A DNA stretch of 64,000 nt from Vulcanimicrobiota bacterium (GCA_003168375.1 PMSI01000001.1:186001-250000); one strand, 5' to 3'; counted from the stretch's first letter, positions 1 to 64,000 are shown. Numbers and translations are program-made. The notes: generated by a model from the sequence alone, not told the origin.

Positions 1-1068
1 CGTCGTCCCGTTCATTTGCCATGCGACGCCGGGTAGATTCTGCCTAAGAATGAGCTGGGTTTGCTCGTGATGCTTGTTTCCTCGAATGAACGAAAAGACT
101 GGCTCACGTCCTTGAAGCCTTGATTGCAACGACGTGGCTGCTCCTGAATCGAAGGCCAGCATCCGTTTGAGCGCGGGATCGTCGTCCCCGGTCATCAGCA
201 GCGAAGCGACGAGATTCTCCTTCGCCGGGTCATATGCGCGTTGGAGGAGCGGCATGTTGGCACCCCCCGCAAAGGCGCGGCGGATGGCGGAGTCGCCAAA
301 GATTCCCGTCGTGTTGAAGACGAGCACCGCCGTCGAGGTGAGGCGATGAACGCGGCGGAAACGCCCGGCTCCAACCGCATCCGCCGGAATCGGGAGGAGG
401 ATGTCGGGCTCATTGGAGATAGCCTTCGCATCCCCCGGGACCAGCCGCAGTTCGATGGCATCGAGTCGGGGCTTTCCGCGGGGCGATCTGTCGAAGCGCT
501 CAAGGCGCCATCGCTCTGGTTCCGGGTGCGCGCGGACGGCGAATGGACCAGTTCCAATCGGCGTCCTTCCATCGGGTGCAAGTCGAATCAGCGGCAATGC
601 GGGAGTGCCATATGGGCCGAAAAACGACCGGACAAAGCGAGGGCGTGGCGAATCGAGTAGAACGTCAAACTCGTAGTCATTTCGAATGATGATATCTCCA
701 CGTATCCACCTATATGGCTCATAGGAGCCCCAGCGCGTTTCGCGCAAGGCGGCTAGGGCTACCGCGACGTCCTGAGCGACGAATGGTCGTCCGTCATGCC
801 AAATTGCCCGCCTGAGCACATAGCGCAGGCGGCGGCCGCCGTCCCTAACATCTGGAAGCTGTGCGGCCAACAGGGGAACCACACCATTGTTCCATCCAAC
901 GAGGCCGTCGGCATACAGCCAGGATATTTCGTCGACACCGATTTCCGCATCGCGATACGGATGTATGTCATGCGCGAGCGGAAACGCGTGCAGCCACACT
1001 GGGCGCCGGCTCTGACTCGACGCGGCCGCGCTGGCCACAACGCCGGCAAGAAAGTCCGATCGGCGCAT
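1..1068 (-). CDS. Extracellular solute-binding protein, family 5 (3' end outside the window)
   Basis: This frame stays open for 356 codons and runs off the left edge, so the C-terminus is missing. The start (RRSDFLAG after Met) resembles a twin-arginine signal followed by an Ala-rich segment, suggesting export. The body has features of family 5 (peptide/nickel/oligosaccharide) periplasmic binding proteins: a segment reading LRRAIWHDGRPFVAQDVAVA near residue 100, which in this family is the R.A.FHDG..F.A.DV signature, and IGTGPFAVR near residue 180. Such proteins deliver substrate to Opp/Dpp-type ABC importers, but no permease genes are in view. Its start codon is only 23 bp from that of the divergent LuxR-type regulator, which may therefore control it. 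Substrate cannot be told. Confidence 0.8.
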   Translation of the reverse strand, partial: MRRSDFLAGVVASAAASSQSRRPVWLHAFPLAHDIHPYRDAEIGVDEISWLYADGLVGWNNGVVPLLAAQLPDVRDGGRRLRYVLRRAIWHDGRPFVAQDVAVALAALRETRWGSYEPYRWIRGDIIIRNDYEFDVLLDSPRPRFVRSFFGPYGTPALPLIRLAPDGRTPIGTGPFAVRAHPEPERWRLERFDRSPRGKPRLDAIELRLVPGDAKAISNEPDILLPIPADAVGAGRFRRVHRLTSTAVLVFNTTGIFGDSAIRRAFAGGANMPLLQRAYDPAKENLVASLLMTGDDDPALKRMLAFDSGAATSLQSRLQGREPVFSFIRGNKHHEQTQLILRQNLPGVAWQMNGTT

Positions 1069-1091
1069 GCACGCCACTTGGGCATCATACG

Positions 1092-3587
1092 GTGAGCCCC
1101 TTTTCTGAGGACACTCGCGCACTCTATGAGCGCGATCGCCCGCTCCGCGAATTGCGCTCGTTGATCGAAGAGGCGCGTGCACGCTCGGAGCCCGCAATCG
1201 TGAGGGTGAGCGGACCCGCCGGTATCGGAAAGACTGCATTTCTGAGACATTTCGCCGGGAACTGCGCTCCTAGCGCCCTCTTCGCAACCGCGGAGCCCGG
1301 TGACGATGCACGTCCCGCGCGCGCCGTGCGGAGCCTCCTTGCGGACAGAACGCGGCCCGATGCCGACGAAGATAGGTTACGATCCGAGCTCTGCGCGGCG
1401 GCAGACGCGGGATTCCTGCTCGTCGTTGATGACCTCCAGTGGCTCGACGAGATGAGCTTGCGAATCATCGGTGCTGCCGCCCACGAACGTCCGCAACGAT
1501 TTACACTCATCGCGGGGGATCGGCGCGAATCGGGGCCGGAGGCACTGCCGCACCGCTCGATATACCTTTCACCGCTGCGCGTGAGCGCCGCGACGGAACT
1601 CGTCCGCACCATCTACCCGCGGGCGCCAGCAGCAGTCGCGGGGGAGATCGTCGCGGCGTCGTCGGGCCTTCCCTTTAGTTTGGTCTTCCTCGCCGCGGAT
1701 GCCGCCCGGATTGGGGCTCGCTCGCCGGACGAAATCGAACCGTCCTTCGAGGTCGCGATCGAACGCCGCCTCGCGCGTTGCACTGCCGATGCTCGCGACG
1801 CCCTGCGCCTCGCCGCTTTTCTCGAACCATCGATCGAAATCGGCACGATTGCGCGCGCGATGGATCGCGATGTCGCCGCAGTCTCATCTGGATTGACGCA
1901 GGCCGGCGATCTCGTAACCATTGCCGACTTCCGCCTCACGTTCCGGCACCGTGCAATAGCTGATGCAATGCGTGCCACTACCCCCGACGCGATCCCGTAT
2001 TTCGCTCGGCTACTCAGTGCTCTTGAGCGAAGCCCGCCATCGCTCGAGATGTTGGCTATGCGCTTTCGCTGTGCCCGAGGCAGCGGCGACAGAGCGCTCG
2101 CCGCCTCAAGCGCGTTGGCACTGGGCCGCGCACTGGCGAAATCTTCGTCGCTCGAGACATCGTTGCGATACCTCGAAGCTGCAATCGACTTTGCCCCTCG
2201 TCCTCTGCCGCCGGCCTACGCGCTTGAATATGGAGGAGTACTGCAGCAGCTTTCCCGCGACGCTGAAGCCGTGTTGTTCCTTCGTACGGAGGTCGACGGT
2301 GCCATCGACCGAGGCGATGCGGCAAGCGCGACCGATCTCCTGGCTTCATTTTTTTCAGCTGCAATAACTCTCGAGCGGTTCACGGAGCTCGAAACTCTGC
2401 TCGGGCGCGTAGAGCGCATGCCGTCCCTCGACGCCGGCGCGGCACGACGACTGCGAAGTGTTCGCCTAGCCGCGCTTGCGTTCTCCGGCCAAATTCAAGA
2501 GTATCACCGGCTCGCGGAAAGCGGATTGGAATGGGTTGATCGACGCCCGGCAACGCTCGTCGCCGCCCTGGAGGGCAGGCCGCGGGATGCGACGAGCGCT
2601 TTTGAGCGATACCGGGGCAACCTCACGTCGGACAGTCAGCGCCAGGATCCGACCGATAAAATTCTACAAGCTGTCGTCACCTTGCTTGAGGTCGGTGTTA
2701 CCGGGCTCGACGCGGTGGAGAGCGGTGTTGACGACTCCGCTGCAGTCCGGGCGTACCCCTCCGGATTCGCACTTCGGATCCTGCGTCGAATCAGCGAAGG
2801 CCGGTGGGATGAGGCGCGAGCGGCGATCGAGACGGTGCCGCTCTGGGATCGCACGTATGAAGAGCCTTACCCGATTCTCGATGTTCGCCTCATGTTTGCG
2901 GCGCTGTGTGAAAGGGAGCCCACTGAACCACGCCGCACGCTCGACGCGCTGCGAACCATGATCGGGCGACGACAGCCTCGGCATGCGGCGTCACCCGCAC
3001 GGTGGTATGTCCTCTCGGTCGGATCGCTCGCGAGAGCCGGCACCGACGACATCACCGCATTCGTCGACGCGACACTCGAAGTTGAACCAATGCCCTACAA
3101 TGTGGGCACCTTACCTCTCGCACTCGGCCTACTCGCTCCCGCATTCGGCCGTGACCGCTGCGCTCGCGGGCTGGATTGCTGGCCGAAGTATCAATCGCGG
3201 TGGCATCAGGCTCATATGGAACTCGCGCGGGGACTAATCGACAAGGACCATGCTCGATTGCGCCACGCTCGAACTGCTTTCGACGCGCTGCGTGCTCCGG
3301 CATTCGCGATGATCGCTGGCCTTGCGCTTCCTCTACCTCGCGCACGTGATCTTGCAATGCGCGACACCCTCGGACGTCACAAGAGTAAGCGGGGTGCGGG
3401 AAAGCTTACGCCGCGGGAGCAAGTCGTCGCTGAGCTCGCGGCGAGCGGCCTGCTGAATCGGGACATTGCAAACGAGCTCCGCATCAGCGAGCGAACCGTA
3501 GAAGTACATTTGAGCAGTGCATTTCGCAAACTCGGCGTCCGTTCGCGAAGCGGCCTGTCAAAGTTCTTGCTCCCGCCGAGGCAATAG
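1092..3587 (+). CDS. LuxR-family transcriptional regulator with AAA/NTPase domain (MalT/LAL-like)
   Basis: A large STAND-type regulator of about 831 residues. Walker A is GPAGIGKT at about residues 41-48 and Walker B FLLVVDDLQWLDE at about 106-118. A long helical TPR-like middle part follows, and a C-terminal LuxR-type helix-turn-helix (about 771-831) begins LTPREQVVAELAASG and contains NRDIANELRISERTVEVHLS. The family binds an inducer through the repeat region, hydrolyses ATP and activates promoters as a multimer. I chose the GTG at 1092; an upstream in-frame ATG at 861 would overlap the divergent binding-protein gene and gives an Arg/His-rich unlike-protein stretch. Target genes and ligand are unknown; the neighbouring solute-binding protein is a natural candidate. 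Confidence 0.85.
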   Translation: MSPFSEDTRALYERDRPLRELRSLIEEARARSEPAIVRVSGPAGIGKTAFLRHFAGNCAPSALFATAEPGDDARPARAVRSLLADRTRPDADEDRLRSELCAAADAGFLLVVDDLQWLDEMSLRIIGAAAHERPQRFTLIAGDRRESGPEALPHRSIYLSPLRVSAATELVRTIYPRAPAAVAGEIVAASSGLPFSLVFLAADAARIGARSPDEIEPSFEVAIERRLARCTADARDALRLAAFLEPSIEIGTIARAMDRDVAAVSSGLTQAGDLVTIADFRLTFRHRAIADAMRATTPDAIPYFARLLSALERSPPSLEMLAMRFRCARGSGDRALAASSALALGRALAKSSSLETSLRYLEAAIDFAPRPLPPAYALEYGGVLQQLSRDAEAVLFLRTEVDGAIDRGDAASATDLLASFFSAAITLERFTELETLLGRVERMPSLDAGAARRLRSVRLAALAFSGQIQEYHRLAESGLEWVDRRPATLVAALEGRPRDATSAFERYRGNLTSDSQRQDPTDKILQAVVTLLEVGVTGLDAVESGVDDSAAVRAYPSGFALRILRRISEGRWDEARAAIETVPLWDRTYEEPYPILDVRLMFAALCEREPTEPRRTLDALRTMIGRRQPRHAASPARWYVLSVGSLARAGTDDITAFVDATLEVEPMPYNVGTLPLALGLLAPAFGRDRCARGLDCWPKYQSRWHQAHMELARGLIDKDHARLRHARTAFDALRAPAFAMIAGLALPLPRARDLAMRDTLGRHKSKRGAGKLTPREQVVAELAASGLLNRDIANELRISERTVEVHLSSAFRKLGVRSRSGLSKFLLPPRQ

Positions 3588-3653
3588 GCGGATACTGCAG
3601 ACATTCTTCGCGTTGGAATTCAGCCCCGACTTCGCAGAAGACCGCGACGAGAG

Positions 3654-4544
3654 CTAATCGAAGACGTCGCCGTCCTGCGCAAGCTCGCGGCGGAGGTAGA
3701 GCGGCAGCGCGAACAGGCGGCGGTGGGCCTCGGCGTCGTAGAAGAAATTCTCGCCGCGCAGCCCGCCGACGTACTCGTCGATCCGCGCCGCGTCGGTCGC
3801 CGCGACGTCGGCCTCGTCGCTGCAGGCGATGAACGCCCAGTCGTTGTCGAACGCCGGGACGTGCGTGTAGAAGCTTCGAACGTGCTTGAAATAGGCGCGC
3901 AGCGAACGCGCCATCTTGGCGTGAAGCGCCATGTTATGGAAGCCGGCCGTCGAGGCTTGCAGCACGTAGACACCGCCGGGTACGAGGCGCGCCTTGATGT
4001 CGTGGAACACTTCGCCGTTGAAGAGCGGGAACGACGGCGAGTCATGGAGCGGCTCGGTCAGATCGCTGATCACGACGCCGTAGCGATCGCCGTCTTCCTT
4101 GATGAACTTGAGCGCATCGCCGATGATGACGCGCGCGCGGGGATCGTCGAACGCACCGTCCGACCACTCCGGCAAGTAGCGTTTCGCGAGCTCGACCACC
4201 TGACCGTCGATGTCGACCATCGTGCAGCGCCGGACCGACCGATCGCGCAGCACCTCGCGCAACGTCGCGCCCTCGCCGCCGCCCAGGATCAGGACCTCGG
4301 CGCGGTCGGCGGCCGCGGCCATCGCCGGATGCACGAGCGACTCGTGGTAGATCTTCTCGTCGGCTTGCGAGGACTGGGTGTCGCCGTCGAGCACGAGCAT
4401 CTTGCCGAAGACCGCCGTACGCAGCACCGCGACCGACTGGAACGGGGTGCGCCCCGCGTAGTACGTCTCCTCGATCGCGTGTGCGTGCAGTTCGGTCGGC
4501 GCGAACTGCTCCGTATACCATTGATAGTGCTCGGTCTTTGGCAT
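3654..4544 (-). CDS. speE: Spermidine synthase (polyamine aminopropyltransferase)
   Basis: The enzyme transfers the aminopropyl group of decarboxylated S-adenosylmethionine to putrescine, giving spermidine and methylthioadenosine in the cytosol. At 296 residues it is typical in length. The N-terminal region contains TPFQSVAVL and KMLVLDGDTQSS, the Rossmann core has the cofactor loop ILGGGEGATLRE near residue 88, and the active-site aspartate lies in ISDLTEPL near residue 161, where many bacterial enzymes read DSTDP. It follows speD on the same strand after 123 bp, so both steps of the aminopropyl branch are together. No speA/speB or speC gene is in the window. It converges with the regulator gene ending at 3587. 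Confidence 0.95.
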   Translation of the reverse strand: MPKTEHYQWYTEQFAPTELHAHAIEETYYAGRTPFQSVAVLRTAVFGKMLVLDGDTQSSQADEKIYHESLVHPAMAAAADRAEVLILGGGEGATLREVLRDRSVRRCTMVDIDGQVVELAKRYLPEWSDGAFDDPRARVIIGDALKFIKEDGDRYGVVISDLTEPLHDSPSFPLFNGEVFHDIKARLVPGGVYVLQASTAGFHNMALHAKMARSLRAYFKHVRSFYTHVPAFDNDWAFIACSDEADVAATDAARIDEYVGGLRGENFFYDAEAHRRLFALPLYLRRELAQDGDVFD

Positions 4545-4621
4545 GGCGTGCGTCGGGTTGGGCGGACGCGCCCGGTGCCCTGCCGCAAGCGCACGAAAAA
4601 GCCCGCTGCCGGGGCAGCGGA

Positions 4622-4638
4622 CCTTCGACAGGCTCAGG
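4622..4638. repeat. Short dispersed repeat, CCTTCGACARGCTCAGG type (copy 1)
   Basis: This 17-bp unit between speD and speE occurs again at 21373-21389 and 39102-39118 with one or two changes. It is partly self-complementary. The same kind of sequence is widely dispersed in genomes of environmental bacteria and, when inside genes, reads as peptides such as LRQAQG. Confidence 0.7.
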
Positions 4639-4667
4639 TTGACAAGGATCTCCTCGTCGCTCCGCGG

Positions 4668-5087
4668 CTAGGCGGTGGCGGCCAAGAGCTCCCGGGTGTC
4701 GTTCTCGGTCGTGACAACGTGGGTGAAGCGGTTCTGGCCGGCTTCGATCCCGCGTTTCACTTCGGTGGTCAGCATGGTCTTGGCGTCGAGCGCCTCCGCG
4801 GCGTATTCGCATGCCGCCCACGGATCGGTGTGGTCGCCGCACGTGTAGAAGTCCATCGCAGCATAACCGGTCTCCGGCCACGTATGGATCGACAAGTGCG
4901 ACTCCTCGATCACCACCACTCCGGAGACCCCTTGGGGCTGGAAGCGGTGGAAGGCCGTCGTGACGATGGACGCGTTGGCTGCTCGCGCAGCGTTCTCCAT
5001 CATCGCACGGACCGCGTCGACGTCCGTGAGCTTCGCGGCATCACAGCCGGAGAGCTCGCAGACGATGTGCGTACCGAGTGCTTTCAA
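4668..5087 (-). CDS. speD: S-adenosylmethionine decarboxylase proenzyme, prokaryotic class
   Basis: SpeD decarboxylates S-adenosylmethionine to provide the aminopropyl donor for SpeE. The proenzyme cleaves itself at the Glu-Ser bond in VVVIEESHLSIHTWPE (near residue 65), and the new N-terminal serine becomes the pyruvoyl cofactor; the downstream YAAMDFYTCGD block with the conserved cysteine is also present. I place the start at the TTG at 5087, which gives MKALGTHIVCEL, matching the family N-terminus and a length of 139 residues, with an AGGAG-containing stretch upstream. The longer open frame to 6095 runs antisense to the next gene and is not coding. Confidence 0.93.
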   Translation of the reverse strand: MKALGTHIVCELSGCDAAKLTDVDAVRAMMENAARAANASIVTTAFHRFQPQGVSGVVVIEESHLSIHTWPETGYAAMDFYTCGDHTDPWAACEYAAEALDAKTMLTTEVKRGIEAGQNRFTHVVTTENDTRELLAATA

Positions 5088-5378
5088 TTCTTTTTCCTGA
5101 CTCCTCGGGAGCTTTCGGTTGGGAGAATCCCACCTCCAGGCGCGTCGTCCAGCGTGTGCGGTACACCGTCTCGCTGTCGACCTATCAGCAGACTCTTGCC
5201 GGCACGGCCTCCTTGGACCGAACGGACGTTCCGCTGCGATGGCGCGTAGGGCGCGCCTCCCCTGACCGATCGGACTACCGTGACCCCATGCTCTATAGCG
5301 CGCACGGGGTCCGTGAGTCCGACGCCTATGGTACCCCCCGGGGGTCCCCTTGTAAATAGCTTTCCCCGCTGGGTGTGA

Positions 5379-6605
5379 ATGGAGGCACCGGGCGCCGAAC
5401 GACGACCATCGATGCGATCCCCCGACGTCTCGGGCGGCCAGAGCCGGCCCGGCGAATCCGCGCTCCAGGCGACCGCTCGCGGCCGGGAGCTGGCCCGCGC
5501 CGGCCGGCTCGACGAGGCGCTCGCGGCGTTCCTCGGCGCGGTCGCGCGCGACGACCGGATCCTGGACGCGCACCTGGGGATCTACGAGGTCGCGCAGATC
5601 CTCCGCCGCCCCGAGCTCGCCCTCGAGCACCAGGCGGCGGCGATCGCGCTCGCCCCTGTCCAGTCGACCCGGGCCGGCGAGCATGAGGACTACGCGCTCC
5701 TGGTTCCGTGCGTCGCCGGGCCCTACACGGCGAACACGCCGGTCGACCTGCTCTTCGATGCGGCGCGGGTGACGCTGCACCGCTGGTACGTCGATCCGAC
5801 CGGCCCGATCCCGCCGCTTCCGCCGCACGATGCGGTGTTCGTCGCGATCGGGGAGTCGGACGAGGCGGCACCGCACCTCGCCGCGATGGAGCGCTTCGCC
5901 GCCCGTAGCAGCCGCCCGGTACTGAATCGTCCCGAGCTGATCCGCCGTCTGGGGCGCGTCCCGCTCGCCGAGACGTTCACGGGCGCCGAATACTGCCGGG
6001 TCGTCGCCACCAGCCGCCTCGACCGGGCGCGCTATGCCGCGGATGGGTTCCCGGTCCCGCACATCGTGCGGCCGGTCGGCTCGCACGGCGGGCACGGGTT
6101 GACCCGTATCGACGACGACGCGCAGCGTGCAGCCTATCTCGACGCGGTCGACGCGCCCGAGCTATTCGTCGCGCCCTTCATCGACTACAGCGGCGCCGAC
6201 GGCTTCTTTCGCAAGTACCGCATCGTCTTCATCGACGGCGAACCGTTCCCGTTCCACTTGGCGATCTCACCGCGCTGGATGGTTCACTACTACAACGCGC
6301 CGATGGCCGAGCACCGCTGGATGCGCGACGAGGAACACGCCTTTCTCGCGCGGATGGACGAAGTGTTCGCGGGCGAGCTGCGCGACGCGCTGCGCGAAAC
6401 CGCGCGACTGCTCCCGCTCGACTACGTCGGGATCGACTGCGCGATCGACCGCGAGGGGAAGCTGTTGATCTTCGAAGCCGACAACGCGCTCATCATCCAC
6501 CTCCTCGACGATCCGGAGCTCTTCGGCTACAAACACGCCTACGTCCCGCGCATCCTGACGGCGCTCGACGCCCACGTGCGCCGGACCATTCGTGGTGCGG
6601 CGTGA
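5379..6605 (+). CDS. TPR-containing ATP-grasp family protein
   Basis: About 408 residues. The N-terminal part (about residues 25-95) forms two helical repeats of TPR type (ARAGRLDEALAAFLGAVARD). The remainder is ATP-grasp-like: a region reading PHIVRPVGSHGGHGLTRI near residue 230, a segment FIDGEPFPFHLAISPRW, and a C-terminal VGIDCAIDREGKLLIFEADN, which supplies the Asp/Glu/Asn metal ligands expected of the fold. ATP-grasp enzymes ligate a carboxylate to an amine or thiol through an acyl phosphate; the substrate here is unknown. The stop overlaps the GTG start of the following PLP decarboxylase, so the two are probably co-translated and may act on related substrates. A shorter start at 5412 is possible. 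Confidence 0.8.
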   Translation: MEAPGAERRPSMRSPDVSGGQSRPGESALQATARGRELARAGRLDEALAAFLGAVARDDRILDAHLGIYEVAQILRRPELALEHQAAAIALAPVQSTRAGEHEDYALLVPCVAGPYTANTPVDLLFDAARVTLHRWYVDPTGPIPPLPPHDAVFVAIGESDEAAPHLAAMERFAARSSRPVLNRPELIRRLGRVPLAETFTGAEYCRVVATSRLDRARYAADGFPVPHIVRPVGSHGGHGLTRIDDDAQRAAYLDAVDAPELFVAPFIDYSGADGFFRKYRIVFIDGEPFPFHLAISPRWMVHYYNAPMAEHRWMRDEEHAFLARMDEVFAGELRDALRETARLLPLDYVGIDCAIDREGKLLIFEADNALIIHLLDDPELFGYKHAYVPRILTALDAHVRRTIRGAA

Positions 6606-8047
6606 GCGAATCGCTCGATCCTGCGGACTGGGACGCCTTCCGCCGGCTGCTGCACGCCGCGGTCGACGGTGTCGTCGACGATCTGGCGCACGTGCGCGAC
6701 GAACCGGCCTGGCGGCCCGTGCCGCAGGCGGTCAAGAACGCGTTGCGCGAGCCGCTCCCGCGAAGCGGCGAACCGCTCGAGACGACGTTGGCGCGCTTCG
6801 ACGAGCTCGTCCGGCCGTACCCGACCGGGAACCGGCACCCGCGCTTCTTCGGCTGGGTGCACGGCGCGGGGAACGCGCCGGGCGTGCTCGCCGAGCTGCT
6901 CGCGGCCGGGATGAACGCGAACCTCGGCGGCCGCGAGCACGCAGCAGTGTACGTCGAGCGCGAGGTCGTCGCGTGGTTCGTCGAGCTGTTCGGGTTCGCG
7001 GAGAACGCCAGCGGCATCCTGACGAGCGGTACGTCGATGGGGAATCTGCTCGCCGTCGTCACCGCGCGCGATGCCGCGCTCGGTGAGGGTGCGCGTGATG
7101 ACGGGATCACAGGCGCGCGGCTCACCGCGTATGCAGCCGCCGGCGTGCACGACTCCGTCGCGAAAGCGCTGCGAATCGCGGGACTCGGGACCGCCGCGCT
7201 GCGGCTCATCGCGACCGGCGACGACGGCGGGATCGACCTCGCCGCGCTGCGCGCGCGGATCGATGCCGATCGTGCGGACGGCGCGCGTCCGTTCCTCGTG
7301 ATCGGAACGGCGGGCAGCGTCGACACCGGCGCGTTCGACGACCTCGGCGCGCTGGCCGACCTCTGCGCCGAGCTCGGCCTCTGGCTGCACGTCGACGGCG
7401 CGTTCGGCGCGCTGGCGATCGCGAGCCCCGCGCACGCGCACCTGGTCGCCGGGATCGAGCGCGCCGACTCGCTCGCGTTCGACGCGCACAAGTGGCTGCA
7501 CGCGCCGTACGCGGTCGGCTGCGTGCTATTTCGCGACGAGCCCGCGCACCGCGCGGCGTTCGCGTCGGCGCCCGCATACCTCGGCCGCGCCGAGCGCGGC
7601 GCCGCCGCCGGAGCGCCGTGGTACGCCGACTACGGCCTCGAGCTCTCGCGCGAGTTCCGCGCGCTCAAAGTGTGGTTCACGCTGCGCCATTACGGGATCG
7701 AGCGGCTCGGCGCGTCGATCGCCCGCACGTGCGAGCTCGCCGCGGAGCTGGGCGCACGCGTGCGCGCGTCCGCCGGCCTTGAGTTGCTCGCGCCGGTCAC
7801 CCTGAACGTCGTCGTGTTCCGCGTCGTGAAGCCCGGACTCGACGAAGCGGCGCTCGACCGCTTGAACGAGATCGTCGCGATCGCGGTGCAGGCGAGCGGC
7901 GCGGCGGTGCCGAGCACGACGCGAATCGGCGGCAGGCTCGCGCTGCGGATATGCATCGTCAACCACCGCACGCGCTCCGAGGATCTCGACGTGCTCCTCG
8001 GCGCTGTGCGGACCGCCGCGAATGCGCTCGGCGCGGTGCGCGCGTGA
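6602..8047 (+). CDS. Pyridoxal-phosphate-dependent group II decarboxylase (aromatic amino acid/glutamate decarboxylase family)
   Basis: A 481-residue fold-type I PLP enzyme. The family hallmarks are HPRFFGWVHGAGNAPGVLAE near residue 80, a serine/threonine-rich phosphate-binding stretch ILTSGTSMGNL near residue 140, the aspartate that holds the pyridine nitrogen in WLHVDGAFGA near 263, and the Schiff-base lysine in FDAHKWLHAPYAVGC near 297. Members decarboxylate aromatic L-amino acids, glutamate or cysteine sulfinate; I cannot assign the substrate from sequence alone. It overlaps the ATP-grasp gene at its start and the cytidine deaminase gene at its end, so all three lie in one unit. Confidence 0.9.
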   Translation: MSESLDPADWDAFRRLLHAAVDGVVDDLAHVRDEPAWRPVPQAVKNALREPLPRSGEPLETTLARFDELVRPYPTGNRHPRFFGWVHGAGNAPGVLAELLAAGMNANLGGREHAAVYVEREVVAWFVELFGFAENASGILTSGTSMGNLLAVVTARDAALGEGARDDGITGARLTAYAAAGVHDSVAKALRIAGLGTAALRLIATGDDGGIDLAALRARIDADRADGARPFLVIGTAGSVDTGAFDDLGALADLCAELGLWLHVDGAFGALAIASPAHAHLVAGIERADSLAFDAHKWLHAPYAVGCVLFRDEPAHRAAFASAPAYLGRAERGAAAGAPWYADYGLELSREFRALKVWFTLRHYGIERLGASIARTCELAAELGARVRASAGLELLAPVTLNVVVFRVVKPGLDEAALDRLNEIVAIAVQASGAAVPSTTRIGGRLALRICIVNHRTRSEDLDVLLGAVRTAANALGAVRA

Positions 8048-8874
8048 ACGCGCCGCGGGAGGCGTTCATCGCGCCGCGCGACGTGGCGGCCCGCATGCCG
8101 ATCGGCGGGACGATCGATACGGTGATGCGCGAGCTCTTGCCGTGGGCGAGCTCGTTCGCCGTCGTCCCGGTCTCCGGATTCGCGGTCGGCGCGGTCGCCT
8201 TCGGCGCCTCGGGCGCGCTGTACGCCGGGGCGAACCTCGAGTTCGCGGGCGCACCGCTGAGCGCGAGCGTCCACGCCGAGCAGGCCGTCGTCGCGAACGC
8301 GTGGCTGCGCGGCGAACGGGAGATCCAAGCGCTGGCCGTCACCGCGACACCGTGCGGCCACTGCCGCCAGTTCCTGAACGAGCTGGCGAGCGCGGATCGC
8401 CTCGCGATCTTCTCGGCCGGTCGCGGGCCGTCGACGCTCGCCGAGTTGCTGCCCGCGTCGTTCGGGCCGCGCGACCTCGGCGTTCGGGCGGGACTTCTGG
8501 AACCGGCCGATCATCGGCTGGCCGCGCCAGTCGATCCGGACGACGCGCTCGCACTGGCGGCACTCGGTGCGGCGGACGCGGGCTACGCGCCGTACACGAG
8601 GACTTACGCGGGGATAGCCCTGACCGACGCCGCGGGGAACGTTGTCACCGGCCGGTACGCGGAGTGCGCGGCTTACAACCCGAGCTTGCCGGCGCTGCAA
8701 TGCGCCCTCTCGGCGATGACATTGCGGCGTCTCGACACCGCCTCGATCACGGCTGCGGTCATGGTCGAAGCCGCCGGGCCGTCGAGCCAGCGCACGGCCG
8801 CTGCTGCCGCGCTCCAGGCGATCGCCGGGATCCCGCTGCGCTACGTCGCAGCCTCACCGCGCGAGGATCGGTAA
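8044..8874 (+). CDS. cdd: Cytidine deaminase, two-domain form
   Basis: The enzyme deaminates cytidine and deoxycytidine to uridine in pyrimidine salvage. The N-terminal domain holds the zinc site: VHAEQAVVANAW near residue 76, with the catalytic glutamate, and TPCGHCRQFLNE near 102, with both cysteines. The second half (about residues 150-276) looks like a degenerate CDA domain lacking the Cys-x-x-Cys, as in the about 294-residue E. coli type. I chose the GTG at 8044, overlapping the decarboxylase stop. The longer frame from 7951 adds an Arg/His-rich extension that lies inside the upstream gene. Confidence 0.88.
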   Translation: MNAPREAFIAPRDVAARMPIGGTIDTVMRELLPWASSFAVVPVSGFAVGAVAFGASGALYAGANLEFAGAPLSASVHAEQAVVANAWLRGEREIQALAVTATPCGHCRQFLNELASADRLAIFSAGRGPSTLAELLPASFGPRDLGVRAGLLEPADHRLAAPVDPDDALALAALGAADAGYAPYTRTYAGIALTDAAGNVVTGRYAECAAYNPSLPALQCALSAMTLRRLDTASITAAVMVEAAGPSSQRTAAAAALQAIAGIPLRYVAASPREDR

Positions 8875-8917
8875 AACTACGGCTGCGCCGCCGAACGCAG
8901 CGTGGTACATTGAGCGA

Positions 8918-10195
8918 ATGAGAGGCGACGTTTCGCCGGCGTTCCGGCGCGTGCTGGCGCACGAACTGCCTCGCTGGCGGGCCGACGGCGTGATCGACGA
9001 GGCGGCGTCGCAGGCCCTGGTTCGCCGATACGAGCTCGACCGGATCGCCGAGGCGCAGCGCGGTTGGGCCACGTGGGCGTTCGCGATTCTCGGCGCGGTC
9101 GCGATCGGCGCCGGAATCCTCAGCTTCGTCGCCGCGAACTGGGCCGCGATCGACTCCGCCGCGCGCTTTGGGATCGTCTTCGCGGCGACGATCGTCGCCT
9201 ACGGCGCCGCGTTCGCGCTACGCGCCCGCGGTCGGCATGCGCTCGCCGAAGCTGCATTCGTCGCCGCGGCGCTCGGTTTCGGCGGCTCGATCGCCCTCGG
9301 CGCGCAGCAGTTCAATTTCTCGCTGAGCGCGTGGCTCGTCTACGCGATCTGGGCCGCGGGGCTCGTTCCGCTCGCGCTGGTGCTGCGCAGCCTTCCGGTC
9401 GCGACCGTCGCGCTGGCCGCCGGGGCGATCTCGCTGCCGATGCACCAGTACGAGAACGCACGCGCGGGCACGCTGCTCCTCACGCATCTCGCCGTCTTCG
9501 CGGTCCTCGCAATGCTGCTGAGCCGGCGGCTCGGTGTCCTGTGGTTCCGAGAGCTCGCGGTCGCCGTGATCGCGTCAGGGGTGATCGTCGCGATCGGGGG
9601 GGGGTGGCCATCGATCCTCTCGACCACGGGCGCGATCGGCCTCGTGGCGGCGCTGGTGATCGCGGCCGGCCTGGCCCGCTCGCAGGCGCTTCGCGTGATC
9701 GGCATCGGCGCTGCGCTCCTGCTCGCCGCGCCGTCGACGTTCTGGTTTATGTATTCGGGGGGGGCAACGTTCCGCGCCGACGGCGGGCCGCTCGAAGCGG
9801 TCGCGACGGCGCTGCTCGCCGCGGCGGCTGGCGCGGTCTTCTTCGTCCACGGCCGGTCTGTCGTCCGGTTTCTGCCTGCCGGCATCGCGTTAGCACTGGC
9901 GATTCTGCTGCCGCACTTCGGATTGCCACCGCTTTCCGGCGTCGTGATCGCGAACGCGCTGATCTTGGTGCCGGCCGTCATGCTGATCATGCGCGGCGGC
10001 GCGCTTCGCGACCGCACCCCATTTCTGTGCGGTACCGCCGTCTGCGCGCTCGACGGCTTCTTGCAGTTCGCGGAGTACGACCACAACCTGGGGGCCAAAG
10101 CCGTGGCGTTCATCGTGGTCGGGATCGCGTTCGTCGGCGCGGCGCTGGTGTTCGAGCGCCGGCAGCCCACTGCGGAGCCGGCGCATGCGGCGTGA
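8918..10195 (+). CDS. DUF2157 domain-containing integral membrane protein
   Basis: The first 65 residues are soluble and match the DUF2157 start (LAHELPRWRADGVIDEAASQ style: a short helical domain ending with a Trp-rich turn). About ten hydrophobic membrane segments follow, beginning with FAILGAVAIGAGILSFVAAN. The family is of unknown function. It overlaps by 11 bp the next gene, a GDYXXLXY-type protein, which is its usual partner in other bacteria, so they probably form one complex in the envelope. No enzymatic motif was seen. Confidence 0.85.
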   Translation: MRGDVSPAFRRVLAHELPRWRADGVIDEAASQALVRRYELDRIAEAQRGWATWAFAILGAVAIGAGILSFVAANWAAIDSAARFGIVFAATIVAYGAAFALRARGRHALAEAAFVAAALGFGGSIALGAQQFNFSLSAWLVYAIWAAGLVPLALVLRSLPVATVALAAGAISLPMHQYENARAGTLLLTHLAVFAVLAMLLSRRLGVLWFRELAVAVIASGVIVAIGGGWPSILSTTGAIGLVAALVIAAGLARSQALRVIGIGAALLLAAPSTFWFMYSGGATFRADGGPLEAVATALLAAAAGAVFFVHGRSVVRFLPAGIALALAILLPHFGLPPLSGVVIANALILVPAVMLIMRGGALRDRTPFLCGTAVCALDGFLQFAEYDHNLGAKAVAFIVVGIAFVGAALVFERRQPTAEPAHAA

Positions 10196-10793
10196 CATGC
10201 TCGCCCTCGCGGCCGCGCTTGCCGTCCAGGTCGTCCTCGTCGCGGCGATCCCACTTCACGAGACGTTGGTCCGGATGACCGGGCGAACCGTCGTGATCGC
10301 CGTCGAGCCGTTCGACCCGTACGACCCGGTTCGTGGCTACCACGCCGACTTCACATATCCGGGCTTCGACCGGACACTGCCCGGCTTTGACCACGAGGCA
10401 GCCGACGGATCGCCTGCATTGGTGGTACTCCAGCCGACTCGTGCCGAGGAAGGCGTGCGCCCGGTCCGCATCGTTCGCTCTCTTGCAGACAGTCGCGGGG
10501 CCGTCGTGCTGCGGGCTCGGTATGTGCTGTACGGCGAATGCCGCCGCGGCGCGGATGTTAGCGCCTGCCGCTTCCTTCACGTGACCCCGGATGTATGGTA
10601 CGCCGACGAGGGGACTTTCAACACGATGGGCGGGTTCTTGCGGCAGCACCTGGCGGTCGCCGAGCTGCGGGTCACGCCGGACGGGGATGCTTCGCTGCTC
10701 CGCCTGCGAGCGTCGGGGGCCGGAATGGTTCCTGTGGCTCCTCCGCTTTTCCAGCTGCGACCTTCACCTCCCGGAATGGGTCCTAAGAGATAG
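10185..10793 (+). CDS. GDYXXLXY domain-containing membrane-anchored protein
   Basis: A 202-residue protein with one N-terminal membrane anchor (LALAAALAVQVVLVAAIPLH). The segment VEPFDPYDPVRGYHADFTYP near residue 45 corresponds to the family signature, in which a Pro-x-Asp-Pro precedes the Gly-Asp-Tyr block; here the dipeptide is Gly-Tyr, a mild variant. The family travels with DUF2157 proteins, as it does here with an 11-bp overlap. The function is unknown; an extracytoplasmic role is inferred from the anchor. Its stop codon falls within the first arm of a perfect inverted repeat. Confidence 0.75.
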   Translation: MRRDMLALAAALAVQVVLVAAIPLHETLVRMTGRTVVIAVEPFDPYDPVRGYHADFTYPGFDRTLPGFDHEAADGSPALVVLQPTRAEEGVRPVRIVRSLADSRGAVVLRARYVLYGECRRGADVSACRFLHVTPDVWYADEGTFNTMGGFLRQHLAVAELRVTPDGDASLLRLRASGAGMVPVAPPLFQLRPSPPGMGPKR

Positions 10794-10815
10794 TGCAGAA
10801 AGCCCTGCACTATCT
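10788..10815. promoter_or_regulatory. Perfect 11-bp inverted repeat upstream of sufB
   Basis: AGATAGTGCAG and its exact complement are separated by six bases. The second arm ends 38 bp before the sufB start codon. There is no T-run after it on the + strand, so it is more likely a regulator operator or an mRNA hairpin than an intrinsic terminator. Confidence 0.55.
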
Positions 10816-10853
10816 TGACCCGTCCGGGCAGTACCGCCTACGCTGGGAGACCG

Positions 10854-12263
10854 ATGGCCGCCACGACCGATGCCCTGATCGAGGAATACCGACACGGTTT
10901 CCACGATTCCGAAGAAAACTACGCGTTCAAGTCCGACAAGGGCTTGAACCGCGAGATCGTCGAGCGCATCTCGTCGATGAAGAACGAGCCCGCTTGGATG
11001 CTCGATTTCCGGCTGCGCGCCTACGACGTCTTCCGTGCCAAACCGATGCCGACGTGGGGCGACACCGAGCTCCTCAACGAGATCGACTTCGACAACATCC
11101 GCTACTTCGTCAAAGCGGGCGAGCGCACCGAACAGAACTGGGACGACGTCCCGGACGACATCAAGCGCACCTTCGACCGGCTCGGGATCCCCGAAGCGGA
11201 GCGTAAGTTCCTCAGCGGCGTCTCGGCGCAATACGAGTCCGAGGTGGTCTACCACTCCGTCATCGAGGAGCTCGAAAGAGACGGCGTGATCTTCTGCGAC
11301 ATGGACACGGCGCTGCGCGAGCATCCCGAGATCGTCCGGAAGTACCTCTCGACCGTCATCCCGATCCAAGACAACAAATTCGCCGCACTGAACTCCGCGG
11401 TGTGGTCGGGCGGCTCGTTCGTCTACGTGCCCAAGGGCGTCGAAGTGAAGATGCCGCTCCAGGCCTACTTTCGGATCAACACCGAGAACATGGGCCAGTT
11501 CGAGCGCACGCTGATCATCGCCGACGAAGGCTCGAAGGTGCACTACATCGAGGGCTGCACGGCACCGCAGTTCTCCACCGCCTCGCTGCACTCGGCGGTC
11601 GTCGAGCTGATCGCGATGGACGGCGCGTCGATCCGCTACACGACGATTCAGAACTGGTACCGCAACATCTTCAACCTCGTCACCAAGCGCGCCGTCGCGT
11701 ACAAGAACGCGACGGTCGAGTGGGTCGACGGCAACATCGGCAGCCGGCTGACGATGAAGTATCCCGCGATCTACCTGATGGGCGAGGGCGCGCGCGGCGA
11801 GATTCTCTCGGCGGCGTTCGCCGGCGAGGGCCAGCATCAGGACGCCGGCGCGAAGGTGATTCACGCGGCGCCGAACACGACCTCGGTCGTGACCAACAAG
11901 TCGGTCACCGCGCACGGCGGCAAGACGACCTATCGCGGCCTGGTCGAAATCCATGCGGGCGCGGTCGGCGCGAAAACGCGCGTCAAGTGCGACGCCCTGA
12001 TCATGGACGACAAGTCGTCCTCCGACACGAAGCCGACGATGAAGATCGACGAGCAGCGCTCGACGGTCGAGCACGAAGCGTCGGTCTCGAAGATCGGCGA
12101 GGAGCAGCTCTTCTACGCGATGAGCCGGGGCCTCAGCGAAGCGGACGCGACGGCGATGATCGTCAACGGGTTCTTCGACTTCTTCGTCAAGGAGCTCCCG
12201 ATGGAGTACGCCGTCGAGCTCAACCGCCTGATCAAGCTCGAGATGGAAGGTTCCGTCGGTTAA
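10854..12263 (+). CDS. sufB: Fe-S cluster assembly scaffold protein SufB
   Basis: SufB is the scaffold subunit of the SUF iron-sulfur assembly system, normally acting with SufC and SufD. The 469-residue length and blocks such as [20 protein letters not shown] (near residue 183), [11 protein letters not shown] with the conserved cysteine (near 236), and the C-terminal [18 protein letters not shown] are diagnostic. I chose the ATG at 10854 with GGGAGA just upstream; an in-frame ATG 13 codons earlier lies in the inverted repeat region. sufC, sufD and sufS are not adjacent, so the system is split in this genome. Confidence 0.95.
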
Positions 12264-12288
12264 GAGGACGTCGACGGACGACCGGATC

Positions 12289-12834
12289 GTGCACGCTCGA
12301 CCGCTTCTGGCCTTCGTTAGCGTCATCGTCTTCGTAGCCTCCGCGCCCCAGCCGGCGCGCGCTGCGAAGATATGCGCGTGGTCGATCCCCGTCGACATGG
12401 TCGACAAGGTCTACTCCGGGACCGCCCGCGCGGGGACCGTCTTTCGCTTCCGCGTGACCGCCGGCGCGGCGCGCGAGGACGGCGTCAAGATCCCGGCGGG
12501 CTCGATGGGCTACGGCGTGATCCGCAGCGCAAGTTCCGCCGGCCGGCACAATCACGACGGGATGCTGGCGCTCGAACCGCGTTACATCGTGGTGCCCAAG
12601 CCGCACGACTCGGTGCGGGTCGACGTCACGATGAACCCGACGCTTCCGGTGCAGTGGACGCCCTCCGAGCCGCTGCTGAACAAGGCCGCTTCACATGTGC
12701 CGCTGCCCGTCCCGGGACTCATCATGACCGGCGTGAACCAAGTCCGCTGGGGGCGCAACATCACGCTCGGCCCGGGCTTCACCTTCACCGTGCTGCCGGT
12801 CGAAAATCTGGCCGCCGCGGCCCCGGTCTGCTGA
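12289..12834 (+). CDS. Secreted protein of unknown function
   Basis: A 181-residue protein with a cleavable signal peptide (hydrophobic LLAFVSVIVFVASA, then an Ala-x-Ala-type site near residue 25). The mature part is predicted to be beta-rich, with motifs like AGTVFRFRVTAGAAREDGVKI and two cysteines, one near each end. It starts at GTG shortly after sufB and is followed one base later by a hydrolase gene, so the three may be transcribed together. I do not recognise a family. Confidence 0.6.
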   Translation: MHARPLLAFVSVIVFVASAPQPARAAKICAWSIPVDMVDKVYSGTARAGTVFRFRVTAGAAREDGVKIPAGSMGYGVIRSASSAGRHNHDGMLALEPRYIVVPKPHDSVRVDVTMNPTLPVQWTPSEPLLNKAASHVPLPVPGLIMTGVNQVRWGRNITLGPGFTFTVLPVENLAAAAPVC

Positions 12835-12835
12835 A

Positions 12836-13693
12836 GTGCGGCCGTCGCGCATCCTCGCGCGGCTCGGAATGACGCTGACGGTGCTGGCTGCCGTCGCCGG
12901 CACCGCGCTCGCCGCCGGCGCGCCGATCCCGATCGGCGAGGCGTTTGTGCTCTATCCGCGCCGCGTGCCGGTCGCGGCGTGGCGCGCGCGTCCCGAGCTG
13001 CGGCCGTTCGTCGTGCGCGCCCGCAACGGGACGCAGCTGCGCGGGTGGATCGTCCCCGGGAGCCGGCCGAACGCACCGTGGACGCTCACCTTTACCGGCA
13101 ATGCCGGGACCGCGCAGTCGATGCTCGGCATCGGGATGTGGTTCGCGCGGCGGACCGGATCGACGACCGTGCTGTGGGACTACCGGGGCTTCGGTTTCTC
13201 CGACGGCAGACCGAGCATCGCGGCGACGCGCGACGATGCGCTGCGCGTTTACGATGCGATGCGCGCCCGCAGCGGTGGCAACCTCGTTCTCTACGGGAAC
13301 TCCTTCGGCACGACGATCGCGACGCGCGTCGCGACCGCGCGGCCGGTCCGCGCGCTGGTGCTCCACGCTGCGCCGTCGTCGGCGACGGAACTGTTCGGGG
13401 CGTTCCGCGACCGCTATCTCCCGCCGTTCATGCGCCGCCTGCGCCCGATCCCGACCCCGGCCGTCCGCGAGGACTTCGACCTCGTGCGCGAGATCCGGAC
13501 GGTGCGGGCACCGACGATCGTCCTGCACGGCACAGCCGACGCGACGATCCCGATCGCGGAGGGCCGCGCCGTCGAAGCCGCCTCCGGCGCTGCGGTGAAG
13601 CGGTTCGTCGCGCTGCCCGGCGTGCCGCACCCGGTGATCGACTACGGCACCCCGGGCGGTGACGCGCTGGTCGCGTTCCTCGCGGCTATTTGA
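12836..13693 (+). CDS. Alpha/beta-hydrolase, exported
   Basis: A 285-residue protein with an N-terminal hydrophobic signal (ILARLGMTLTVLAAVAGTALA). The core is a serine hydrolase: the nucleophile elbow is LYGNSFGTTIA near residue 160, the acid probably the Asp of HGTADATIPI near 232, and the histidine that of GVPHPVIDYG near 265. DYRGFGFSDGRPS supplies the strand before the elbow. This arrangement resembles the BEM46/FrsA-like peptidase_S9 or hydrolase_4 groups. The substrate is unknown. Translation begins two bases after the upstream secreted protein gene. Confidence 0.8.
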   Translation: MRPSRILARLGMTLTVLAAVAGTALAAGAPIPIGEAFVLYPRRVPVAAWRARPELRPFVVRARNGTQLRGWIVPGSRPNAPWTLTFTGNAGTAQSMLGIGMWFARRTGSTTVLWDYRGFGFSDGRPSIAATRDDALRVYDAMRARSGGNLVLYGNSFGTTIATRVATARPVRALVLHAAPSSATELFGAFRDRYLPPFMRRLRPIPTPAVREDFDLVREIRTVRAPTIVLHGTADATIPIAEGRAVEAASGAAVKRFVALPGVPHPVIDYGTPGGDALVAFLAAI

Positions 13694-13751
13694 CGCCGAG
13701 CAGGGAGAGAGGCGGAACGGGTCATGCCCCCGCCTTCGCGAACGAAGCGGT

Positions 13752-14060
13752 GTGTCCCATCCTGTTGCGAAGCGTGACGACATTCCGCCGGGCACGGCGA
13801 AAAAGGTCGTGGTCGACGGCGTCGAGGTACTGCTGTGCAACGTCGACGGCGCGCTGTACGCCGTCGAAGACGTCTGCACGCATGACGGCGGACCGCTCGA
13901 TCAAGGCGAGCTGCAAGACTGCCGGATCATGTGCCCGCGCCACGGCGCGACGTTCGACGTGACCACGGGGGCGGCGCTGACGCCTCCCGCCGTCGTCCCG
14001 CTCGCCACCTACCCGGTCCGCGTCGAAGGAGACGACGTCTTCGTCGACCCTTCGTCCTGA
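13752..14060 (+). CDS. Rieske [2Fe-2S] ferredoxin-like protein
   Basis: A small (about 102 residues) stand-alone Rieske protein. The two cluster-binding boxes are CTHDGGPL near residue 42 and CPRHGATF near residue 61, giving the Cys-x-His and Cys-x-x-His ligands. Such proteins act as electron carriers for oxygenases or with Suf proteins. I start it at the GTG at 13752 (SHPVAKRDDIPPG follows); longer starts run into the hydrolase gene. Its partner is not obvious, though sufB lies 1.5 kb upstream on the same strand. Confidence 0.85.
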   Translation: MSHPVAKRDDIPPGTAKKVVVDGVEVLLCNVDGALYAVEDVCTHDGGPLDQGELQDCRIMCPRHGATFDVTTGAALTPPAVVPLATYPVRVEGDDVFVDPSS

Positions 14061-14133
14061 CAGCCGGATGCTTCGGCTGCGCACCGTTTGTCGAACGACA
14101 CCGGGGCCGAGCCGGAGTTACCATAGTCGCATC

Positions 14134-14976
14134 ATGGCGACGAGGCTCTTGATCTGCCCGCCCGGCCACTACGACGTCCGGTACTCGATCAACCCGTGGA
14201 TGACGCCGCACGTCGGCGATTCCGCGCCCGATGCGGCGCGCCAATGGGACCGTTTCGTCGAGCTGATCGGCTGCGTCGGCGACGTGGAGCTGGTGCAGGC
14301 CGAGCCGCAGGCACAGACGCCGGACATCGTCTTCACCGCCAACGCGGCCCTGATGGTCGGCAACCTCGCGATCGTCTCGAGCTTCCGGCACGCCGAGCGG
14401 CGCCGCGAGCAGCCGGTCTATCGCGCCGCGCTCGCCCGCGCCGGCTACGCGACGACGTTCCTGCGCCAGACCTATTTCGAAGGCGCGGGCGACGCGCTGT
14501 TCGATCGCGTGCGCCCGATCCTCTACGCGGGCTACGGCTGGCGGACCGAGCGCGGCGCGACGATGCAGCTCCAGGAGATCGTCGGCTGCCGCGTCCTCCC
14601 GTTGCTGCTCGCCGACGAGCGCTTCTACCACCTGGACACGGCGCTGTGCCCGCTTTCGAGCGGCCACGTGCTGGCGTACATGGACGCGTTCTCGCCGCAC
14701 GCGCAGACGATGCTGCGGCGGGCGGTCGAGCCCGGGTACCTGATCGAGGTCTCGGTCGACGACGCACTGCGCTTCGCGTGTAACGCGGTCGAGATCGAGG
14801 ACGCGCTGGTGATGCACGATTGCTCGCGGCGTCTTCGCGAGCGCCTCAACGCGATCGGCTACCGCGTCTTCTGCACCGAGCTCGACGAGTTCATCAAGGC
14901 CGGCGGAAGTGCCAAGTCGCTGACGCTACGGCTCGACGACGGCCCGGCCGCCGGGATCGCTGCCGCGACCGCGTAG
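14134..14976 (+). CDS. Dimethylarginine dimethylaminohydrolase / amidinotransferase family protein
   Basis: A 280-residue protein of the guanidino-group-modifying superfamily. Family blocks are NPWM near residue 23, PDIVFTANAALM near 65 with the substrate-binding Asp, the FEGAGDALF block near 113, FYHLDTALCPL near 170 with the catalytic His, and a C-terminal cysteine in FCTELDEFIKAGGSAKSLTL. The closest functional types hydrolyse dimethylarginine or citrulline-type substrates, but plain sequence does not decide. The upstream ATG at 14068 adds a poor 22-residue leader, so I start at MATRLLICPPG. Confidence 0.8.
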   Translation: MATRLLICPPGHYDVRYSINPWMTPHVGDSAPDAARQWDRFVELIGCVGDVELVQAEPQAQTPDIVFTANAALMVGNLAIVSSFRHAERRREQPVYRAALARAGYATTFLRQTYFEGAGDALFDRVRPILYAGYGWRTERGATMQLQEIVGCRVLPLLLADERFYHLDTALCPLSSGHVLAYMDAFSPHAQTMLRRAVEPGYLIEVSVDDALRFACNAVEIEDALVMHDCSRRLRERLNAIGYRVFCTELDEFIKAGGSAKSLTLRLDDGPAAGIAAATA

Positions 14977-14993
14977 GCGACCAGCCGTCCCGT

Positions 14994-15581
14994 TCAGCGA
15001 CGGTCTGTCGTAGCCCGCGCTTCCGCCGCGGCCCAGGCATCCGGGTCGTCGACGTCGGTGACGTACGCGTCGTCGTGCTCGCCGAGCGAGGCGACCGACA
15101 GCGCCGGGTCGCGCCGGGCGAGCAGCGGCGGATCGGCCGCGTGCAGGGCCGGGATGCGGCTGCGCGCCTTCGGCGACCAGACGACGGGATGGCCCGGCGT
15201 TCCGCCGACGACCGGCCACGCGAGGTCGGCGCCGTCAGGGACGCGGGCGACGAACGCACGCACGCGCTCGGCGTCAAGGAACGGCAGATCGCACGCGAGC
15301 ACGGCGAGGTGCAGGTCCAGGGGAATCGCCGCGTGCGCGAGAGCGAGCGTCTCGCTCGGGCCTGCGGTCGGCTTCGTCACGACGACGCGGACGCCGCGAA
15401 GATCGGCGATGACGTCGGCGACGCGCGGCGTCGCGACGAACACCGGCTCGAGTTCGGCCAGCCCGCGCGCGACGCGTCGCGCGAGCGGCTCTCCGGCGAA
15501 GAGCGCCGTCAGCTTGTCGAACCCCATGCGCTGCGAACGACCGCCCGCCAGGACAACCGTCCGCACGCGTTCGATCTCCAA
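14994..15581 (-). CDS. mobA: Molybdenum cofactor guanylyl/cytidylyltransferase
   Basis: Transfers a nucleotide to molybdopterin to form the dinucleotide cofactor. The nucleotide-binding signature VVLAGGRSQRMGFDKLTA near residue 10 and the metal-site segment LAVLACDLPFL near 95 are clear, and the length of 195 residues is normal. It lies four bases downstream of the molybdopterin-binding subunit of a xanthine-dehydrogenase-type enzyme. That enzyme class carries the cytosine dinucleotide, so this gene may be functionally mocA-like rather than mobA. The context suggests a role in maturing that enzyme. Confidence 0.88.
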   Translation of the reverse strand: MEIERVRTVVLAGGRSQRMGFDKLTALFAGEPLARRVARGLAELEPVFVATPRVADVIADLRGVRVVVTKPTAGPSETLALAHAAIPLDLHLAVLACDLPFLDAERVRAFVARVPDGADLAWPVVGGTPGHPVVWSPKARSRIPALHAADPPLLARRDPALSVASLGEHDDAYVTDVDDPDAWAAAEARATTDRR

Positions 15582-15584
15582 AGG

Positions 15585-17834
15585 TTAGACCGCGGCCTGA
15601 GCGGCGAGCAACTTCTCCGGCACGATCGGCAGATCGCGCAGGCGCACCCCGGTCGCGTGGTAGACCGCGTTGGCGATCGCCGCTGCGACGCCGGTGATCC
15701 CGATCTCGCCGATCCCGCGGACGCCGAGCGGGTTGAACGCGAGGTCGGGCTCCTCGACGAACAGCACGTCGATCGCCGCAATGTCGGCGTTGACCGGAAC
15801 GTGGTAGTCGGCAAAGTTGTTCGTCACCACCGCGCCGGCGCGTGGATCGCGCACCGTCTCCTCCATCAGCGCCATCCCGATCCCCCACACGATCCCACCG
15901 ATCATCTGCGAGCGGGCGGTCTTCGCGTTGAGGATCCGGCCGCAGTCGAAGACGCCGAGCGCACGCGAGACGCGTAGGCGCGCCAGTTCTTCGTCGTAGC
16001 GCACCTCGACGAATTGCGCGCCGAACGAATGGAACGAAAGCCGCTCGCCTTCGTCGCCGGGCGCCGCGCTGCCGAGCGCTTCGATCGCCCCGCTCCCGCC
16101 GAGGCGGACGATCTCGCCGTACGCGATCGCGCGCGACGGTTCGCGCTTCGAACGCAGCCCGCCGTCGCACGCTTCGATTTCATCCTCGCCCAGGCCATGG
16201 AGCGGCGAGCCGCCGGCGGATGTCGCGATCGCGATCGCCTCGCGGTACGCGCGCCGCGCGGCGTCCTGTACCGCGGGTCCGACGCTGGCGGAGCTCATCG
16301 AGCCGCCTGCGACCGGCGCGATCGGGAACGACGAGTCGCCGATGCGCACGCGAATCGCGCGCGGGTCGACGCCGAGCTCGTCGGCGGCGATCTGCGCCAG
16401 GATCGTGTACATCCCGGTGCCGAGGTCGTGCGTTGCGCTCGCGACGTCGACCGAACCGTCGGCGCCGAGCACCACGCGCGCTTGTGCCGGCGAACGCAGC
16501 GCGGGATAGGTCGCGGTGGCGACACCCCAGCCGACGAGCTCGCCGCCATCACGCATCGCGCGCGGGGCTTGCGGGCGCGTGCTCCAGCCGAACGCTTCCG
16601 CGCCGCGCTCGTAGCATGCCAGCAGATGCTTCGACGAGAACGGCAGGCCGCTGGACGGATCGACCGCCGCGTGGTTCCGCCGCAGCACGTCGAGCGGATC
16701 GATGCCGCACGCGGAGGCGAGTTCGTCGAGCGCGCAGCCGAGCGCGAACGAACCCGGTGCCTCGCCCGGTGCGCGCATCGCGGTCGGCGTCGGCACGTCG
16801 AGCCGCGCGATGCTATGCGTCACCGCGATGTTCGGCACGTCGAACAGCATCGCGGTCACGCCGCCGGCGGTCTCGACGAACGTGCCGACCCGCGACGACG
16901 TGCCCAGTACATCGTGCAGTATCGCCTGCAGCCGGCCGTCGCGCGTCGCTCCGAGACGGAGCCGCTGCCGGGTTTCGCTGCGGTAGCCGCACGAGGTGAA
17001 CATCTGCTCGCGCGTCAGCACCAGCTTCACCGGCCGGTTCGTCAGCTTCGCCGCCATCGCGGCGATCAGCGGATGCGGCCAGAAAAAGCCCTTGCAGCCG
17101 AACCCGCCGCCCAGATACGGCGCGATGACCCGCACCTTCTCCTCGTCCAGGCCGAAGCTCTTGGCGAGGACCGCGCGCGTCCCGCGCACCCACTGCGTCG
17201 AATCGTGCACGATCAGCTCGCCGTCGCGCCATTCCGCGACCGTCGCGGAGGGTTCGAGCGGGTTGTGGTTCTCGATCGGCGTGGTGTAGGTCTGGTCGAT
17301 GCGCACACCTGCCGCTTCGAACGCGCGCTCCGGATCGCCGCGCCGCGGCTGCGCGTCGCTACCGAACCACTGCTCCGGCTGCTCGACCGTGCGCGCGCCG
17401 CCCGGCGAGAGCTCGGGCGCGCGCGACTCGTACTCGACGCGCAGCAGCGCCGCCCCGGCCCGTGCAGCCTCGAACGTCTCCGCGATCACCGCCGCCACGT
17501 GCTGTCCGTCGTATTTGATCTCGTCGCTCTGCAGCGGCGCCAGCTCTTCGCTCGACGGCGCGGTGAAATCGAACGGGAGCGCCGGAATGCGCGTGGCATT
17601 GTGGTAGGTGAGCACGTCCACGACACCCTCGACGGCGCGCGTCGCGCGCTCGTCGATCGCGATGATCCGCCCGCACGCGATCGTCGCCTGCACGATCGTC
17701 GCGTGGAGCGGCGCGGCGATCGGTGCGTCCGCGGCGTAGCGCGCCGCACCGGTGACCTTGGCGTGACCGTCGACGCGGTCGATCGGCAACCCGACGAAGC
17801 CGCGCGTCGCCGGGCGTTCCGCCGTCGCGCTCAT
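15585..17834 (-). CDS. Xanthine dehydrogenase family protein, molybdopterin-binding subunit
   Basis: The large catalytic subunit (749 residues) of a molybdenum hydroxylase. The N-terminal a/b-hammerhead part begins IDRVDGHAKVTGAARYAADA. Mo-cofactor loops include YLGGGFGCKGFFWP near residue 245, FALGCALDELA, and GIGEIGITGVAAAIANAV near 700, in which the glutamate is the usual catalytic base. Substrate is probably an aldehyde or aromatic heterocycle; the split into three subunits resembles PaoABC/YagTSR and isoquinoline-oxidoreductase-type enzymes. The ATG at 17834 overlaps the FAD-subunit stop (ATGA). Confidence 0.92.
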   Translation of the reverse strand: MSATAERPATRGFVGLPIDRVDGHAKVTGAARYAADAPIAAPLHATIVQATIACGRIIAIDERATRAVEGVVDVLTYHNATRIPALPFDFTAPSSEELAPLQSDEIKYDGQHVAAVIAETFEAARAGAALLRVEYESRAPELSPGGARTVEQPEQWFGSDAQPRRGDPERAFEAAGVRIDQTYTTPIENHNPLEPSATVAEWRDGELIVHDSTQWVRGTRAVLAKSFGLDEEKVRVIAPYLGGGFGCKGFFWPHPLIAAMAAKLTNRPVKLVLTREQMFTSCGYRSETRQRLRLGATRDGRLQAILHDVLGTSSRVGTFVETAGGVTAMLFDVPNIAVTHSIARLDVPTPTAMRAPGEAPGSFALGCALDELASACGIDPLDVLRRNHAAVDPSSGLPFSSKHLLACYERGAEAFGWSTRPQAPRAMRDGGELVGWGVATATYPALRSPAQARVVLGADGSVDVASATHDLGTGMYTILAQIAADELGVDPRAIRVRIGDSSFPIAPVAGGSMSSASVGPAVQDAARRAYREAIAIATSAGGSPLHGLGEDEIEACDGGLRSKREPSRAIAYGEIVRLGGSGAIEALGSAAPGDEGERLSFHSFGAQFVEVRYDEELARLRVSRALGVFDCGRILNAKTARSQMIGGIVWGIGMALMEETVRDPRAGAVVTNNFADYHVPVNADIAAIDVLFVEEPDLAFNPLGVRGIGEIGITGVAAAIANAVYHATGVRLRDLPIVPEKLLAAQAAV

Positions 17835-18817
17835 GCCGCACCTCCGCACGCGGTCCGCAGCGCGCGCACGATCGCCCGCTTCGCGAGCTCGACCTTGTAA
17901 CCGTTGTGCGCGCGGGTCCGCGCGCCGGCCAGCGCGGCGTCGGCGGCACGCCGGTACGCGGCGTCACCGGGCGGCGAACCGGCAAGCAGGTCTTCCGCCT
18001 CGCGTGCCCGCCATGGGACAGTCGCCACCCCGCCCAGTGCGAGCCGCGCGCGCGCGATGCGACCACCCTCGAGTTCGATCGCGCACGCGACGGAGGCCAG
18101 CGCGAACTCGTACGATGCGCGGTCGCGGATCTTGAGATAGTGCGAGTGCTCGTACAGCGGCTCGGCGCGCAGCTCGATCCCAGTGATCAGCTCGCCCGCC
18201 GCGAGCGTGTTCTCGCGCTCGGGACGATCCCCGGGAAGAACGTAGAGCTCGTCGAGCGCGACGGTTCGTTCGCCGGCGTCGCCCTCGACGATCACGTTCG
18301 CCGAGAGCGCGCAGAGCGCGACGGCAAGATCTCCGGGATACGTGGCGATACAGCTATCGCTCGTGCCGAGGATCGCGTGACCGCGATTGAAGCCGTCGAG
18401 CGCATCGCACCCGCTGCCCGGCTCACGCTTGTTGCAGCGCCAGCGCGTCTCGCGGAAGTACGTGCAGCGCGTACGCTGCAGCAGGTTTCCGCCGATCGTC
18501 GCGGCGTTGCGGATCTGGCCCGACGCGCCGCTCAGGAGCGCCTCGGAGACCGCCGGAAAGCGCCGCGCGACGGCCGGATCGTAGGCCACGTCGCTGTTGC
18601 GCGCGAGCGCGCCGATCCGCAGGACGTCGCCGCGCAGCTCGATCGCGGTGAGCGGAAGGCGCGAGATGTCGATGACACGCCCCGGGCGCTCGACGTCGGA
18701 CTTCATCAAGTCCACCAGCGTCGTTCCGCCGGCGTAGAAGCGTGCATCGCCCGACTCGCGCGCGAGCGCCCGCGCGGCTGCCGGCGAATCGGCGACGACG
18801 TACTCGAACGCGCGCAT
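17831..18817 (-). CDS. Xanthine dehydrogenase family protein, FAD-binding subunit
   Basis: The medium subunit (328 residues) that passes electrons from the Fe-S centres to the acceptor. The flavin loop FYAGGTTLVDLMKSDVERPG near residue 26 and the block RNAATIGGNLLQRTRC near 110 are typical; the downstream CTYFRETRW and CNKREPGSGC segments show the extra cysteines seen in PaoB/YagS-type subunits, which bind an additional [4Fe-4S] cluster. It starts at ATG 18817, sharing one base with the stop of the 2Fe-2S subunit. The longer frame upstream is antisense-like and not needed. Confidence 0.92.
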   Translation of the reverse strand: MRAFEYVVADSPAAARALARESGDARFYAGGTTLVDLMKSDVERPGRVIDISRLPLTAIELRGDVLRIGALARNSDVAYDPAVARRFPAVSEALLSGASGQIRNAATIGGNLLQRTRCTYFRETRWRCNKREPGSGCDALDGFNRGHAILGTSDSCIATYPGDLAVALCALSANVIVEGDAGERTVALDELYVLPGDRPERENTLAAGELITGIELRAEPLYEHSHYLKIRDRASYEFALASVACAIELEGGRIARARLALGGVATVPWRAREAEDLLAGSPPGDAAYRRAADAALAGARTRAHNGYKVELAKRAIVRALRTACGGAA

Positions 18818-19317
18818 CAGCGGAGAGCCTCGCGCGCCGCGGCGACCGCGGCCACGATGTTCGGATACGCGCCGCAGCGGCAAAGATTGCCGCTCATCGC
18901 TTCGCGAATCTCGTCGTCCGTGCGCGCGCGCCCTTCGGCGATCACCCCGACGGCCGAGAGGATCTGTCCCGGCGTGCAGAACCCGCACTGCAGTGCGTCG
19001 TGCTCGACGAACGCCGCTTGTACCGGATGCAGCCGGTCGCCGTCGGCCAGTCCCTCGATCGTCGTGATCGCGTCGCCGGCATGCGCCAGCGCGAGCGCGA
19101 GGCAGGAGAGCGTCCGGCGACCGTTCACCAGGACCGTGCACGCGCCGCACTGGCCGCGGTCGCAGCCTTTCTTGGTCCCGGTGAGCCCGCCGCGTTCACG
19201 GAGCAGGTCGAGCAGCGTGACCTCGGGCTCGATCGTGAACGTCGCGTCCCGTCCGTTGAGGCGCAGCGTCAGGGGCAAGGAGCGCGCCGGCGCGGCCGGC
19301 CGTTCGCTAGTTCGCAC
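18817..19317 (-). CDS. Xanthine dehydrogenase family protein, [2Fe-2S] subunit
   Basis: The small electron-transfer subunit (166 residues), first gene of the operon. Two [2Fe-2S] clusters are indicated: a plant-ferredoxin type site GCDRGQCGACTVLVNG near residue 52, with a further cysteine in LSCLA, and a helical domain with CGFCTPGQI near 113 and NLCRCGAYPNIV near 148. Operon order small-medium-large followed by the cofactor nucleotidyltransferase makes a complete catalytic and maturation set. No export signal was seen, unlike PaoA of E. coli. Confidence 0.93.
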   Translation of the reverse strand: MRTSERPAAPARSLPLTLRLNGRDATFTIEPEVTLLDLLRERGGLTGTKKGCDRGQCGACTVLVNGRRTLSCLALALAHAGDAITTIEGLADGDRLHPVQAAFVEHDALQCGFCTPGQILSAVGVIAEGRARTDDEIREAMSGNLCRCGAYPNIVAAVAAAREALR

Positions 19318-19385
19318 GGTTGGTTCACCCTCTGGACGGCGTGGGGAGGTCGGGCCTTACACCGTATGAGACACGACGTCCCGCG

Positions 19386-19415
19386 TTGACGATCCACCCG
19401 GGCGCGTGATAGAGT
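19386..19415 (+). promoter_or_regulatory. Predicted promoter of rplU
   Basis: TTGACG and TAGAGT are separated by 18 bp, ending ten bases before the rplU start codon at 19425. The spacing and location fit a housekeeping sigma promoter. The leader would then be almost absent. Confidence 0.5.
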
Positions 19416-19424
19416 TCCTGGGTT

Positions 19425-19739
19425 ATGTACGCGATCGTTGAGACCGGCGGCAAGCAGTTCCGCGTGTCCGAAGGCGATGTCATCCGGACCGATCTCATCG
19501 AGACCGAGGTCGGTTCCTCGGTGACCTTCGACCGGGTCGTCCTGGCGGCAAGCGGCGACGACGTGACGGTCGGCACCCCCGTCGTCAGCGGCGCGTCGGT
19601 CACCGGCACCGTCCTGCGCCAGGCGAAGGACAAGAAGATCCTGGTGTTCCGCTACAAGCCGAAGAAGCGCGTCCGCAAGCTGAACGGCCACCGCCAGCGG
19701 TTCGCCGAGGTCCGGATCGACAAGATCTCGCTCGCCTGA
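19425..19739 (+). CDS. rplU: 50S ribosomal protein L21
   Basis: A 104-residue protein starting MYAIVETGGKQFRVSEGD, the L21 signature, and ending in the basic FRYKPKKRVRKLNGHRQ block that contacts 23S rRNA. Normally followed by a Prp-type protease gene and rpmA (L27). Here prp follows after six bases but rpmA does not. Confidence 0.98.
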   Translation: MYAIVETGGKQFRVSEGDVIRTDLIETEVGSSVTFDRVVLAASGDDVTVGTPVVSGASVTGTVLRQAKDKKILVFRYKPKKRVRKLNGHRQRFAEVRIDKISLA

Positions 19740-19744
19740 TCAAA

Positions 19745-20080
19745 GTGGTCGAGGTTCGTTTTCGCAGGGACAGCCGAGACCGGCTGTCCTCTGTTGTATC
19801 CAAGGGCCATGCGGAACATGGCGACCACGGTGAGGACGTCGCCTGCGCGGCGGTCTCCGCACTGCTGCAGGCGGCCTGGGTCGGTCTGAGCGACGTCGCC
19901 GGGGTCGAGGTCGCCGGCCACCGCCGCAGCGGCGACCTTCTGATGCGCTGGCCGGAGGAAGCGCGCGATCGCGCCGACGTCCACGCGATCGTGGCAACGG
20001 CCGAGCTCGCGATCGAGCAAATCGCCAAGCAATATCGCGGCTTCGTGAGGTACGTCCAAGAATCCGAAGGCCAGGAGTAA
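19745..20080 (+). CDS. prp: Ribosomal-processing cysteine protease Prp
   Basis: A 111-residue Prp/YsxB family protein. The catalytic histidine lies in SKGHAEHGDHGED near residue 21 and the cysteine in VACAAVSALLQ near residue 34, the spacing characteristic of Prp. In Firmicutes and other phyla this protease removes an N-terminal extension from ribosomal protein L27. It starts at GTG six bases after rplU. The expected downstream rpmA is absent from this window, which is unusual. Confidence 0.85.
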   Translation: MVEVRFRRDSRDRLSSVVSKGHAEHGDHGEDVACAAVSALLQAAWVGLSDVAGVEVAGHRRSGDLLMRWPEEARDRADVHAIVATAELAIEQIAKQYRGFVRYVQESEGQE

Positions 20081-20127
20081 CAGCGCCGGGAGAATCCGGG
20101 TAGAGCGGCGTCGAAAGGAACCGCCTG

Positions 20128-20373
20128 ATGAGCAGCGATGCGACCAAACCCTTGAACGGCGAGATCCAGAGCGGCGCCGGCAACGCGAACGGTGCCGGCA
20201 ACACCGAGGCCGGACGAACCGTCCTAGTCGGTGTCCTCGGAGGGATCATCTCGGCCGCCGGATACCTCGTCTACCAGCGCCTCCCGGACGAGCAGAAAGA
20301 ACGACTCCACCGCCAAGTGCGCGGAGTGCTCGAACAGCGGATCAACGAGCTCCGCTCGAACTTCAATTTGTAG
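20128..20373 (+). CDS. Small single-span membrane protein
   Basis: 81 residues: a Gly/Asn/Ala-rich N-terminal stretch, one membrane helix (VLVGVLGGIISAAGYLVYQ near residues 31-49), and a charged amphipathic C-terminus (DEQKERLHRQVRGVLEQRI). It sits between prp and a strong terminator, so it is the last gene of the rplU unit. No family was recognised. GAAAGGAACC lies upstream of the ATG as a ribosome site. Confidence 0.6.
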   Translation: MSSDATKPLNGEIQSGAGNANGAGNTEAGRTVLVGVLGGIISAAGYLVYQRLPDEQKERLHRQVRGVLEQRINELRSNFNL

Positions 20374-20384
20374 AACTGGGCCGT

Positions 20385-20426
20385 AAAAGGGCGGGCACCG
20401 TCTGACGTGTGCCCGGCCCTTTTTTT
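20385..20426 (+). terminator. Rho-independent terminator of the rplU unit
   Basis: A GC-rich hairpin with arms AAAGGGCGGGCAC (ending 20398) and GTGCCCGGCCCTTT (from 20409), followed by a run of seven T at 20420-20426. The 3' arm overlaps the first codons of the next reading frame. Confidence 0.8.
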
Positions 20427-20894
20427 GCTTCGCTCGTCGTGGCCTATGCGGCGGCACTGCGGGCGTTCCACCCGGGACTCGCCGACGGCGATGCGACGCG
20501 GCTCGCGATGCGGGTCGTCGCCGAGGCCGATGCCGCCCGGATCGACGCTCGGCTGGTCGTGGCGCTGGTCGCCGTCGAGTCGTCGTGGCGGCCGAACGCC
20601 GTCTCGCCCGCCGGGGCCCGGGGTCTCGGGCAGCTCATGCCGGCGACCGCGGCCGGGCTCGGCGTCGATCCGGATGACCCTGAGGCGAACCTGCACGGCA
20701 CGGTCGTGCACCTCGCCGGGCTGCTGGCCCGCTACGGCCGGCTTCCGGCCGGGGAGCGCTACGTGCGGGCGATCGCCGCGTACAACGCCGGCGCCGCCGC
20801 GGTCGACCGGTTCGGCGGCGTCCCGCCGTACGCCGAGACGCGGCTAGAGGTGCGCCGGGTGATTGGGCTCTGGCGGCGCCTTTGCGGGAGTTGA
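20409..20894 (+). CDS. Lytic transglycosylase, SLT domain
   Basis: Cleaves the MurNAc-GlcNAc bond of peptidoglycan. The catalytic glutamate and following motif are VAVESSWRPNAVSPAGARGLGQLMPATA-like (only the core is quoted: VESSWRPNAVSPAGARG, near residue 56), followed by AIAAYNAGAAAVDRFGG near residue 120, which is the Ala-Tyr-Asn-Ala-Gly signature of the SLT fold. The GTG at 20409 gives a short hydrophobic N-terminus but lies inside the terminator hairpin; a GTG at 20439 is the alternative and would leave no signal. The 3' end overlaps the convergent tat gene by about 50 bp. Confidence 0.85.
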   Translation: MPGPFFASLVVAYAAALRAFHPGLADGDATRLAMRVVAEADAARIDARLVVALVAVESSWRPNAVSPAGARGLGQLMPATAAGLGVDPDDPEANLHGTVVHLAGLLARYGRLPAGERYVRAIAAYNAGAAAVDRFGGVPPYAETRLEVRRVIGLWRRLCGS

Positions 20895-21290
20895 GGCCGG
20901 CGCTCCGTTCGCCGGGATCTCTGATTCGGCCAGATCGAGCGCCGGACGTGGCTCGGCCAGCTTCTCGGCCACCCCGCTCGGCGGCTCGGGATCGGGCGCG
21001 GGCGGTTCCATCGCCGGCATCGCCGCGGTCGGGGCCTCGTCGTACGTCTGCGTATCGTACGCCGCTACATCGTCCGGGACCGGGTCGTAGGCGGCCGGGT
21101 CGTGCGGCTTCGCCTCGGCAGCATCTTGGAAATCGGCGGCGCGTTCCATCTCGCGAATGAAGGACTGCGAGGTGTTCTGGATCTCGCGCATGACGTTCCC
21201 GGCCTTGCGGGCGACCCGCGGGAGCTGTTCGGGGCCGAAGAACAGGAGGGCGGCGGCGCCGAGAATCGCCATATCAGGAATTGAAAGCAT
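20844..21290 (-). CDS. tatA: Twin-arginine translocase TatA/TatB family subunit
   Basis: 148 residues. One N-terminal membrane helix (MAILGAAALLFFGPEQLPRV) ending in the Phe-Gly-Pro hinge, an amphipathic helix (ARKAGNVMREIQNTSQSF), and a long Pro/Ala/Asp-rich tail. The Glu after Pro in FGPEQLP and the long tail are closer to TatB; the family assignment is firm but A versus B is not. Functions in export of folded Tat substrates, of which the binding protein at the left edge may be one. No tatC is near. Confidence 0.85.
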   Translation of the reverse strand: MLSIPDMAILGAAALLFFGPEQLPRVARKAGNVMREIQNTSQSFIREMERAADFQDAAEAKPHDPAAYDPVPDDVAAYDTQTYDEAPTAAMPAMEPPAPDPEPPSGVAEKLAEPRPALDLAESEIPANGAPASTPAKAPPEPNHPAHL

Positions 21291-21372
21291 CCGGAGGGTT
21301 TCTTCCCGGTCCCGTGCAACGCGTCATGCCCCGCGCTTGAGCTGGCTTCGACCACCATGCTCGCCCTGTCAT

Positions 21373-21389
21373 CCTGAGCCCGTCGAAGG
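21373..21389. repeat. Short dispersed repeat, CCTTCGACRRGCTCAGG type (copy 2)
   Basis: The inverse-oriented copy CCTGAGCCCGTCGAAGG lies between the divergent tat gene and the gene starting near 21436, with a partial second GTCGAAGG immediately after it at 21393. It makes the true start of the downstream gene hard to define, because the frame stays open through the repeat. Confidence 0.7.
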
Positions 21390-21435
21390 GCTGTCGAAGG
21401 GCGCGCGGAGATCAACCGAAGGCCGGCCCCCTGCC

Positions 21436-21912
21436 CTGAAGATCATCTATACCCGCGGCAACCGGACCGAGACCCTGGCGTCGATTGCGACGCTGCGGAA
21501 GATACTCAACCGATTCGTCGCGCACCGCGTCTTCTACGAGGTGAGCTCGCGCAACAAGCGCGGGCATGAGTTCTTCTCTGCCAAGAACACCTTCGTGGTG
21601 GGCTCGATCGAGATCGTCAACCGCGACTATCTCACGATCACGATCTTCGACGCGCACCACGCGTCGCACTCGATCGAAATCCTCAACCCGGCCGCGATGC
21701 GCATCTACGACGACACGCTCGGCAAGGGCTTCGCCGTATCGTTCCTGAGCGAAGGCGCGGGCGGGGTCGAGTCACGCTGCTATCTGCGCGACGAAGGCGA
21801 GGACGGCGACACGATCAAGGAACGCGGCGAGCTTGAAAAGATCACGCTCCCGCAGCTCTTCGAATACCTGGACGACATTACGTTGGCCGACGTGATCACG
21901 AAGGGTCCCTGA
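21436..21912 (+). CDS. Conserved-looking protein of unknown function
   Basis: About 158 residues beginning LKIIYTRGNRTETLASIATL. The middle contains VSSRNKRGHEFFSAKNTFVV and a hydrophobic beta stretch YLTITIFDAHHASHSIEIL, suggesting a compact mixed fold; the C-terminus is acidic (FEYLDDITLADV). No family was recognised. There is no ATG, GTG or TTG close to the start of coding-like sequence; a CTG at 21436 is the best candidate, otherwise translation begins upstream through the dispersed repeat (TTG near 21340). Converges with the next gene. Confidence 0.55.
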   Translation: MKIIYTRGNRTETLASIATLRKILNRFVAHRVFYEVSSRNKRGHEFFSAKNTFVVGSIEIVNRDYLTITIFDAHHASHSIEILNPAAMRIYDDTLGKGFAVSFLSEGAGGVESRCYLRDEGEDGDTIKERGELEKITLPQLFEYLDDITLADVITKGP

Positions 21913-21925
21913 AACAGCAGCGCCG

Positions 21926-22423
21926 CTAAAACGGATCGACTGCGGCCGTGACGCTTTGCGGATCGGAGCCGAACAAGCTGAGCAGGTCGCGGTCTTTCAC
22001 CGCTTCGGCCGTGAAGCCGTACACGAGATGCTTCGGGCGATACACGCCGACGGCGCGCCGCGCGCCTTCGATGAAGACGTGGTACGCATCGCCGTCGAGA
22101 TACAGCGTGCGCGTTCCGTCGCGCGAGCGGAACGCCAGCGTGTCGTAGCGCGCGAACGGCGGCTGCTCGGACGGCAGCAGCGGACCCTCCGCCACTTCGG
22201 TGACTTCGGGGAGTTTTTTCCCCGCCTCCGCCGCAGCCTTGACGATGTGCTCGCGCGGCACGAGCGGATCGATCGCGGGCCCGATCTGCGGATCCGCCAA
22301 CAATCCCAAGAGCAGATGCGGCGGCGCGACGAACTCCGCGCCGTGCTCGATCGCGGTCGTAACCCCGGCGCGCAGCACGTCGAGAAGCTCGGGCGCGAGA
22401 CGGAGTTGCTCGCTGTCGTTCAC
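21926..22423 (-). CDS. Clp N-terminal-like (ClpR-type) domain protein
   Basis: 165 residues. The first half reads LRLAPELLDVLRAGVTTAIE and FVAPPHLLLGLLADPQIG, which resembles the double-helix repeats of the ClpA/ClpB/ClpC N-domain. The second half (from about residue 90) is a small beta-containing domain of unknown type. There is no ATPase domain, so it may be an adaptor or peptide-binding protein. Its ATG overlaps the stop of the upstream TPR gene by four bases (ATGA), so they are co-translated. Confidence 0.6.
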   Translation of the reverse strand: MNDSEQLRLAPELLDVLRAGVTTAIEHGAEFVAPPHLLLGLLADPQIGPAIDPLVPREHIVKAAAEAGKKLPEVTEVAEGPLLPSEQPPFARYDTLAFRSRDGTRTLYLDGDAYHVFIEGARRAVGVYRPKHLVYGFTAEAVKDRDLLSLFGSDPQSVTAAVDPF

Positions 22424-22908
22424 GACCGTTTCATGCGCCCTTCGAGGCGCGTCGCCTTCCGCAGCATGCGCACCGCCTCGGCCTTTCGGCCGCTTCGATG
22501 CAGCGCGACGCCCAAGTTGTGGTACGCCGGCGCATACCTGTCGTCGATCAGCAGCGCGTACTCGTAGTGCGCGATCGCATCCTCGACCGCGCCGTCTTCC
22601 TGCAGCAGGTTGCCGATCGTGGTGATCGCCGGCGCACTCCGCGGATAGGCCTCGAGCGCAGCGACGAGCTCGTCGATCGAGCGCGGCCGATCGCCGCGCC
22701 GGATCGCCACGATGGCGCGTTTGTTGCGGATCGCTGCGACTTCGGCCGCCGACGTCGACGCGGCGAGCGCCTCGGCGAAGGCCGCCTCGGCCGAGTCGAG
22801 ACGGCCGCGATCCAGCTCGTACGCCCCGCGGGCGAACGGGTAGGACGGCGGACGGCCCGGGACCAGCCGACGCAGTCGGTCGAAGAACGCCACGTGGGGG
22901 TCTTGCAC
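22420..22908 (-). CDS. Tetratricopeptide-repeat protein
   Basis: About 162 residues made of tandem TPR units: FARGAYELDRGRLDSAEAAF, AVEDAIAHYEYALLIDDRYA and APAYHNLGVALHRSGRKAEA. Probably a protein-interaction module without enzymatic function. Start is GTG at 22908 or 22893; the longer frame to 23505 is antisense to trmD. The start region overlaps that of trmD on the other strand, so neither gene has room for a promoter between them. Translationally coupled to the Clp-N-like gene downstream. Confidence 0.7.
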   Translation of the reverse strand: MQDPHVAFFDRLRRLVPGRPPSYPFARGAYELDRGRLDSAEAAFAEALAASTSAAEVAAIRNKRAIVAIRRGDRPRSIDELVAALEAYPRSAPAITTIGNLLQEDGAVEDAIAHYEYALLIDDRYAPAYHNLGVALHRSGRKAEAVRMLRKATRLEGRMKRS

Positions 22909-23580
22909 GTCGACGTCGTCTCGCTCTTCCCGGAGATGTTCGCGCCGGTGATCGGCCTCTCGATCGTGGGGCGTGCCGTCGAGCACGGTCTGGTCGAGGT
23001 CCGCATGCACCATCTGCTCGACGCCCTCGAACCGGGCCGGCGCGCCGACGAGCGGCCCTACGGCGGCGGCCCCGGCATGGTGCTGAGGATCGAGCCCATG
23101 GCCCGGGTCCTCGACGGCATCCTCGCGGAGGCTCCGCCTGACGAAAGGCGCAGGATCGTTCTCACCTCGGCTAGCGGCCCGGTCTTCCGCCAGGCCAACG
23201 CCGCGGTATGGGCCGGACTCGACCGGCTGGTCCTCATCTGCGGCCACTACGAGGGCGTCGACGAGCGCCTGCAGGCGCTCTACCCGATCGAGGAGGTCTC
23301 GCTCGGCGAGTTCGTGCTGACCGGCGGGGAGATCGCCGCGATGGCCTTCCTCGATGCAACGGTCCGGCTCGTCCCCGGCGCGATCGCCATCGAATCGGCC
23401 GCCGCGGAATCGTGGGCCGGCGGCGACCTCGACCACCCGGCATACACGCGGCCGCCGACGTTCCGGGGGGTCGACGTCCCGCCGGTCCTGCTCAGCGGCG
23501 ACCACGCCAAGATCGCCGAGTGGCGCCGTGAGCAGTCGCGAGCGAGAGCGACCGAGCGCAACCGGAGCCGACCGGAGTAG
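22903..23580 (+). CDS. trmD: tRNA (guanine-N1)-methyltransferase
   Basis: Methylates G37 of tRNAs using S-adenosylmethionine, preventing frameshifting. The SPOUT knot motifs are present: GGGPGMVLRIEPM near residue 52, LICGHYEGVDERL near 112, and SLGEFVLTGGEIAAM near 133, with SWAGGDLDHPAYTRPPTFRG near 170. I choose TTG at 22903, giving MHVDVVSLFPEMF, the family N-terminus; GTG at 22894 is the alternative. rpsP and rimM, usual upstream neighbours, are absent; rplS follows after 335 bp. Confidence 0.93.
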   Translation: MHVDVVSLFPEMFAPVIGLSIVGRAVEHGLVEVRMHHLLDALEPGRRADERPYGGGPGMVLRIEPMARVLDGILAEAPPDERRRIVLTSASGPVFRQANAAVWAGLDRLVLICGHYEGVDERLQALYPIEEVSLGEFVLTGGEIAAMAFLDATVRLVPGAIAIESAAAESWAGGDLDHPAYTRPPTFRGVDVPPVLLSGDHAKIAEWRREQSRARATERNRSRPE

Positions 23581-23915
23581 CTCACAGTCTCATTGAACGC
23601 GAGCGAGCCAAGTGAGCCCCGGGAGCAATTTCGGGGCTCAAGCGCGAACGGGCGGCGCCGTATACGCAGGACGGGTCGCGCCGGAAGCCCGGCTCAGCCG
23701 GACCGACGCTCCCCGTTCACCCGGTATACGAAACCGGAAGTGGCCTAACGTGGACTCAGCCGCAGCTTAGACCGAGACGATGCGCTCAAGAGGTTTCAAA
23801 CTGACCCACTACCCGTAACCGGTCCGGCCTTGTCGGGGTAGGGGGTCCGTGGTACACTACCGGGGTTGCCCGCCGCGCCCTATGCGGCGTTTTCGCTGTT
23901 CGTCAGAGAGCTGTC
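23581..23915 (+). other. Gene-free spacer between trmD and rplS with a strong hairpin
   Basis: No open frame of coding character was seen. A perfect 9-bp stem (TGAGCCCCG at 23613-23621 with CGGGGCTCA at 23632-23640) lies just after trmD but lacks a T-run. Further self-complementary stretches follow (GAACGGG near 23645 with CCCGTTC near 23712). I checked by eye for RNase P, tmRNA and SRP signatures and saw none. The 3' part contains the rplS promoter listed separately. Confidence 0.4.
23830..23858 (+). promoter_or_regulatory. Predicted sigma-70-type promoter of rplS
   Basis: TTGTCG and TACACT are separated by exactly 17 bp. Transcription would start near 23865, giving a leader of about 50 bases that contains a CGCCGC/GCGGCG hairpin and an AGAGAG-type ribosome site before the ATG at 23916. 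Confidence 0.65.
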
Positions 23916-24278
23916 ATGAACGTACTCGACCTGATCCAGAAGGAACAGGAGAAGCCGTCCGTCCCGGAGTTCCGTCCGGGCGACACCGTCAAGGTCTACT
24001 CGAAGGTCGTCGAGGGCGGCAAAGAGCGCATCCAGATGTTCGAGGGCGTGGTGACGGTCCGCAAGGGCGGCGGCCTCGGCGAGGCGATTACCGTCCGCCG
24101 GGTAGCGCATGGCGTCGGCGTGGAACGCACGTTCCTGCTGCACAGCCCGCGCGTCGACCGCATCGAAGTCTCGAAGCGCGGTATCGTGCGGCGCTCGCGC
24201 CTGTACTACCTCAGCGAGAAGGTCGGTAAAGCGGCCCGCATCAAGGAACGCAAGCAGGAGCGCAAGACCGCCAAGTAA
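23916..24278 (+). CDS. rplS: 50S ribosomal protein L19
   Basis: 120 residues, beginning [13 protein letters not shown]. The L19 blocks [20 protein letters not shown] and [20 protein letters not shown] are present, followed by [20 protein letters not shown]. The protein bridges 30S and 50S subunits. The stop codon lies in the loop of a hairpin that may attenuate transcription into lepB. Confidence 0.98.
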
Positions 24279-24288
24279 GGCGGTCTTT
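24264..24288 (+). terminator. Hairpin at the rplS stop codon, possible attenuator
   Basis: A 9-bp perfect stem AAGACCGCC/GGCGGTCTT with loop AAGTAA that contains the stop codon. Only a short T stretch follows, so readthrough into lepB is likely. The lepB start codon lies five bases beyond. Confidence 0.5.
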
Positions 24289-24292
24289 CCCC

Positions 24293-25042
24293 GTGACCCC
24301 GCTCGAACTGCTCGCGCTGATCGCTGTCTTCGCGATCGTGCGCGTGGCGATCAGCATCCGGCCCGAAACGACCGTCGTACTCGCCGAGGGCGAGGTGCGC
24401 AAAGCGCCCGCGATTCGCACGGTCCTGCGCGAGTACCTCGACGCGTTCATCGTGGCGGGGCTGGTCGCGCTGTTCCTGATCACCTTCGTCGTCCGCACGT
24501 TCTTCATTCCGAGCGGATCGATGGAGCCGACGCTGCAGATCCACGACGTGCTGCTCGTGAACGAGTTCGAGTACCGCTTCACCAAGCCGCACGAGGGCGA
24601 CATCGTCGTCTTCCCGCCGCCGATCCCGAGCTCCAACGATTTCATCAAGCGCACGGTCGGACTCCCGGGCGACCAGCTCCGCGTCCATCAGGGCGTCGTG
24701 TACCGCAACGGCGTCGCGATGAACGAGCCCTACATCGAAGACCGGCCGAACTACGAGCTCGAGGTCAAGAACTACGGCGTCTACGTCGACGGCAGCCCGC
24801 TCGACCCGGCGTTCGCGAACATCCCGCCGCGTGCGAAGTGGAGCGCTCCGGATCGCATCCCGGACGGCTCCTACCTGATGTTCGGCGACAATCGCAACAA
24901 CTCGCAGGACTCGCACGTCTGGGGCTTCGCGCAAACGTCCGGCACGTTCCAGGCCGGCCAGCGCAAAGGTGAAAAGGCCTCCTTCACCGGCCACGCCTTC
25001 GTGTTGTTCTGGCCGCTCAACCGCATCAGGATTCTGCACTAG
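24293..25042 (+). CDS. lepB: Signal peptidase I (first copy)
   Basis: Removes signal peptides from exported proteins at the outer face of the membrane. Two N-terminal hydrophobic segments (LLALIAVFAIVRVAI and AFIVAGLVALFLITFVV), the serine nucleophile in IPSGSMEPTLQIHD near residue 78, the lysine base in FIKRTVGLPGD near 116, and GDNRNNSQDSH near 200 are all present. At 249 residues it has an insert (about 130-185) absent from the second copy. GTG start just after the rplS hairpin. Confidence 0.93.
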   Translation: MTPLELLALIAVFAIVRVAISIRPETTVVLAEGEVRKAPAIRTVLREYLDAFIVAGLVALFLITFVVRTFFIPSGSMEPTLQIHDVLLVNEFEYRFTKPHEGDIVVFPPPIPSSNDFIKRTVGLPGDQLRVHQGVVYRNGVAMNEPYIEDRPNYELEVKNYGVYVDGSPLDPAFANIPPRAKWSAPDRIPDGSYLMFGDNRNNSQDSHVWGFAQTSGTFQAGQRKGEKASFTGHAFVLFWPLNRIRILH

Positions 25043-25060
25043 CGCAACGAAGGGAAGCGC

Positions 25061-25552
25061 GTGGCACGGACGCGGACCGTCGTTTCGCTGTCGGCGCAGC
25101 TCTTGGTTCTGGTCGTGATCGCGGCAGCGTTCTTCATGCGGACGTCGCCGGTGGACGGGTTGTCGATGGAGCCGCGCGTGCACGCTGGTGAGATCGTCCT
25201 GATCAATACGCTCTCGTATCGCTTCGGGCCGGTGCGGCGGGGCGACGTCGTCGCGTTCCGGCACGATGCGCCCACCGCAGAGACGTACATCAAGCGCATC
25301 GTCGGTCTCCCGGGCGAGCGCATCGAGGTCCGCGAGGGCGTCGTCTTCGTCAACGGCCGCGAGCTGGCCGAGCCGTACGTACAGTTCCGCGACAAGCGCA
25401 GCGCGCCCGTCCTCACCGTTCCGCCGCGCGCGTATTACGTGCTGGGCGACAACCGCGCCGACAGCGACGACTCGCGCAACTGGGGCGTCCTACACGACAC
25501 CGACGTCGTCGGCAAAGCCCTGGTCGGCATCTGGCCCCCGCGAAAACTCTGA
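25061..25552 (+). CDS. lepB: Signal peptidase I (second copy, minimal)
   Basis: A short paralogue of 163 residues: one membrane anchor (AQLLVLVVIAAAFFM), serine in VDGLSMEPRVHAG near residue 36, lysine in YIKRIVGLPGER near 79, and LGDNRADSDDSRNWG near 130. The serine motif reads Gly-Leu-Ser-Met rather than Gly-Ser-Ser-Met. Eighteen bases after the first copy, so they are one unit. Two tandem copies may divide the substrate range. Confidence 0.9.
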   Translation: MARTRTVVSLSAQLLVLVVIAAAFFMRTSPVDGLSMEPRVHAGEIVLINTLSYRFGPVRRGDVVAFRHDAPTAETYIKRIVGLPGERIEVREGVVFVNGRELAEPYVQFRDKRSAPVLTVPPRAYYVLGDNRADSDDSRNWGVLHDTDVVGKALVGIWPPRKL

Positions 25553-25553
25553 C

Positions 25554-26357
25554 ATGCCGGACGAACCGTCGCTGCGAACGACCGTACAACACTACCCCGG
25601 CCACATGGCGACCGCGACTCGCAAGCTGGGGGAACGGCTGAAGATCGTCGATGTCGTGATCGAGGTGCTCGATGCCCGGCTTCCGCGGTCGTCAGCGAAT
25701 CCGGCGCTCGACCGGCTCGCGGCCCACAAGCCGCGCCTGATCGTGCTGGGATGCGAGGACCTCGCCGACCCGCACGCGACGCGTGAATGGGTCGAGTGGA
25801 ACGAGCGCAACGGACGGACCGCGATCCCCGTGAACGGCAGGGACCAAGGTTCGGTGAAGCGCATCGCGGCGGCGCTCGGCGTGCTGGCGGCCGGACGCGG
25901 GGCGACGCGGGCGATGGTCGTCGGCATCCCGAACACCGGAAAATCCTCGATCATCAACGGTCTGCTCCGCCGGACCGCGGCGAAGACCGCGGACAAGGCC
26001 GGGGTGACGCGCTCGCTGCAATGGTTCCGCATTCAGCCGAAACTCGAAGTGATGGATACACCCGGGATCTTAGTTCCGAAGATCGCGACGCCGGAAGCGC
26101 AGTGGCAGCTCGCTCTGACCGGCGCGCTGCCGCGCGAGCGCTTCGACGCCGAAGAGGTGGTGGAACGGTTCGTCGCCTGGGCGCACGAGCGCCACGCGCA
26201 CCGCAACGTGCCCGATCTCGAAGCGTTCGCGCGGGCGCGCGGCTTCGCACGGCGCGGCGGTGAGGTCGATCTGCACAATGCGGCCGGCGCGTTCTTGAAA
26301 GATTTCAACGACGGAAAGTTCGGGCGGATCACGTTCGAGCGCCCGGAGGCCGGCTGA
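25554..26357 (+). CDS. rbgA: Ribosome biogenesis GTPase RbgA/YlqF
   Basis: A circularly permuted GTPase of 267 residues that acts late in 50S assembly. It starts HYPGHMATATRKLGE near residue 12, the usual N-terminus. Motifs in permuted order: a G4-like region around LGCEDLADP, where NKxD would be expected and Cys-Glu-Asp stands, G1 VVGIPNTGKSSIINGL near 125, and G3 MDTPGIL near 167. The start ATG lies one base after lepB. The altered G4 is worth noting but the rest is canonical. Confidence 0.9.
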   Translation: MPDEPSLRTTVQHYPGHMATATRKLGERLKIVDVVIEVLDARLPRSSANPALDRLAAHKPRLIVLGCEDLADPHATREWVEWNERNGRTAIPVNGRDQGSVKRIAAALGVLAAGRGATRAMVVGIPNTGKSSIINGLLRRTAAKTADKAGVTRSLQWFRIQPKLEVMDTPGILVPKIATPEAQWQLALTGALPRERFDAEEVVERFVAWAHERHAHRNVPDLEAFARARGFARRGGEVDLHNAAGAFLKDFNDGKFGRITFERPEAG

Positions 26358-27097
26358 TGGCGTCGGCGGAAGCGGGGCGCCGCAAGAAACGGAACGCCGA
26401 GCTGCGCGAACGCCGGCGGCTCGACCGGCTGCACCTCTTCGAAGAGCGCGCTCACGCGTCGGGTTACCTGCTCGTCGGCGGGATCGACGAAGTCGGGCGC
26501 GGCCCGCTCGCCGGGCCGGTCGTCGCCGCCTGCGTCGTCACCGACGGCTCGCTCAGGCTGCGCGGCCTCAACGATTCGAAGCAGGTCGCGCGGGAAGTGC
26601 GCGAGTCACTCGCCGTCGAGATCAAGGCGTCGTGCATCGCCTGGGCGATCGGCGAGGCCAGCGTCGAGGAGATCGACCGGCTCAACATCTACTGGGCCAG
26701 CATCCTGGCGATGGAGCGCGCGCTCGCGGCGTTGCACGTCGCGCCGGAGTATCTGCTGACCGACGCCGTCCGGATCAAGTCGTGGCTCGGCCCGCAGGAA
26801 CCGGTGATCAAGGGCGACGCGAAGTGCGCGACGGTCGCGGCGGCGTCGATCGTCGCGAAGGTACACCGCGACGCGCTGCTGGTCGCGCTGCACGAGACCT
26901 ATCCGCAGTACGGCTTCCACCAGCACAAAGGCTACGCGTCGCCGCAGCACATCGCGGCGCTCAACGCGCACGGACCGTGCGCCGAGCACCGGCGCGGGTT
27001 TTGGCGCGTCCGCGCGGCATGGGACGCGCTCCCGGGGATGGAGCAGTTCGTCGACGCCGAGCGCGTCACGCTCGCGGGAGAGGCCGTGCCGACGTGA
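26357..27097 (+). CDS. rnhB: Ribonuclease HII
   Basis: Cleaves RNA in RNA-DNA hybrids and at single ribonucleotides in DNA. The active-site signature GGIDEVGRGPLAGPVVAA near residue 37 contains the DE pair; a further aspartate is in EYLLTDAVRIK near 133 and another in SIVAKVHRDALLV near 173. The start codon overlaps the rbgA stop (TGATG). A basic N-terminal extension (RRKKRNAELRERRRLD) of about 25 residues precedes the catalytic domain. Confidence 0.95.
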   Translation: MASAEAGRRKKRNAELRERRRLDRLHLFEERAHASGYLLVGGIDEVGRGPLAGPVVAACVVTDGSLRLRGLNDSKQVAREVRESLAVEIKASCIAWAIGEASVEEIDRLNIYWASILAMERALAALHVAPEYLLTDAVRIKSWLGPQEPVIKGDAKCATVAAASIVAKVHRDALLVALHETYPQYGFHQHKGYASPQHIAALNAHGPCAEHRRGFWRVRAAWDALPGMEQFVDAERVTLAGEAVPT

Positions 27098-27432
27098 ACC
27101 GCGCGGAGCGCGGGCGCGCGGCCGAGGAGGTTGCGGCGGCGCTGCTGGAGGCGCACGGGTACCGCATCGTCGGGCGCAACGTCCGGCTCCCGGGCGGCGA
27201 GATCGACATCATCGCCCGCGAGGGCGACACCGTCGTCTTCGTCGAGGTGAAGGCGCGGGCCGGCGGCACGTTCGGCAGCGCCGTCCAAGCCGTCGACGCC
27301 CGCAAGCGCGCGACGCTCCGCGCGATCGCGAGCGACTGGCTGCAGATCGCGGCGCCGCGCGCCAAGGCGCGCTTCGACGTCGTCACCTTCGACCGTGGCC
27401 GCGCACGCCTGCACCGCGGAGCGTTCGGATGA
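27094..27432 (+). CDS. YraN family (UPF0102) nuclease-like protein
   Basis: 112 residues of the restriction-endonuclease-like fold: GRAAEEVAAALLEAHGYRIV near residue 8, then GEIDIIAREGDTVVFVEVKA near 37, which holds the Asp/Glu-x-Lys catalytic pattern. Found next to rnhB in many bacteria, as here with a four-base overlap. GTG start at 27094; the longer frame lies within rnhB. The role in vivo is uncertain. Confidence 0.9.
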   Translation: MNRAERGRAAEEVAAALLEAHGYRIVGRNVRLPGGEIDIIAREGDTVVFVEVKARAGGTFGSAVQAVDARKRATLRAIASDWLQIAAPRAKARFDVVTFDRGRARLHRGAFG

Positions 27433-28745
27433 CGGCGCTGACCGGGCAGACGCTGGCCGGCCGCTATCGGGTCGACGAACTGATCGGCCGCGGCGGGATG
27501 GCCGACGTCTACCGCGGCGCCGACGTCGTCCTCGACCGCGCGGTGGCGATCAAGGTGCTGACCGAGCGCGACGACGGCGAGCGCGACCGCTTCTTGCGCG
27601 AGGCGCGCTCGATGGCACGGCTCAACCACCGCAACGTCGTCGCCGTCTACGACGCCGGCCGCGACGCCGGTTCCTCGTACATCGTGATGGAGCTCGTCGA
27701 AGGGCGCACCCTCGGCACGGTACCGGCGCACGAGCTGACCGTGCACACGGCGATTCGGCACTACATCGAGATCTTGGAAGCGCTGGAGTACGCCCACGAG
27801 AACGGCGTCGTCCACCGCGACGTCAAGCCGGCGAACGTGATGGTGCTGCCGAGCGGCGCCGTGAAGGTGATGGACTTCGGGCTCGCGCGCCGCACCAGCG
27901 ATATGTCGAGCGCGTCGAGTGCCGGCGAGATCGTCGGGACGATCGCGTACTTGCCGCCCGAGCGCTTCCTCGGCAAAGTCGCCGACGCGCGCAGCGACCT
28001 GTACTCGGTCGGCGTGATGCTGTACGAGACGTTCACCGGGGTGCTGCCGTTCAAAAGCGAGGCCGACGATCTGGTCGCGGTGATCTTCGCGCACGTCAAC
28101 GAACCGCCGGCCACACCACGGAGCGTCAACCGCGCGGTACCCGCGCAGGTGGAGCGCATCATCCTCCGCCTGCTCGAGAAGGAACCGGACCGCCGCTACC
28201 AGAGCGCGCAGGAGGTCGTCGACGAGCTGCGGCCGCTGGTCACCGGCCCGGTCGAACCTACCGATCCGGCGATGCATCAGCCTCCCTCGCCGCACGCCGC
28301 CGCGCGCTCCAAGAGCACCCAGCCCGAGTCGGAAGAGCGCAGGACGATCGAGGCCGACGCACGCGAGGTGTTGGCCCGGACGTTCGGCCGCTCGAGATTG
28401 GTCGACATCGGCTACTCGGAGACGCTGGCGGGGATGCTGGCGACGCGCAAACGCGACTATCCGGAGGCGGCACGCGCCTATCGCGCGGCGCTCACCGCGT
28501 TCGCCGACGCCAACAACGACCCCGAGCGGGCAAAGACCGCGCTGAAATACGGGACGATGGTCCTCCAGCGGGCGAACGAGGCCGAGAGTGAGGGCACGAT
28601 CACGAACCGGCGCGAGCTTTCCGATGCCGTGGACATCCTGACCGACGCGCTGCCGAGCTTCCGCGGACGCGCGATGCTCAAGGAGCTGGAGGAAGGCGAA
28701 CGCCTCCTGTACGCCCTGCAGCGAACGCTGATCCGCACGCGGTGA
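27429..28745 (+). CDS. Serine/threonine protein kinase (PknB-like, soluble)
   Basis: The kinase domain occupies residues about 10-270: glycine loop LIGRGGMADVYRG, VAIK lysine near 42, catalytic loop VVHRDVKPANVMV near 133, DFG at MDFGLAR near 152, and YSVGVMLYETFTG in the F-helix region. A Pro-rich linker follows and then an about 160-residue helical region (YPEAARAYRAALTAFADANN) like TPRs. There is no membrane segment or PASTA repeat, so it is a cytosolic kinase. Coupled to yraN by ATGA overlap. Confidence 0.92.
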   Translation: MTALTGQTLAGRYRVDELIGRGGMADVYRGADVVLDRAVAIKVLTERDDGERDRFLREARSMARLNHRNVVAVYDAGRDAGSSYIVMELVEGRTLGTVPAHELTVHTAIRHYIEILEALEYAHENGVVHRDVKPANVMVLPSGAVKVMDFGLARRTSDMSSASSAGEIVGTIAYLPPERFLGKVADARSDLYSVGVMLYETFTGVLPFKSEADDLVAVIFAHVNEPPATPRSVNRAVPAQVERIILRLLEKEPDRRYQSAQEVVDELRPLVTGPVEPTDPAMHQPPSPHAAARSKSTQPESEERRTIEADAREVLARTFGRSRLVDIGYSETLAGMLATRKRDYPEAARAYRAALTAFADANNDPERAKTALKYGTMVLQRANEAESEGTITNRRELSDAVDILTDALPSFRGRAMLKELEEGERLLYALQRTLIRTR

Positions 28746-28751
28746 ACTGAG

Positions 28752-28964
28752 GTGCGTTCGCGTCAGCCGATGGTGTATGGCTACCGCGCCACGTTCGGGC
28801 TCGGTTTCATCCTGCTCGGCGCGTTGACGCTGTGGCGGGTGGCGACGGTCCCGGTTCCAGCGGGAAACAAGATCATCGGCGTGGTCCTCGCCGTCGCGAT
28901 GATCGCGCTGGGCGCCGCACGGATCGTTCAGTACCTCCGATACCGGCGCCGGATCGGCGGATGA
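28752..28964 (+). CDS. Small two-span membrane protein
   Basis: Up to 70 residues with two hydrophobic helices (ATFGLGFILLGALTLWRVA and IIGVVLAVAMIALGAARIV) and a basic tail (RYRRRIGG). It lies between the kinase and MATE genes, with six bases to the former. Start may be GTG-free ATG at 28779 region or the GTG at 28752; length is 64-70 residues. No family recognised. Confidence 0.55.
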   Translation: MRSRQPMVYGYRATFGLGFILLGALTLWRVATVPVPAGNKIIGVVLAVAMIALGAARIVQYLRYRRRIGG

Positions 28965-28980
28965 CGCAGGCCGAGCCGGC

Positions 28981-30336
28981 GTGAGCGCGATCGACGCGCT
29001 CGAGTACCGTGACGCCGGCGCGGCGCTGCGGCGGCTCGCGACGCCCAACGCGTTGGCCCTGATGACCGATCAGCTGCTGGGGATCGTCGACACGATCGCG
29101 ATCGGCGCGCTCGGCACCGCGGCGCTGGCGGGGATCACCGGCGCCGTCGGCGTCTTCATGGTGTTCGGGATCGGGCTGTTCGCGTTCTCCAGTGGGATCC
29201 GAATCGTCGGCGCTCAGGCGATCGGCGCCGGTCAGAGCGAGCGCTTCGGCGCGATCGTCCGCGCGGCGACCGTCGTGCCTCTGATCATCGCCGCGGTCAC
29301 TGCGCTCGCATCCCTCGCCGGAGCACGCCCGCTGCTCCACGCGATCCTGCCGGCCGGAGCGCCGCTCGACGCCTCGGCGCACTATCTGATGCTGCGCTGC
29401 GCGTGTCTGCTGCCGATGGTGTGCAGCGGCATGCTGGCGGTCGCCTTCGCGACCGCCGGCGATGCGAAGCCGACGCTGCGGCTGCTGCTCGTGATCAACG
29501 CGGTGCACGTGCCGCTCGTGTTCGTCCTCGCGCTCGGTGCGCTGACGAACCATCCGTTCGGGATGACCGGTGCGGGGGTTTCCTCACTGATCGCGGAGAT
29601 GGTGGGGCTGGCGTACATCGTGCGCGAGGCGCGGTTGCGGCCGGAACTCGGAATCTTCTCCTCGCGCTCGATCGACCGCCGCCTGGTGCGGCTGACCGCC
29701 TCGGTCAGCTGGCCGGAGTTCGTCTTCCTCGTGCTGCAGATGGCGCCCGATCCGGTGATCGTGGCCATGCTGGCGCCGTCCGGGACGCAGCCGGTCGCCG
29801 CGTTCCGGGCGCTCTCGCTCGTCAGCGACATCACGTGGTCGCTCCCGGGCGCGCTCGGGGAAGCCTCGGAGATCGTGCTCGGCCAGCGCATCGGCGCCCG
29901 CGACTACGACGGCGCGAAGGTGTTCCAGCGCTCTGCGACGCGAATCGCCGTGCTGCTGTGCCTGGGTGTTGGCGCACTCGTGGCAGTCTTGGCGTGGCCG
30001 CTCGCGGCGATCTGCACGCTCAGTCCCGCGCTCGCGACGCTCGCCGCCGCGCCGCTCGCGGTCCATGTCGGCGTGACGCTGCCGCTGAAGGGCTACGCGA
30101 TGACGGTGCTGGCGCCGATCCGCGGCGCCGGCGACACCCGCTTCGTGATGGTGATGGGGATCGTGACCACGGCGGTCGCCCTGGCGGGGATCGTCGTCGG
30201 CGTGCGCGTGCTGCACCTTGGGCTCTGGTCCGTTCCCTTCGGCTGGATCGCCGGCTGGCTGGCGCGCAGCGTGGTGACGACAGCGCGCCTCAACAGCGGA
30301 GATTGGCAGCGCCGCCGGCTCGCACTGGTGCAGTAA
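28981..30336 (+). CDS. MATE-family multidrug/metabolite efflux transporter
   Basis: A 451-residue protein with about twelve membrane helices in two halves. Family features include ALMTDQLLGIVDTIAIGALG near residue 25 (the first-helix motif with the Asp in the middle) and the repeat-like LPLKGYAMTVLAPIRGAGDT near 365. Uses a sodium or proton gradient to export cationic or peptide-like compounds. It ends at the first half of the regulon operator, and directly precedes the radical SAM cluster, so it could serve as that cluster's exporter, though it has no operator of its own. Confidence 0.9.
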   Translation: MSAIDALEYRDAGAALRRLATPNALALMTDQLLGIVDTIAIGALGTAALAGITGAVGVFMVFGIGLFAFSSGIRIVGAQAIGAGQSERFGAIVRAATVVPLIIAAVTALASLAGARPLLHAILPAGAPLDASAHYLMLRCACLLPMVCSGMLAVAFATAGDAKPTLRLLLVINAVHVPLVFVLALGALTNHPFGMTGAGVSSLIAEMVGLAYIVREARLRPELGIFSSRSIDRRLVRLTASVSWPEFVFLVLQMAPDPVIVAMLAPSGTQPVAAFRALSLVSDITWSLPGALGEASEIVLGQRIGARDYDGAKVFQRSATRIAVLLCLGVGALVAVLAWPLAAICTLSPALATLAAAPLAVHVGVTLPLKGYAMTVLAPIRGAGDTRFVMVMGIVTTAVALAGIVVGVRVLHLGLWSVPFGWIAGWLARSVVTTARLNSGDWQRRRLALVQ

Positions 30337-30364
30337 CCGCCTTGTAACTGCGGTGTCCGATACT
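30333..30364 (+). promoter_or_regulatory. Regulon operator/promoter 1: GTAAC-N6-GTAAC plus -10
   Basis: GTAAC at 30333-30337 and 30344-30348 form a direct repeat of 11-bp period. Ten bases later GATACT (30359-30364) fits a -10. The same repeat and spacing occur upstream of the genes at 35275 and 37021. SARP and PhoB-type winged-helix activators bind such repeats in place of a -35. Confidence 0.7.
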
Positions 30365-30390
30365 GATCGTGTCCCAGGGGGATGGATACG

Positions 30391-30693
30391 ATGCTCGATG
30401 AGATTCCGACAACGCTCACCTATCCGGCCGGCACTTCCCGCGCGGCCGGAACCGTGACCGATCTAACGACGCGCCGCCGCCGCGACGACGTCCTGAGCAC
30501 GATCACGCTCGTCTTCGACGGTATTCACTTCGGCACGTTTTCGATCTCGGCACCGTACACGAGAGGCAAGCCCATCATGCTCTACCTCGTTCGTCAGGCC
30601 GAAGACTCGGGCGGTGAGGATATTGCCGGCCCGATCGACTGCCTCCTGACCGACGACGCGACCCTTTCCGCGGACCTGGACGTCGCCCGGTAA
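30391..30693 (+). CDS. Small protein of unknown function, first gene of radical SAM operon
   Basis: About 100 residues starting MLDEIPTTLTYPAGTSRAAG, without signal peptide. The middle is beta-like (STITLVFDGIHFGTFSISA) and the end acidic (CLLTDDATLSADLDV), with one cysteine. An ATG at 30382 is also possible but touches the AGGGGG ribosome site, so 30391 is preferred. It is six bases before the radical SAM gene and directly behind regulon operator 1. It could be a substrate or a leader-binding accessory; I see no known domain. Confidence 0.65.
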   Translation: MLDEIPTTLTYPAGTSRAAGTVTDLTTRRRRDDVLSTITLVFDGIHFGTFSISAPYTRGKPIMLYLVRQAEDSGGEDIAGPIDCLLTDDATLSADLDVAR

Positions 30694-30699
30694 GATACG

Positions 30700-31719
30700 G
30701 TGTTCGTCCATCCGCGAGTGCTTTCACTCCTCACGACGCGACGCTGCACCGCTGCTTGCGATCATTGCTGCATCGGGGCGAGTCCGAAATCGACTGGTTC
30801 CATACCGGTCCCGCGTATGCACGCGCTGATCGACGAGGCGAAACGCATTCCCTCCTTCGAACGCATCGTCTTTAGCGGCGGGGAGTGCTTCCTGCTCGGA
30901 GCCGACCTCGACATGCTGGTCGCGCATGCGCACCGCGCCGGCTTCGCGACGCGGGCGATCAGCAACGGGTACTGGGCTATACACGACCGCGCGGCTCGTG
31001 AACGCATGCGGTCGCTGCGCGCGGCGGGCCTGGACGAGATCATGCTCTCGACCGGCACGTTCCATCAACGATTCGTGTCCCCGACACGAATCGTCAACGC
31101 TGCGCGTGCGGCGGCCTCGGCCGGGATATCGGTGCGCGTCTCCGTCGAGGTATGCGATCAGTCCACGTACGACGCCGCGAGCCTCATCGACGATCTGGCG
31201 GACCTCGTCGCGACGGGCTCGGTGTGCGTAGCGCAAGATCCATGGATCGCCGATGCGGGCGGCCGCGGCTCGACAACCTTGACCCACGACCGCGTACCGG
31301 CGGAACAACAGGCATCGGCGAACGGGCGCTGCGCCCAGATTTTCACGATCGTCACCGTGACTCCGGATCAAATCCTGACCGCGTGCTGCGGGTTTCCGAC
31401 CGAAGAGTTGCCGTCACTCCGTATCGGATCGATTGAAAACCGGGCGCTCGACGACGTCCTTCGCGATGCGCCGAACGAACTGTTCAAAATGTGGCTGCAC
31501 GTCTCGGGTCCGGCCGAGATCGCCGGTTTTGTGGCGCGCTACGTCCCCGGTTACAAGCTGCCGCCGGCAGCGTCCATCTGTCAAGTATGTGTCGCGCTTC
31601 AGCGCGATTCGACCGCGATGAACGTCGTCGCCGAGCACGGCGGCGACGTCGTGCAGGAGATCACAGCCGCGTTCGTTCGGCTTCAAACTCATCACTCGTC
31701 GACCGCATTTTTGCGCTAG
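30700..31719 (+). CDS. Radical SAM protein with C-terminal cysteine cluster
   Basis: 339 residues. The N-terminal radical SAM motif is RRCTAACDHCC (Cys16, Cys20, Cys23), and IVFSGGECFLLGADL near residue 50 provides the Gly-Gly-Glu SAM-binding strand. The C-terminal part has further cysteines: NGRCAQ near 208, TACCGF near 227, and SICQVC near 293, a pattern like the SPASM/twitch domain of peptide-modifying enzymes that hold auxiliary Fe-S clusters. Enzymes of this type form thioether, C-C or other crosslinks in peptides. The neighbours are small proteins and a C39-like peptidase, consistent with peptide modification. Start is GTG. Confidence 0.85.
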   Translation: MFVHPRVLSLLTTRRCTAACDHCCIGASPKSTGSIPVPRMHALIDEAKRIPSFERIVFSGGECFLLGADLDMLVAHAHRAGFATRAISNGYWAIHDRAARERMRSLRAAGLDEIMLSTGTFHQRFVSPTRIVNAARAAASAGISVRVSVEVCDQSTYDAASLIDDLADLVATGSVCVAQDPWIADAGGRGSTTLTHDRVPAEQQASANGRCAQIFTIVTVTPDQILTACCGFPTEELPSLRIGSIENRALDDVLRDAPNELFKMWLHVSGPAEIAGFVARYVPGYKLPPAASICQVCVALQRDSTAMNVVAEHGGDVVQEITAAFVRLQTHHSSTAFLR

Positions 31720-31728
31720 GAGAATCGC

Positions 31729-32304
31729 ATGGCAAAGCAACTGCCGCTCAACGTCACCCTCGATACGATAGCCCTCAAAGGTTTCGGCGTCGATCAAACC
31801 AGCACCGGCCAGTCGATCACGTACTACGACGGGGGACCGCTCTACTGTCATGCCGACCCCGATGGGCAGGGGGGAATCACGATCACCGTCGATGAGAACG
31901 CTCCGAGCTCGTTCACGCAGACGAGCGGCCCGGTCAAGACCGTGATCGTCCAGTACCGGGCGGGCGTCGCCGGCCAAACGCAGACGATCACCTGGAACAC
32001 GGTCGCCGCCGGTGCGGTGTACGACCCGGCGAACCCTCTCGAACATCATCTCGTCATGACGAACGATCTGAAGCACGCGACACTTCAGATAACGAAGCCG
32101 GCGAGAGGTCTCTCGACCGCCAACACGCTCGGATTGGTCGTGGTCGGCAGCCAGATCACGGGAAACCTGCCCGAGGGCTATTTCGTGCGCATCCCGATGA
32201 ACATGAACCCGGCGGTCGATCCTACGGAATTCTCTGCGATCAGCATCGCATGGGGAGGCGCGGGCGGCATGGCGGGCCCGATCGGCGGCGGGAGCATTCC
32301 CTGA
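31729..32304 (+). CDS. Unknown 191-residue protein with Gly-rich C-terminus
   Basis: Starts with a strong ribosome site (AGGAG seven bases before ATG) directly after the radical SAM gene. No signal peptide. Residues 1-150 look beta-rich (GGITITVDENAPSSFTQTSG, VIVQYRAGVAGQTQTITWN), and the last 18 residues form a Gly-rich tail, AWGGAGGMAGPIGGGSIP. That tail could be a substrate segment for the enzyme or a flexible linker; this is inference. It contains one cysteine only. No family recognised. Confidence 0.7.
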   Translation: MAKQLPLNVTLDTIALKGFGVDQTSTGQSITYYDGGPLYCHADPDGQGGITITVDENAPSSFTQTSGPVKTVIVQYRAGVAGQTQTITWNTVAAGAVYDPANPLEHHLVMTNDLKHATLQITKPARGLSTANTLGLVVVGSQITGNLPEGYFVRIPMNMNPAVDPTEFSAISIAWGGAGGMAGPIGGGSIP

Positions 32305-32316
32305 GCGGCGGTCGAG

Positions 32317-35145
32317 TCAGGCAGGGACGCGCGCTAGCGCTGCGAGCTGGGCGGACGGCGTCGCGTCCAGCTCGTCCGCGAGCGCGACGGCGTAGCGCTG
32401 AAATTCTCTCCGGGCCGCATCCAGCTCTCCGCGAGAGATCCGCGCGCGAATCACCACCTCACACGCGCTCTCGTTCAACGAATCGACGTCCGCAACAGCT
32501 CCGGCGTAGATCAGCGCATCGTCAAATCGCTCGGCACTCAAAGCGTCGTGCGCCAGCGTCAAGGCTGCCGAGCAGACGACGTCGTTGATCCGCGCGACGG
32601 GCGCCTGCATCCATCCGAAACGTTCGTACCGCCCCGGAGCGCCCGTGCGGTACGACGTCACGATCGCTCGCAGGGCGTCCCGCGCGGCGTCGTCGAGCGG
32701 CTCGTTCGAGCGCCTTCGAACGAGCGCCTCGGCTCGCCGCAGATCGACGTCGATCGCCGGCGCAAGGCGATACCCCGCGCCATCGGTCAACATCACCGCG
32801 TCGCGCACTCCGAGCTTCGAACGGAGCCGGGAGAGCGTCACCTTGATGTTGTTGGGCCACTCTTCGGGATCGATATGACTCCACAGCGCTTCGCCGACGC
32901 GATCGCGCGAGAGCACGAGCCGGCTCGACGCGAGGAGCGCCATCAGCTCGAACTCCTTGTCCGTGAGCTTCACGACCTGGCCGTCCTTCGTCACCCGGCC
33001 GCCGATCAGCTCGACGACGAGCCGGGGATCGTGTCTCGCGCGATCCCGCAAGAGCCGCCGCTGGATGAAGGTCTCGAGAATGCCGGCCGGTTTGCCCTGC
33101 AGTAAGCGGGCGACGGCATCGCTCAATTCGGGGCTCTCGATCGGCGCGATGAGCGTGCGCAGCATCGACTCTTCTGCTTCGCGCGCTGCAACGTCGAGCA
33201 CGTAGATCGCCGTGTGCGCGAAGATCTGGACGTAAGGATCGCGCCGCTCGTCGGCGGCGCGGGCGGCTGCTCGGGCGGCCTCGAGCGCGTCGCGCTGCTC
33301 CGTCGCTTCCCCGATGCGATACAGGTGCGCGATCGCGGCGACGACCGGCCACGCGTAGTTCGCGTCGAACTGCGGCGCCCGGCCCCGCGCAGCATCGATC
33401 ATCGGCGCGAAGCCGCGCTCGATTCCCGGGGTGAGCCGATCTTCGAGCACGCCGAGGTACCGTTCGAACCTCAGGTCGTCACCGGCGAGCCACGCGACGA
33501 GGGCACCGTTCGTCGCCGCATAGGACAGGTACAGGGGAAGCTCCTCGCGGGACAATCTTCGGACGAGTTCGTCGAACATCAGCAGCGCCCGCTCATGCTG
33601 ACCGCGGAACGCCGCCTCGTGCGCGTCGATGTAGTGCAGCGTTTGGTTTTCACCGAAGACGAAGTCCGGGGGGTCGATGCGGACCGCCTCATCCGCAAGC
33701 GCGCGAGCGGTGCTGAAACGTCCTTCCATTCCGCGCAGCGTTGCAGCGAACGTGAGGAGCGTTGCCCGTGCCGAGGTCGGTTCGCGGGCGAAACCACGCA
33801 GCGCGGTCTCCAACAGGTCCTCGCTCTCCGCGTGACGACCTGCGTTGGTGTATGCCGAGCCCAGGTGGATCAGGACGACCGCGCGCTGATCGGGGTTCGC
33901 AGTCCTGGGCAAGCAATAGTAGACGGTCTCGGCTTCACGTACGTAGGTCGCCCGATCGACCGAGAACGCGCGGTATGGGATCGTCGCGAGCCAAACGTTC
34001 GGATATTGCGTGACCAGATCCCGATCGAGGCGATCGAGCACGCGCTCGTACTCGCCGAGTGGGACTCGCGAAGCCGTATACGGTGGCGCAGCGTCGATGA
34101 TCGCCGCGGCACGCTTCACGTCGCCGTGATCGATTGCCAGGCTTGCAGCCTTGACGTACGCGCCGTCTCCGCTGAGCACGTGCAGCGTTCGTTCGTACAG
34201 CGCCGACGTAAGCGATTGAAACCGCTCCCGTAGCAGCCTGACCACTTCAGGGTGAACGGTAGCGTGCTCGAGCTGCAGCTCGATGAACGGCAGCGACGTC
34301 AGCTGCGTGAAAAGCCAGTCGTCCGCCACGTCACCGAGCACCCGGATCAGGTCCGTCTGCGACGCACCGCGCAACACCGCGCAGACCACGAGCGCCTCTC
34401 GAAGATCGCCGCCCAACCGCGCGATCGTCCGATGCACCGCGAACGCCAGGAGCGCGTGAAACGGGAGGTCCGCGGCCTCGCCGAGATTCCCGGGGCCGTC
34501 CATGCCGGCAAGACGAGCGAGGAGCTGGGTGACCAGCGGCCATCCGCGAGCGACCTCGAAGAGCGCCCCGGCCGCCTGGCGATCGAGGCCGGCATCGATC
34601 GCGATCGCTTCGGTCTCCTCCCGGCTCAGCGCGAGATCCGCAGCGGCGATCGCGGCGAACCGCTCGCGCTCCACCAATTGTGCCAGCGCCGGCGGTAGCG
34701 GCGCCCGGCTCACGATGGCGAGCGTACGAGAGACGGGCAGGCTCGCGATCAGCTCGCCGGCCAGATCCACCCCGGCCGGGGTAGCGAGCACACCACCGAT
34801 ATCGCGCAGTCCGAAGACCGAGCGTTCTGCTTCGAGCGGCCACACGCGGCGCAGCACCTCACGCGTAGTCGCTGGCACCAGCTCGCGCGGCTGCGCCAGA
34901 CGGCCCGCGGCCGACCGAGCCGCAAGGGGCCGATCGTCCGCGACGAGCGCGTCGAGAATCGGGCGAGACAGATCGCCGGCCTCGCCGGCCTGATGCAGAT
35001 CGCACGTGACCAAGGTTCCGGCGTGGAGCGCGAAGGCACGCAGGAGCGCGTTCTTCCGATAGCCCGGGGGGCCGGACACCGTCAGGACGCGGGGCGCCTT
35101 CTCGGCAATCGATGCCACGAAATCTCGATCAACCGGATCGATCAT
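32317..35145 (-). CDS. Large NTPase regulator with C-terminal winged helix and BTAD domain (SARP-like)
   Basis: About 942 residues. The P-loop region near residues 25-32 reads GPPGYRKN, a degenerate Walker A with Tyr-Arg where Gly-Gly/Ile-Gly is usual. A long helical TPR-like middle part follows (HLGSAYTNAGRHAESEDLLE). Near 712-790 lies an OmpR/PhoB-type winged helix (VVKLTDKEFELMALLASSR, NNIKVTLSRLRSKLGV), followed by a bacterial transcriptional activator domain to the end. In classic SARPs the DNA-binding part is N-terminal; here the order is reversed, as in some MalT-like activators. It sits inside the cluster it probably controls. I start at ATG 35145; the longer frame overlaps the divergent gene. 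Confidence 0.85.
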   Translation of the reverse strand: MIDPVDRDFVASIAEKAPRVLTVSGPPGYRKNALLRAFALHAGTLVTCDLHQAGEAGDLSRPILDALVADDRPLAARSAAGRLAQPRELVPATTREVLRRVWPLEAERSVFGLRDIGGVLATPAGVDLAGELIASLPVSRTLAIVSRAPLPPALAQLVERERFAAIAAADLALSREETEAIAIDAGLDRQAAGALFEVARGWPLVTQLLARLAGMDGPGNLGEAADLPFHALLAFAVHRTIARLGGDLREALVVCAVLRGASQTDLIRVLGDVADDWLFTQLTSLPFIELQLEHATVHPEVVRLLRERFQSLTSALYERTLHVLSGDGAYVKAASLAIDHGDVKRAAAIIDAAPPYTASRVPLGEYERVLDRLDRDLVTQYPNVWLATIPYRAFSVDRATYVREAETVYYCLPRTANPDQRAVVLIHLGSAYTNAGRHAESEDLLETALRGFAREPTSARATLLTFAATLRGMEGRFSTARALADEAVRIDPPDFVFGENQTLHYIDAHEAAFRGQHERALLMFDELVRRLSREELPLYLSYAATNGALVAWLAGDDLRFERYLGVLEDRLTPGIERGFAPMIDAARGRAPQFDANYAWPVVAAIAHLYRIGEATEQRDALEAARAAARAADERRDPYVQIFAHTAIYVLDVAAREAEESMLRTLIAPIESPELSDAVARLLQGKPAGILETFIQRRLLRDRARHDPRLVVELIGGRVTKDGQVVKLTDKEFELMALLASSRLVLSRDRVGEALWSHIDPEEWPNNIKVTLSRLRSKLGVRDAVMLTDGAGYRLAPAIDVDLRRAEALVRRRSNEPLDDAARDALRAIVTSYRTGAPGRYERFGWMQAPVARINDVVCSAALTLAHDALSAERFDDALIYAGAVADVDSLNESACEVVIRARISRGELDAARREFQRYAVALADELDATPSAQLAALARVPA

Positions 35146-35236
35146 CCTCGAGTCACCACACCACAAGAAGCGAGCGCCCGCGCTGTTGAGTACGACGGCG
35201 CGAGCGCGATCACTGCTCTGCGGCCTCCCGGTCCGC

Positions 35237-35268
35237 GTAACCTGCCCGTAACGCCTAGCGCGCACCAT
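35237..35268 (+). promoter_or_regulatory. Regulon operator/promoter 2: GTAAC-N6-GTAAC plus -10
   Basis: GTAAC at 35237-35241 and 35248-35252, then ten bases, then CACCAT at 35263-35268 as a weak -10 (A at 2, T at 6). The ATG at 35275 would lie at about +1, so the transcript may be leaderless. The site is also in the regulator's own upstream region and could autoregulate. Confidence 0.65.
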
Positions 35269-35274
35269 CCCACC

Positions 35275-35892
35275 ATGGGACAGACGTGCACGCTGCTGCT
35301 CCACATCGACGCGGAGGGAGTCGCGGAACTCGCCGCGACCGGATCGCGGGTCGTCGTGGCCAAGCCCGCCGGCAGTGCGCCCCCCAACGTTGCCTGGCTC
35401 GCGATTGAGCCACGGACCCGCATCTCGATTGCTTGGGAGGAGCTCTACGGCGTCTTCGCATCCAATACGGCCGTCCGCAGTGACTCGACGATCGCCGTCG
35501 CCAGCCGAGTGCATCCGGCTACCGAACGCAGGATCTACACGTACGACGGCCTCCGATTCGCCGATGCGCGAACGGAGGCGCGCATCCCGCCCGGTCATTA
35601 CGACGTCTGGAACGCCGGGCCGGCCGCTGCGACGTTCGGCCTGCTCCAGGCAGCGAGCGTGGACGGGACGGTGCTTCAGTCGCCCTTGAACGCGGTCGTC
35701 TTACCCGCGGACTTCACGGCCGATTTTACGCCCGATACGCGTGTCTATGTTTGGACGCAACGGGGCGCCGAAACGGGCGCCATCATCGGCGAGGTTCCGC
35801 GGCACGCCGCGGTGCTGGCGTTTGGCGGCCAGCACCGCTCGAGATCGTACCGATACGACGGCAGCGGCGCGGTCTTCGTTCCCGGGCCCTAG
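35275..35892 (+). CDS. Unknown 205-residue protein of the radical SAM cluster
   Basis: Begins MGQTCTLLLHIDAEGVAELA and appears beta-rich throughout, with repeated short strands (RVVVAKPAGSAPPNVAWLAI, DTRVYVWTQRGAETGAII). No signal peptide, one cysteine. It is transcribed divergently from the SARP-like regulator and preceded by operator 2, so it belongs to the same regulon as the radical SAM operon and the C39-like gene. The upstream in-frame extension to 34993 is antisense to the regulator. No known family was recognised. Confidence 0.65.
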   Translation: MGQTCTLLLHIDAEGVAELAATGSRVVVAKPAGSAPPNVAWLAIEPRTRISIAWEELYGVFASNTAVRSDSTIAVASRVHPATERRIYTYDGLRFADARTEARIPPGHYDVWNAGPAAATFGLLQAASVDGTVLQSPLNAVVLPADFTADFTPDTRVYVWTQRGAETGAIIGEVPRHAAVLAFGGQHRSRSYRYDGSGAVFVPGP

Positions 35893-35908
35893 CCGACGAC
35901 CGCGCGCT

Positions 35909-37021
35909 TCAGAGCGGCGTGGGGCGGAAGTCCTCCCCCAACCTGCGGTATTGCACGCTCCCGCCCAGTCCGACGATTTGTTGAAACGGCTCGAAGGGCG
36001 ATCGCGTCTCCCGACACGGTCGCCAGACCAGTTCCGGCGCGACGGAACCGTCCCGCAGCAGCAAGGCTTCGTCGGAACCGGAGATACTCAGGTCGTCGAT
36101 GTCGCCCGGTTTGACAGCCGATGCGCCCATGAAGACTCCGTGGACGGCGTCGATACGCGCCACGCCGACGGCAACGCCGTTCCGCAGCAACGGTACCAGA
36201 TAGTAGTGCCAGTCGAGCACATCGATTCTGCGCACGAGCAGCGGTACGCCGGGGACCACGCCCGAGAGCGCCGCGCTCAGCGGTCCACGCGTATCGATCC
36301 CATGGCTCGCGACGGCCCCCACCGCCTGTGTCGCCGCTGTGTCGGGATCGATCAAACCGTTGGACCTGCCCAGGAGGATAGGGACAGGCGGGACCGTCGG
36401 CGGCCGGAGTGCGACCTGCGTCCGGGCGCTGCTGCAGACGGTGACGAATACTTGGCGCTTCGAGTCGGCGTAGCCGGTGAAGAAGTCGCTCGTCCAGCCG
36501 GCGTAGCTGACGTACTGATCCGCTTCGAGCCTGCCGTGGGCCGCATCGCTTCCGCATTGGTCTGCGGCCTGGTGATCGCTCGGCGCATCGGGCGGCGTGA
36601 CCGACGGACTGTTGATGTAGAAGCCCAGCAGCGCGGCGCCATCGGTGCCATCCCCCGGCGGCGCAAGGTTCACATCGGTAACGACGACCCAGTGGCCGCT
36701 GCCGAAAACCAGCGCGGCGGGCGGTGGAGCATTCGGCGATTGGACGACTTGCACGATCGTCGTCGATCCCTCTTCCGCTGAAGACGACGAGACTACGGAA
36801 AACGTGTTGCGTAGGGGAAGCGGCGCAAGAGTGTTCAGGCCGAGCGCGAGGCCGTCCGGAGTCGTGCTCCAGACGTCGACGTTCTGATCGAGAATCGTGT
36901 GGAGATCGTCCTGCTGGACGGCCTGTCCTCCGATCGACCGCAAGATCATCATCGCGGTGGCGGGACCGCAGTATTTTGGGGTGTTCTGCTGATGATACTC
37001 GACGTTGCGAACGGACTGCAT
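35909..37021 (-). CDS. C39-like cysteine peptidase domain protein
   Basis: About 370 residues. The N-terminus has the papain-like C39 pattern: nucleophile Cys18 in YHQQNTPKYCGPATAMMILR (Gln upstream as oxyanion residue), histidine in FGSGHWVVVTDV near residue 111, and Asn in YINSPSVT near 136. No ABC-transporter domain or membrane segment is attached, unlike bacteriocin exporters. The C-terminal 200 residues are beta-like and unassigned. Start is the ATG at 37021, with GAGGAG five to ten bases upstream, rather than the GTG at 37033. Operator 3 lies upstream in the matching orientation. Confidence 0.75.
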   Translation of the reverse strand: MQSVRNVEYHQQNTPKYCGPATAMMILRSIGGQAVQQDDLHTILDQNVDVWSTTPDGLALGLNTLAPLPLRNTFSVVSSSSAEEGSTTIVQVVQSPNAPPPAALVFGSGHWVVVTDVNLAPPGDGTDGAALLGFYINSPSVTPPDAPSDHQAADQCGSDAAHGRLEADQYVSYAGWTSDFFTGYADSKRQVFVTVCSSARTQVALRPPTVPPVPILLGRSNGLIDPDTAATQAVGAVASHGIDTRGPLSAALSGVVPGVPLLVRRIDVLDWHYYLVPLLRNGVAVGVARIDAVHGVFMGASAVKPGDIDDLSISGSDEALLLRDGSVAPELVWRPCRETRSPFEPFQQIVGLGGSVQYRRLGEDFRPTPL

Positions 37022-37063
37022 ATCGCTCCTCACCGGTGTTCCCCGCGGGATCCCTACACGCTG

Positions 37064-37095
37064 AGCCTACTTGCGGAGAGTTACAGGCGGGTTAC
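37064..37095 (-). promoter_or_regulatory. Regulon operator/promoter 3: GTAAC-N6-GTAAC plus -10 (minus strand)
   Basis: Read on the minus strand, GTAAC at 37095-37091 and 37084-37080 repeat at 11 bp, and after ten bases TAGGCT (37069-37064) forms a -10. The direction is toward the C39-like gene, the third transcription unit with this arrangement. Confidence 0.7.
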
Positions 37096-37192
37096 GGTGC
37101 CGCGGCGGGCCCTTGACTGGCGGGGGGTGGGCGCAGCCTGGCGAATCCCAACCGTGCAGCGAGTTCGCTCGCTCGTTGCCGGAGGGTTCGTC

Positions 37193-37552
37193 ATGCGCGT
37201 CCCGCCACTCGTCGTCTCGGCGTTGCTCGTTGCGTCCGCGAGCATCACGCTCGCCCCAAGCGCATTCGCATCCCGCGAGGCCGTCGTCTATCTCACCGTC
37301 GCAGGGTTCACACCGCACTCGGCCACGATTGCCGTCGGTGACCGCGTTCGCTTCACCGTGCGGGACCACAAGGCGCATCAGCTCGCGAAGACGAGCGGCC
37401 CGAATTCGGGCGCCGTCGCGCCGAACGTCCTCGAGGGGCAAGGGAACAGCGTGACGCTGTCACCGGACGAGGTGGGCGCGTATACCTACGTCGACCGCTT
37501 GAATCCGCGCAAGCCCGAATTCCGGCTCACGGTCCGCGCGCTACGACACTGA
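37193..37552 (+). CDS. Exported cupredoxin-like protein without the cysteine ligand
   Basis: 119 residues with a signal peptide (VVSALLVASASITLAPSAFA) and a strong GGAGGG ribosome site. The mature domain resembles a small cupredoxin (FTPHSATIAVGDRVRFTVRD), with histidines in DHKAHQL near residue 61, but the C-terminal Cys-His-Met loop of blue copper proteins is replaced by YVDRLNPRKPEF. It may therefore bind copper differently or not at all. It diverges from the C39-like gene and has no GTAAC repeat in its own direction. Confidence 0.7.
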   Translation: MRVPPLVVSALLVASASITLAPSAFASREAVVYLTVAGFTPHSATIAVGDRVRFTVRDHKAHQLAKTSGPNSGAVAPNVLEGQGNSVTLSPDEVGAYTYVDRLNPRKPEFRLTVRALRH

Positions 37553-37565
37553 CCGCGCACGGGCG

Positions 37566-37997
37566 CTAGGTGTACGTCACCGCGTCGTCGGCTTCGAAGA
37601 TGTCGTAGAACCGCACCAGGTCCGGACGCGTCGCGAGCACCGGGTGGTGGTGGCGCACCATCTCCTGGTCCTCGGGCGAGAGCCGTTCCAGCGTGAGCGA
37701 CTCCAGCTTGCGGTTCGTCTCCTCCACGCCTGCCGGATCGAGCCGCTCTCGCACCCACGTCTCGACCTCCGCTTCGTCCTTCGCCGCGATCACCGCGGCG
37801 CGCAGATCCTCCATGTCGACGCCGATCCGCCGGCACATGAACGCGCTGATCCCGCGCGACTCGTTCAGATACGGCCCGATGTTGCCGCCGGGCATCTCGG
37901 CGCGGATCTTGTCGATCGTCCGCGGCATGAACGTCAAACCGAGCATGGCCTCGCGAGGGCCGCGCGGCGGGCGAGTGCTGAGATCGAGCGGTTCCAT
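37566..37997 (-). CDS. DUF5069 domain-containing protein
   Basis: 143 residues beginning MEPLDLSTRPPRGPREAMLG, which matches the DUF5069 N-terminus (PRSPxxxLxG-type), and continuing with FMPRTIDKIRAEMPGGNIGPY. The function is unknown. It converges with the cupredoxin-like gene by 13 bp and lies downstream of the ABC permease gene on the same strand. The longer upstream frame is out of frame with the permease and is not coding. Confidence 0.85.
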   Translation of the reverse strand: MEPLDLSTRPPRGPREAMLGLTFMPRTIDKIRAEMPGGNIGPYLNESRGISAFMCRRIGVDMEDLRAAVIAAKDEAEVETWVRERLDPAGVEETNRKLESLTLERLSPEDQEMVRHHHPVLATRPDLVRFYDIFEADDAVTYT

Positions 37998-38032
37998 GGG
38001 CGCCCCTTCATCGGCCGGCGGGCCCGTCCCGC

Positions 38033-39091
38033 TCAGCGCGCGGCCAGGTACCGCTTCCGAAGCTCGTCGAGCACGACGGCCAGCAGGATCACCGCGCCGA
38101 GCACGATCTGCTGCGTGTAGGACTCGATCGCGAGCAGGTTCATCACGTTGTTGAGCACGCCGATCAGCAGCGCGCCGAAGAACGTGCCGACGATCGTTCC
38201 GCGGCCGCCCATGAGCGAGGTCCCGCCGACGACGACCGCCGCGATGCACTGCAGTTCCGCGCCGGTGCCGTTCACCGGGTTCCCTGACTGGAACCGCGCC
38301 ATCAGCAGCATCCCGCCGATCGCGGCGCAGCCGCCCGAGATCACATAGACCAGCGTCTTGACGCGCCGGGTGTCGATCCCGGCCAGGCGCGCCGCCTCCT
38401 CGTTGCCGCCCAGCGCCAGGACGTAGCGGCCGAAGGCCGTGCGGCCGAGGAGGATCGCGAACACGATCGCCACGACCGCCATCACCAGCACCTGCCACGA
38501 GATCCCCGGAAAGCCCGGGATCCCCGAAAACAGGTAGCCGGTTCCAAGCCAATCGAACGGCGCGCTGTTCGCGAGCGGGATCGGTTGACCGTGCGCGAGG
38601 ATCAGCGCGAGCCCGCGCGCGACCTGCATCATGGCGAGGGTCGTGATGAACGGCGGGAGCCCGAGCCGGACGACCGGCAGCGCGTTGACCCATCCCGCCG
38701 CGCAGCCGACGGCGAGCCCAACCAGCAACGTCACGACGAACGTCCCCGGGCCGCCCAGGTTGAGCGTATTGGCCACCAGCGTCATGACCACGCTGCACAG
38801 GCCGACGATCGAGCCCACCGAGAGATCGATACCGGCGGTGATGATCACGAACGTCTGCCCGACGGCGAGGATCGCATTGAGCGTGATCTGCCGCAGGACG
38901 TTGGTCAGATTCTGCGGTTCGAGGAAGTTGCCGTGCGCGAGGGCGTTCACGACCAGCACCAGCGCGAGGAATCCGACGCCCAAACCGATCGTGCGAAGCA
39001 GCGCGGCTCGGCGCTTCTGCGCGACGGCAGCGCCGGCGCGCTCGTCCATGACGGCTTTGACGTCGGCCTTGGGCCCCTTCGGGTCGGCCAT
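38033..39091 (-). CDS. rbsC: Ribose-type ABC transporter permease
   Basis: 352 residues with about nine membrane helices. The family block ILAVGQTFVIITAGIDLSVGSIVGL near residue 73 (shown in part: TFVIITAGIDLSVGSIVG) and the EAA-like loop GGNEEAARLAGIDTRRVKTL near 220 that contacts the ATPase identify the BPD_transp_2 family. Imports a monosaccharide together with the two upstream gene products. Start ATG 39091 shares bases with the rbsA stop. Confidence 0.9.
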   Translation of the reverse strand: MADPKGPKADVKAVMDERAGAAVAQKRRAALLRTIGLGVGFLALVLVVNALAHGNFLEPQNLTNVLRQITLNAILAVGQTFVIITAGIDLSVGSIVGLCSVVMTLVANTLNLGGPGTFVVTLLVGLAVGCAAGWVNALPVVRLGLPPFITTLAMMQVARGLALILAHGQPIPLANSAPFDWLGTGYLFSGIPGFPGISWQVLVMAVVAIVFAILLGRTAFGRYVLALGGNEEAARLAGIDTRRVKTLVYVISGGCAAIGGMLLMARFQSGNPVNGTGAELQCIAAVVVGGTSLMGGRGTIVGTFFGALLIGVLNNVMNLLAIESYTQQIVLGAVILLAVVLDELRKRYLAAR

Positions 39092-40632
39092 CAGAGCCTG
39101 CCCTGAGCTTGTCGAAGGGCTGCCATCCCGGTCGCGACCGCGATGACCTTGTCGGGCGTCGCGTCGCCGCGCGCGAACTCGGCCCGAATCGCACCGCCGC
39201 GCACGACGAGCACGCGGTGCGACATCCCGAGCACCTCCGGCAGCTCGCTCGACACCATGACGATCGCCGCGCCTCCCCGCAGCAGCTCGACCATCAACGC
39301 GTAGATCTCGGCCTTCGCGCCGATGTCGATCCCGCGCGTCGGTTCGTCGAACAGGAACACCCGCGCGTGACCGATCAGCCATTTCGCGAGCACGACCTTC
39401 TGCTGGTTTCCGCCCGAGAGGTTCCGCACGGTCTGCTCTGCGGACGGCGTACGGATCCGCAGCTCGGCGATCTCGGTGTTGGTCGCCTGCGTCTCGGCGG
39501 CTTTGTCGACGAAGAGGCCGCGCACGAACTGCCCGAGGTGCGCCAGCGTCGTGTTCTCGCGCACGGTCATCCCGAGGACGAGCCCTTGTGCCTTGCGGTC
39601 CTCGGTGATCAGCGCGATCCCGGCGCGGATCGCACCGCGCGGCGAACGGACCACGACGCGCGCGCCGTCGACGTGAATCTCGCCCTTGGTCGGGACATCG
39701 GCTCCGGCGATGGCGCGCACGATCTCGGTCCGTCCCGCACCGACCAGTCCGGCGAGCCCGACGATCTCGCCGGCGTGGACTTGAAAGGCGACGTCGTTCA
39801 CCCGCACCCCGCTCGCGGCGCTGACGTCGCGCACGTCGAGGACGATCGGCGCGTCCGGCGCGACCGGCGGAAGATCGGGAAAGTGCGCCTCCAGCGAGCG
39901 TCCGACCATCAGGCGAATCACATCGTCCTGCGGCATCTGCGCGGCCGGGCGCGTCTCGATCGCCTTGCCGTCGCGCAAGACGGTGATGCGGTCGGCGATG
40001 CGCGGCAGCTCCTCGAGCCGGTGCGAGATGTAGACGAACGCGACGTTCTGCGCCTTCAGCTTTCTGATGAGCGCGAACAGCGCGTCGGTCTCACGCTCGG
40101 TGAGCGCCGCGGTCGGTTCGTCCATGACGATCAGCCGCGCTTTGCGCACGAGACATTTCGCGATCTCGGTGAGCTGCTGCTCGGCGACCGAGAGCCGCCG
40201 CGCCGAGTGGTCGAGCGGGAGCGCGATCCCGAGCTCGCCGAGCACCTTTGCCGCTTCGCGCGCGGCTGCCGGCTTGTCGAGGAAGATACCGTGCCGCGGC
40301 TCGACGCCGAGCACGATGTTCTCGATCACGCCAAGGTCGGGAACGAGGTTGAACTCCTGATAGATCATCCCGATCCCGAGCCGCTCCGCGGTCCGTGGAC
40401 CGTCGATCACCACGCGCTTGCCGTCGACGTCGATCTCGCCCGAGTCCGCGGGCTGCGCGCCGGCCAGGATCTTCATCAGCGTCGACTTGCCGGCGCCGTT
40501 CTCACCGACGAGCGCGTGCACTTCGCCGACGTTCACCTCGAACGAGACGCCGTCGAGCGCGCGCACCCCGGGGAACGTCTTCACGATCCCGGTCATGCGG
40601 AGCAACGGCGCCGGCTGCGCCGCGGCGGTCAC
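39091..40632 (-). CDS. rbsA: Ribose-type ABC transporter ATP-binding protein, two domains
   Basis: 513 residues containing two nucleotide-binding domains. First domain: Walker A GENGAGKST near residue 42, signature LSVAEQQLTEIAK, Walker B LIVMDEPTAALTE. Second domain: degenerate Walker A GLVGAGRTEI near 290, signature LSGGNQQKVVLAKWL near 403, Walker B VFLFDEPTRGID. This asymmetry is normal for sugar importers of the RbsA/MglA type. The last residues, ALRQAQGRL, are encoded by a copy of the dispersed repeat, an acquired C-terminal extension. Confidence 0.95.
   Translation of the reverse strand: MTAAAQPAPLLRMTGIVKTFPGVRALDGVSFEVNVGEVHALVGENGAGKSTLMKILAGAQPADSGEIDVDGKRVVIDGPRTAERLGIGMIYQEFNLVPDLGVIENIVLGVEPRHGIFLDKPAAAREAAKVLGELGIALPLDHSARRLSVAEQQLTEIAKCLVRKARLIVMDEPTAALTERETDALFALIRKLKAQNVAFVYISHRLEELPRIADRITVLRDGKAIETRPAAQMPQDDVIRLMVGRSLEAHFPDLPPVAPDAPIVLDVRDVSAASGVRVNDVAFQVHAGEIVGLAGLVGAGRTEIVRAIAGADVPTKGEIHVDGARVVVRSPRGAIRAGIALITEDRKAQGLVLGMTVRENTTLAHLGQFVRGLFVDKAAETQATNTEIAELRIRTPSAEQTVRNLSGGNQQKVVLAKWLIGHARVFLFDEPTRGIDIGAKAEIYALMVELLRGGAAIVMVSSELPEVLGMSHRVLVVRGGAIRAEFARGDATPDKVIAVATGMAALRQAQGRL
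39102..39118. repeat. Short dispersed repeat inside rbsA (copy 3)
   Basis: CCTGAGCTTGTCGAAGG lies in the last codons of rbsA. It translates as part of LRQAQGRL, showing that the element has entered a coding region and extended the protein. Confidence 0.75.
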
Positions 40633-40638
40633 GCTCGT

Positions 40639-41601
40639 CTACTTGCCGGCGTCGGCCTTGGTGTACGTTCCGACGGCGACCGCGATCTTCGCCGGCGGCG
40701 TCTTGCCGCCGAAGAAGTCGTGGATCGCGTCGATCGTCTTCGACCCGATCTGGTCGGGGTGCTGGATCGCGTCGCCGTACATGGCGCCTTGGGCGATCGC
40801 CGTGCGCGCCTCGGGCGCCGCGTCGTAGCCGATGACGACGATCTTGCCTTGTTTGCCGGCCGCCTGCACCGCCTTGGCCGCGCCCAGCGCCGAGTCGTCG
40901 TTGATCCCGAACACGCCCTTGATGTCCTTGTGCGACTGCAGGATGTCTTCCATCGTCGATGATGCCTTCGCACGCTCGCCGCCACCGTCGACGTCCGCGA
41001 CGATCGTCACGCCGGGGCAATTCGCGGTGATCGCCGCTCTGAAGCCCTTGACGCGATCCTGGACCGATGTCACCGCGGGCTCATCGATGATCGCGATCGT
41101 CCCGGGGTGCCCCGACAGTGCCGCGCACATCAGCCTGCCGGCCTGGGCGCCGCCCTGGACGTTGTCGCTGGCGATGTGGGAGACGACCTTGCCCTCCTTC
41201 GACGCGTTCGCGATGTCGGCGGTGAAGACCGGGATCCCGGCCTTGTTGGCCTCGACGATCGCGCTGCCGATCGCCTGCGAGTCGTAGGGCGTGAGGACGA
41301 TCGCGGCGACCTTTTGCGAGATGAAGTCCTCGACCTGACTCTGCTGCTTGGCGTTGTCGCGCGCCGCGTCGACGACGACGACCGTGTAGCCGTACTTGGC
41401 GGCCTGGTCCTTCATCCCGCGCTCCATGTCCTGATAGAACTGGGCCTCGCGGTTCTGGATCGAGACGCCGATCGTCTTCGCGCCCGAGCTAGCGGCGTTC
41501 GTTGTGGTAGACGTCGTCGACGAGCTCGACGTATCGGTCGACTTGGCGCATCCGCCGAGGACCAGCGCGAGCGCACATGCGAGAACGAACGGCTTCTTCA
41601 T
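40639..41601 (-). CDS. rbsB: Ribose-type ABC transporter substrate-binding lipoprotein
   Basis: 320 residues. The signal VLACALALVLGGCAKS has a lipobox with Cys18, so the protein is membrane-anchored. A Ser/Thr-rich linker follows and then the periplasmic-binding-protein type I fold: IGVSIQNREAQFYQDMERGM, VAAIVLTPYDSQAIGSAI and GVFGINDDSALGAAKAVQAA. Sugar specificity cannot be read. First gene of the operon; a Fur-like box lies 76 bp upstream. Confidence 0.92.
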   Translation of the reverse strand: MKKPFVLACALALVLGGCAKSTDTSSSSTTSTTTNAASSGAKTIGVSIQNREAQFYQDMERGMKDQAAKYGYTVVVVDAARDNAKQQSQVEDFISQKVAAIVLTPYDSQAIGSAIVEANKAGIPVFTADIANASKEGKVVSHIASDNVQGGAQAGRLMCAALSGHPGTIAIIDEPAVTSVQDRVKGFRAAITANCPGVTIVADVDGGGERAKASSTMEDILQSHKDIKGVFGINDDSALGAAKAVQAAGKQGKIVVIGYDAAPEARTAIAQGAMYGDAIQHPDQIGSKTIDAIHDFFGGKTPPAKIAVAVGTYTKADAGK

Positions 41602-41676
41602 ACCGTCGGATCGGATGCGGGAGGCGTCGCGGGAACCCCTGCGAGGGCCCACCGGAGCTCCAAATCGTCACTTTCT

Positions 41677-41691
41677 TGACAATGATTCTCA
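41677..41691. promoter_or_regulatory. Fur/Zur-like box upstream of the rbs operon
   Basis: TGACAATGATTCTCA is a 7-1-7 inverted repeat with one mismatch, close to the Fur consensus TGATAATNATTATCA. It overlaps a minus-strand -35-like TTGAGA (41692-41687) that is 17 bp from a weak GACGAT -10, pointing toward rbsB. Its AT-richness stands out in this GC-rich genome. Confidence 0.55.
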
Positions 41692-42070
41692 AGTGGTGGA
41701 TCGGCGGCGCTTCCGCCGGCTGGGCCGGGCTCGACGGCGTTCGGCGGCCGCGGCAAGGAGCGCGCAGGACAGCCCTTTCGGCGCCGGATCGGGCGCCCGA
41801 GACCAACGGGAAATTGCGTACAATCCGTGTTTGGTACGCCAAGCGCCGCATTTCAGGCGTCCGGCGGGCGGCGCACGATCGATCGGTTCAGCGCAGCGGA
41901 GGCCGCTCGCGCGGTGCGCTTTTTGTCGGAATGCGCCGTGCATTTCGCCGCGCGGTGCGCGCGAAAAGCCGCGTCGCAGCGCGCTAAAACGCCGCAGCGC
42001 CGCCATTATCCACAGTATCGTTCGTCACACCTGTGTACCGTGTGGAGTGGCTTCCGAGCCCTAGCCGCCG
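41692..42070. other. Gene-free spacer
   Basis: Only Arg/Ala-rich open frames without ribosome sites are present on either strand. It contains one perfect 9-base DnaA-box sequence (TTATCCACA at 42006-42014) and GC-rich inverted repeats. I see no RNA gene or protein gene. Confidence 0.4.
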
Positions 42071-42149
42071 CACGCGTTCGCGTGATGGACCCGCGCATGC
42101 TCGCCCTGCCGGCCGAGCGCTCAGCGAGTCCGGCGGGCGCGTGCGTGGG
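42071..42149 (+). pseudogene. Degraded 5' fragment of comM
   Basis: From 42071 the sequence closely matches the start region of comM at 46969-47000 (about 33 bases with one or two changes around GTGATGGACC and GCGCATGCTCGCC), then jumps by an internal deletion to the part matching 47097-47140 (the GCCGAGCGCTCA block) with about 80% identity. It has the same orientation as comM and ends exactly at the stop of the neighbouring secreted-protein gene. I read it as a decayed duplicate. Confidence 0.6.
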
Positions 42150-42566
42150 TCAGCCGGCCGGTTCAGGGATCCTGCACGAGGTGCGTCCCCGATCGGCAAA
42201 CGTCCAGCGCACTCCCGGGCAAACGCGCGCGAGCACGCCGTCATCGAGGAGCCCTGACCCGGCCGCGCACGGCGTCTTCACCACCGAAACGGGGCGGCCC
42301 GCGTCGTAGTCCTCGGCAGCGCGTTCCGAATCGCGGATGATCTGAAGGGCGCATTCGTCCGAGAGGCCGTGGAGCGCGCCTTCCGCGCGATGTGCACGCC
42401 AGTATGAGGCCGCGTACCGCCAGCCGCACGATAGGCTGGCATGGCCTTGCGGATCGAGGCACTGCACGATCTGGCGGTTTTGGGCCGAGACGGCAGCCGG
42501 CGCGGCGCAGGCCAGAGCCATGACGAGCGCGCCAACCGCCCGCCACCGTTTCGTCCAGAGAATCAT
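42150..42566 (-). CDS. Secreted cysteine-containing protein of unknown function
   Basis: 138 residues with a signal peptide (VGALVMALACAAPAAVSAQ). The mature part has six cysteines (including IVQCLDPQGHASLSCGW and ALARVCPGVRW-like segments), suggesting disulfides in the periplasm. Its ATG overlaps the stop of the TonB-receptor gene (ATGA), so it is coupled to it. No family recognised. Confidence 0.6.
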   Translation of the reverse strand: MILWTKRWRAVGALVMALACAAPAAVSAQNRQIVQCLDPQGHASLSCGWRYAASYWRAHRAEGALHGLSDECALQIIRDSERAAEDYDAGRPVSVVKTPCAAGSGLLDDGVLARVCPGVRWTFADRGRTSCRIPEPAG

Positions 42567-45500
42567 CGTGTGATCAGTCCTTCGCTCGTATTGTAGTAGA
42601 GGCCGTTCGCCGCCGCGGGCAACCCGAGCAGCGCGGCCTGATCAGCCGTCGCGGTGCGGACGTAGAGACATCCCGTGAAGATCGCCCGGGAGAGTGGATC
42701 GGGAAAGCCAATCTCGACGAATCGCGTCGCCTTGAATGTGCGCGGAGTGAGCTTCACCCCGCTCTCCAGCGTGCGCCCATCACCACTGCCGCTCAGCTGG
42801 CGAATCGCGGCCACCGCGTCGAGGACCAGCGGCCGCTGGCTGGCGGGACACTGATCGCGTAGAGCGAGCGGATCCGCGGGACGTGCGCCCGCCGACGGCG
42901 GCGCGAGATTCTCAACCAGCGTCCCTTGATGGAACACCACGTAGATTCCGAACCGCGGCATGAACGCGAACTCCGATCGGCGTGGCCCCGAAGCCGGGTC
43001 GGTGTACGCGCCTGCGGCAGCGGCGTGCAACGGATCGCCGGCCGCGTTCACCGATATACACGCCAATCCGAGCACGTTCTTCACCTGCGGCACGATCGCG
43101 ACGGCATACGAGTCAGTCGCTTTGTGATACTCGAGTCTCTCCTCGAGGCCCTTGATCGCGACAACCTCGAACGTTTCGGGATACGATCCGCTACGAGCCT
43201 TTATCACGTCGAGCTGCGCCGCCGCGGCACGCAGGCTGTTAACGAGCGCGGTGGCGCTCGCGACGTGTTCGGGAGTGCAGTTCGGATCGGTTCGATCCAG
43301 CGCGAACGGATTCTCCGGCGTGCGGCCGGGCAGCGGCCCGAAACGGACCGAGGGCCCGGCTTGCTCCGTATCGATCCGGCTCACGTCGCCGACTTGAGGT
43401 CGTTGAAGCCCGCCGGTCCGCACGGCGTACGTCAGACTGAACGAACGCGGGCGCAGCGGTTGCGCCAAACTCGGCAAGGCGAACCCGCCGGCTGTTTCGA
43501 GCGGAAGCGAACCGGCGCCCGTTATGAAAGTTCCGGTATGCGCGTTCGTCAGATTGGTTATGCCGAACGTCACGTTGCCGTGCGACGTGTCGAAGCTAGC
43601 ACCGACCGCGATCGTTCCGAACGCCGGCAGATTACGCTCGTTGTTGGTTCCGGCGAACTGGTACAGCGCGATCAGCTCAGTAGCGCTTCTCCGCGGCTTG
43701 TAGTCCAATACGAAGCCGGCGCGCCAGCGCGGCACATTCGGCAGCTGGCGCCCCGGAACGGTGACCGAGAAGGGATTCAAGAGCCGAGGATCGCTTCCGA
43801 ACACGCGCGCATCAGAGAACCGTACGTAGCCGCCGACCGTGAGCGCACCGGTCGGTTGATAGCTGAAGCCGAGCCGCCCTGTTTGGTAGACGCGGTTTAT
43901 CCCCCCGACCGGCTCGATGAAGTAGATGCTGCTCGCGCTCGGGACGCCGGCGGTCGTGCCGCAACCCGCCGGAGTGGCATAGAATGCGCTGATGGCTGCG
44001 AGGTATGCAGCGTCGAGATCCCTCGGATCGGCCTCGCCGCTGAGAATCGTCGTGACGCTCGCGTTGTGCTGAACCTGGCGTCCGAGTTCGCCCGACAGCG
44101 ACCATCCTGCCCTGCGATGCTGCCAGGAGGCTCGCACGTCGGAAACGCTGCTCGGCGTCGCCGGATCCCCAAGCGCCTTGGCAAACACGGCATGGCCTGG
44201 ACAATCGTAACCAGCGAGGCGGGATCGCGAAGCGCACCCTGCGAGATGAGCGTTCCGCCGCCGTTGCGCACGCTCACGCTGCCCGAGAAACTGTCGGCGG
44301 CGTTCGGCTTCCACGAGACGCCGGACGACACGCCGAGCGGCTTGTCGAGACCATCTTTCATCGCGGTAAGCGCGGCGAACGCCGAGAGCCGTTCGCTGAA
44401 CTGGCGTTCGAACCGGAGCGTCGCGTTCACGTTGGAGACGCTGCCGCCGCCAGCGACGGAAAACGGACCGATGATGCGCTGGTCGAACCGCGCCCGGCCG
44501 GCCGAAACGACCAGGCTCGTCGTCGTCAAATCGCCGCGCAGGTTCAGCGAACCGAACACCGATTCACTGACCGAGTGGCTGCTCGTCTGCGCGGGCGCCG
44601 GCGTGTCGTTGACGAGCCGGCGGGTCAGGTCCTCCGAAGAGTCGCCGGTGGCGCGAACCACGGACAGCAAACCATCCGAAGACGCGCCGTTGAAGACGAG
44701 CTTGCCGATCGCGAGTGACGACCGGGATACCGATTCGTTGTTCGGCCCGAACCCGCACGGAAGCGGTCCGACGAAGCGTTCGCACACGATGTCCGCGGCC
44801 GCTCGAGAAGACACGAAGGTCGCCGTGAACGCACTCGCTACCGATAGCGGAATTCTAATTTTCGCGAGGTCTCCGCGCGCCGACGAACCGCTGCGATGGA
44901 GATAATCCAGCCCGCTGGCGTCCGCGTACGTAAGGTTGTCGATCGGACCGTTGACGCCCCCGGCGGCATGGCCGTACACGTAGCCGATGCGGCCCGATGT
45001 CCCGCGGGCCCAGAAACGGAGATTCGTCCGTTCGTCGGATCCGTAGCTCATCGTCGTCGAGGTCTGGAACGCCAGCGTTGGCTCGAGCGTCGTCAGGGCG
45101 ACGGTGCCTCCCGCCACGTTCTGCGAGGTCGACGACGATGAAGCGCTGCTGAAGAGATCGAGATTGAGTCCGCGCAGATCCAAGCCGGTCGATCCCGCGC
45201 CGCCGGCCGGGACGCCGTCGATCGAAACCTCGGTCTCCCGCGCGTCGTGACCGTCGATCGAGAAACCACCGCCGCCGATGCCGAATTCCGAAAAGCCACC
45301 CAGCGCTTGCGCGAGACTGCCGCCGCCCAGCTTCTCCTGGATGCTTCCAGATGCGATTGTCGTGGTTTCGAGCCGAGGGATGGAGCGCGTTTGCACTCGG
45401 CCGATCACCTTCGGACCGACGACCCTCGCCATCGCGACGTCGACGAGAACACGGCGTCCCGCGCTCACGTCGAAAGGCTCGGATCCGATCCGCGTGAAGC

Positions 45501-45753
45501 CTGCATGGCTGACCGTCGCGCGGTACTGGCCTTCGTCGACGCCCGTGAACGTTGCGGCCCCGGTGGCATCGGTGTAACCGGCATACGTCTTGCCGCCTAC
45601 GAGCAGCACGCGCGCCAGGCGCACGGGCTCGCGCGACGCTGCGTCGCTCACGTGAATCTCGACATCGGCCGATGCCGCTGCCGCAATAGCGGTTTCGGTG
45701 AGGGCGAGCAGCGTGCAGAGCGCTGCGACGATGCGCCAGAACGGCATGGTCAA
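42563..45753 (-). pseudogene. TonB-dependent receptor with carboxypeptidase-regulatory-like domain, broken by a frameshift
   Basis: The N-terminal half (start 45753, signal IVAALCTLLALTETAIAAAA) has an about 80-residue carboxypeptidase-regulatory-like domain (VRLARVLLVGGKTYAGYTDA), then a plug (IDGHDARETEVSIDGVPAGG) and the first barrel strands. At 44211-44212 the frame shifts by -1; a CTG-GGT-TAC reading with one extra G restores LGYDCPGHAVFAKALGDPAT and the barrel continues to 42563 (LGFSYQPTGALTVGGYVRF, FGITNLTNAH). Total length would be about 1,060 residues. The cause could be a real mutation, phase variation or a sequencing error in a G run. Receptors of this type take up large substrates through the outer membrane. 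It is coupled to a 138-residue secreted protein downstream. Confidence 0.85.
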
Positions 45754-45771
45754 ACGCCGGAGAACCGCCGG

Positions 45772-46272
45772 TTAGGCGTGTTTCGGCGGGAAGAGATTCA
45801 CCGTCCGCGGATCGGAATAGATCCCGAGCTTGGCGCTGTACGTGAACCAGCCCAATGGCACCGTATTGTCCGGCACGTAAAGGTCGAGCTTGTCGAACAT
45901 CTCCGGAGAGCCCGCGAAGATGGTCAAGCACTGACCCAAGAGCTTGTTCGAGACCGCAGCGTTCTTGCTCGTCGCCGAAAAGGAAACGTAATGGGCGCTG
46001 CCGCGCGTCTCGGCGCGCATCGTCAAGCCGCTCGGAGACTGGGCTTCGTGCGGCCCGCGGCCGGATTCGAGCCCCACGTAAAACGATCGCACATCGCTCA
46101 AGGCGGAGAGAACGTGCGCTCGATTCTGCGGATCGCAGTCGTCAGAAACCTGCATCGCCGGCGCTGCCGGCGGCAGCGTCGTCGGCAGAAGAAGAAACTT
46201 GGCGTCGGCTGCGCCGCTCATCGCGGCGGCGAGCGTGAGGGCCGCGATCGCGGCGGAAAACACCCGAGTCAT
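45772..46272 (-). CDS. Secreted protein of unknown function
   Basis: 166 residues with a signal peptide (AAIAALTLAAAMSGAADA). The mature protein has two cysteines (VSDDCDPQNRAHVL and LLGQCLTIFAGSP) and alternating strands. It lies 18 bp upstream of the TonB receptor in the same direction, so it is likely in its operon and may be an accessory lipoprotein-like factor. No family recognised. Confidence 0.65.
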   Translation of the reverse strand: MTRVFSAAIAALTLAAAMSGAADAKFLLLPTTLPPAAPAMQVSDDCDPQNRAHVLSALSDVRSFYVGLESGRGPHEAQSPSGLTMRAETRGSAHYVSFSATSKNAAVSNKLLGQCLTIFAGSPEMFDKLDLYVPDNTVPLGWFTYSAKLGIYSDPRTVNLFPPKHA

Positions 46273-46388
46273 GGGATTCCTTTCGGTTCAAGCGCCGCAA
46301 CGACCCCTAGGCCATCGGTTCGGCGGTTTGGAGTGGAGCTGAGGCCACGCGAGCTTCCGACACTCGCGTAGCGCTCAGCGTCTGCGGA

Positions 46389-46598
46389 TCAGCCGCAGAT
46401 GCAGGTGTAGCCGACGATGTTCCCGTTCCCGTCGTATATGGGGCTGCAGGTCGGTTCTGTGTCCCCCGGACACAGAATGTTGATCGCGGCTGCTTGCGGG
46501 ATGTTCGCGAAGGGCGACACGAGTCCACCGGGGCCCGTGAGGCCCGCGACAGTGAATGCCATCGAAGCGAAGCCGAACGTGACGAGTCGTTTGAACAT
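46389..46598 (-). CDS. Small secreted four-cysteine peptide
   Basis: 69 residues with ATG at 46598 preceded by AAGGAG at a good distance. A hydrophobic N-terminus (FGFASMAFTVAGLTG) and an Ala-rich cleavage region are followed by a short mature part with Cys43, Cys51, Cys66 and Cys68, ending GYTCICG. Leading gene of the receptor operon by position. It could be a secreted peptide product, a toxin-like or metallophore-like peptide; nothing in sequence decides. The longer frame to 46697 is not needed. Confidence 0.65.
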   Translation of the reverse strand: MFKRLVTFGFASMAFTVAGLTGPGGLVSPFANIPQAAAINILCPGDTEPTCSPIYDGNGNIVGYTCICG

Positions 46599-46992
46599 AC
46601 GAACTCCTTGACGAGCGATTGTGACGTAGGAAAATATGCGGCTCGCGAGCCGCCGAACGGGTGTAGCCTCGACATCCGGCCAGCACATTGCATGCATGCA
46701 CGGCGATCCGCCGAGGACTCGCTAAGCGCTCCTCAATCTACGGAGATTCTCTGCTATACTATGACGAAAACGGTTGCAAGTGTTTCGAGTTCGTCAACCG
46801 CAAGAATATGTGAAGATTGCATGACACGATATTCTCGTGGTCAACCGCATGCTTGTCCCGCGTCGAGGTGCATCTTCAGCGACGGAGCGCATACTGGTAA
46901 CCGAGCCGCACGTAACCATCCGGACCGCGCGTTCGATCGGCTTGCGCACCCGGCCCTTGCCGCTCGCAACCGTTCGCGTGATGGACCGGCGC
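46599..46992. other. Divergent spacer before comM
   Basis: About 390 bp between the leftward peptide gene and comM. It contains a -10-like TATACT near 46756 (TGCTATACTATG) but no clear -35. In-frame extensions of comM to 46837 lack ribosome-site support. No RNA gene was seen. Confidence 0.4.
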
Positions 46993-47913
46993 ATGCTCGC
47001 CCACGCCTTCTCCGCCGCGATCACCGGGATCGATGCTCACCTCGTTCGCGTGGAGACCGACTCCGCGGCAGGCACCCCCGCGCTGTTGATCGTTGGTCTG
47101 CCCGACCGAGCGCTCAACGAGTCGCGCGAGCGAGTGCGCGCGGCGATAGTGAACTCCGGCTTCGGCATCCCGCCCGGCCGGCTGTTGGTAAACCTGGCGC
47201 CGGCAGACATGCGCAAGGCCGGCGTCGGCTTCGATCTGGCGATCGCGCTGGCGCTGCTCGCGACCGACGAACAGATCCCCGACCGGCCGCTGCACGAGTA
47301 CGTCGCCTGCGGCGAACTCGCGCTCGACGGGACGCTGCGCGCGGTCCCCGGCGTGCTCGCGATGACGCTCGCGGCAAAGCACGCCGGCTTCGCGCGCATC
47401 CTGGTCCCCGAGGCGAACCGCGACGAAGCCGCGCTGGTCGCCGGGATCGACGTCTACGCCGTCCCCGCCCTCGCCGATGCGGTCGCGGTCGCGCTCGGCA
47501 GCGGCGCGAAATTCCGGCGCACCGGCACGACGGTCCTCGACGACGGCGACCGGGCCGCCTCAGGAGACTTCGCCGACGTGAAAGGACAGACGCTCGCGAA
47601 GCGCGCGCTCGAGATCACCGCCGCCGGCGGGCACAACGTCGTCCTCGTCGGTCCGCCGGGCTGCGGCAAGACGATGCTGGCGCGGCGCGTGCCGTCGATC
47701 CTGCCCGCGATGACGACCGCCGAGGCGCTCGACGTCACCAAGGTCTACAGCGTCGCCGGGTTGCTCGGCTCACGACCGCGCGTCGTCGCCGCCCGGCCGT
47801 TTCGCGCCCCACATCACACAGCGAGCAAAGTGTCGCTCGTCGGCGGCGGCTCCGTTCCGCGGCCGGGCGAGATCTCGCTCGCGCAGCACGGGGTGCTCTA
47901 TCTAGACGACTAG
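46993..47913 (+). pseudogene. comM: comM (Mg-chelatase-like AAA ATPase), truncated by element insertion
   Basis: ComM is an AAA+ helicase that helps branch migration in natural transformation and is about 500 residues long. This frame, started at MLAHAFSAAITGIDAHLVRV, keeps the ChlI-like N-terminal domain, Walker A VGPPGCGKTMLARR near residue 219 and most of the following helices, but ends at GEISLAQHGVLYLDD, where other ComMs continue Leu-Pro-Glu-Phe. About 190 residues are missing. The break coincides with the left end of the integrase-carrying element, so the 3' half should lie beyond the right edge. comM is a known insertion site for genomic islands in other bacteria. Confidence 0.88.
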
Positions 47914-47930
47914 CCGATAGCGAATCTGCT
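47890..47930. other. Likely left attachment site (attL) of the element
   Basis: Host comM homology ends around 47905-47913 (TATCTAGACGACTAG), and element sequence starts at once with a leftward gene ending at 47929. The large serine recombinase lies 1.8 kb to the right, so recombination inside comM is the simplest reading. The core dinucleotide cannot be fixed without attR. Confidence 0.4.
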
Positions 47931-48309
47931 AGGCGTCATCATCTTCGAGGACTAACAAGAAGGGTCGCAAGCTGTGCAAGCCGCTCGGCGTTGATGGACG
48001 AGAGGGCCGCGACGGACGGGACGGTCGCGATGGTCGCGACGGCCTTGAAGGTCGTGAGGGCCGCGAAGGTCGCGACGGTCGTGATCCCGTTCCAATTGCC
48101 CCTGGGGTCCACGCTACGGGATACATGGCCTCGTCTCTGAAAATGTGATCCTGATAGATGCCGTAGTACGATACGCCGGTCTTGTAACTGAATACAAAGC
48201 CGTCGCGCACGAAGCCGCTCGGCTCAATGTCCATATCGTAAATGAAGCCGTTGATCTCGTTGAGCCAGCCGATGAGATCGCTTCCAGAACCACCATAGAT
48301 TGGTGTCAC
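47929..48309 (-). CDS. Element protein with (Ser-Arg-Pro)10 tract
   Basis: 126 residues. The N-terminal 70 residues are rich in Tyr, Phe and Ile (NEINGFIYDMDIEPSGFVRD) and have lower GC than the host. Ten Ser-Arg-Pro units then follow (residues about 77-106), then STP and a tail LRPFLLVLEDDDA. It lies 12 bp downstream of the TIR-like gene on the same strand, so they are likely co-transcribed. Because the Ser, Arg and Pro codons vary at third positions without changing the protein, the tract appears to be maintained. No family recognised. Confidence 0.6.
   Translation of the reverse strand: MTPIYGGSGSDLIGWLNEINGFIYDMDIEPSGFVRDGFVFSYKTGVSYYGIYQDHIFRDEAMYPVAWTPGAIGTGSRPSRPSRPSRPSRPSRPSRPSRPSRPSRPSTPSGLHSLRPFLLVLEDDDA
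47995..48084. repeat. Tandem 9-bp repeat, ten units, encoding Ser-Arg-Pro on the minus strand
   Basis: Ten contiguous 9-bp units of consensus GGTCGCGAC on the + strand. Every substitution between units is synonymous for Ser-Arg-Pro on the minus strand, including one AGG arginine. On the + strand the same bases read Gly-Arg-Asp/Glu, collagen-like; the wobble positions coincide. Confidence 0.85.
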
Positions 48310-48321
48310 TCCAGGCTCCCT

Positions 48322-49461
48322 TTAAGTCTCCGGCAGCAACTGCACGGCGCCAAGCTTGATGAGCTCCTTTAGGAGGTCCAGCGACTTCGTATTCAGTTGA
48401 CCCTTTTCGTATGGTATGTAACCAAGGTCGCTGAAATCGCTCGGGAAGGCCACGCCTTCTTCCTTGAAAATCACGATGCGTTTGCCATAGAGCAGGGAAG
48501 CCGCGCCAAGTTCAAACACGACATTCAAGCGGGGGCGCTTTTCGGTCTTGCCATCGGGCGTCTGCAACTGTTCGTCGCCTGAGAAGATGAATAGACCGCC
48601 TGACGATTCTTGCATCAGCTGACCCACTTTCTCCGAAATGGGTCGGCCTGCATGAGCCTCGTTCTTCGCCACGACAAACGGTATCTTGAGCTCTCTCAGG
48701 ATCGTCTCAAGCTGCTCAAGCGCTTGATGGTCCGATCCATGCGCTAGGAAAAACTGCTTCTTCGCAGTCGATGCGGGTGGCGCCGGTGGCGCTGGTGGCG
48801 GCGTCCCAGAGGCCAGCGGTTCGCGATCCGGTTCTGGTTCCGGTTCATCCTCCGGCAACGTACCCTTCGGCGCAACGCTTGGAGCCGCTGCGATCGCGTT
48901 CACATCTAGGAGCAGAATCTGGCCGTTAGGCGTATCGCGCAGAGCACCGAGATACTTGAAGGTGTCAGTGATGAGGTCAAACGCCGCTGCTCCACGATCG
49001 CGAGGCACACCAAACGTCTCCAAGACATTGATCGCAATCTCTTTGGAGGGGTACTTGTTCTTGTTGTATTTGTCAGCGAATGCTTTAATTGCCGTTGGAG
49101 TCAGTGCTGCTTTGAGCAGCGCACCCTTCTCGGAGCCTTCCTCCATCGGCTTGACGATTGCCGAGCCAAGGGCAGTGAGGACAATCTCGTTGGCGTTATA
49201 GCCGCCTTCGGTCAGCCCGTATGCCATCGCCGCGCTCGTCAGAGCCCGCCAGCTACCGCCGGTAGGAGCCCATTTGATAGCAAGAGCAATGCTCGTCGGC
49301 TCGCCGCTCTTACCGCCGAACTGGTCCACAATCGCTGTCGGGATCAGCAGAGCTTTCGACAGCGGATACGACGGGATGACCTTCTGCGGAACCAGCGCCT
49401 TCTTGGGAGCGCCGTTGGCCGCAGCCTTGTCTTTGGGCTCCTCTGGGCCTTTCGTAGCCAT
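48322..49461 (-). CDS. TIR-like domain protein (predicted nucleotide-binding, CAP12-type), candidate defence effector
   Basis: 379 residues. Residues about 25-200 are a helical sensor-like region (VIPSYPLSKALLIPTAIVDQ, KEIAINVLETFGVPRDRGAA), followed by a Pro/Ala linker and a C-terminal TIR-like domain from about 220: FFLAHGSDHQALEQLETILR, then IPFVVAKNEAHAGRPISEKV, whose glutamate occupies the catalytic position of TIR NADases of the CAP12/Pycsar group, and RLNVVFELGAASLLYGKRIV. Such proteins deplete NAD upon phage infection. It is on an integrated element beside the attachment site. The activator is unknown; there is no cyclase next to it. Confidence 0.75.
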   Translation of the reverse strand: MATKGPEEPKDKAAANGAPKKALVPQKVIPSYPLSKALLIPTAIVDQFGGKSGEPTSIALAIKWAPTGGSWRALTSAAMAYGLTEGGYNANEIVLTALGSAIVKPMEEGSEKGALLKAALTPTAIKAFADKYNKNKYPSKEIAINVLETFGVPRDRGAAAFDLITDTFKYLGALRDTPNGQILLLDVNAIAAAPSVAPKGTLPEDEPEPEPDREPLASGTPPPAPPAPPASTAKKQFFLAHGSDHQALEQLETILRELKIPFVVAKNEAHAGRPISEKVGQLMQESSGGLFIFSGDEQLQTPDGKTEKRPRLNVVFELGAASLLYGKRIVIFKEEGVAFPSDFSDLGYIPYEKGQLNTKSLDLLKELIKLGAVQLLPET

Positions 49462-49628
49462 GCCTGTGACTCCAAATCGTGATGGTTTCCGGCCCTCGGC
49501 GTCATTTTAGACCGTAGTAGGCCTGTGAATTGCTCTGGTTATAACACAGACAAGACCGGATTGCTAGTCCTCCAGGACTGTCTGCCAGCGATTGCCCATT
49601 TTTATCCACATATTCACCGCTGGTGGAA

Positions 49629-49663
49629 AAGTCAGAAGGACTGCTCTCACAGTCCTCTGACTT
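49629..49663 (-). terminator. Long hairpin downstream of the integrase gene
   Basis: AAGTCAGAAGGACTG (49629-49643) pairs with CAGTCCTCTGACTT (49650-49663) with one bulged A and a six-base loop. On the minus strand it follows the integrase stop and ends in TTTTCC, as expected for a terminator with a short U-run. Confidence 0.6.
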
Positions 49664-49683
49664 CTAAGGCCCGGCGCCGCGTC

Positions 49684-51321
49684 CTACGCGGGTACGCTCA
49701 CAGGGTAGTCTGGTGCCGGTGCGGGCCGTAGGTCGTCAAGCGTCGGCCATGTGATCGACAACCTTCGCTTGCCGTATTTGATCGGTCGCCGGAAGATGGG
49801 CGGGCCGATCGCATCCACCCAGGCTTTGAGGAGCTCACGGTCGCCCTCGGTCACGATGTGGCGGCCGTCGTCGCTCAGCCGCTCGCCGAACGCGAACGCC
49901 TCAGCGTTGAACAGCAGCCGCTCCAGCTTGCCGATCGCGACCTCGCGCGACCGCTCGACGGGCAGCCGCCCTAGCTGCGCCTGGAGCCCTTCGCGTGTCG
50001 TCTGGAGGGCGAGCCGATCGGCGTTGACCTCGGATAGCACGCGCTCCGCTTCGACAGCCACGCCGGATTGCTCGGACGCTGCGAGCCGCATCGCGCCGCG
50101 CGCCTGCCGGTCCAGGGACGCCTCCTCCTCATCAAGCTCCGTGAGCCGCGCTTCGATGGTCTGCCGCATCGCCGTGCGCTTCACGACCGTGGGCTCCGCG
50201 AGCCAGCGACCCTTCACGGCCTGCGCGACGGCCGGATCGCGCAGCTTGTGGAGCTTGTCCACGATCAGCGGCCGAACGCGATACACAGCGACGTGGATCT
50301 CATGGTCATGGTAGCGCTGCCCGCCGCGCCACCCCTTGCACGTGAGCGTGTACGGGTTCGGATTGGACTTGATGTACCGGCCGATCATCAACGCACGACG
50401 CGCATCGCCCAACGCGTCAGCGCACACCCCGCATGCGACGAGGCTGGACAAGTCGTGCTGCCGATCCTCGGGTGCGGGATGCTCGCCCGCCATCTGACGA
50501 ACGAGTGTGTCGAGGTCCGTCGATGGCTGCTCGCTGCGGCGTGCGCGATCGTACCCGAACGCCTGCCGATGCTGCCCGTGCAGCACACGAAGCTGTGCCT
50601 GCGTCTCGTGTGTCCGCACCCCGGCCTTGACGTACCCGTCGTGCTCATCCACCAACGCAAGTTGCAGGCCACGGCGTGAGCGCCACGCCTGTGGCGCGAC
50701 GGTTTGAAGCCATTCCACGACCTTGCCCTGGGACTCACAGGACAGGATGCGCCGGTCAACCTCCTGGACGATCGGCGCGGTGGCGGGATCGGGCTCCAAG
50801 CGCTTCTGGCCCTTCGGCCCGACGAGCCGCAGACCGAACGCGGGCCGGTTCGTCGTCGTGGCTCCGCGGTTGCGCGTCTCCGCGTACCGCTTCAGTTGGC
50901 GCTTCTTGATGCGTCGGCGCTCGGCCTCAGCGTCGTTGAACTTCCCCCACACGTAGTCACGATCAGCGTCCCGCGTGAGGTCGAGCGGCCGGTCCTCCTC
51001 GTGCTCAAGCTCCCACAGCTTGACGCCCATGTCACGGAGCTTGCCGAATTGCTCCGCGCCCAGGAACTTGTCTCGCGTGAAGCGGTCGAGCGAGTCGATC
51101 ACCAGCGCATCAACGCTCAGCGATGGAAGCTCCTCGAACATGCGGAGGAACGTCTTGCGCTGGGCGACGGTGCCGGCGCTTTTGGCCTCGGCGTAGGCTT
51201 GGACGCGGATCGCACCGGTACGCTCAAGGAAAACGCCGAAGCGTGTCTCCTGGTCATCAAGAGACACGCCGCGGTCGCGCTGCGTTTTCGTGGACACGCG
51301 TGCGTAGGTCACGACGCGCAT
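49684..51321 (-). CDS. Large serine recombinase (site-specific integrase)
   Basis: 545 residues. The N-terminal resolvase domain has the nucleophile Ser10 in VVTYARVSTKTQRDRG, the arginine-rich catalytic block ALVIDSLDRFTRDKF near residue 86, and a helix E region. The recombinase domain (GRYIKSNPNPYTLTCKGWRG) and a coiled-coil-like stretch (IEARLTELDEEEASLDRQAR) follow. The zinc-ribbon cysteines are partly present (ACGVCAD and TCKG) with only three seen, so the ribbon may be atypical. Starts at ATG 51321. It very likely inserted the element into comM. Confidence 0.9.
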   Translation of the reverse strand: MRVVTYARVSTKTQRDRGVSLDDQETRFGVFLERTGAIRVQAYAEAKSAGTVAQRKTFLRMFEELPSLSVDALVIDSLDRFTRDKFLGAEQFGKLRDMGVKLWELEHEEDRPLDLTRDADRDYVWGKFNDAEAERRRIKKRQLKRYAETRNRGATTTNRPAFGLRLVGPKGQKRLEPDPATAPIVQEVDRRILSCESQGKVVEWLQTVAPQAWRSRRGLQLALVDEHDGYVKAGVRTHETQAQLRVLHGQHRQAFGYDRARRSEQPSTDLDTLVRQMAGEHPAPEDRQHDLSSLVACGVCADALGDARRALMIGRYIKSNPNPYTLTCKGWRGGQRYHDHEIHVAVYRVRPLIVDKLHKLRDPAVAQAVKGRWLAEPTVVKRTAMRQTIEARLTELDEEEASLDRQARGAMRLAASEQSGVAVEAERVLSEVNADRLALQTTREGLQAQLGRLPVERSREVAIGKLERLLFNAEAFAFGERLSDDGRHIVTEGDRELLKAWVDAIGPPIFRRPIKYGKRRLSITWPTLDDLRPAPAPDYPVSVPA

Positions 51322-51441
51322 CGGTCGGCTGCTAGTGGACAAGGTATGGTCCTGGCGGGATGCGCCCCGGAACGAGGCGCGGGAAACCAACGCACTCCGC
51401 CAACTTGTTCATCGCTGGCGGGACCAAAGGCCCGAAGGCCG

Positions 51442-51732
51442 TCACAGGCTGCTGCCCTTCTTCTTCGCCGCAGGCGCAGCCGATCCGCTCCGCTTGCGTT
51501 TGGCTTCGGTAACAGTCGCACCAGCTTTGCGGCCACGCGACGGCTTGGGGGCGGGAGGGGGCGCTTCCGGTGCGCTCGCGGGTGCGGTGGGTGCGTCCTC
51601 CACACGCGCGCCGCATACATTACACGACCCGCCCTTGCGCCACGAGAACAGCTTGTTGTCCTTGCGGCAACGCGCCAGGCCCATCTTGTCGAGCGCCGGG
51701 GTGCGGTGGATGTTGTTGTCGTCGTCGGTCAT
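51442..51732 (-). CDS. Small zinc-finger-like protein with basic tail
   Basis: 96 residues from an ATG with TAGGAG upstream. The first half contains LARCRKDNKLFSWRKGGSCN and NVCG, three cysteines plus His/Lys that could bind zinc; the second half is Ala/Pro/Lys-rich (PSRGRKAGATVTEAKRKRSG), a likely DNA-binding flexible tail. It precedes the integrase gene and might act as a directionality or repressor factor. Unrecognised family. Confidence 0.5.
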   Translation of the reverse strand: MTDDDNNIHRTPALDKMGLARCRKDNKLFSWRKGGSCNVCGARVEDAPTAPASAPEAPPPAPKPSRGRKAGATVTEAKRKRSGSAAPAAKKKGSSL

Positions 51733-51829
51733 CGTTTCGCTCCTAGTGGATGCGGGTGAGATGACGACGACCATAACCTACGCCCCAGTGGGCGCGGCAA
51801 TGAGTGAGCAGCGTTTCTAGTAAATCTCG

Positions 51830-52435
51830 TTACCGATTCGTGACGAGCTCATTGAACGCTCTGTCGGCACCCCATGCCTGCGCAGATGCGTATGCCAATA
51901 GGCGTTTCTGATCCGATGTTAGACCAATCTCAGGCTTGTAACCAAGGTCGTGGTTTGCCTCGGACCAGGCGTGCTGGAACAACGTCTTGATTTGAAGTTC
52001 GAAAAATCTCGGCGCATCCTCCATCCTAATCTCAGGTGGTATGCCTTCTGTCGGCATTGCCAGCACGAAATGCCGTCCGAAATAGCCAAACTCCCACTCT
52101 GACTCCGGCACGACGGTTCGCGCCTCAATATGCGTAAAGAACGGCATGAGCCTGTCCCGAATCGCCTCGACATCCTGAATGTAATAGACTATGATTCTGG
52201 CACCGATCTGGTCCTGAATCTGATATAGCGGCTCAGTGTAAAGTAGCGCTCCACTTGCATCACGCTTAAGGGCCTTGGTGACGAAACGCGGGGGGCTTTT
52301 CGCGCGAACGGAAACACGGTCGATGTGAGGGGCATTGCCAAGATGATCGACGATGAGCGCGGTAAGCTCCTTGGCAATCGGTTCCAGTACTGCGTTGTAG
52401 CGTGCCGAGTATTCTGAAAGGAGCCCGTCGCTCAT
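51830..52435 (-). CDS. RelA/SpoT-fold nucleotidyltransferase domain protein
   Basis: 201 residues forming a stand-alone (p)ppGpp-synthetase-type fold: RVSVRAKSPPRFVTKAL near residue 40, YQIQDQIGARIIVYYIQDVE near 71, and FELQIKTLFQHAWSEANHDL near 145. These correspond to the ATP-binding lysine region, the Asp-containing ARxx strand and the H-A-W/E-x-x-x-Y region of RelA_SpoT. There is no hydrolase domain. Phage- and island-borne forms of this fold are often toxins (toxSAS, CapRel). It is coupled (ATGA) to an unknown gene that is translated first. Confidence 0.8.
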   Translation of the reverse strand: MSDGLLSEYSARYNAVLEPIAKELTALIVDHLGNAPHIDRVSVRAKSPPRFVTKALKRDASGALLYTEPLYQIQDQIGARIIVYYIQDVEAIRDRLMPFFTHIEARTVVPESEWEFGYFGRHFVLAMPTEGIPPEIRMEDAPRFFELQIKTLFQHAWSEANHDLGYKPEIGLTSDQKRLLAYASAQAWGADRAFNELVTNR

Positions 52436-53481
52436 CGAGACCCACTCTTGAGCCGCTGATTAACAATGCGTCCTACCGTTGTGAATTCAGTAGACGGCGC
52501 GGCAGGGGTCTCTGCTTCAGTTTGCGGCACAATCTGATCCTCAACTTGTCGCTGATGAAAGATGGTGTCGAAGTTTGCATTGTCCGCCGTGAGCATCGCG
52601 CCATTGTCAAGCTCAACCGACCGGTACGCAATATGTTGATCAAACACAGTCCTATCGAACTGGAATGTCTCGTGCATGACTTCTTCGCGATGCATCGCAT
52701 GGGTCAGCGCGGTTACGGCTTCGCCCGAAAGTCGCATACTGTGGACGACTCGCTCCGGCGAGATTGTGTGGCCGTCCTGGCCTCGGACCAATTGAGCGGC
52801 CGACAAAAGGTCTTGCTTCAATGGCAACTCTTTTGCAGTCCGTATTGCATCACGGAACGCAACGGCAAAGCGCTTGGTTCCGGCAGCAGCTGTGGTCTTT
52901 AGAGTTGATTCCAAAAACTCACGAATCCAGTAATCCGAAAGCTCTTTAACGTCCACTTGTTTGTCAACGGCTTTCCCATCCCAGAACGAGTGTTCTTGCA
53001 ATGGTCCGGCATACACCACACTCTTGTACGCATGAGCATTTTTCATGAAGACGCGTTCGATGAATCGGACGTCCATGTTTTCATCCGCGTTCTCTTCAAC
53101 GATCATTCCTTGATCTGCCGGGAAGCGTGAGAGCATGAGGCGCTTTTGCGGATGGTCACCCGCAACAACAAACAACAAGCCAAAACCGGATCGACGCGTT
53201 GTCACCGATTGAAGACGCGCCGCTATCGAGCGGGCGGTTGCCATTGAGCGTTGCTCGGCATATCGCAACAGCATGGACCGCGTCGCATTGATCTGCTGAC
53301 CGGCCTCGTTAGGTTTGAAGACTATGTCAATCTTGCAGTCAGCGTCTGCCTTATCGTATAGCGCGGCGAGCAAGTCAAAGACTTTGCCATCCAACGGAAC
53401 CCTCGTGCCACCGACCCGGGGCTGAATTGCAATGTTCTTAGCGGGCCGTACCAAGAAGCTATGAATGCGCGTTATCGGCAT
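52432..53481 (-). CDS. Unknown partner of the RelA/SpoT-fold gene
   Basis: 349 residues beginning MPITRIHSFLVRPAKNIAIQ. Mixed alpha/beta composition with VFKPNEAGQQINATRSMLLR near residue 55 and a C-terminal region rich in Gln, Asp and Thr. No signal or membrane segments. It has clearly lower GC than the host genes and shares four bases with the RelA/SpoT gene, a typical arrangement of antitoxin or sensor plus effector. Alternatively it is a nucleoid-associated-type protein; I do not recognise the family. Confidence 0.6.
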   Translation of the reverse strand: MPITRIHSFLVRPAKNIAIQPRVGGTRVPLDGKVFDLLAALYDKADADCKIDIVFKPNEAGQQINATRSMLLRYAEQRSMATARSIAARLQSVTTRRSGFGLLFVVAGDHPQKRLMLSRFPADQGMIVEENADENMDVRFIERVFMKNAHAYKSVVYAGPLQEHSFWDGKAVDKQVDVKELSDYWIREFLESTLKTTAAAGTKRFAVAFRDAIRTAKELPLKQDLLSAAQLVRGQDGHTISPERVVHSMRLSGEAVTALTHAMHREEVMHETFQFDRTVFDQHIAYRSVELDNGAMLTADNANFDTIFHQRQVEDQIVPQTEAETPAAPSTEFTTVGRIVNQRLKSGSR

Positions 53482-53643
53482 TTGTCCGAACCACCCGATC
53501 GACCGCGCTCACCGAGCATGGAGTGGCAAGCGCGACACTCTGATCGCCCGGTGATCACCCCATCGGGCGTGCTTTGTGGAGATATGTTGGCGGCCGTGGG
53601 GGCTAGTCCTTGCCCTGCCTAGCGGTCAAGGGTGAGCGCACTA

Positions 53644-53844
53644 CTAGTTCTGTCGCACGACGGCAGCCACGATCAGCGCCCCGGCACCCTCCTCCCAGGC
53701 GTAGAGGTCCACGATCGCGCCATCCGGTAGCGCGGTGTCCGAGGTCGCCGGCACCATGTACTCCATGCCGCAGTGAGTGCCCGGCGGGTCGCCGGACGAT
53801 TCCAGGTTGGCACACGTGTGCCAAATTGGCTTCGCCGAGGCCAT
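53644..53844 (-). CDS. Small hypothetical protein
   Basis: 66 residues: MASAKPIWHTCANLESSGDP and a C-terminal hydrophobic strand (GAGALIVAAVVRQN). Two cysteines near the N-terminus. The weak ribosome site and small size leave doubt, but the composition is protein-like and it fills the space between the sigma factor and the 349-residue gene. Confidence 0.4.
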   Translation of the reverse strand: MASAKPIWHTCANLESSGDPPGTHCGMEYMVPATSDTALPDGAIVDLYAWEEGAGALIVAAVVRQN

Positions 53845-54013
53845 TCCCGTCGAGACGCGGCGGTGCTACGATTGGGCGGGACGGCGGCGCGCTCGGAGGG
53901 CAACCTCGGAGCCCACACCCGGCGTCGTCGTCCCCGTGCCGTCTTTGATGCGCCGTTTGCGCTAGGACGTGCGGGAGCGTCCCGGGCTGAGTATCGGGAC
54001 AACGCGCAACGGG

Positions 54014-54646
54014 CTAGGCCAGCGCGAATGCGCGGACCGCTGCGCCGACCGCGCGCTTGAGCTTCACGGCTATGCGCTGCAACGCGTTGTCCACGGCCTT
54101 GGTTGTGCGACCGACCTGCTCCGCAATCTCTTGGTACTTGTTGTCCTTGAGGCGGGCGAGCAGCACGGTAGCCTCCAAGTCGGATAGCCCCGCGCCCATT
54201 ACAGCATCAACGAGCGCCGCATGGAGCGCGCGGTCCACGGCGATACGTTCAGGCTCAGCGCTCTGCGGATCGGCGATGATGTCAACGAGGGTACTGGCCT
54301 CCGCTTGCTCACCGAACCGCCGGTCCAGCGAGGATGCCTGGTTGAGGACCTGGCGCTTCAGCCGCTGAGCGCCCTTCAACGCCGAAATGACGTTGCGCTC
54401 CATCGACATACGGGAGAACGACGCGAACGTAGTGCCCCCATCCGGCTTGTACGTCTGAATCGCCTTGAAGAACCCAATGCGCGCCTCTTGCATCGTGTCA
54501 TCGAGCGTTGCTCCAGGCAGAAAGTAATGGCGCGCTGTGAAGTAGATGGTGCGATCGTAGCGCTCGAACAGCGTGTCCATCGCGCTCGTGCTGCCGGAGA
54601 GTGCGGCGGATACAAGGTCGTCGTCGGTGTGTTCAGCGATCATCAT
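54014..54646 (-). CDS. Phage-borne sigma-70-family RNA polymerase sigma factor
   Basis: 210 residues. Sigma region 2 includes FFKAIQTYKPDGGTTFASFSR near residue 82 and region 4 YQEIAEQVGRTTKAVDNALQR near 175, an HTH of the sigma-H/sigma-F type. Region 1.1 and 3 are short, so it is a small alternative factor. It overlaps the terminase large-subunit gene by four bases and is translated right after it. It may direct host RNA polymerase to late genes of the element. Confidence 0.85.
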   Translation of the reverse strand: MMIAEHTDDDLVSAALSGSTSAMDTLFERYDRTIYFTARHYFLPGATLDDTMQEARIGFFKAIQTYKPDGGTTFASFSRMSMERNVISALKGAQRLKRQVLNQASSLDRRFGEQAEASTLVDIIADPQSAEPERIAVDRALHAALVDAVMGAGLSDLEATVLLARLKDNKYQEIAEQVGRTTKAVDNALQRIAVKLKRAVGAAVRAFALA

Positions 54647-56121
54647 GGCAGAATGAGTCCTGGGTGGGAGTTGCGGCGCTGTGCCGCTAGGATGGTGGAA
54701 AGCGGGCCGAAGTAGCCACGGCGTCGGTGACTCGCAACCTCAATGTCGCGAAGCTGTCGCACTGCGAGCTCAGCAGCATCTACTTGGTCGTCATGCGGGA
54801 CGGCCGGGAAGCGCAGATGCTCGGCGATGAAGTCGGCTTTCCATACGGCGTTGCGGGGCAGCAGTACGCGGCCAGCTTCCCAATAGCCGGTGATGGCTTC
54901 CACGCGCGCTTCCTTGGAATCGCGCCCCGGTGGCATGGCGATGAGCGGCATGCGCGTTGTGGAGCGAAGGTCGGCCAACAGGTTGATACCGTTGTCGGAC
55001 GAGACGATGTAGACGCGGCTTGGGAAGTGACGCTCGAACTCACCGACAACAAGGCTGCGGAGCCGTGGGTATTCCAGCTTCCGCCGGATCACGTCCACGA
55101 TGTAGACGTTCCGGCCATCGGTGGCAGCGACGAGCAACACGGAGTAGTCGTTTGACACGCCCGTCTTGAGCGCGGTGTCCATCGTGAAGAACTTGCTCAG
55201 CCCACGTGGTAGCTCGTCATATTCGTGCTCGAACCATGAAGCCTGGAAGTACGTCCCGCCATCAGGGATCGGCGAGCCCATGTAGAGCGCTGAGAACTTC
55301 TGTGGCCCCAGGACTGTGCGGAGCGCTGCGAGGTCCGCCTCGTCCTTGAACGCAGGCCAGAGCGCTGCGCCCTCGGGACGGCCGAGCGGGTCAACCTCGG
55401 GGCCGCGCGACAGCGCTGGGAGGTTGAGCACGGTCCAGTTTTTCGCATCGTCGCTGTTGAGAATGCGGCCCGTGAGGTCGTCGTCATGCCAGCGCGTGCC
55501 TGCGAGAATGATGCGGTGGTCGCGTGCCAAGCGCGTGAGGGCGACGGTGGTCCACCAATCCCACACGGCCTGCCGTTGCGTCGGGGACTTCGCATCTGCA
55601 TAGTCCGCAATGAGGTCGTCACAGACGAGAAGCTGTGCCGAGAACCCGGTGAGGTGTGAGTCAATGCCGACCGCCAGGACTGAGCCGCGGTGCTCACGCA
55701 GCGACCAGCGGTTGACCGCGCGCGACGTGTCGGAGATATGCACCGGGAACGGGAAGCGCTGGTCCCCTACGAAGCCGCGCACGATGCGGCTGTTCCGATC
55801 GGCAAGCTCCTGGGAGTAGGACGCGAGCACGACCGGCTGCTCCGGGTTGCGCCCTGCGTACCATGCTGGAAACAATTGCGAGACGGCAGTGGACTTGCCG
55901 TGCTGCGGGGGCGTAGAGAGGATGAGCCGTTGGATCTCCCCAGCCTCCAGCGCCACCAAGTGTTCGATGATCTTCTTGGCGTGGGGCGCGTTAGAGAACG
56001 ACGGCATCATTCGCAGTGAGAATGCGCCTAGTTCACGGCGGGCTAGTTCCTCAGCAGCGAGCTCAGCGAGGGCAGCGCGTTGATCGCTTTGCAACAGAGT
56101 GCCCCTCGAAGTGAGGGCCAC
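54643..56121 (-). CDS. Phage terminase large subunit
   Basis: 492 residues. Packaging motor ATPase with Walker A LILSTPPQHGKSTAVSQLFP near residue 69, Walker B LLVCDDLIADYAD near 170, coupling motif ILAGTRWHDDDL near 225, and a C-terminal RNase-H-like nuclease with the first aspartate in FFTMDTALKTGVSNDYS near 314 and another in HDDQVDAAELAVR near 455. The protein cuts concatemeric DNA and drives it into capsids. No portal or capsid gene follows in this orientation; a sigma factor does. Confidence 0.92.
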   Translation of the reverse strand: MALTSRGTLLQSDQRAALAELAAEELARRELGAFSLRMMPSFSNAPHAKKIIEHLVALEAGEIQRLILSTPPQHGKSTAVSQLFPAWYAGRNPEQPVVLASYSQELADRNSRIVRGFVGDQRFPFPVHISDTSRAVNRWSLREHRGSVLAVGIDSHLTGFSAQLLVCDDLIADYADAKSPTQRQAVWDWWTTVALTRLARDHRIILAGTRWHDDDLTGRILNSDDAKNWTVLNLPALSRGPEVDPLGRPEGAALWPAFKDEADLAALRTVLGPQKFSALYMGSPIPDGGTYFQASWFEHEYDELPRGLSKFFTMDTALKTGVSNDYSVLLVAATDGRNVYIVDVIRRKLEYPRLRSLVVGEFERHFPSRVYIVSSDNGINLLADLRSTTRMPLIAMPPGRDSKEARVEAITGYWEAGRVLLPRNAVWKADFIAEHLRFPAVPHDDQVDAAELAVRQLRDIEVASHRRRGYFGPLSTILAAQRRNSHPGLILP

Positions 56122-56144
56122 TCATGACGAGCCCGGCATTAGTG

Positions 56145-56648
56145 TTAATCATTCGGGCTTCCGGCAATGAGCGCGCGAAGCTCGTCGGTGGTCAGATTCC
56201 CCAACGCGTTCACCGTGACGGAACGCGCATCTATGGTCGTCCCGGCCTTCGGGAATGCGCCTGCGAAGTCACCGAGGAGGCGGAGTGCGTTGAGACGCAC
56301 GCCGAGCAGCTTGATGATAGCGTTCGCGTCACCGCGGCCGCGCGCGGCATGAAACTCAGTGCCTGCGTCCTCGAGCACGCTCTGTGCCTGCGCCATGAGC
56401 GCTGTGGCGCGGTTCGTCGCATCGGCGGCCAGGATCGCGGCCTTGTCGGCCGGGATGGCGCTCGCGAGGGTCTGGACTGATCGACTGTGGTGCCCGCTGG
56501 CCTTGTGACGTTTCAGTGAGTCACGGGAGACAGAGGGGAACCGCTTGGCGAGCGTGTCAATGCCGACGCCGTTGAGCATCTGGAAGTTGATCGCTTGCGC
56601 GCATGGATCGCTGCAAACGCTGCAACGCGATCCTAGTGGGTTCCCCAT
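56145..56648 (-). CDS. Terminase small-subunit-like protein with N-terminal zinc site
   Basis: 167 residues. The start reads SRCSVCSDPCAQAINFQMLN and goes on to RFPSVSRDSLKRHKASGHHS, a zinc-binding plus HTH arrangement that is common at the small-terminase position. The rest is helical (NRATALMAQAQSVLEDAGTE). It lies 23 bp upstream of the large subunit on the same strand. Function as DNA-recognition subunit is inferred from position. Confidence 0.6.
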   Translation of the reverse strand: MGNPLGSRCSVCSDPCAQAINFQMLNGVGIDTLAKRFPSVSRDSLKRHKASGHHSRSVQTLASAIPADKAAILAADATNRATALMAQAQSVLEDAGTEFHAARGRGDANAIIKLLGVRLNALRLLGDFAGAFPKAGTTIDARSVTVNALGNLTTDELRALIAGSPND

Positions 56649-56654
56649 GTTGAA

Positions 56655-57140
56655 TCAGTAGCCGCGCGTGTGCCGTCGCAGCTCACCGTTCTCTTGCCGG
56701 CCCAGCATCTGGCCCTCTTGCGAGAGGCAATAGTGGCCGTATTCCGCCATCGACAGCGCGGCAGCGGCTTCACGGAGCGAGCGGAAGCGGAATGGAGTGC
56801 GCCTCTCGCGCTGCTCCTTCGCCCAATCTGCATGGGCCTTATCCGCGGCAGCCTTCTCGGCGGCAGTGTCGAGCCGACGCTGCTCCGCGTTGCGCTTGTC
56901 AAATTGTGCGCTGACTTTGTAGCCCTTCGCGTCGAGCACGTCACGAAACTCGGCAGCCGTCACCGGGTCAATGTAGTTTCCAAAAGTGAGCTTGGCGTCG
57001 AGCGCTGATGCTGCGAACATCGCATCAAGCGAGTACAGCGGGTCCAGCCGGTTGAGCGCGGCCTGCGTCTTGGCTTCGGCCCACTCCTCGGGCGTGCAGT
57101 TGACGTATGGGGGTGGGGTTTCGAGCGTGTCCTTCGCCAT
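56655..57140 (-). CDS. Phage hypothetical protein
   Basis: 161 residues, helical and charged (QFDKRNAEQRRLDTAAEKAA). No signal peptide or motif was recognised. It lies seven bases before the small-terminase-like gene in the same operon. Confidence 0.5.
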   Translation of the reverse strand: MAKDTLETPPPYVNCTPEEWAEAKTQAALNRLDPLYSLDAMFAASALDAKLTFGNYIDPVTAAEFRDVLDAKGYKVSAQFDKRNAEQRRLDTAAEKAAADKAHADWAKEQRERRTPFRFRSLREAAAALSMAEYGHYCLSQEGQMLGRQENGELRRHTRGY

Positions 57141-57148
57141 GATGATCC

Positions 57149-57511
57149 TCAGAGGGACTTCCAGAGTGCGTCGATCTGCGCGTCGTTGAGCGCGTCGATC
57201 GGCTTGGGGTTGGCGATCGCGTCCAGCGTCTGCGCTACGCGATCGGCGGGCGTGACCTCCACGACGGTCCGCGCCTTGAGCGATGCAGCCTCGGCCGTGT
57301 ACTGCTCGGCGGTGAGCTCGCCCGCGTCACGGCGGGCTGCGAGCGCGGTGAGCTCTGCTTCGGCCGTCTCGGGTGTGTGAGTCCGCGTGACGCGCTCCCA
57401 TTCAGCGTCGATGGCAGCGGCTTCGTCCCGCTCCCGGCGACGTGCAGCGTCTGCCCGCCGGTTGAGCTCGTCCATGCGGTCGCGCTGTTCTTGTGTCAGG
57501 TGGTACATCAC
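57149..57511 (-). CDS. Phage hypothetical protein, coiled coil
   Basis: 120 residues, mostly charged helix with coiled-coil character (MDELNRRADAARRRERDEAA). Its start overlaps the stop of the 104-residue gene by four bases, so they are coupled. Possibly a scaffold-type or short-tail protein, but without evidence beyond position. Confidence 0.5.
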   Translation of the reverse strand: MMYHLTQEQRDRMDELNRRADAARRRERDEAAAIDAEWERVTRTHTPETAEAELTALAARRDAGELTAEQYTAEAASLKARTVVEVTPADRVAQTLDAIANPKPIDALNDAQIDALWKSL

Positions 57512-57822
57512 GACACTCCGAGCAGCAGCAGCGTGAACACTTCGCGCAGAAACGGCTCGTGCGGGTCCACGCTGTGGGCAGAGTAGAACGCCTCCCAGTC
57601 GGTCAACTTGGAGCCGGCGCTGCTATATGGGAACGAGGCCCAGTCGGCGGCAGCGCTACGGCCGTTGCCCGCGATCCCGGCGTGGACTGCGCTCTCAAGC
57701 GCCGAGGCACACGTGCGCTCAACCTTGAGAAACTGCTGGACGCAGAGACGGCTCGCGTTCGCCGGGTCGTGCGCCATCGTGTAGAGTGGGTCGGCCTTCT
57801 GGTCCGCGGTGAGGTGGGTCAT
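57508..57822 (-). CDS. Phage hypothetical protein
   Basis: 104 residues with two cysteines (RLCVQQFLKVERTCASALES). Overlaps both neighbours by four bases (ATGA at 57822/57819 and 57511/57508), making a tightly coupled run of small genes. Unrecognised. Confidence 0.5.
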   Translation of the reverse strand: MTHLTADQKADPLYTMAHDPANASRLCVQQFLKVERTCASALESAVHAGIAGNGRSAAADWASFPYSSAGSKLTDWEAFYSAHSVDPHEPFLREVFTLLLLGVS

Positions 57823-57986
57823 CGGTCTGCTCCTAAGTCTGAATCAACGCTCAGCGATTGTGGCGACAACTCACGCAGAATCTTGGCGCGCATACGCCCC
57901 TCGCGGAGAGCACGCTTGTGCTTTTCCGATAGCGGTCGGCCTTTGTTCGCATACTGTTTGCGCGGTTTGTCGAGCGAATTGCTCAT
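57819..57986 (-). CDS. Very short phage protein with AT-hook-like motif
   Basis: 55 residues from ATG 57986. It is highly basic, with QYANKGRPLSEKHKRALREG containing a Lys-Gly-Arg-Pro core like an AT-hook. It overlaps the next gene by four bases (ATGA). An A+T-rich region with TATAGA-type hexamer lies just upstream, fitting a promoter for this run of genes. Probably a DNA-binding protein; identity unknown. Confidence 0.55.
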   Translation of the reverse strand: MSNSLDKPRKQYANKGRPLSEKHKRALREGRMRAKILRELSPQSLSVDSDLGADR

Positions 57987-58031
57987 GCTCTATAATTCGG
58001 GATTGCAAGTGGCGCTTGCTCTTTAAGCTAA

Positions 58032-58044
58032 GTGAATTGTTCAC
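58032..58044. promoter_or_regulatory. Palindrome upstream of the small phage genes
   Basis: GTGAATTGTTCAC is a 5-3-5 inverted repeat about 45 bp before the 55-residue gene start, in an AT-rich stretch. It may be an operator for a phage repressor. Chance is possible for a five-base arm. Confidence 0.35.
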
Positions 58045-58055
58045 GCGATAACATG

Positions 58056-58085
58056 AAAAAGAGACGATGCCGTAGCGCCGTCTCT
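58056..58085 (-). terminator. Minus-strand intrinsic terminator
   Basis: On the minus strand AGAGACG pairs with CGTCTCT across a 12-base loop and is followed by TTTTT. It stops leftward transcription coming from the right before the small-gene run, isolating the two units. Confidence 0.65.
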
Positions 58086-58201
58086 CGTTCATACCGTGCG
58101 CGGTGCTTAAACACACACGATGCATCCACCAATCCGCGGGGGCGTCATCCCCTCCGTCTGCATTAGTCGCGCAATGTTGCGTTGCCTGGTTTTTCGTGCG
58201 T

Positions 58202-58245
58202 TTATTCTGTCACGTTGTCAACGAATTATTCTGTCACGAAGTCAA
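58202..58245. repeat. Two 20-bp direct repeats upstream of the rightward phage gene
   Basis: TTATTCTGTCACGTTGTCAA at 58202-58221 and TTATTCTGTCACGAAGTCAA at 58226-58245 differ at two bases and have a 24-bp period. Each contains TGTCA-N3-NGTCA. They end three bases before a predicted -35, so they are a likely regulator-binding site. Confidence 0.7.
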
Positions 58246-58248
58246 GAA

Positions 58249-58277
58249 TTTACATCGTCGGCAACGTGTGAGATAAT
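58249..58277 (+). promoter_or_regulatory. Predicted promoter of the gene at 58287
   Basis: TTTACA and GATAAT separated by exactly 17 bp. The ATG lies nine bases after the -10, so the mRNA is nearly leaderless. The direct repeats just upstream probably control it. Confidence 0.65.
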
Positions 58278-58286
58278 ATCAGGATC

Positions 58287-58607
58287 ATGACGCGAGAAGA
58301 CATCGAGCCCTTCATCGGTAGCCGCGTGGCGGTTTACACCCGCATGGGTCCGATCCACGTCGGTTATCTTCAGCGAGCGCAGCGCTCAACGTATCAATAT
58401 GAGACGATGAGCAGCCCGTCGCATCCCGAAGTCGAGTCACACCTTGAGCCGTTCGAGCCGGGATCAGTTGAGCGCATCGAACCGTTGACTGACGAGGAGG
58501 AGCGAAGGCTCCGCGCGGCCTGCACATGCTCCAAAGAACGCCCGGAGGATTGGGTGTTCTGCCCTATTCACGGGCCAAAGGGCGAGGAGTTTCCGAACCA
58601 CCTCTGA
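58287..58607 (+). CDS. Element protein with possible zinc site
   Basis: 106 residues: MTREDIEPFIGSRVAVYTRM, then an acidic middle and a C-terminal AACTCSKERPEDWVFCPIHG, with Cys-x-Cys...Cys-x-x-His that could hold zinc. It reads opposite to most neighbouring genes and is preceded by its own promoter and direct repeats. No family recognised. Confidence 0.6.
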   Translation: MTREDIEPFIGSRVAVYTRMGPIHVGYLQRAQRSTYQYETMSSPSHPEVESHLEPFEPGSVERIEPLTDEEERRLRAACTCSKERPEDWVFCPIHGPKGEEFPNHL

Positions 58608-58614
58608 CGAGCAG

Positions 58615-58803
58615 CTACTTGCCGCGCCGATCGCGCTTCGGCTTCGCAGCGTAGTGTACGCGGAGGATGCGCTCGACCACCGATGACGGGTTGAAGGCGC
58701 GGCCTGACTGACGCGCGCGGCCCTCCTCGATCGCCTCCTCCTCGATCGCACGAATCAAGTCGGCGGGCAGCCGATAGGACACGCTGCGCTTCTCGGACTC
58801 CAT
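58615..58803 (-). CDS. Ribbon-helix-helix transcriptional regulator
   Basis: 62 residues, starting MESEKRSVSYRLPADLIRAI. The beta strand SVSYRLP and helices DLIRAIEEEAIEEGRA and SSVVERILRVHY fit the Arc/MetJ (RHH) fold. A basic tail follows. Its start codon faces a 12-bp palindrome at 58842-58875, its likely operator, and the divergent gene at 58892. The longer frame to 58890 crosses that operator and is not needed. Confidence 0.7.
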   Translation of the reverse strand: MESEKRSVSYRLPADLIRAIEEEAIEEGRARQSGRAFNPSSVVERILRVHYAAKPKRDRRGK

Positions 58804-58841
58804 GTTTCCGTGGATTCCTGGACGCAGGCAAGAGCGCCGCT

Positions 58842-58875
58842 TCGCAAGAATCCTTGAATTCCCGGATTCTTGCGA
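58842..58875. promoter_or_regulatory. Perfect 12-bp palindrome between RHH gene and secreted-protein gene
   Basis: TCGCAAGAATCC and its exact complement GGATTCTTGCGA are separated by ten bases. It lies between the RHH gene start (58803) and the rightward ATG (58892), the place expected for an operator of that regulator. Confidence 0.7.
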
Positions 58876-58891
58876 TATTGAGGTGCACATA

Positions 58892-59569
58892 ATGTTGCGA
58901 CGTCTTTTTGCTTTGGTCGTCCTGCTGCTCGGGATGCTGTTGCCAGCGACTGCGTCCGCAGACGCGACGATCTACTTTGAGCCGCGCGCTGATGGTGGAT
59001 GGCGCATCAGCACGCCCGCGGAGGACTACGTTGCCGTACCGCTCGGCGGCGGTGCCGTGTGGATCGGAAGCGAGCGTGAATACAACCGTTCGCTGGTTGA
59101 TGCGTGGGCGACGGAACACGGCTTTCGCGCCGACACGGCACACCCAAACACGTTCTACCTCAAGGCCACGAAGCGGGCATTTCTGCCGAGCGTGACTGTG
59201 GACGGCGTGACCACGCTCGTTGATGCGTCGGACGGGCAGGTGGACGTGAACTGGACCCTGAGCAAGCCAATCCAGGTCGCCATGTACCTCCTGGACGAGC
59301 GGACTAGGAAGCTGTACCGGCCCATCGCGGTCGACACACAGGGCAGCATCCACGACGAGACGTTCCGTGTGCCGCGCGCTGCGCTCCGCAATCGAATGAT
59401 GATGTTCTTCTTCGCGAGCAAGTCCGAGGTGGCCGCGGTGGAGGTCCGATCGCTCGCGCATGAGGCGTACAGCATCCTGGCCGACGCACAACGAACAGCG
59501 CCCAGCGCGAAGGATCGCCGGCAAATGGCAGCGCTGCGAAGGCTCGATCCGTCCATCGCCAAACAGTAG
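58892..59569 (+). CDS. Secreted protein of unknown function on the element
   Basis: 225 residues with a signal peptide (LFALVVLLLGMLLPATASAD). The mature part is beta-rich (YFEPRADGGWRISTPAEDYV, VNWTLSKPIQVAMYLLDERT) with a charged C-terminus. It diverges from the RHH gene and shares the palindrome, so it may be repressed by it. No family recognised. The longer frame to 58802 starts upstream of the operator and is unlikely. Confidence 0.65.
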   Translation: MLRRLFALVVLLLGMLLPATASADATIYFEPRADGGWRISTPAEDYVAVPLGGGAVWIGSEREYNRSLVDAWATEHGFRADTAHPNTFYLKATKRAFLPSVTVDGVTTLVDASDGQVDVNWTLSKPIQVAMYLLDERTRKLYRPIAVDTQGSIHDETFRVPRAALRNRMMMFFFASKSEVAAVEVRSLAHEAYSILADAQRTAPSAKDRRQMAALRRLDPSIAKQ

Positions 59570-59617
59570 CGCCTGACCGCTCGGGGAACCCGTGTTGGCG
59601 CCGATGAAGGACCAGCC

Positions 59618-60205
59618 ATGACGTTTGAGCAGATAAACACGGCGGCGCAGATCGGGACGTTCTCAGTCATCGCGATCACGGCGATTGCGGCTCTGTGGCA
59701 AATACGCGTGTTGCGCCAGACCACGCAGGTGACCGCCCTTTCTGCGCTTCTCGATCGCTGGGAAGACCCCGCGATGCGCACGGCCTACCGCTTCTTGACC
59801 GTCACAGTCCCGCAGCGTATGGCGGAGCCAGAATTCAGGAGCGGATTTGGGGAAACGCCCGTGCGCGCCGACGTGCGAGACGCGCTTGTCGTCATGAACT
59901 TCTTTGAAACGCTGGGCATTTATGTGAGGCTCCGCGTCATACCGAAGAACGCCGCTCTCAGCTTCTATTCAAGCATCATCGCCAACTCGTGGGACCGCGC
60001 CAAACCTGCGATAGCGATCATGCGTCGCAATGGCCCAGCGTATGAAAACTTTGAATACCTCGCGTTCCTCGCGCAGAGCCTTGCGACATTTGATGACTAT
60101 CCACCCAACACGCCGCGCATGAGCATTGATGATGCTTGGTTGGAAGCCGATAGCCCTGAAAAAGGAGCCGCACTGAAACCTGCTGACGATTCGCAACGGG
60201 GCTGA
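59618..60205 (+). CDS. Membrane-anchored protein of unknown function (DUF4760-like)
   Basis: 195 residues. An N-terminal membrane helix (IGTFSVIAITAIAALWQIRV) is followed by a helical cytosolic region with YRFLTVTVPQRMAEPEF and VVMNFFETLGIYVRLRVIPK, a composition like DUF4760 proteins often seen on mobile elements. The ATG is preceded by a weak AGGACC. Function unknown. Confidence 0.6.
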   Translation: MTFEQINTAAQIGTFSVIAITAIAALWQIRVLRQTTQVTALSALLDRWEDPAMRTAYRFLTVTVPQRMAEPEFRSGFGETPVRADVRDALVVMNFFETLGIYVRLRVIPKNAALSFYSSIIANSWDRAKPAIAIMRRNGPAYENFEYLAFLAQSLATFDDYPPNTPRMSIDDAWLEADSPEKGAALKPADDSQRG

Positions 60206-60761
60206 TGTAATTTTCGGGAATAGGGTAGTTTGCGCGCGGCACCACCACACGTGTGTGAGCATGCAAATCCAGCAGGGTATGCACACCCCCACCTCCTTCT
60301 CTCGACTGCGTGAGCAGGCTCCGCCATCAACGATCCTGCACGAACGTCCGACGAGCAGCGCTCCTTGCCGTAGGCGCAACGGGACTCGGCCCGGTGTCCG
60401 TCGAGTCAGCCCCGGGGCGCGCCGTCGCGTACGCGCAAAGTCTCTCTGCGACGATCGCACGCGGAGCGGAGCACGAACCGGCGACGATCCACGGGCCGGG
60501 GTGCCGTCCTACGACGAGACGCCTGGGGCTGCACGGGAACTCGCCGCGTCCGTGTGGCGCTGATGCGCTGCGCGCTGTGACGGGAGGGATACCGTGCACG
60601 GAAACTCGCCGCCGTGCATAAACGACTGTCCGGGCCGTTTAGGCATGGTCGGCCAACATGGATCCGCGCCCACCTGCGATGCTGCATGATACGGAAAGGC
60701 AGTCACTTGCACCAGGGGCGACGATCATCGCTGCTTTGATACCTGCGCGCGGGCGTCGTGG
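60206..60761. other. Spacer without a convincing gene
   Basis: About 550 bp. Open frames are Arg-rich and lack ribosome sites. One very short exception is a 31-codon frame from GTG 60594 (to 60689) preceded by GGGAGGGA, with three cysteines (NSPPCINDCPGRLG); I do not call it. No RNA gene or T-tailed hairpin was found. Confidence 0.4.
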
Positions 60762-61508
60762 CTAAATACCAGGACTGGGACTTGCGCTCGGGCTCGGGCG
60801 GGCTGACGTCCGGAACTTGCACTCGCCGTTTGGTGGCTCGACGGCCTTCCCGTAGAGCGGAAGCCCGCAATGTTTCTTGAGCTCGGCATCAGCGATTCCT
60901 TGCAGACGGCGAAGGTCGGTGCTCGAAATTTGCTTCGCGTTCGCAACGTGAACTCCAATGACATCAGAGAGATATTGGTCAAGAACTTTGTACCAGGCCA
61001 TCATTGCCTTAAATTCTCGCGCAGTCATTGGCTTAGGAGCTGCGTAGGTGTCCAGCATCGAGGACATTTCAAGGAAAATGGAAAGCACGGCGCTTCGGCG
61101 TGCGTAGCATCGACAAGTAGGGTCCTGAGACGGATCGTGCGCGTAGTAGACCTGAATCTGAATCGGGCTCAGCGAGAGGTAACGGTCGCGCTGCTCGCTT
61201 TCGCTGAGGCCGTAGTCGCTGAGAACGTCGATGTTATTGCTAACTCCCAGAAGGACATAGTACAGGCGCTGCATCTCAGCCGTTGCCCCGACACAGTCTT
61301 CGTCACTCATCCTCTCAGTAAGCGAGCGGATCGCCTCCTTATCGCGCGTCTGCTGCGATGAATCGGATGTCGATGATAGGTCTACTAGGCGCGCGATAAT
61401 CTGGTCGATCTGACCATTCTTCTTAGCGCACGACGCATCCGCACGCGCCGCCATTACTATGATCGCGAAAATTGTGAAGACTACAAAGCGCATCAGACTC
61501 GGAGTCAT
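60762..61508 (-). CDS. Secreted protein of unknown function, low GC
   Basis: 248 residues with a signal peptide (FVVFTIFAIIVMAARADASC, followed by a cysteine that is not in a clear lipobox). Helical mature part (SESEQRDRYLSLSPIQIQVY) with cysteines DPTCRCYARR and LKKHCGL. Coupled by ATGA to the upstream 99-residue gene. Base composition is well below that of the host genes. Unrecognised. Confidence 0.6.
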   Translation of the reverse strand: MTPSLMRFVVFTIFAIIVMAARADASCAKKNGQIDQIIARLVDLSSTSDSSQQTRDKEAIRSLTERMSDEDCVGATAEMQRLYYVLLGVSNNIDVLSDYGLSESEQRDRYLSLSPIQIQVYYAHDPSQDPTCRCYARRSAVLSIFLEMSSMLDTYAAPKPMTAREFKAMMAWYKVLDQYLSDVIGVHVANAKQISSTDLRRLQGIADAELKKHCGLPLYGKAVEPPNGECKFRTSARPSPSASPSPGI

Positions 61509-61804
61509 TGCCCGTTCCGCGTGTCACGATTGCCCGTAGCGTCGGCTTCCTTGCGGCAGACATAGGCCCCATGCTTCGTGCGGCCGTACCACCGCATGCC
61601 CTTCTCGTGGTAGATGCCGCTGTTGGTGTTGAGCCACACGACCTGATCGCTCGGGCAATGCTTCTGCGCGGCGGCCTCGGTGTCAAACTGCGCTAGCTGA
61701 GCGCTGCTCGTTGCGGGCGGGCTGGCGTGACGGGATGCGGCAAGCCCGCTCGATGGCATGAGAACGGCCGCGAGGAGCAGCGCCGTGAAGATGCGTCGGA
61801 TCAT
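61505..61804 (-). CDS. Small secreted protein, HCPSD-type
   Basis: 99 residues with a signal peptide (IFTALLLAAVLMPSSGLA). The C-terminal half has TEAAAQKHCPSDQVVWLNT and IYHEKGMRWYGRTKHGAYVC, a compact domain with two cysteines that I have seen described only as hypothetical. Strong ribosome site GGGGG before the ATG at 61804. Overlaps the next gene by four bases. Confidence 0.65.
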   Translation of the reverse strand: MIRRIFTALLLAAVLMPSSGLAASRHASPPATSSAQLAQFDTEAAAQKHCPSDQVVWLNTNSGIYHEKGMRWYGRTKHGAYVCRKEADATGNRDTRNGQ

Positions 61805-61943
61805 GTGGTTACCCCCTTTGCCGCGACGTATCGGCAGACGCGGCGAGTGCCCTGCTATTAGACCGCCTCGCATGCCGCGACATCAAACTGCGCCACGGCG
61901 ACGATCGCGGCTCGTTGAATGGTTCCGCATGGCGGTCCTGGAC

Positions 61944-62900
61944 TTAGGTCCACGAGAACACTTCAGACGACTTGCTCATCGTGACCTTAACGGTCCTACC
62001 TAACTCCGTAGCGAGGTGCTTTCCGATTGTCTCTGCACGTGTTTCCAGCTTCTCTATCTCAGACTGCTTCTCGCCATCCCAGTATGTGACGACAAGGGCT
62101 GTTGTATAGCTATCCTTTATAGCATCCACGATGTGCTTGTCGGCGGGTGAGAGCTTCAAGCCATAGATCACGAGCGGCCGGTCGTTCTCGCTTAACGCGG
62201 CGTATGCGGCCGACAAATATGGGCTTTGTCGTATGCGGTTTCGCTTTTGCCTCCACGCACCCTCAGATACAAAAAGCGGGTAGCGGTTCTTATCCAGTTG
62301 ATCCTGCAGCTGATTCAAGAGAGTTCTGTTGCGCCTGCTCGCCATCTTATAGACCGTCTCTCCGTCCTCCCATATATGCAACGCACCATGGAGATAGAAT
62401 ACGTTTTGATCGACATCGCTCTGTGCTTGGCGCCATGTCAACTGAGTGTAGCCGCGAAAGCCGTCGTCGACTTCCTTGCCCTCGATTAAGTGCTCCGCGA
62501 TAACCCAATATAGCAATAGATCGTAGTTGGTTGTGAAGATCGTTTCAAAGTTCCGCAGGAAAGCCGCACACCGCTCACTTGGGCCGTTATCCAGAACCCA
62601 CGGCCCCTCGGGATGGTGCGTTTGCAGAGCTTGGATGAGAGAGCGTTGGACAAGTTTTCGATCGTCCGTTACAGCTCGTTTTACGTTGGTCGGCGTATCA
62701 TAGTGGTCCATGATCGCCCGAGCTTGGTCTAGGCGGCGCATCACCAGCTCAAAGTCGCGCGTACCTACGCTGTCGAAAACCTCGCACAGACGATCCGGGA
62801 ATTTCGCAGCTTCATATAGGTTCGCGTAGTCGAACGCTTCATTTGCAAATGCGCGGCTAAACCCATTACCGAGAAGGACCGCCGGTTTACGTGCTGCCAT
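61944..62900 (-). CDS. SIR2-like / DUF4917 protein, candidate NAD-directed defence effector
   Basis: 318 residues. SIR2-type features: the glycine loop AVLLGNGFSRAFANEAF near residue 8, the Asn-Tyr-Asp signature IFTTNYDLLLYWV near 122, and VFYLHGALHIWEDG near 167 with the catalytic-type His-Gly. The C-terminal part has PLVIYGLKLSPADKHIVDAI. DUF4917 and SIR2-like proteins on phages and islands degrade NAD on infection. There is no accessory gene adjacent. It lies just left of the TACGCCCC array, near the primase gene. Confidence 0.75.
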   Translation of the reverse strand: MAARKPAVLLGNGFSRAFANEAFDYANLYEAAKFPDRLCEVFDSVGTRDFELVMRRLDQARAIMDHYDTPTNVKRAVTDDRKLVQRSLIQALQTHHPEGPWVLDNGPSERCAAFLRNFETIFTTNYDLLLYWVIAEHLIEGKEVDDGFRGYTQLTWRQAQSDVDQNVFYLHGALHIWEDGETVYKMASRRNRTLLNQLQDQLDKNRYPLFVSEGAWRQKRNRIRQSPYLSAAYAALSENDRPLVIYGLKLSPADKHIVDAIKDSYTTALVVTYWDGEKQSEIEKLETRAETIGKHLATELGRTVKVTMSKSSEVFSWT

Positions 62901-62985
62901 CTTTCACCCCCCGCATGGTAGTGACGAACACACCTCGCTCCAGCACAAGGTCGTGCTATCGCGGCCTCTTTCTTGGCTGTGTCTG

Positions 62986-63323
62986 TAACGCCCCCTTACG
63001 CCCCGCTGCGCCCCCGGTTACGCCCCCCGGTTTTACCTGCGTTTACGACGCTTTGGCTGTCGTCGGGGCGTAGGGGCGTAACGATTCCGGGGTTTCCGCG
63101 TAAGGCGAGAAGCACGCTACAATCTCCACCAACAGCGATCAGCGCAACCGCGCAGTATGTCCGTCTAGCGCCGTACCGCGTAGTAGGGGCAATAAAGCGT
63201 ACTTCGTTACGCCCCTACGCCCCCGAGCACCGAAAAGCTCTGCTAGGGACAGGGAAAACCCGGGGGCGTAACGCCGAAACGCTACGCCCCCGTTACGCCC
63301 CCGTGCAGGCCCGTTACGCCCCC
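62986..63323. repeat. Array of TACGCCCC repeats (possible replication origin)
   Basis: At least ten copies of the 8-base core TACGCCCC or its complement lie in 340 bp: near 62987, 62997, 63019, 63065, 63073, 63208, 63214, 63265, 63283, 63294 and 63315, several in the extended form GTTACGCCCCC, in both orientations. The array abuts the 3' end of the primase/helicase gene. Iteron-like clusters next to replication genes often mark phage or plasmid origins. No gene occupies this spacer. Confidence 0.65.
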
Positions 63324-63327
63324 GCGG

Positions 63328-64000
63328 CTACCAAGCTCCGTCGTCTAGCCCAGCCGAACCGCGGAGCTCAACGTCCTTCCAGAAACGATCGTCGTGCGAC
63401 TTGCCCTGCTCAAAGCCAAACTCTGCCTTGAGCGTGTTCGCCAGCGACCGCGGGCCGAGGACCGCTGCGGTTCCCATCCGCTTGCAGAAGCCGCCGTATG
63501 CCTTCCGCATGGTGATGACGTCAACACGCACGCCGGGTGTGCGGGTGATGCATTCACGGACGAAGTCGGCGAGCGGGTTCTGTCCCTCGCGCTCCTCGGC
63601 GCAAAGCGCCTGGACCTCGGGCGGGTCCTCCATGCGATAACCTGCGGCCCGTAGCTCGCCGTGCGCTCGCACCAAAAGAGCCAGGATTCCCGGCAACTCG
63701 GGACTGAGCTCGCGCTCCTCAAACTCCGGGTCCTCGTCTAGCAATGGGTTGTCGAACGGGATCGGCTTGAACTTCGCCCAGAAGCTGTTGTCGCCGATGA
63801 TCCGCGGGAGCTCATTGCCGGTCATGAACAACGTCGCCTCAAACCGGAAGCTCTGCTCTGCTTCGTGATGACCGCGCGCCGTGATGTTATCGCCGCCGAT
63901 CAGACGCTTAATGAGCGACGTGTCGAGCCGTTCACGCTCTTTCGCCTCAGACGCGGTGACCATGCGGCGATGTCGCAGGCGAATCGTCGCCGGGGACGGC
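63328..64000 (-). CDS. P4/D5-type phage primase-helicase, C-terminal part (5' end outside the window)
   Basis: The open frame continues to the right edge without stop or convincing start, so the N-terminal primase is outside. The visible part is the helicase: MVTASEAKERERLDTSLIKR, LIGGDNITARGHH, EATLFMTGNELPRI with an arginine finger region, and FWAKFKPIPFDN, which match the D5_N/P4 helicase blocks. The C-terminal about 100 residues include a small DNA-binding region (NPLADFVRECITRTPGVRVD). It initiates replication of the element. Confidence 0.85.
   Translation of the reverse strand, partial: PSPATIRLRHRRMVTASEAKERERLDTSLIKRLIGGDNITARGHHEAEQSFRFEATLFMTGNELPRIIGDNSFWAKFKPIPFDNPLLDEDPEFEERELSPELPGILALLVRAHGELRAAGYRMEDPPEVQALCAEEREGQNPLADFVRECITRTPGVRVDVITMRKAYGGFCKRMGTAAVLGPRSLANTLKAEFGFEQGKSHDDRFWKDVELRGSAGLDDGAW

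Follow-up and report, generated by a model that had tools for sequence, protein, structure and literature searches.

Genes and predicted promoters at the locus

The window (the whole stretch of 64,000 nucleotides that was analysed) carries, in its middle part, a group of genes encoding a radical SAM enzyme, a papain-like peptidase, three small proteins and a large regulator, which are interspersed with three closely similar predicted operator-promoter elements:

30333..30364, plus strand: operator-promoter 1, GTAAC-cgcctt-GTAAC-N10-GATACT
30382..30693, plus strand: p103, 103 aa, first gene of the radical SAM operon, found at the orthologous loci of genomes G007 and G008 only
30700..31719, plus strand: radical SAM enzyme, 339 aa, YydG/EpeE-like, with CxxxCxxC at residues 16-23 and C211, C229, C230, C294 and C297
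31729..32304, plus strand: p191, 191 aa, candidate precursor with the C-terminal tail GGAGG-MA-GPIG-GGSIP
32317..35145, minus strand: regulator, about 942 aa, with ATPase-like and TPR regions at its N-terminus and an OmpR-type winged helix plus BTAD at its C-terminus
35237..35268, plus strand: operator-promoter 2, GTAAC-ctgccc-GTAAC-N10-CACCAT, lying between the genes for the regulator and for p205
35275..35892, plus strand: p205, 205 aa, of no known family, with orthologues in G003, G005, G007 and G008
35909..37021, minus strand: C39-like (papain-like) cysteine peptidase, 370 aa, with conserved Q11, C18 and H110-W111
37064..37095, minus strand: operator-promoter 3, GTAAC-ccgcct-GTAAC-N10-TAGGCT, upstream of the C39-like peptidase gene

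The initial annotation had described three GTAAC-N6-GTAAC sites, each directed towards a gene and each 10 bp before a hexamer with A at position 2 and T at position 6, and all three were found to be exact in the window, at 30333, 35237 and 37095 (minus strand) and in the orientations given there, with GATACT, CACCAT and TAGGCT as the hexamers exactly 10 bp past them. The gene content that it had assigned to the three units also stood for the radical SAM enzyme, the 191-aa and 205-aa proteins and the C39-like peptidase, but the first protein is one of 103 aa and not of 100. The site at 30333 shares bases with the stop codon of the MATE gene upstream, and the start codon of p205 is 6 nt past the -10 of operator-promoter 2; the p205 transcript is probably leaderless.

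Distribution of the operator in the host genome and in the bacterial family

When up to one mismatch was allowed, the pattern had 5 matches in the window, a number reached by none of 100 shuffles (shuffle mean 0.56). Across the whole 4.43-Mb genome (G000) exact GTAAC-N6-GTAAC occurred nine times, with one occurrence of the reversed control, and only four of the nine had the A/T hexamer at the right distance, namely the three window sites and a site on contig C6 (C6:906620). The five remaining plain pairs were left uncounted because they begin GTAACG or GTAACA and have no hexamer at the right distance. The C6 operator precedes an operon encoding a C70 papain-like peptidase (Pfam C70 match above cut-off), a protein of 193 aa and another that is putatively secreted.

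Extending the search to 99 genomes of the family, with the pattern GTAACC-N5-GTAAC-N11-A-N3-T and its reverse as control, gave 16 matches for the full pattern and 0 for the reversed one. Thirteen of the 16 fell in the six carriers of the system (8 at its loci and 5 unlinked). The other three fell in 93 non-carriers: one in G004, which belongs to the same genus, and the remaining two among 88 genomes from other genera. The gene preceding the exact G004 site matches the gene that precedes the C6 site of G000, and a search of that G004 contig for the peptidase gave no match.

Among the carriers, the operator is exact before the radical SAM operons in G005, G007 and G008, and the radical SAM genes of G001 and G003 have degenerate upstream sites in the same register (GTCAC-N6-TTAAC-N10-AAAGAT and GTTAC-N6-TTTAC-N10-GAGACT, respectively); as a measure of chance, a site with at most two mismatches turned up in only 0.65% of random 150-bp stretches of the window, and one with at most three in 1.2%. 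The p205 promoter has an exact site in G007 and one with a single mismatch in G008, where the half-sites of the peptidase promoter are also exact and are followed, at a distance greater by one base, by a -10-like TATCGT. No recognisable operator was seen before p205 in G003 and G005, nor before the peptidase gene in G001 and G007.

Co-occurrence of the genes and their layout in relatives

Strong radical SAM orthologues (57-61%) were present in the same six genomes (G000, G001, G003, G005, G007 and G008) as p191, members of the C39-like family and the close regulator, and the contigs of these genomes are labelled Candidatus Eremiobacterota. In a tree of 49 radical SAM relatives these six carriers form one clade (100/99), and the enzymes further away come from many phyla. 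Of 148 genomes, none but the six carriers had p191. p205 occurs in five of the six, plus as a tandem pair in G059, and the C39-like family has a strong match outside the carriers in G021 and weak ones in G012 and G053.

The layout in G005 sets linkage apart from regulation. Its radical SAM, p191 and C39 genes form an operon, with an operator to itself, about 112 kb from the regulator and p205, and at the place beside the regulator where G001 and G003 carry the radical SAM gene, G005 still has an exact operator but no gene behind it. This split, with an operator at both halves, is the strongest single piece of evidence that the genes form one system. On contig C14, G005 has a further p191-C39 pair, with a separate near-operator and the same tail (GGVYGPMGFAVS). 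Putative secreted proteins are encoded downstream of peptidase genes at four loci (G000 C6, G001, G003 and G005 C14), and two of the four show weak mutual similarity. No dedicated exporter was found in the gene set.

That the genes and operators form one regulon is, on these data, very probable. Two observations named beforehand as counter-evidence to a single functional system were not made: the repeats are not scattered over unrelated places (four in the own genome, three in the 93 non-carriers, none reversed), and the homologues do occur together elsewhere, with radical SAM enzyme, p191, C39-like peptidase and regulator shared by the six genomes. The proposal of a self-contained regulon was borne out in part; each of the three window units has its operator, but because a fourth operator sits on another contig the regulon is not fully self-contained, and the carriers hold unlinked operators as well.

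p191 and the C39-like peptidase

Relatives of p191 share 17-41% identity with the window protein and are 174-220 aa long. Conservation among them is highest in the C-terminal GG-MA-GPIG region, where the mean pairwise identity is 0.60, vs 0.22 overall. GP[IVM]G is present in 7/7 tails, 4-14 residues from the end and 2-3 residues after a Gly; the Gly site before it is a canonical GG in five of the seven, and AG and NG in the others. Cys is absent from the tails, and hence none is available for thioether bonds. The AlphaFold model of p191 is weak (mean pLDDT 53), beta-rich and of very low confidence at the end; a fold search with it gave no significant match, and neither did p191 match a family in Pfam or NCBIfam. 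Homology between p191 and p103 was considered, and hhalign gave no support. Since the radical SAM, p191 and C39 genes of G005 abut, there is no room at that locus for another precursor, and p191 is probably the substrate, as judged from its sequence and setting.

The peptidase most likely starts at the ATG at 37021. Its match to Peptidase_C39_2 (E=3e-4, 21.7 bits) is below the Pfam cut-off of 24. Peptidases of family C39 have catalytic Gln, Cys, His and Asp/Asn and cleave behind a double glycine; in the C39-like family the Asp/Asn, the third catalytic residue, is not conserved. The C-terminal extension is possibly PepSY-like, judging from a low-confidence model that had no significant match in a fold search; its matches to YpmB (PepSY) and to phytochelatin synthase were weak and are leads only. 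Homology of this family to the C6 peptidase and its 193-aa neighbour found no support from hhalign, and a phage origin of the genes was set aside when a PHROG search gave no meaningful matches.

The same regulon might release no peptide at all, with the radical SAM enzyme modifying folded p191 and/or p103 in place, for example on the exposed C-terminal tail, and the C39-like peptidase maturing or degrading small beta-rich proteins such as p205. The size and predicted beta-rich fold of p191 would suit this, as would the several small proteins of unknown fold in the set, a tail-collar protein in G005, the lack of an exporter and the occurrence of GP[IM] outside any GG site in p103 of G000 and in the small protein of locus L050. 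It is nevertheless an unlikely account, given that the conserved part of p191 is a predicted unstructured tail, 4-14 residues from the end and after a Gly in all seven sequences, and that p191 adjoins the C39-like peptidase in two separate G005 loci.

The radical SAM enzyme

The best match of the radical SAM enzyme was EpeE/YydG, with a PDB profile alignment over 296 positions (E=9e-26). It scored 78.7 bits (E=5e-22) against NCBIfam TIGR04078 (YydG), and because the curated cut-off is 300 bits it is not assigned to the YydG family. The CxxxCxxC motif and C211, C229, C230, C294 and C297 were invariant in 8/8 close sequences. C229-C230 align with the CC pair at chain residues 247-248 of the EpeE structure, which would be Cys222-Cys223 if the chain has 25 extra N-terminal residues, and Cys223 is the reported hydrogen donor of EpeE (PMC8326336). 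The enzyme thus has the CxxxCxxC motif, the further cysteines and, in C230, the equivalent of the donor Cys223. SPASM-like cysteines had been proposed; further conserved cysteines are indeed there, and they are more precisely described as EpeE/YydG-like, with the hydrogen-donor Cys in place. In EpeE, replacement of Cys223 is reported to lead to fragmentation or to no epimer. As EpeE is the best match and the cysteines including the donor equivalent are invariant, the enzyme is predicted to work like EpeE, though not filed in that family. We would give even odds that it epimerises an I/V/M residue.

A reading of the enzyme as viperin-like or defence-related was discarded, as PADLOC gave only weak radical SAM core matches, and GPxG was rejected as a feature common to radical SAM enzymes of the wider family, in which most distant neighbours are without the motif. 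AIGPDIK repeats were observed in one distant radical SAM neighbour (L056).

Low overall identity to EpeE, and a wider enzyme family that extends across many phyla beside dissimilar neighbours, leave some room for a different reaction, such as a cross-link or the modification of a non-peptide substrate, in which case the GPxG tail would serve only as a docking or anchoring signal; this is improbable in view of the aligned EpeE cysteines, donor included, that are invariant in eight sequences, and of p191 tails without Cys for thioether bonds.

The regulator and its predicted operators

The initial annotation had ascribed to the regulator a winged helix and BTAD of the class that binds 11-bp direct repeats, and both domains scored over their Pfam cut-offs (Trans_reg_C 37.1 bits, BTAD 34.3 bits). 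The operator likewise fits the published promoter geometry of SARPs, in which direct repeats recur every 11 bp and 8 bp separate the 3' repeat from the -10 (PMC10936776); for SARP-LAL regulators, heptamers in a 7 + 4 bp arrangement have been described (PMC5930380), and GTAACnn plus 8 bp gives exactly the N10 spacing observed. With AfsR and PimR, as examples of SARP and SARP-LAL regulators, the protein shares the winged helix plus BTAD, the ATPase and TPR parts, the 11-bp repeats and the 8 bp to the -10. It differs from them in that its SARP module is C-terminal (residues 723-939 of 943) whereas theirs is N-terminal, in the target motif GTAAC(C), and in a host outside Actinomycetota. We infer from these features that it is a large SARP-type activator of the predicted operators. 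A search of the accessible literature for MtrA as a binder of GTAAC repeats found no paper.

Close regulator orthologues (49-62% identity) were found only in the six carriers, in a comparison within the genus, each genome of which also encodes additional regulators with this architecture, at about 25-30% identity. The close orthologues share the recognition-helix segment NN-x-KVT, and most paralogues differ there. Such paralogues in every genome, the exact site kept in the non-carrier G004 and the general use of 11-bp direct repeats by OmpR-type regulators could all be taken to mean that the operators are real but bound by another SARP paralogue or OmpR-type response regulator, with the local regulator serving other targets, yet this is very improbable when the close orthologues are confined to carriers and differ in the recognition helix from most paralogues, and when operators are far denser in carriers (13 in 6 genomes vs 3 in 93).

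Proposed pathway and comparison with known systems

Our preferred reading, to which we give a probability of about 0.52, is a SARP-activated RiPP-like pathway of Candidatus Eremiobacterota, with p191 as precursor, an epimerase-like radical SAM enzyme and a stand-alone C39-like peptidase; the peptide modification and processing roles are inferred from the proteins encoded. The regulator would bind both GTAAC half-sites, as a pair and side by side, adjoining a weak -10, a geometry seen at the locus, and would recruit RNA polymerase to the radical SAM operon, p205 and the peptidase gene. p191 would consist of a folded beta-rich leader of ~180 residues and a flexible tail that carries GP[IVM]G and a double-glycine-like site. 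The radical SAM enzyme would take an alpha hydrogen from this tail, probably at the I/V/M residue, and C230, a Cys that is observed, would return hydrogen from the other face to leave a D-residue. The stand-alone peptidase would then cut after the glycine and give a peptide of roughly 10-18 residues, which the secreted proteins encoded beside related peptidase genes may export or act with. Release of such a peptide is, from the sequences, somewhat short of an even chance. We more tentatively propose a new RiPP class, with a 174-220-residue precursor of which the last 10-18 residues, bearing GP[IVM]G as core motif behind a glycine site, would be epimerised by the EpeE-like enzyme, stand-alone C39-like release and a dedicated SARP activator with a C-terminal module.

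The regulator-DNA pairing, gene membership, substrate and modification position are thereby predicted in testable form from sequence alone. If true, SARP-type cluster control would extend beyond Actinomycetota, and EpeE-like enzymes, which occur in many phyla, would gain a class of peptides that combines a large leader with a free-standing protease. The hosts are soil bacteria known almost only from DNA, of a phylum with almost no cultured members.

By analogy, the system would work most like the epipeptide system epeXEPAB (yydFGHIJ), to which it would add a SARP switch and a substrate whose large leader recalls proteusins. With the epipeptide system it shares the further conserved cysteines and the Cys223 hydrogen-donor equivalent of the radical SAM enzyme, as well as the set of precursor (a candidate here), radical SAM enzyme and protease, and the Val/Ile epimerised in epipeptides is comparable with the I/V/M of the present tail. 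The epipeptide precursor is one of 49 aa, however, vs 174-220 aa for the candidate here, and in the present system a soluble C39-like peptidase replaces the Epe protease, there is no ABC exporter and a SARP regulator is present. p191 is unusually large for a precursor. Proteusins (polytheonamide, landornamide, pythonamide of Eremiobacterota) likewise have a large folded leader, a short C-terminal modified part and a radical SAM epimerase, but their nitrile-hydratase-like leader was not found here, as p191 has no Pfam or NCBIfam match, and in place of their PoyD-type epimerase the enzyme is EpeE-like. One proteusin comes from Candidatus Eudoremicrobium of Eremiobacterota (PMC9259500).

Promoters and GTAAC repeats beyond the main set

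The gap from the end of the -10-like hexamer to the start codon was found to be 6-7 nt for the gene of the 205-aa protein, p205, in the genome of the window (G000) and in the carrier genome G008, and for the radical SAM gene of carrier genome G005; the transcripts of these genes are probably leaderless. The promoters concerned are:

Window, 35263-35277
Locus L049, about 5690-5732 (-)
Locus L054, about 8978-9020

At L054 of G005, a gene at 11866-12487, after the C39-like one, sits under a copy of the GTAAC operator with one mismatch; its product has a phage tail collar domain (Pfam Collar, score over the cut-off). Two tandem genes in G000 (L008 and L009; G000:C7:105530-109022), whose products are putatively secreted and in one case resemble a CAP-domain protein, bear GTAAC-N6-GTAAC of another subtype, without a -10 at +10. 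They adjoin another SARP-type paralogue, which suggests related operators for related regulators.

Related genes with other partners

A further radical SAM enzyme (identity 51%) is encoded in G008 (L050, G008:C68, 6032-11851), together with a same-type regulator (identity 40%), a small upstream-encoded protein whose C-terminal end is PIGPMLNIDITPQP, and a 415-aa Vps62-like protein downstream. The GTAAC operator was not found within the upstream stretch examined. At L055/L083 (G025:C6), a radical SAM relative (41%) adjoins SARP-type regulators and a caspase-like (Peptidase C14) protein, a different cysteine peptidase occupying the C39 position.

Proteins of 137-238 aa are encoded 5' of related radical SAM enzymes at L080, L082, L084, L085 and L087 (Thermogemmatispora, Ferruginibacter and Verrucomicrobia), with hydrophobic, Val/Ala/Asn-rich C-termini resembling epimerase cores. 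A putative 203-aa ORF built of AIGPDIK heptad repeats (L056, G131:C18, 10367-10978 (-)) lies immediately 5' of a YydG-like, distantly related radical SAM gene.

Two tandem p205-like genes, from a different genus of the same family (L189, G059:C26, 7458-9711), adjoin a gene for a trypsin-like protease (match below cut-off). Divergent from the peptidase gene, window 37194-37552 encodes a small secreted cupredoxin-like protein, its similarity falling slightly under the Pfam cut-off.
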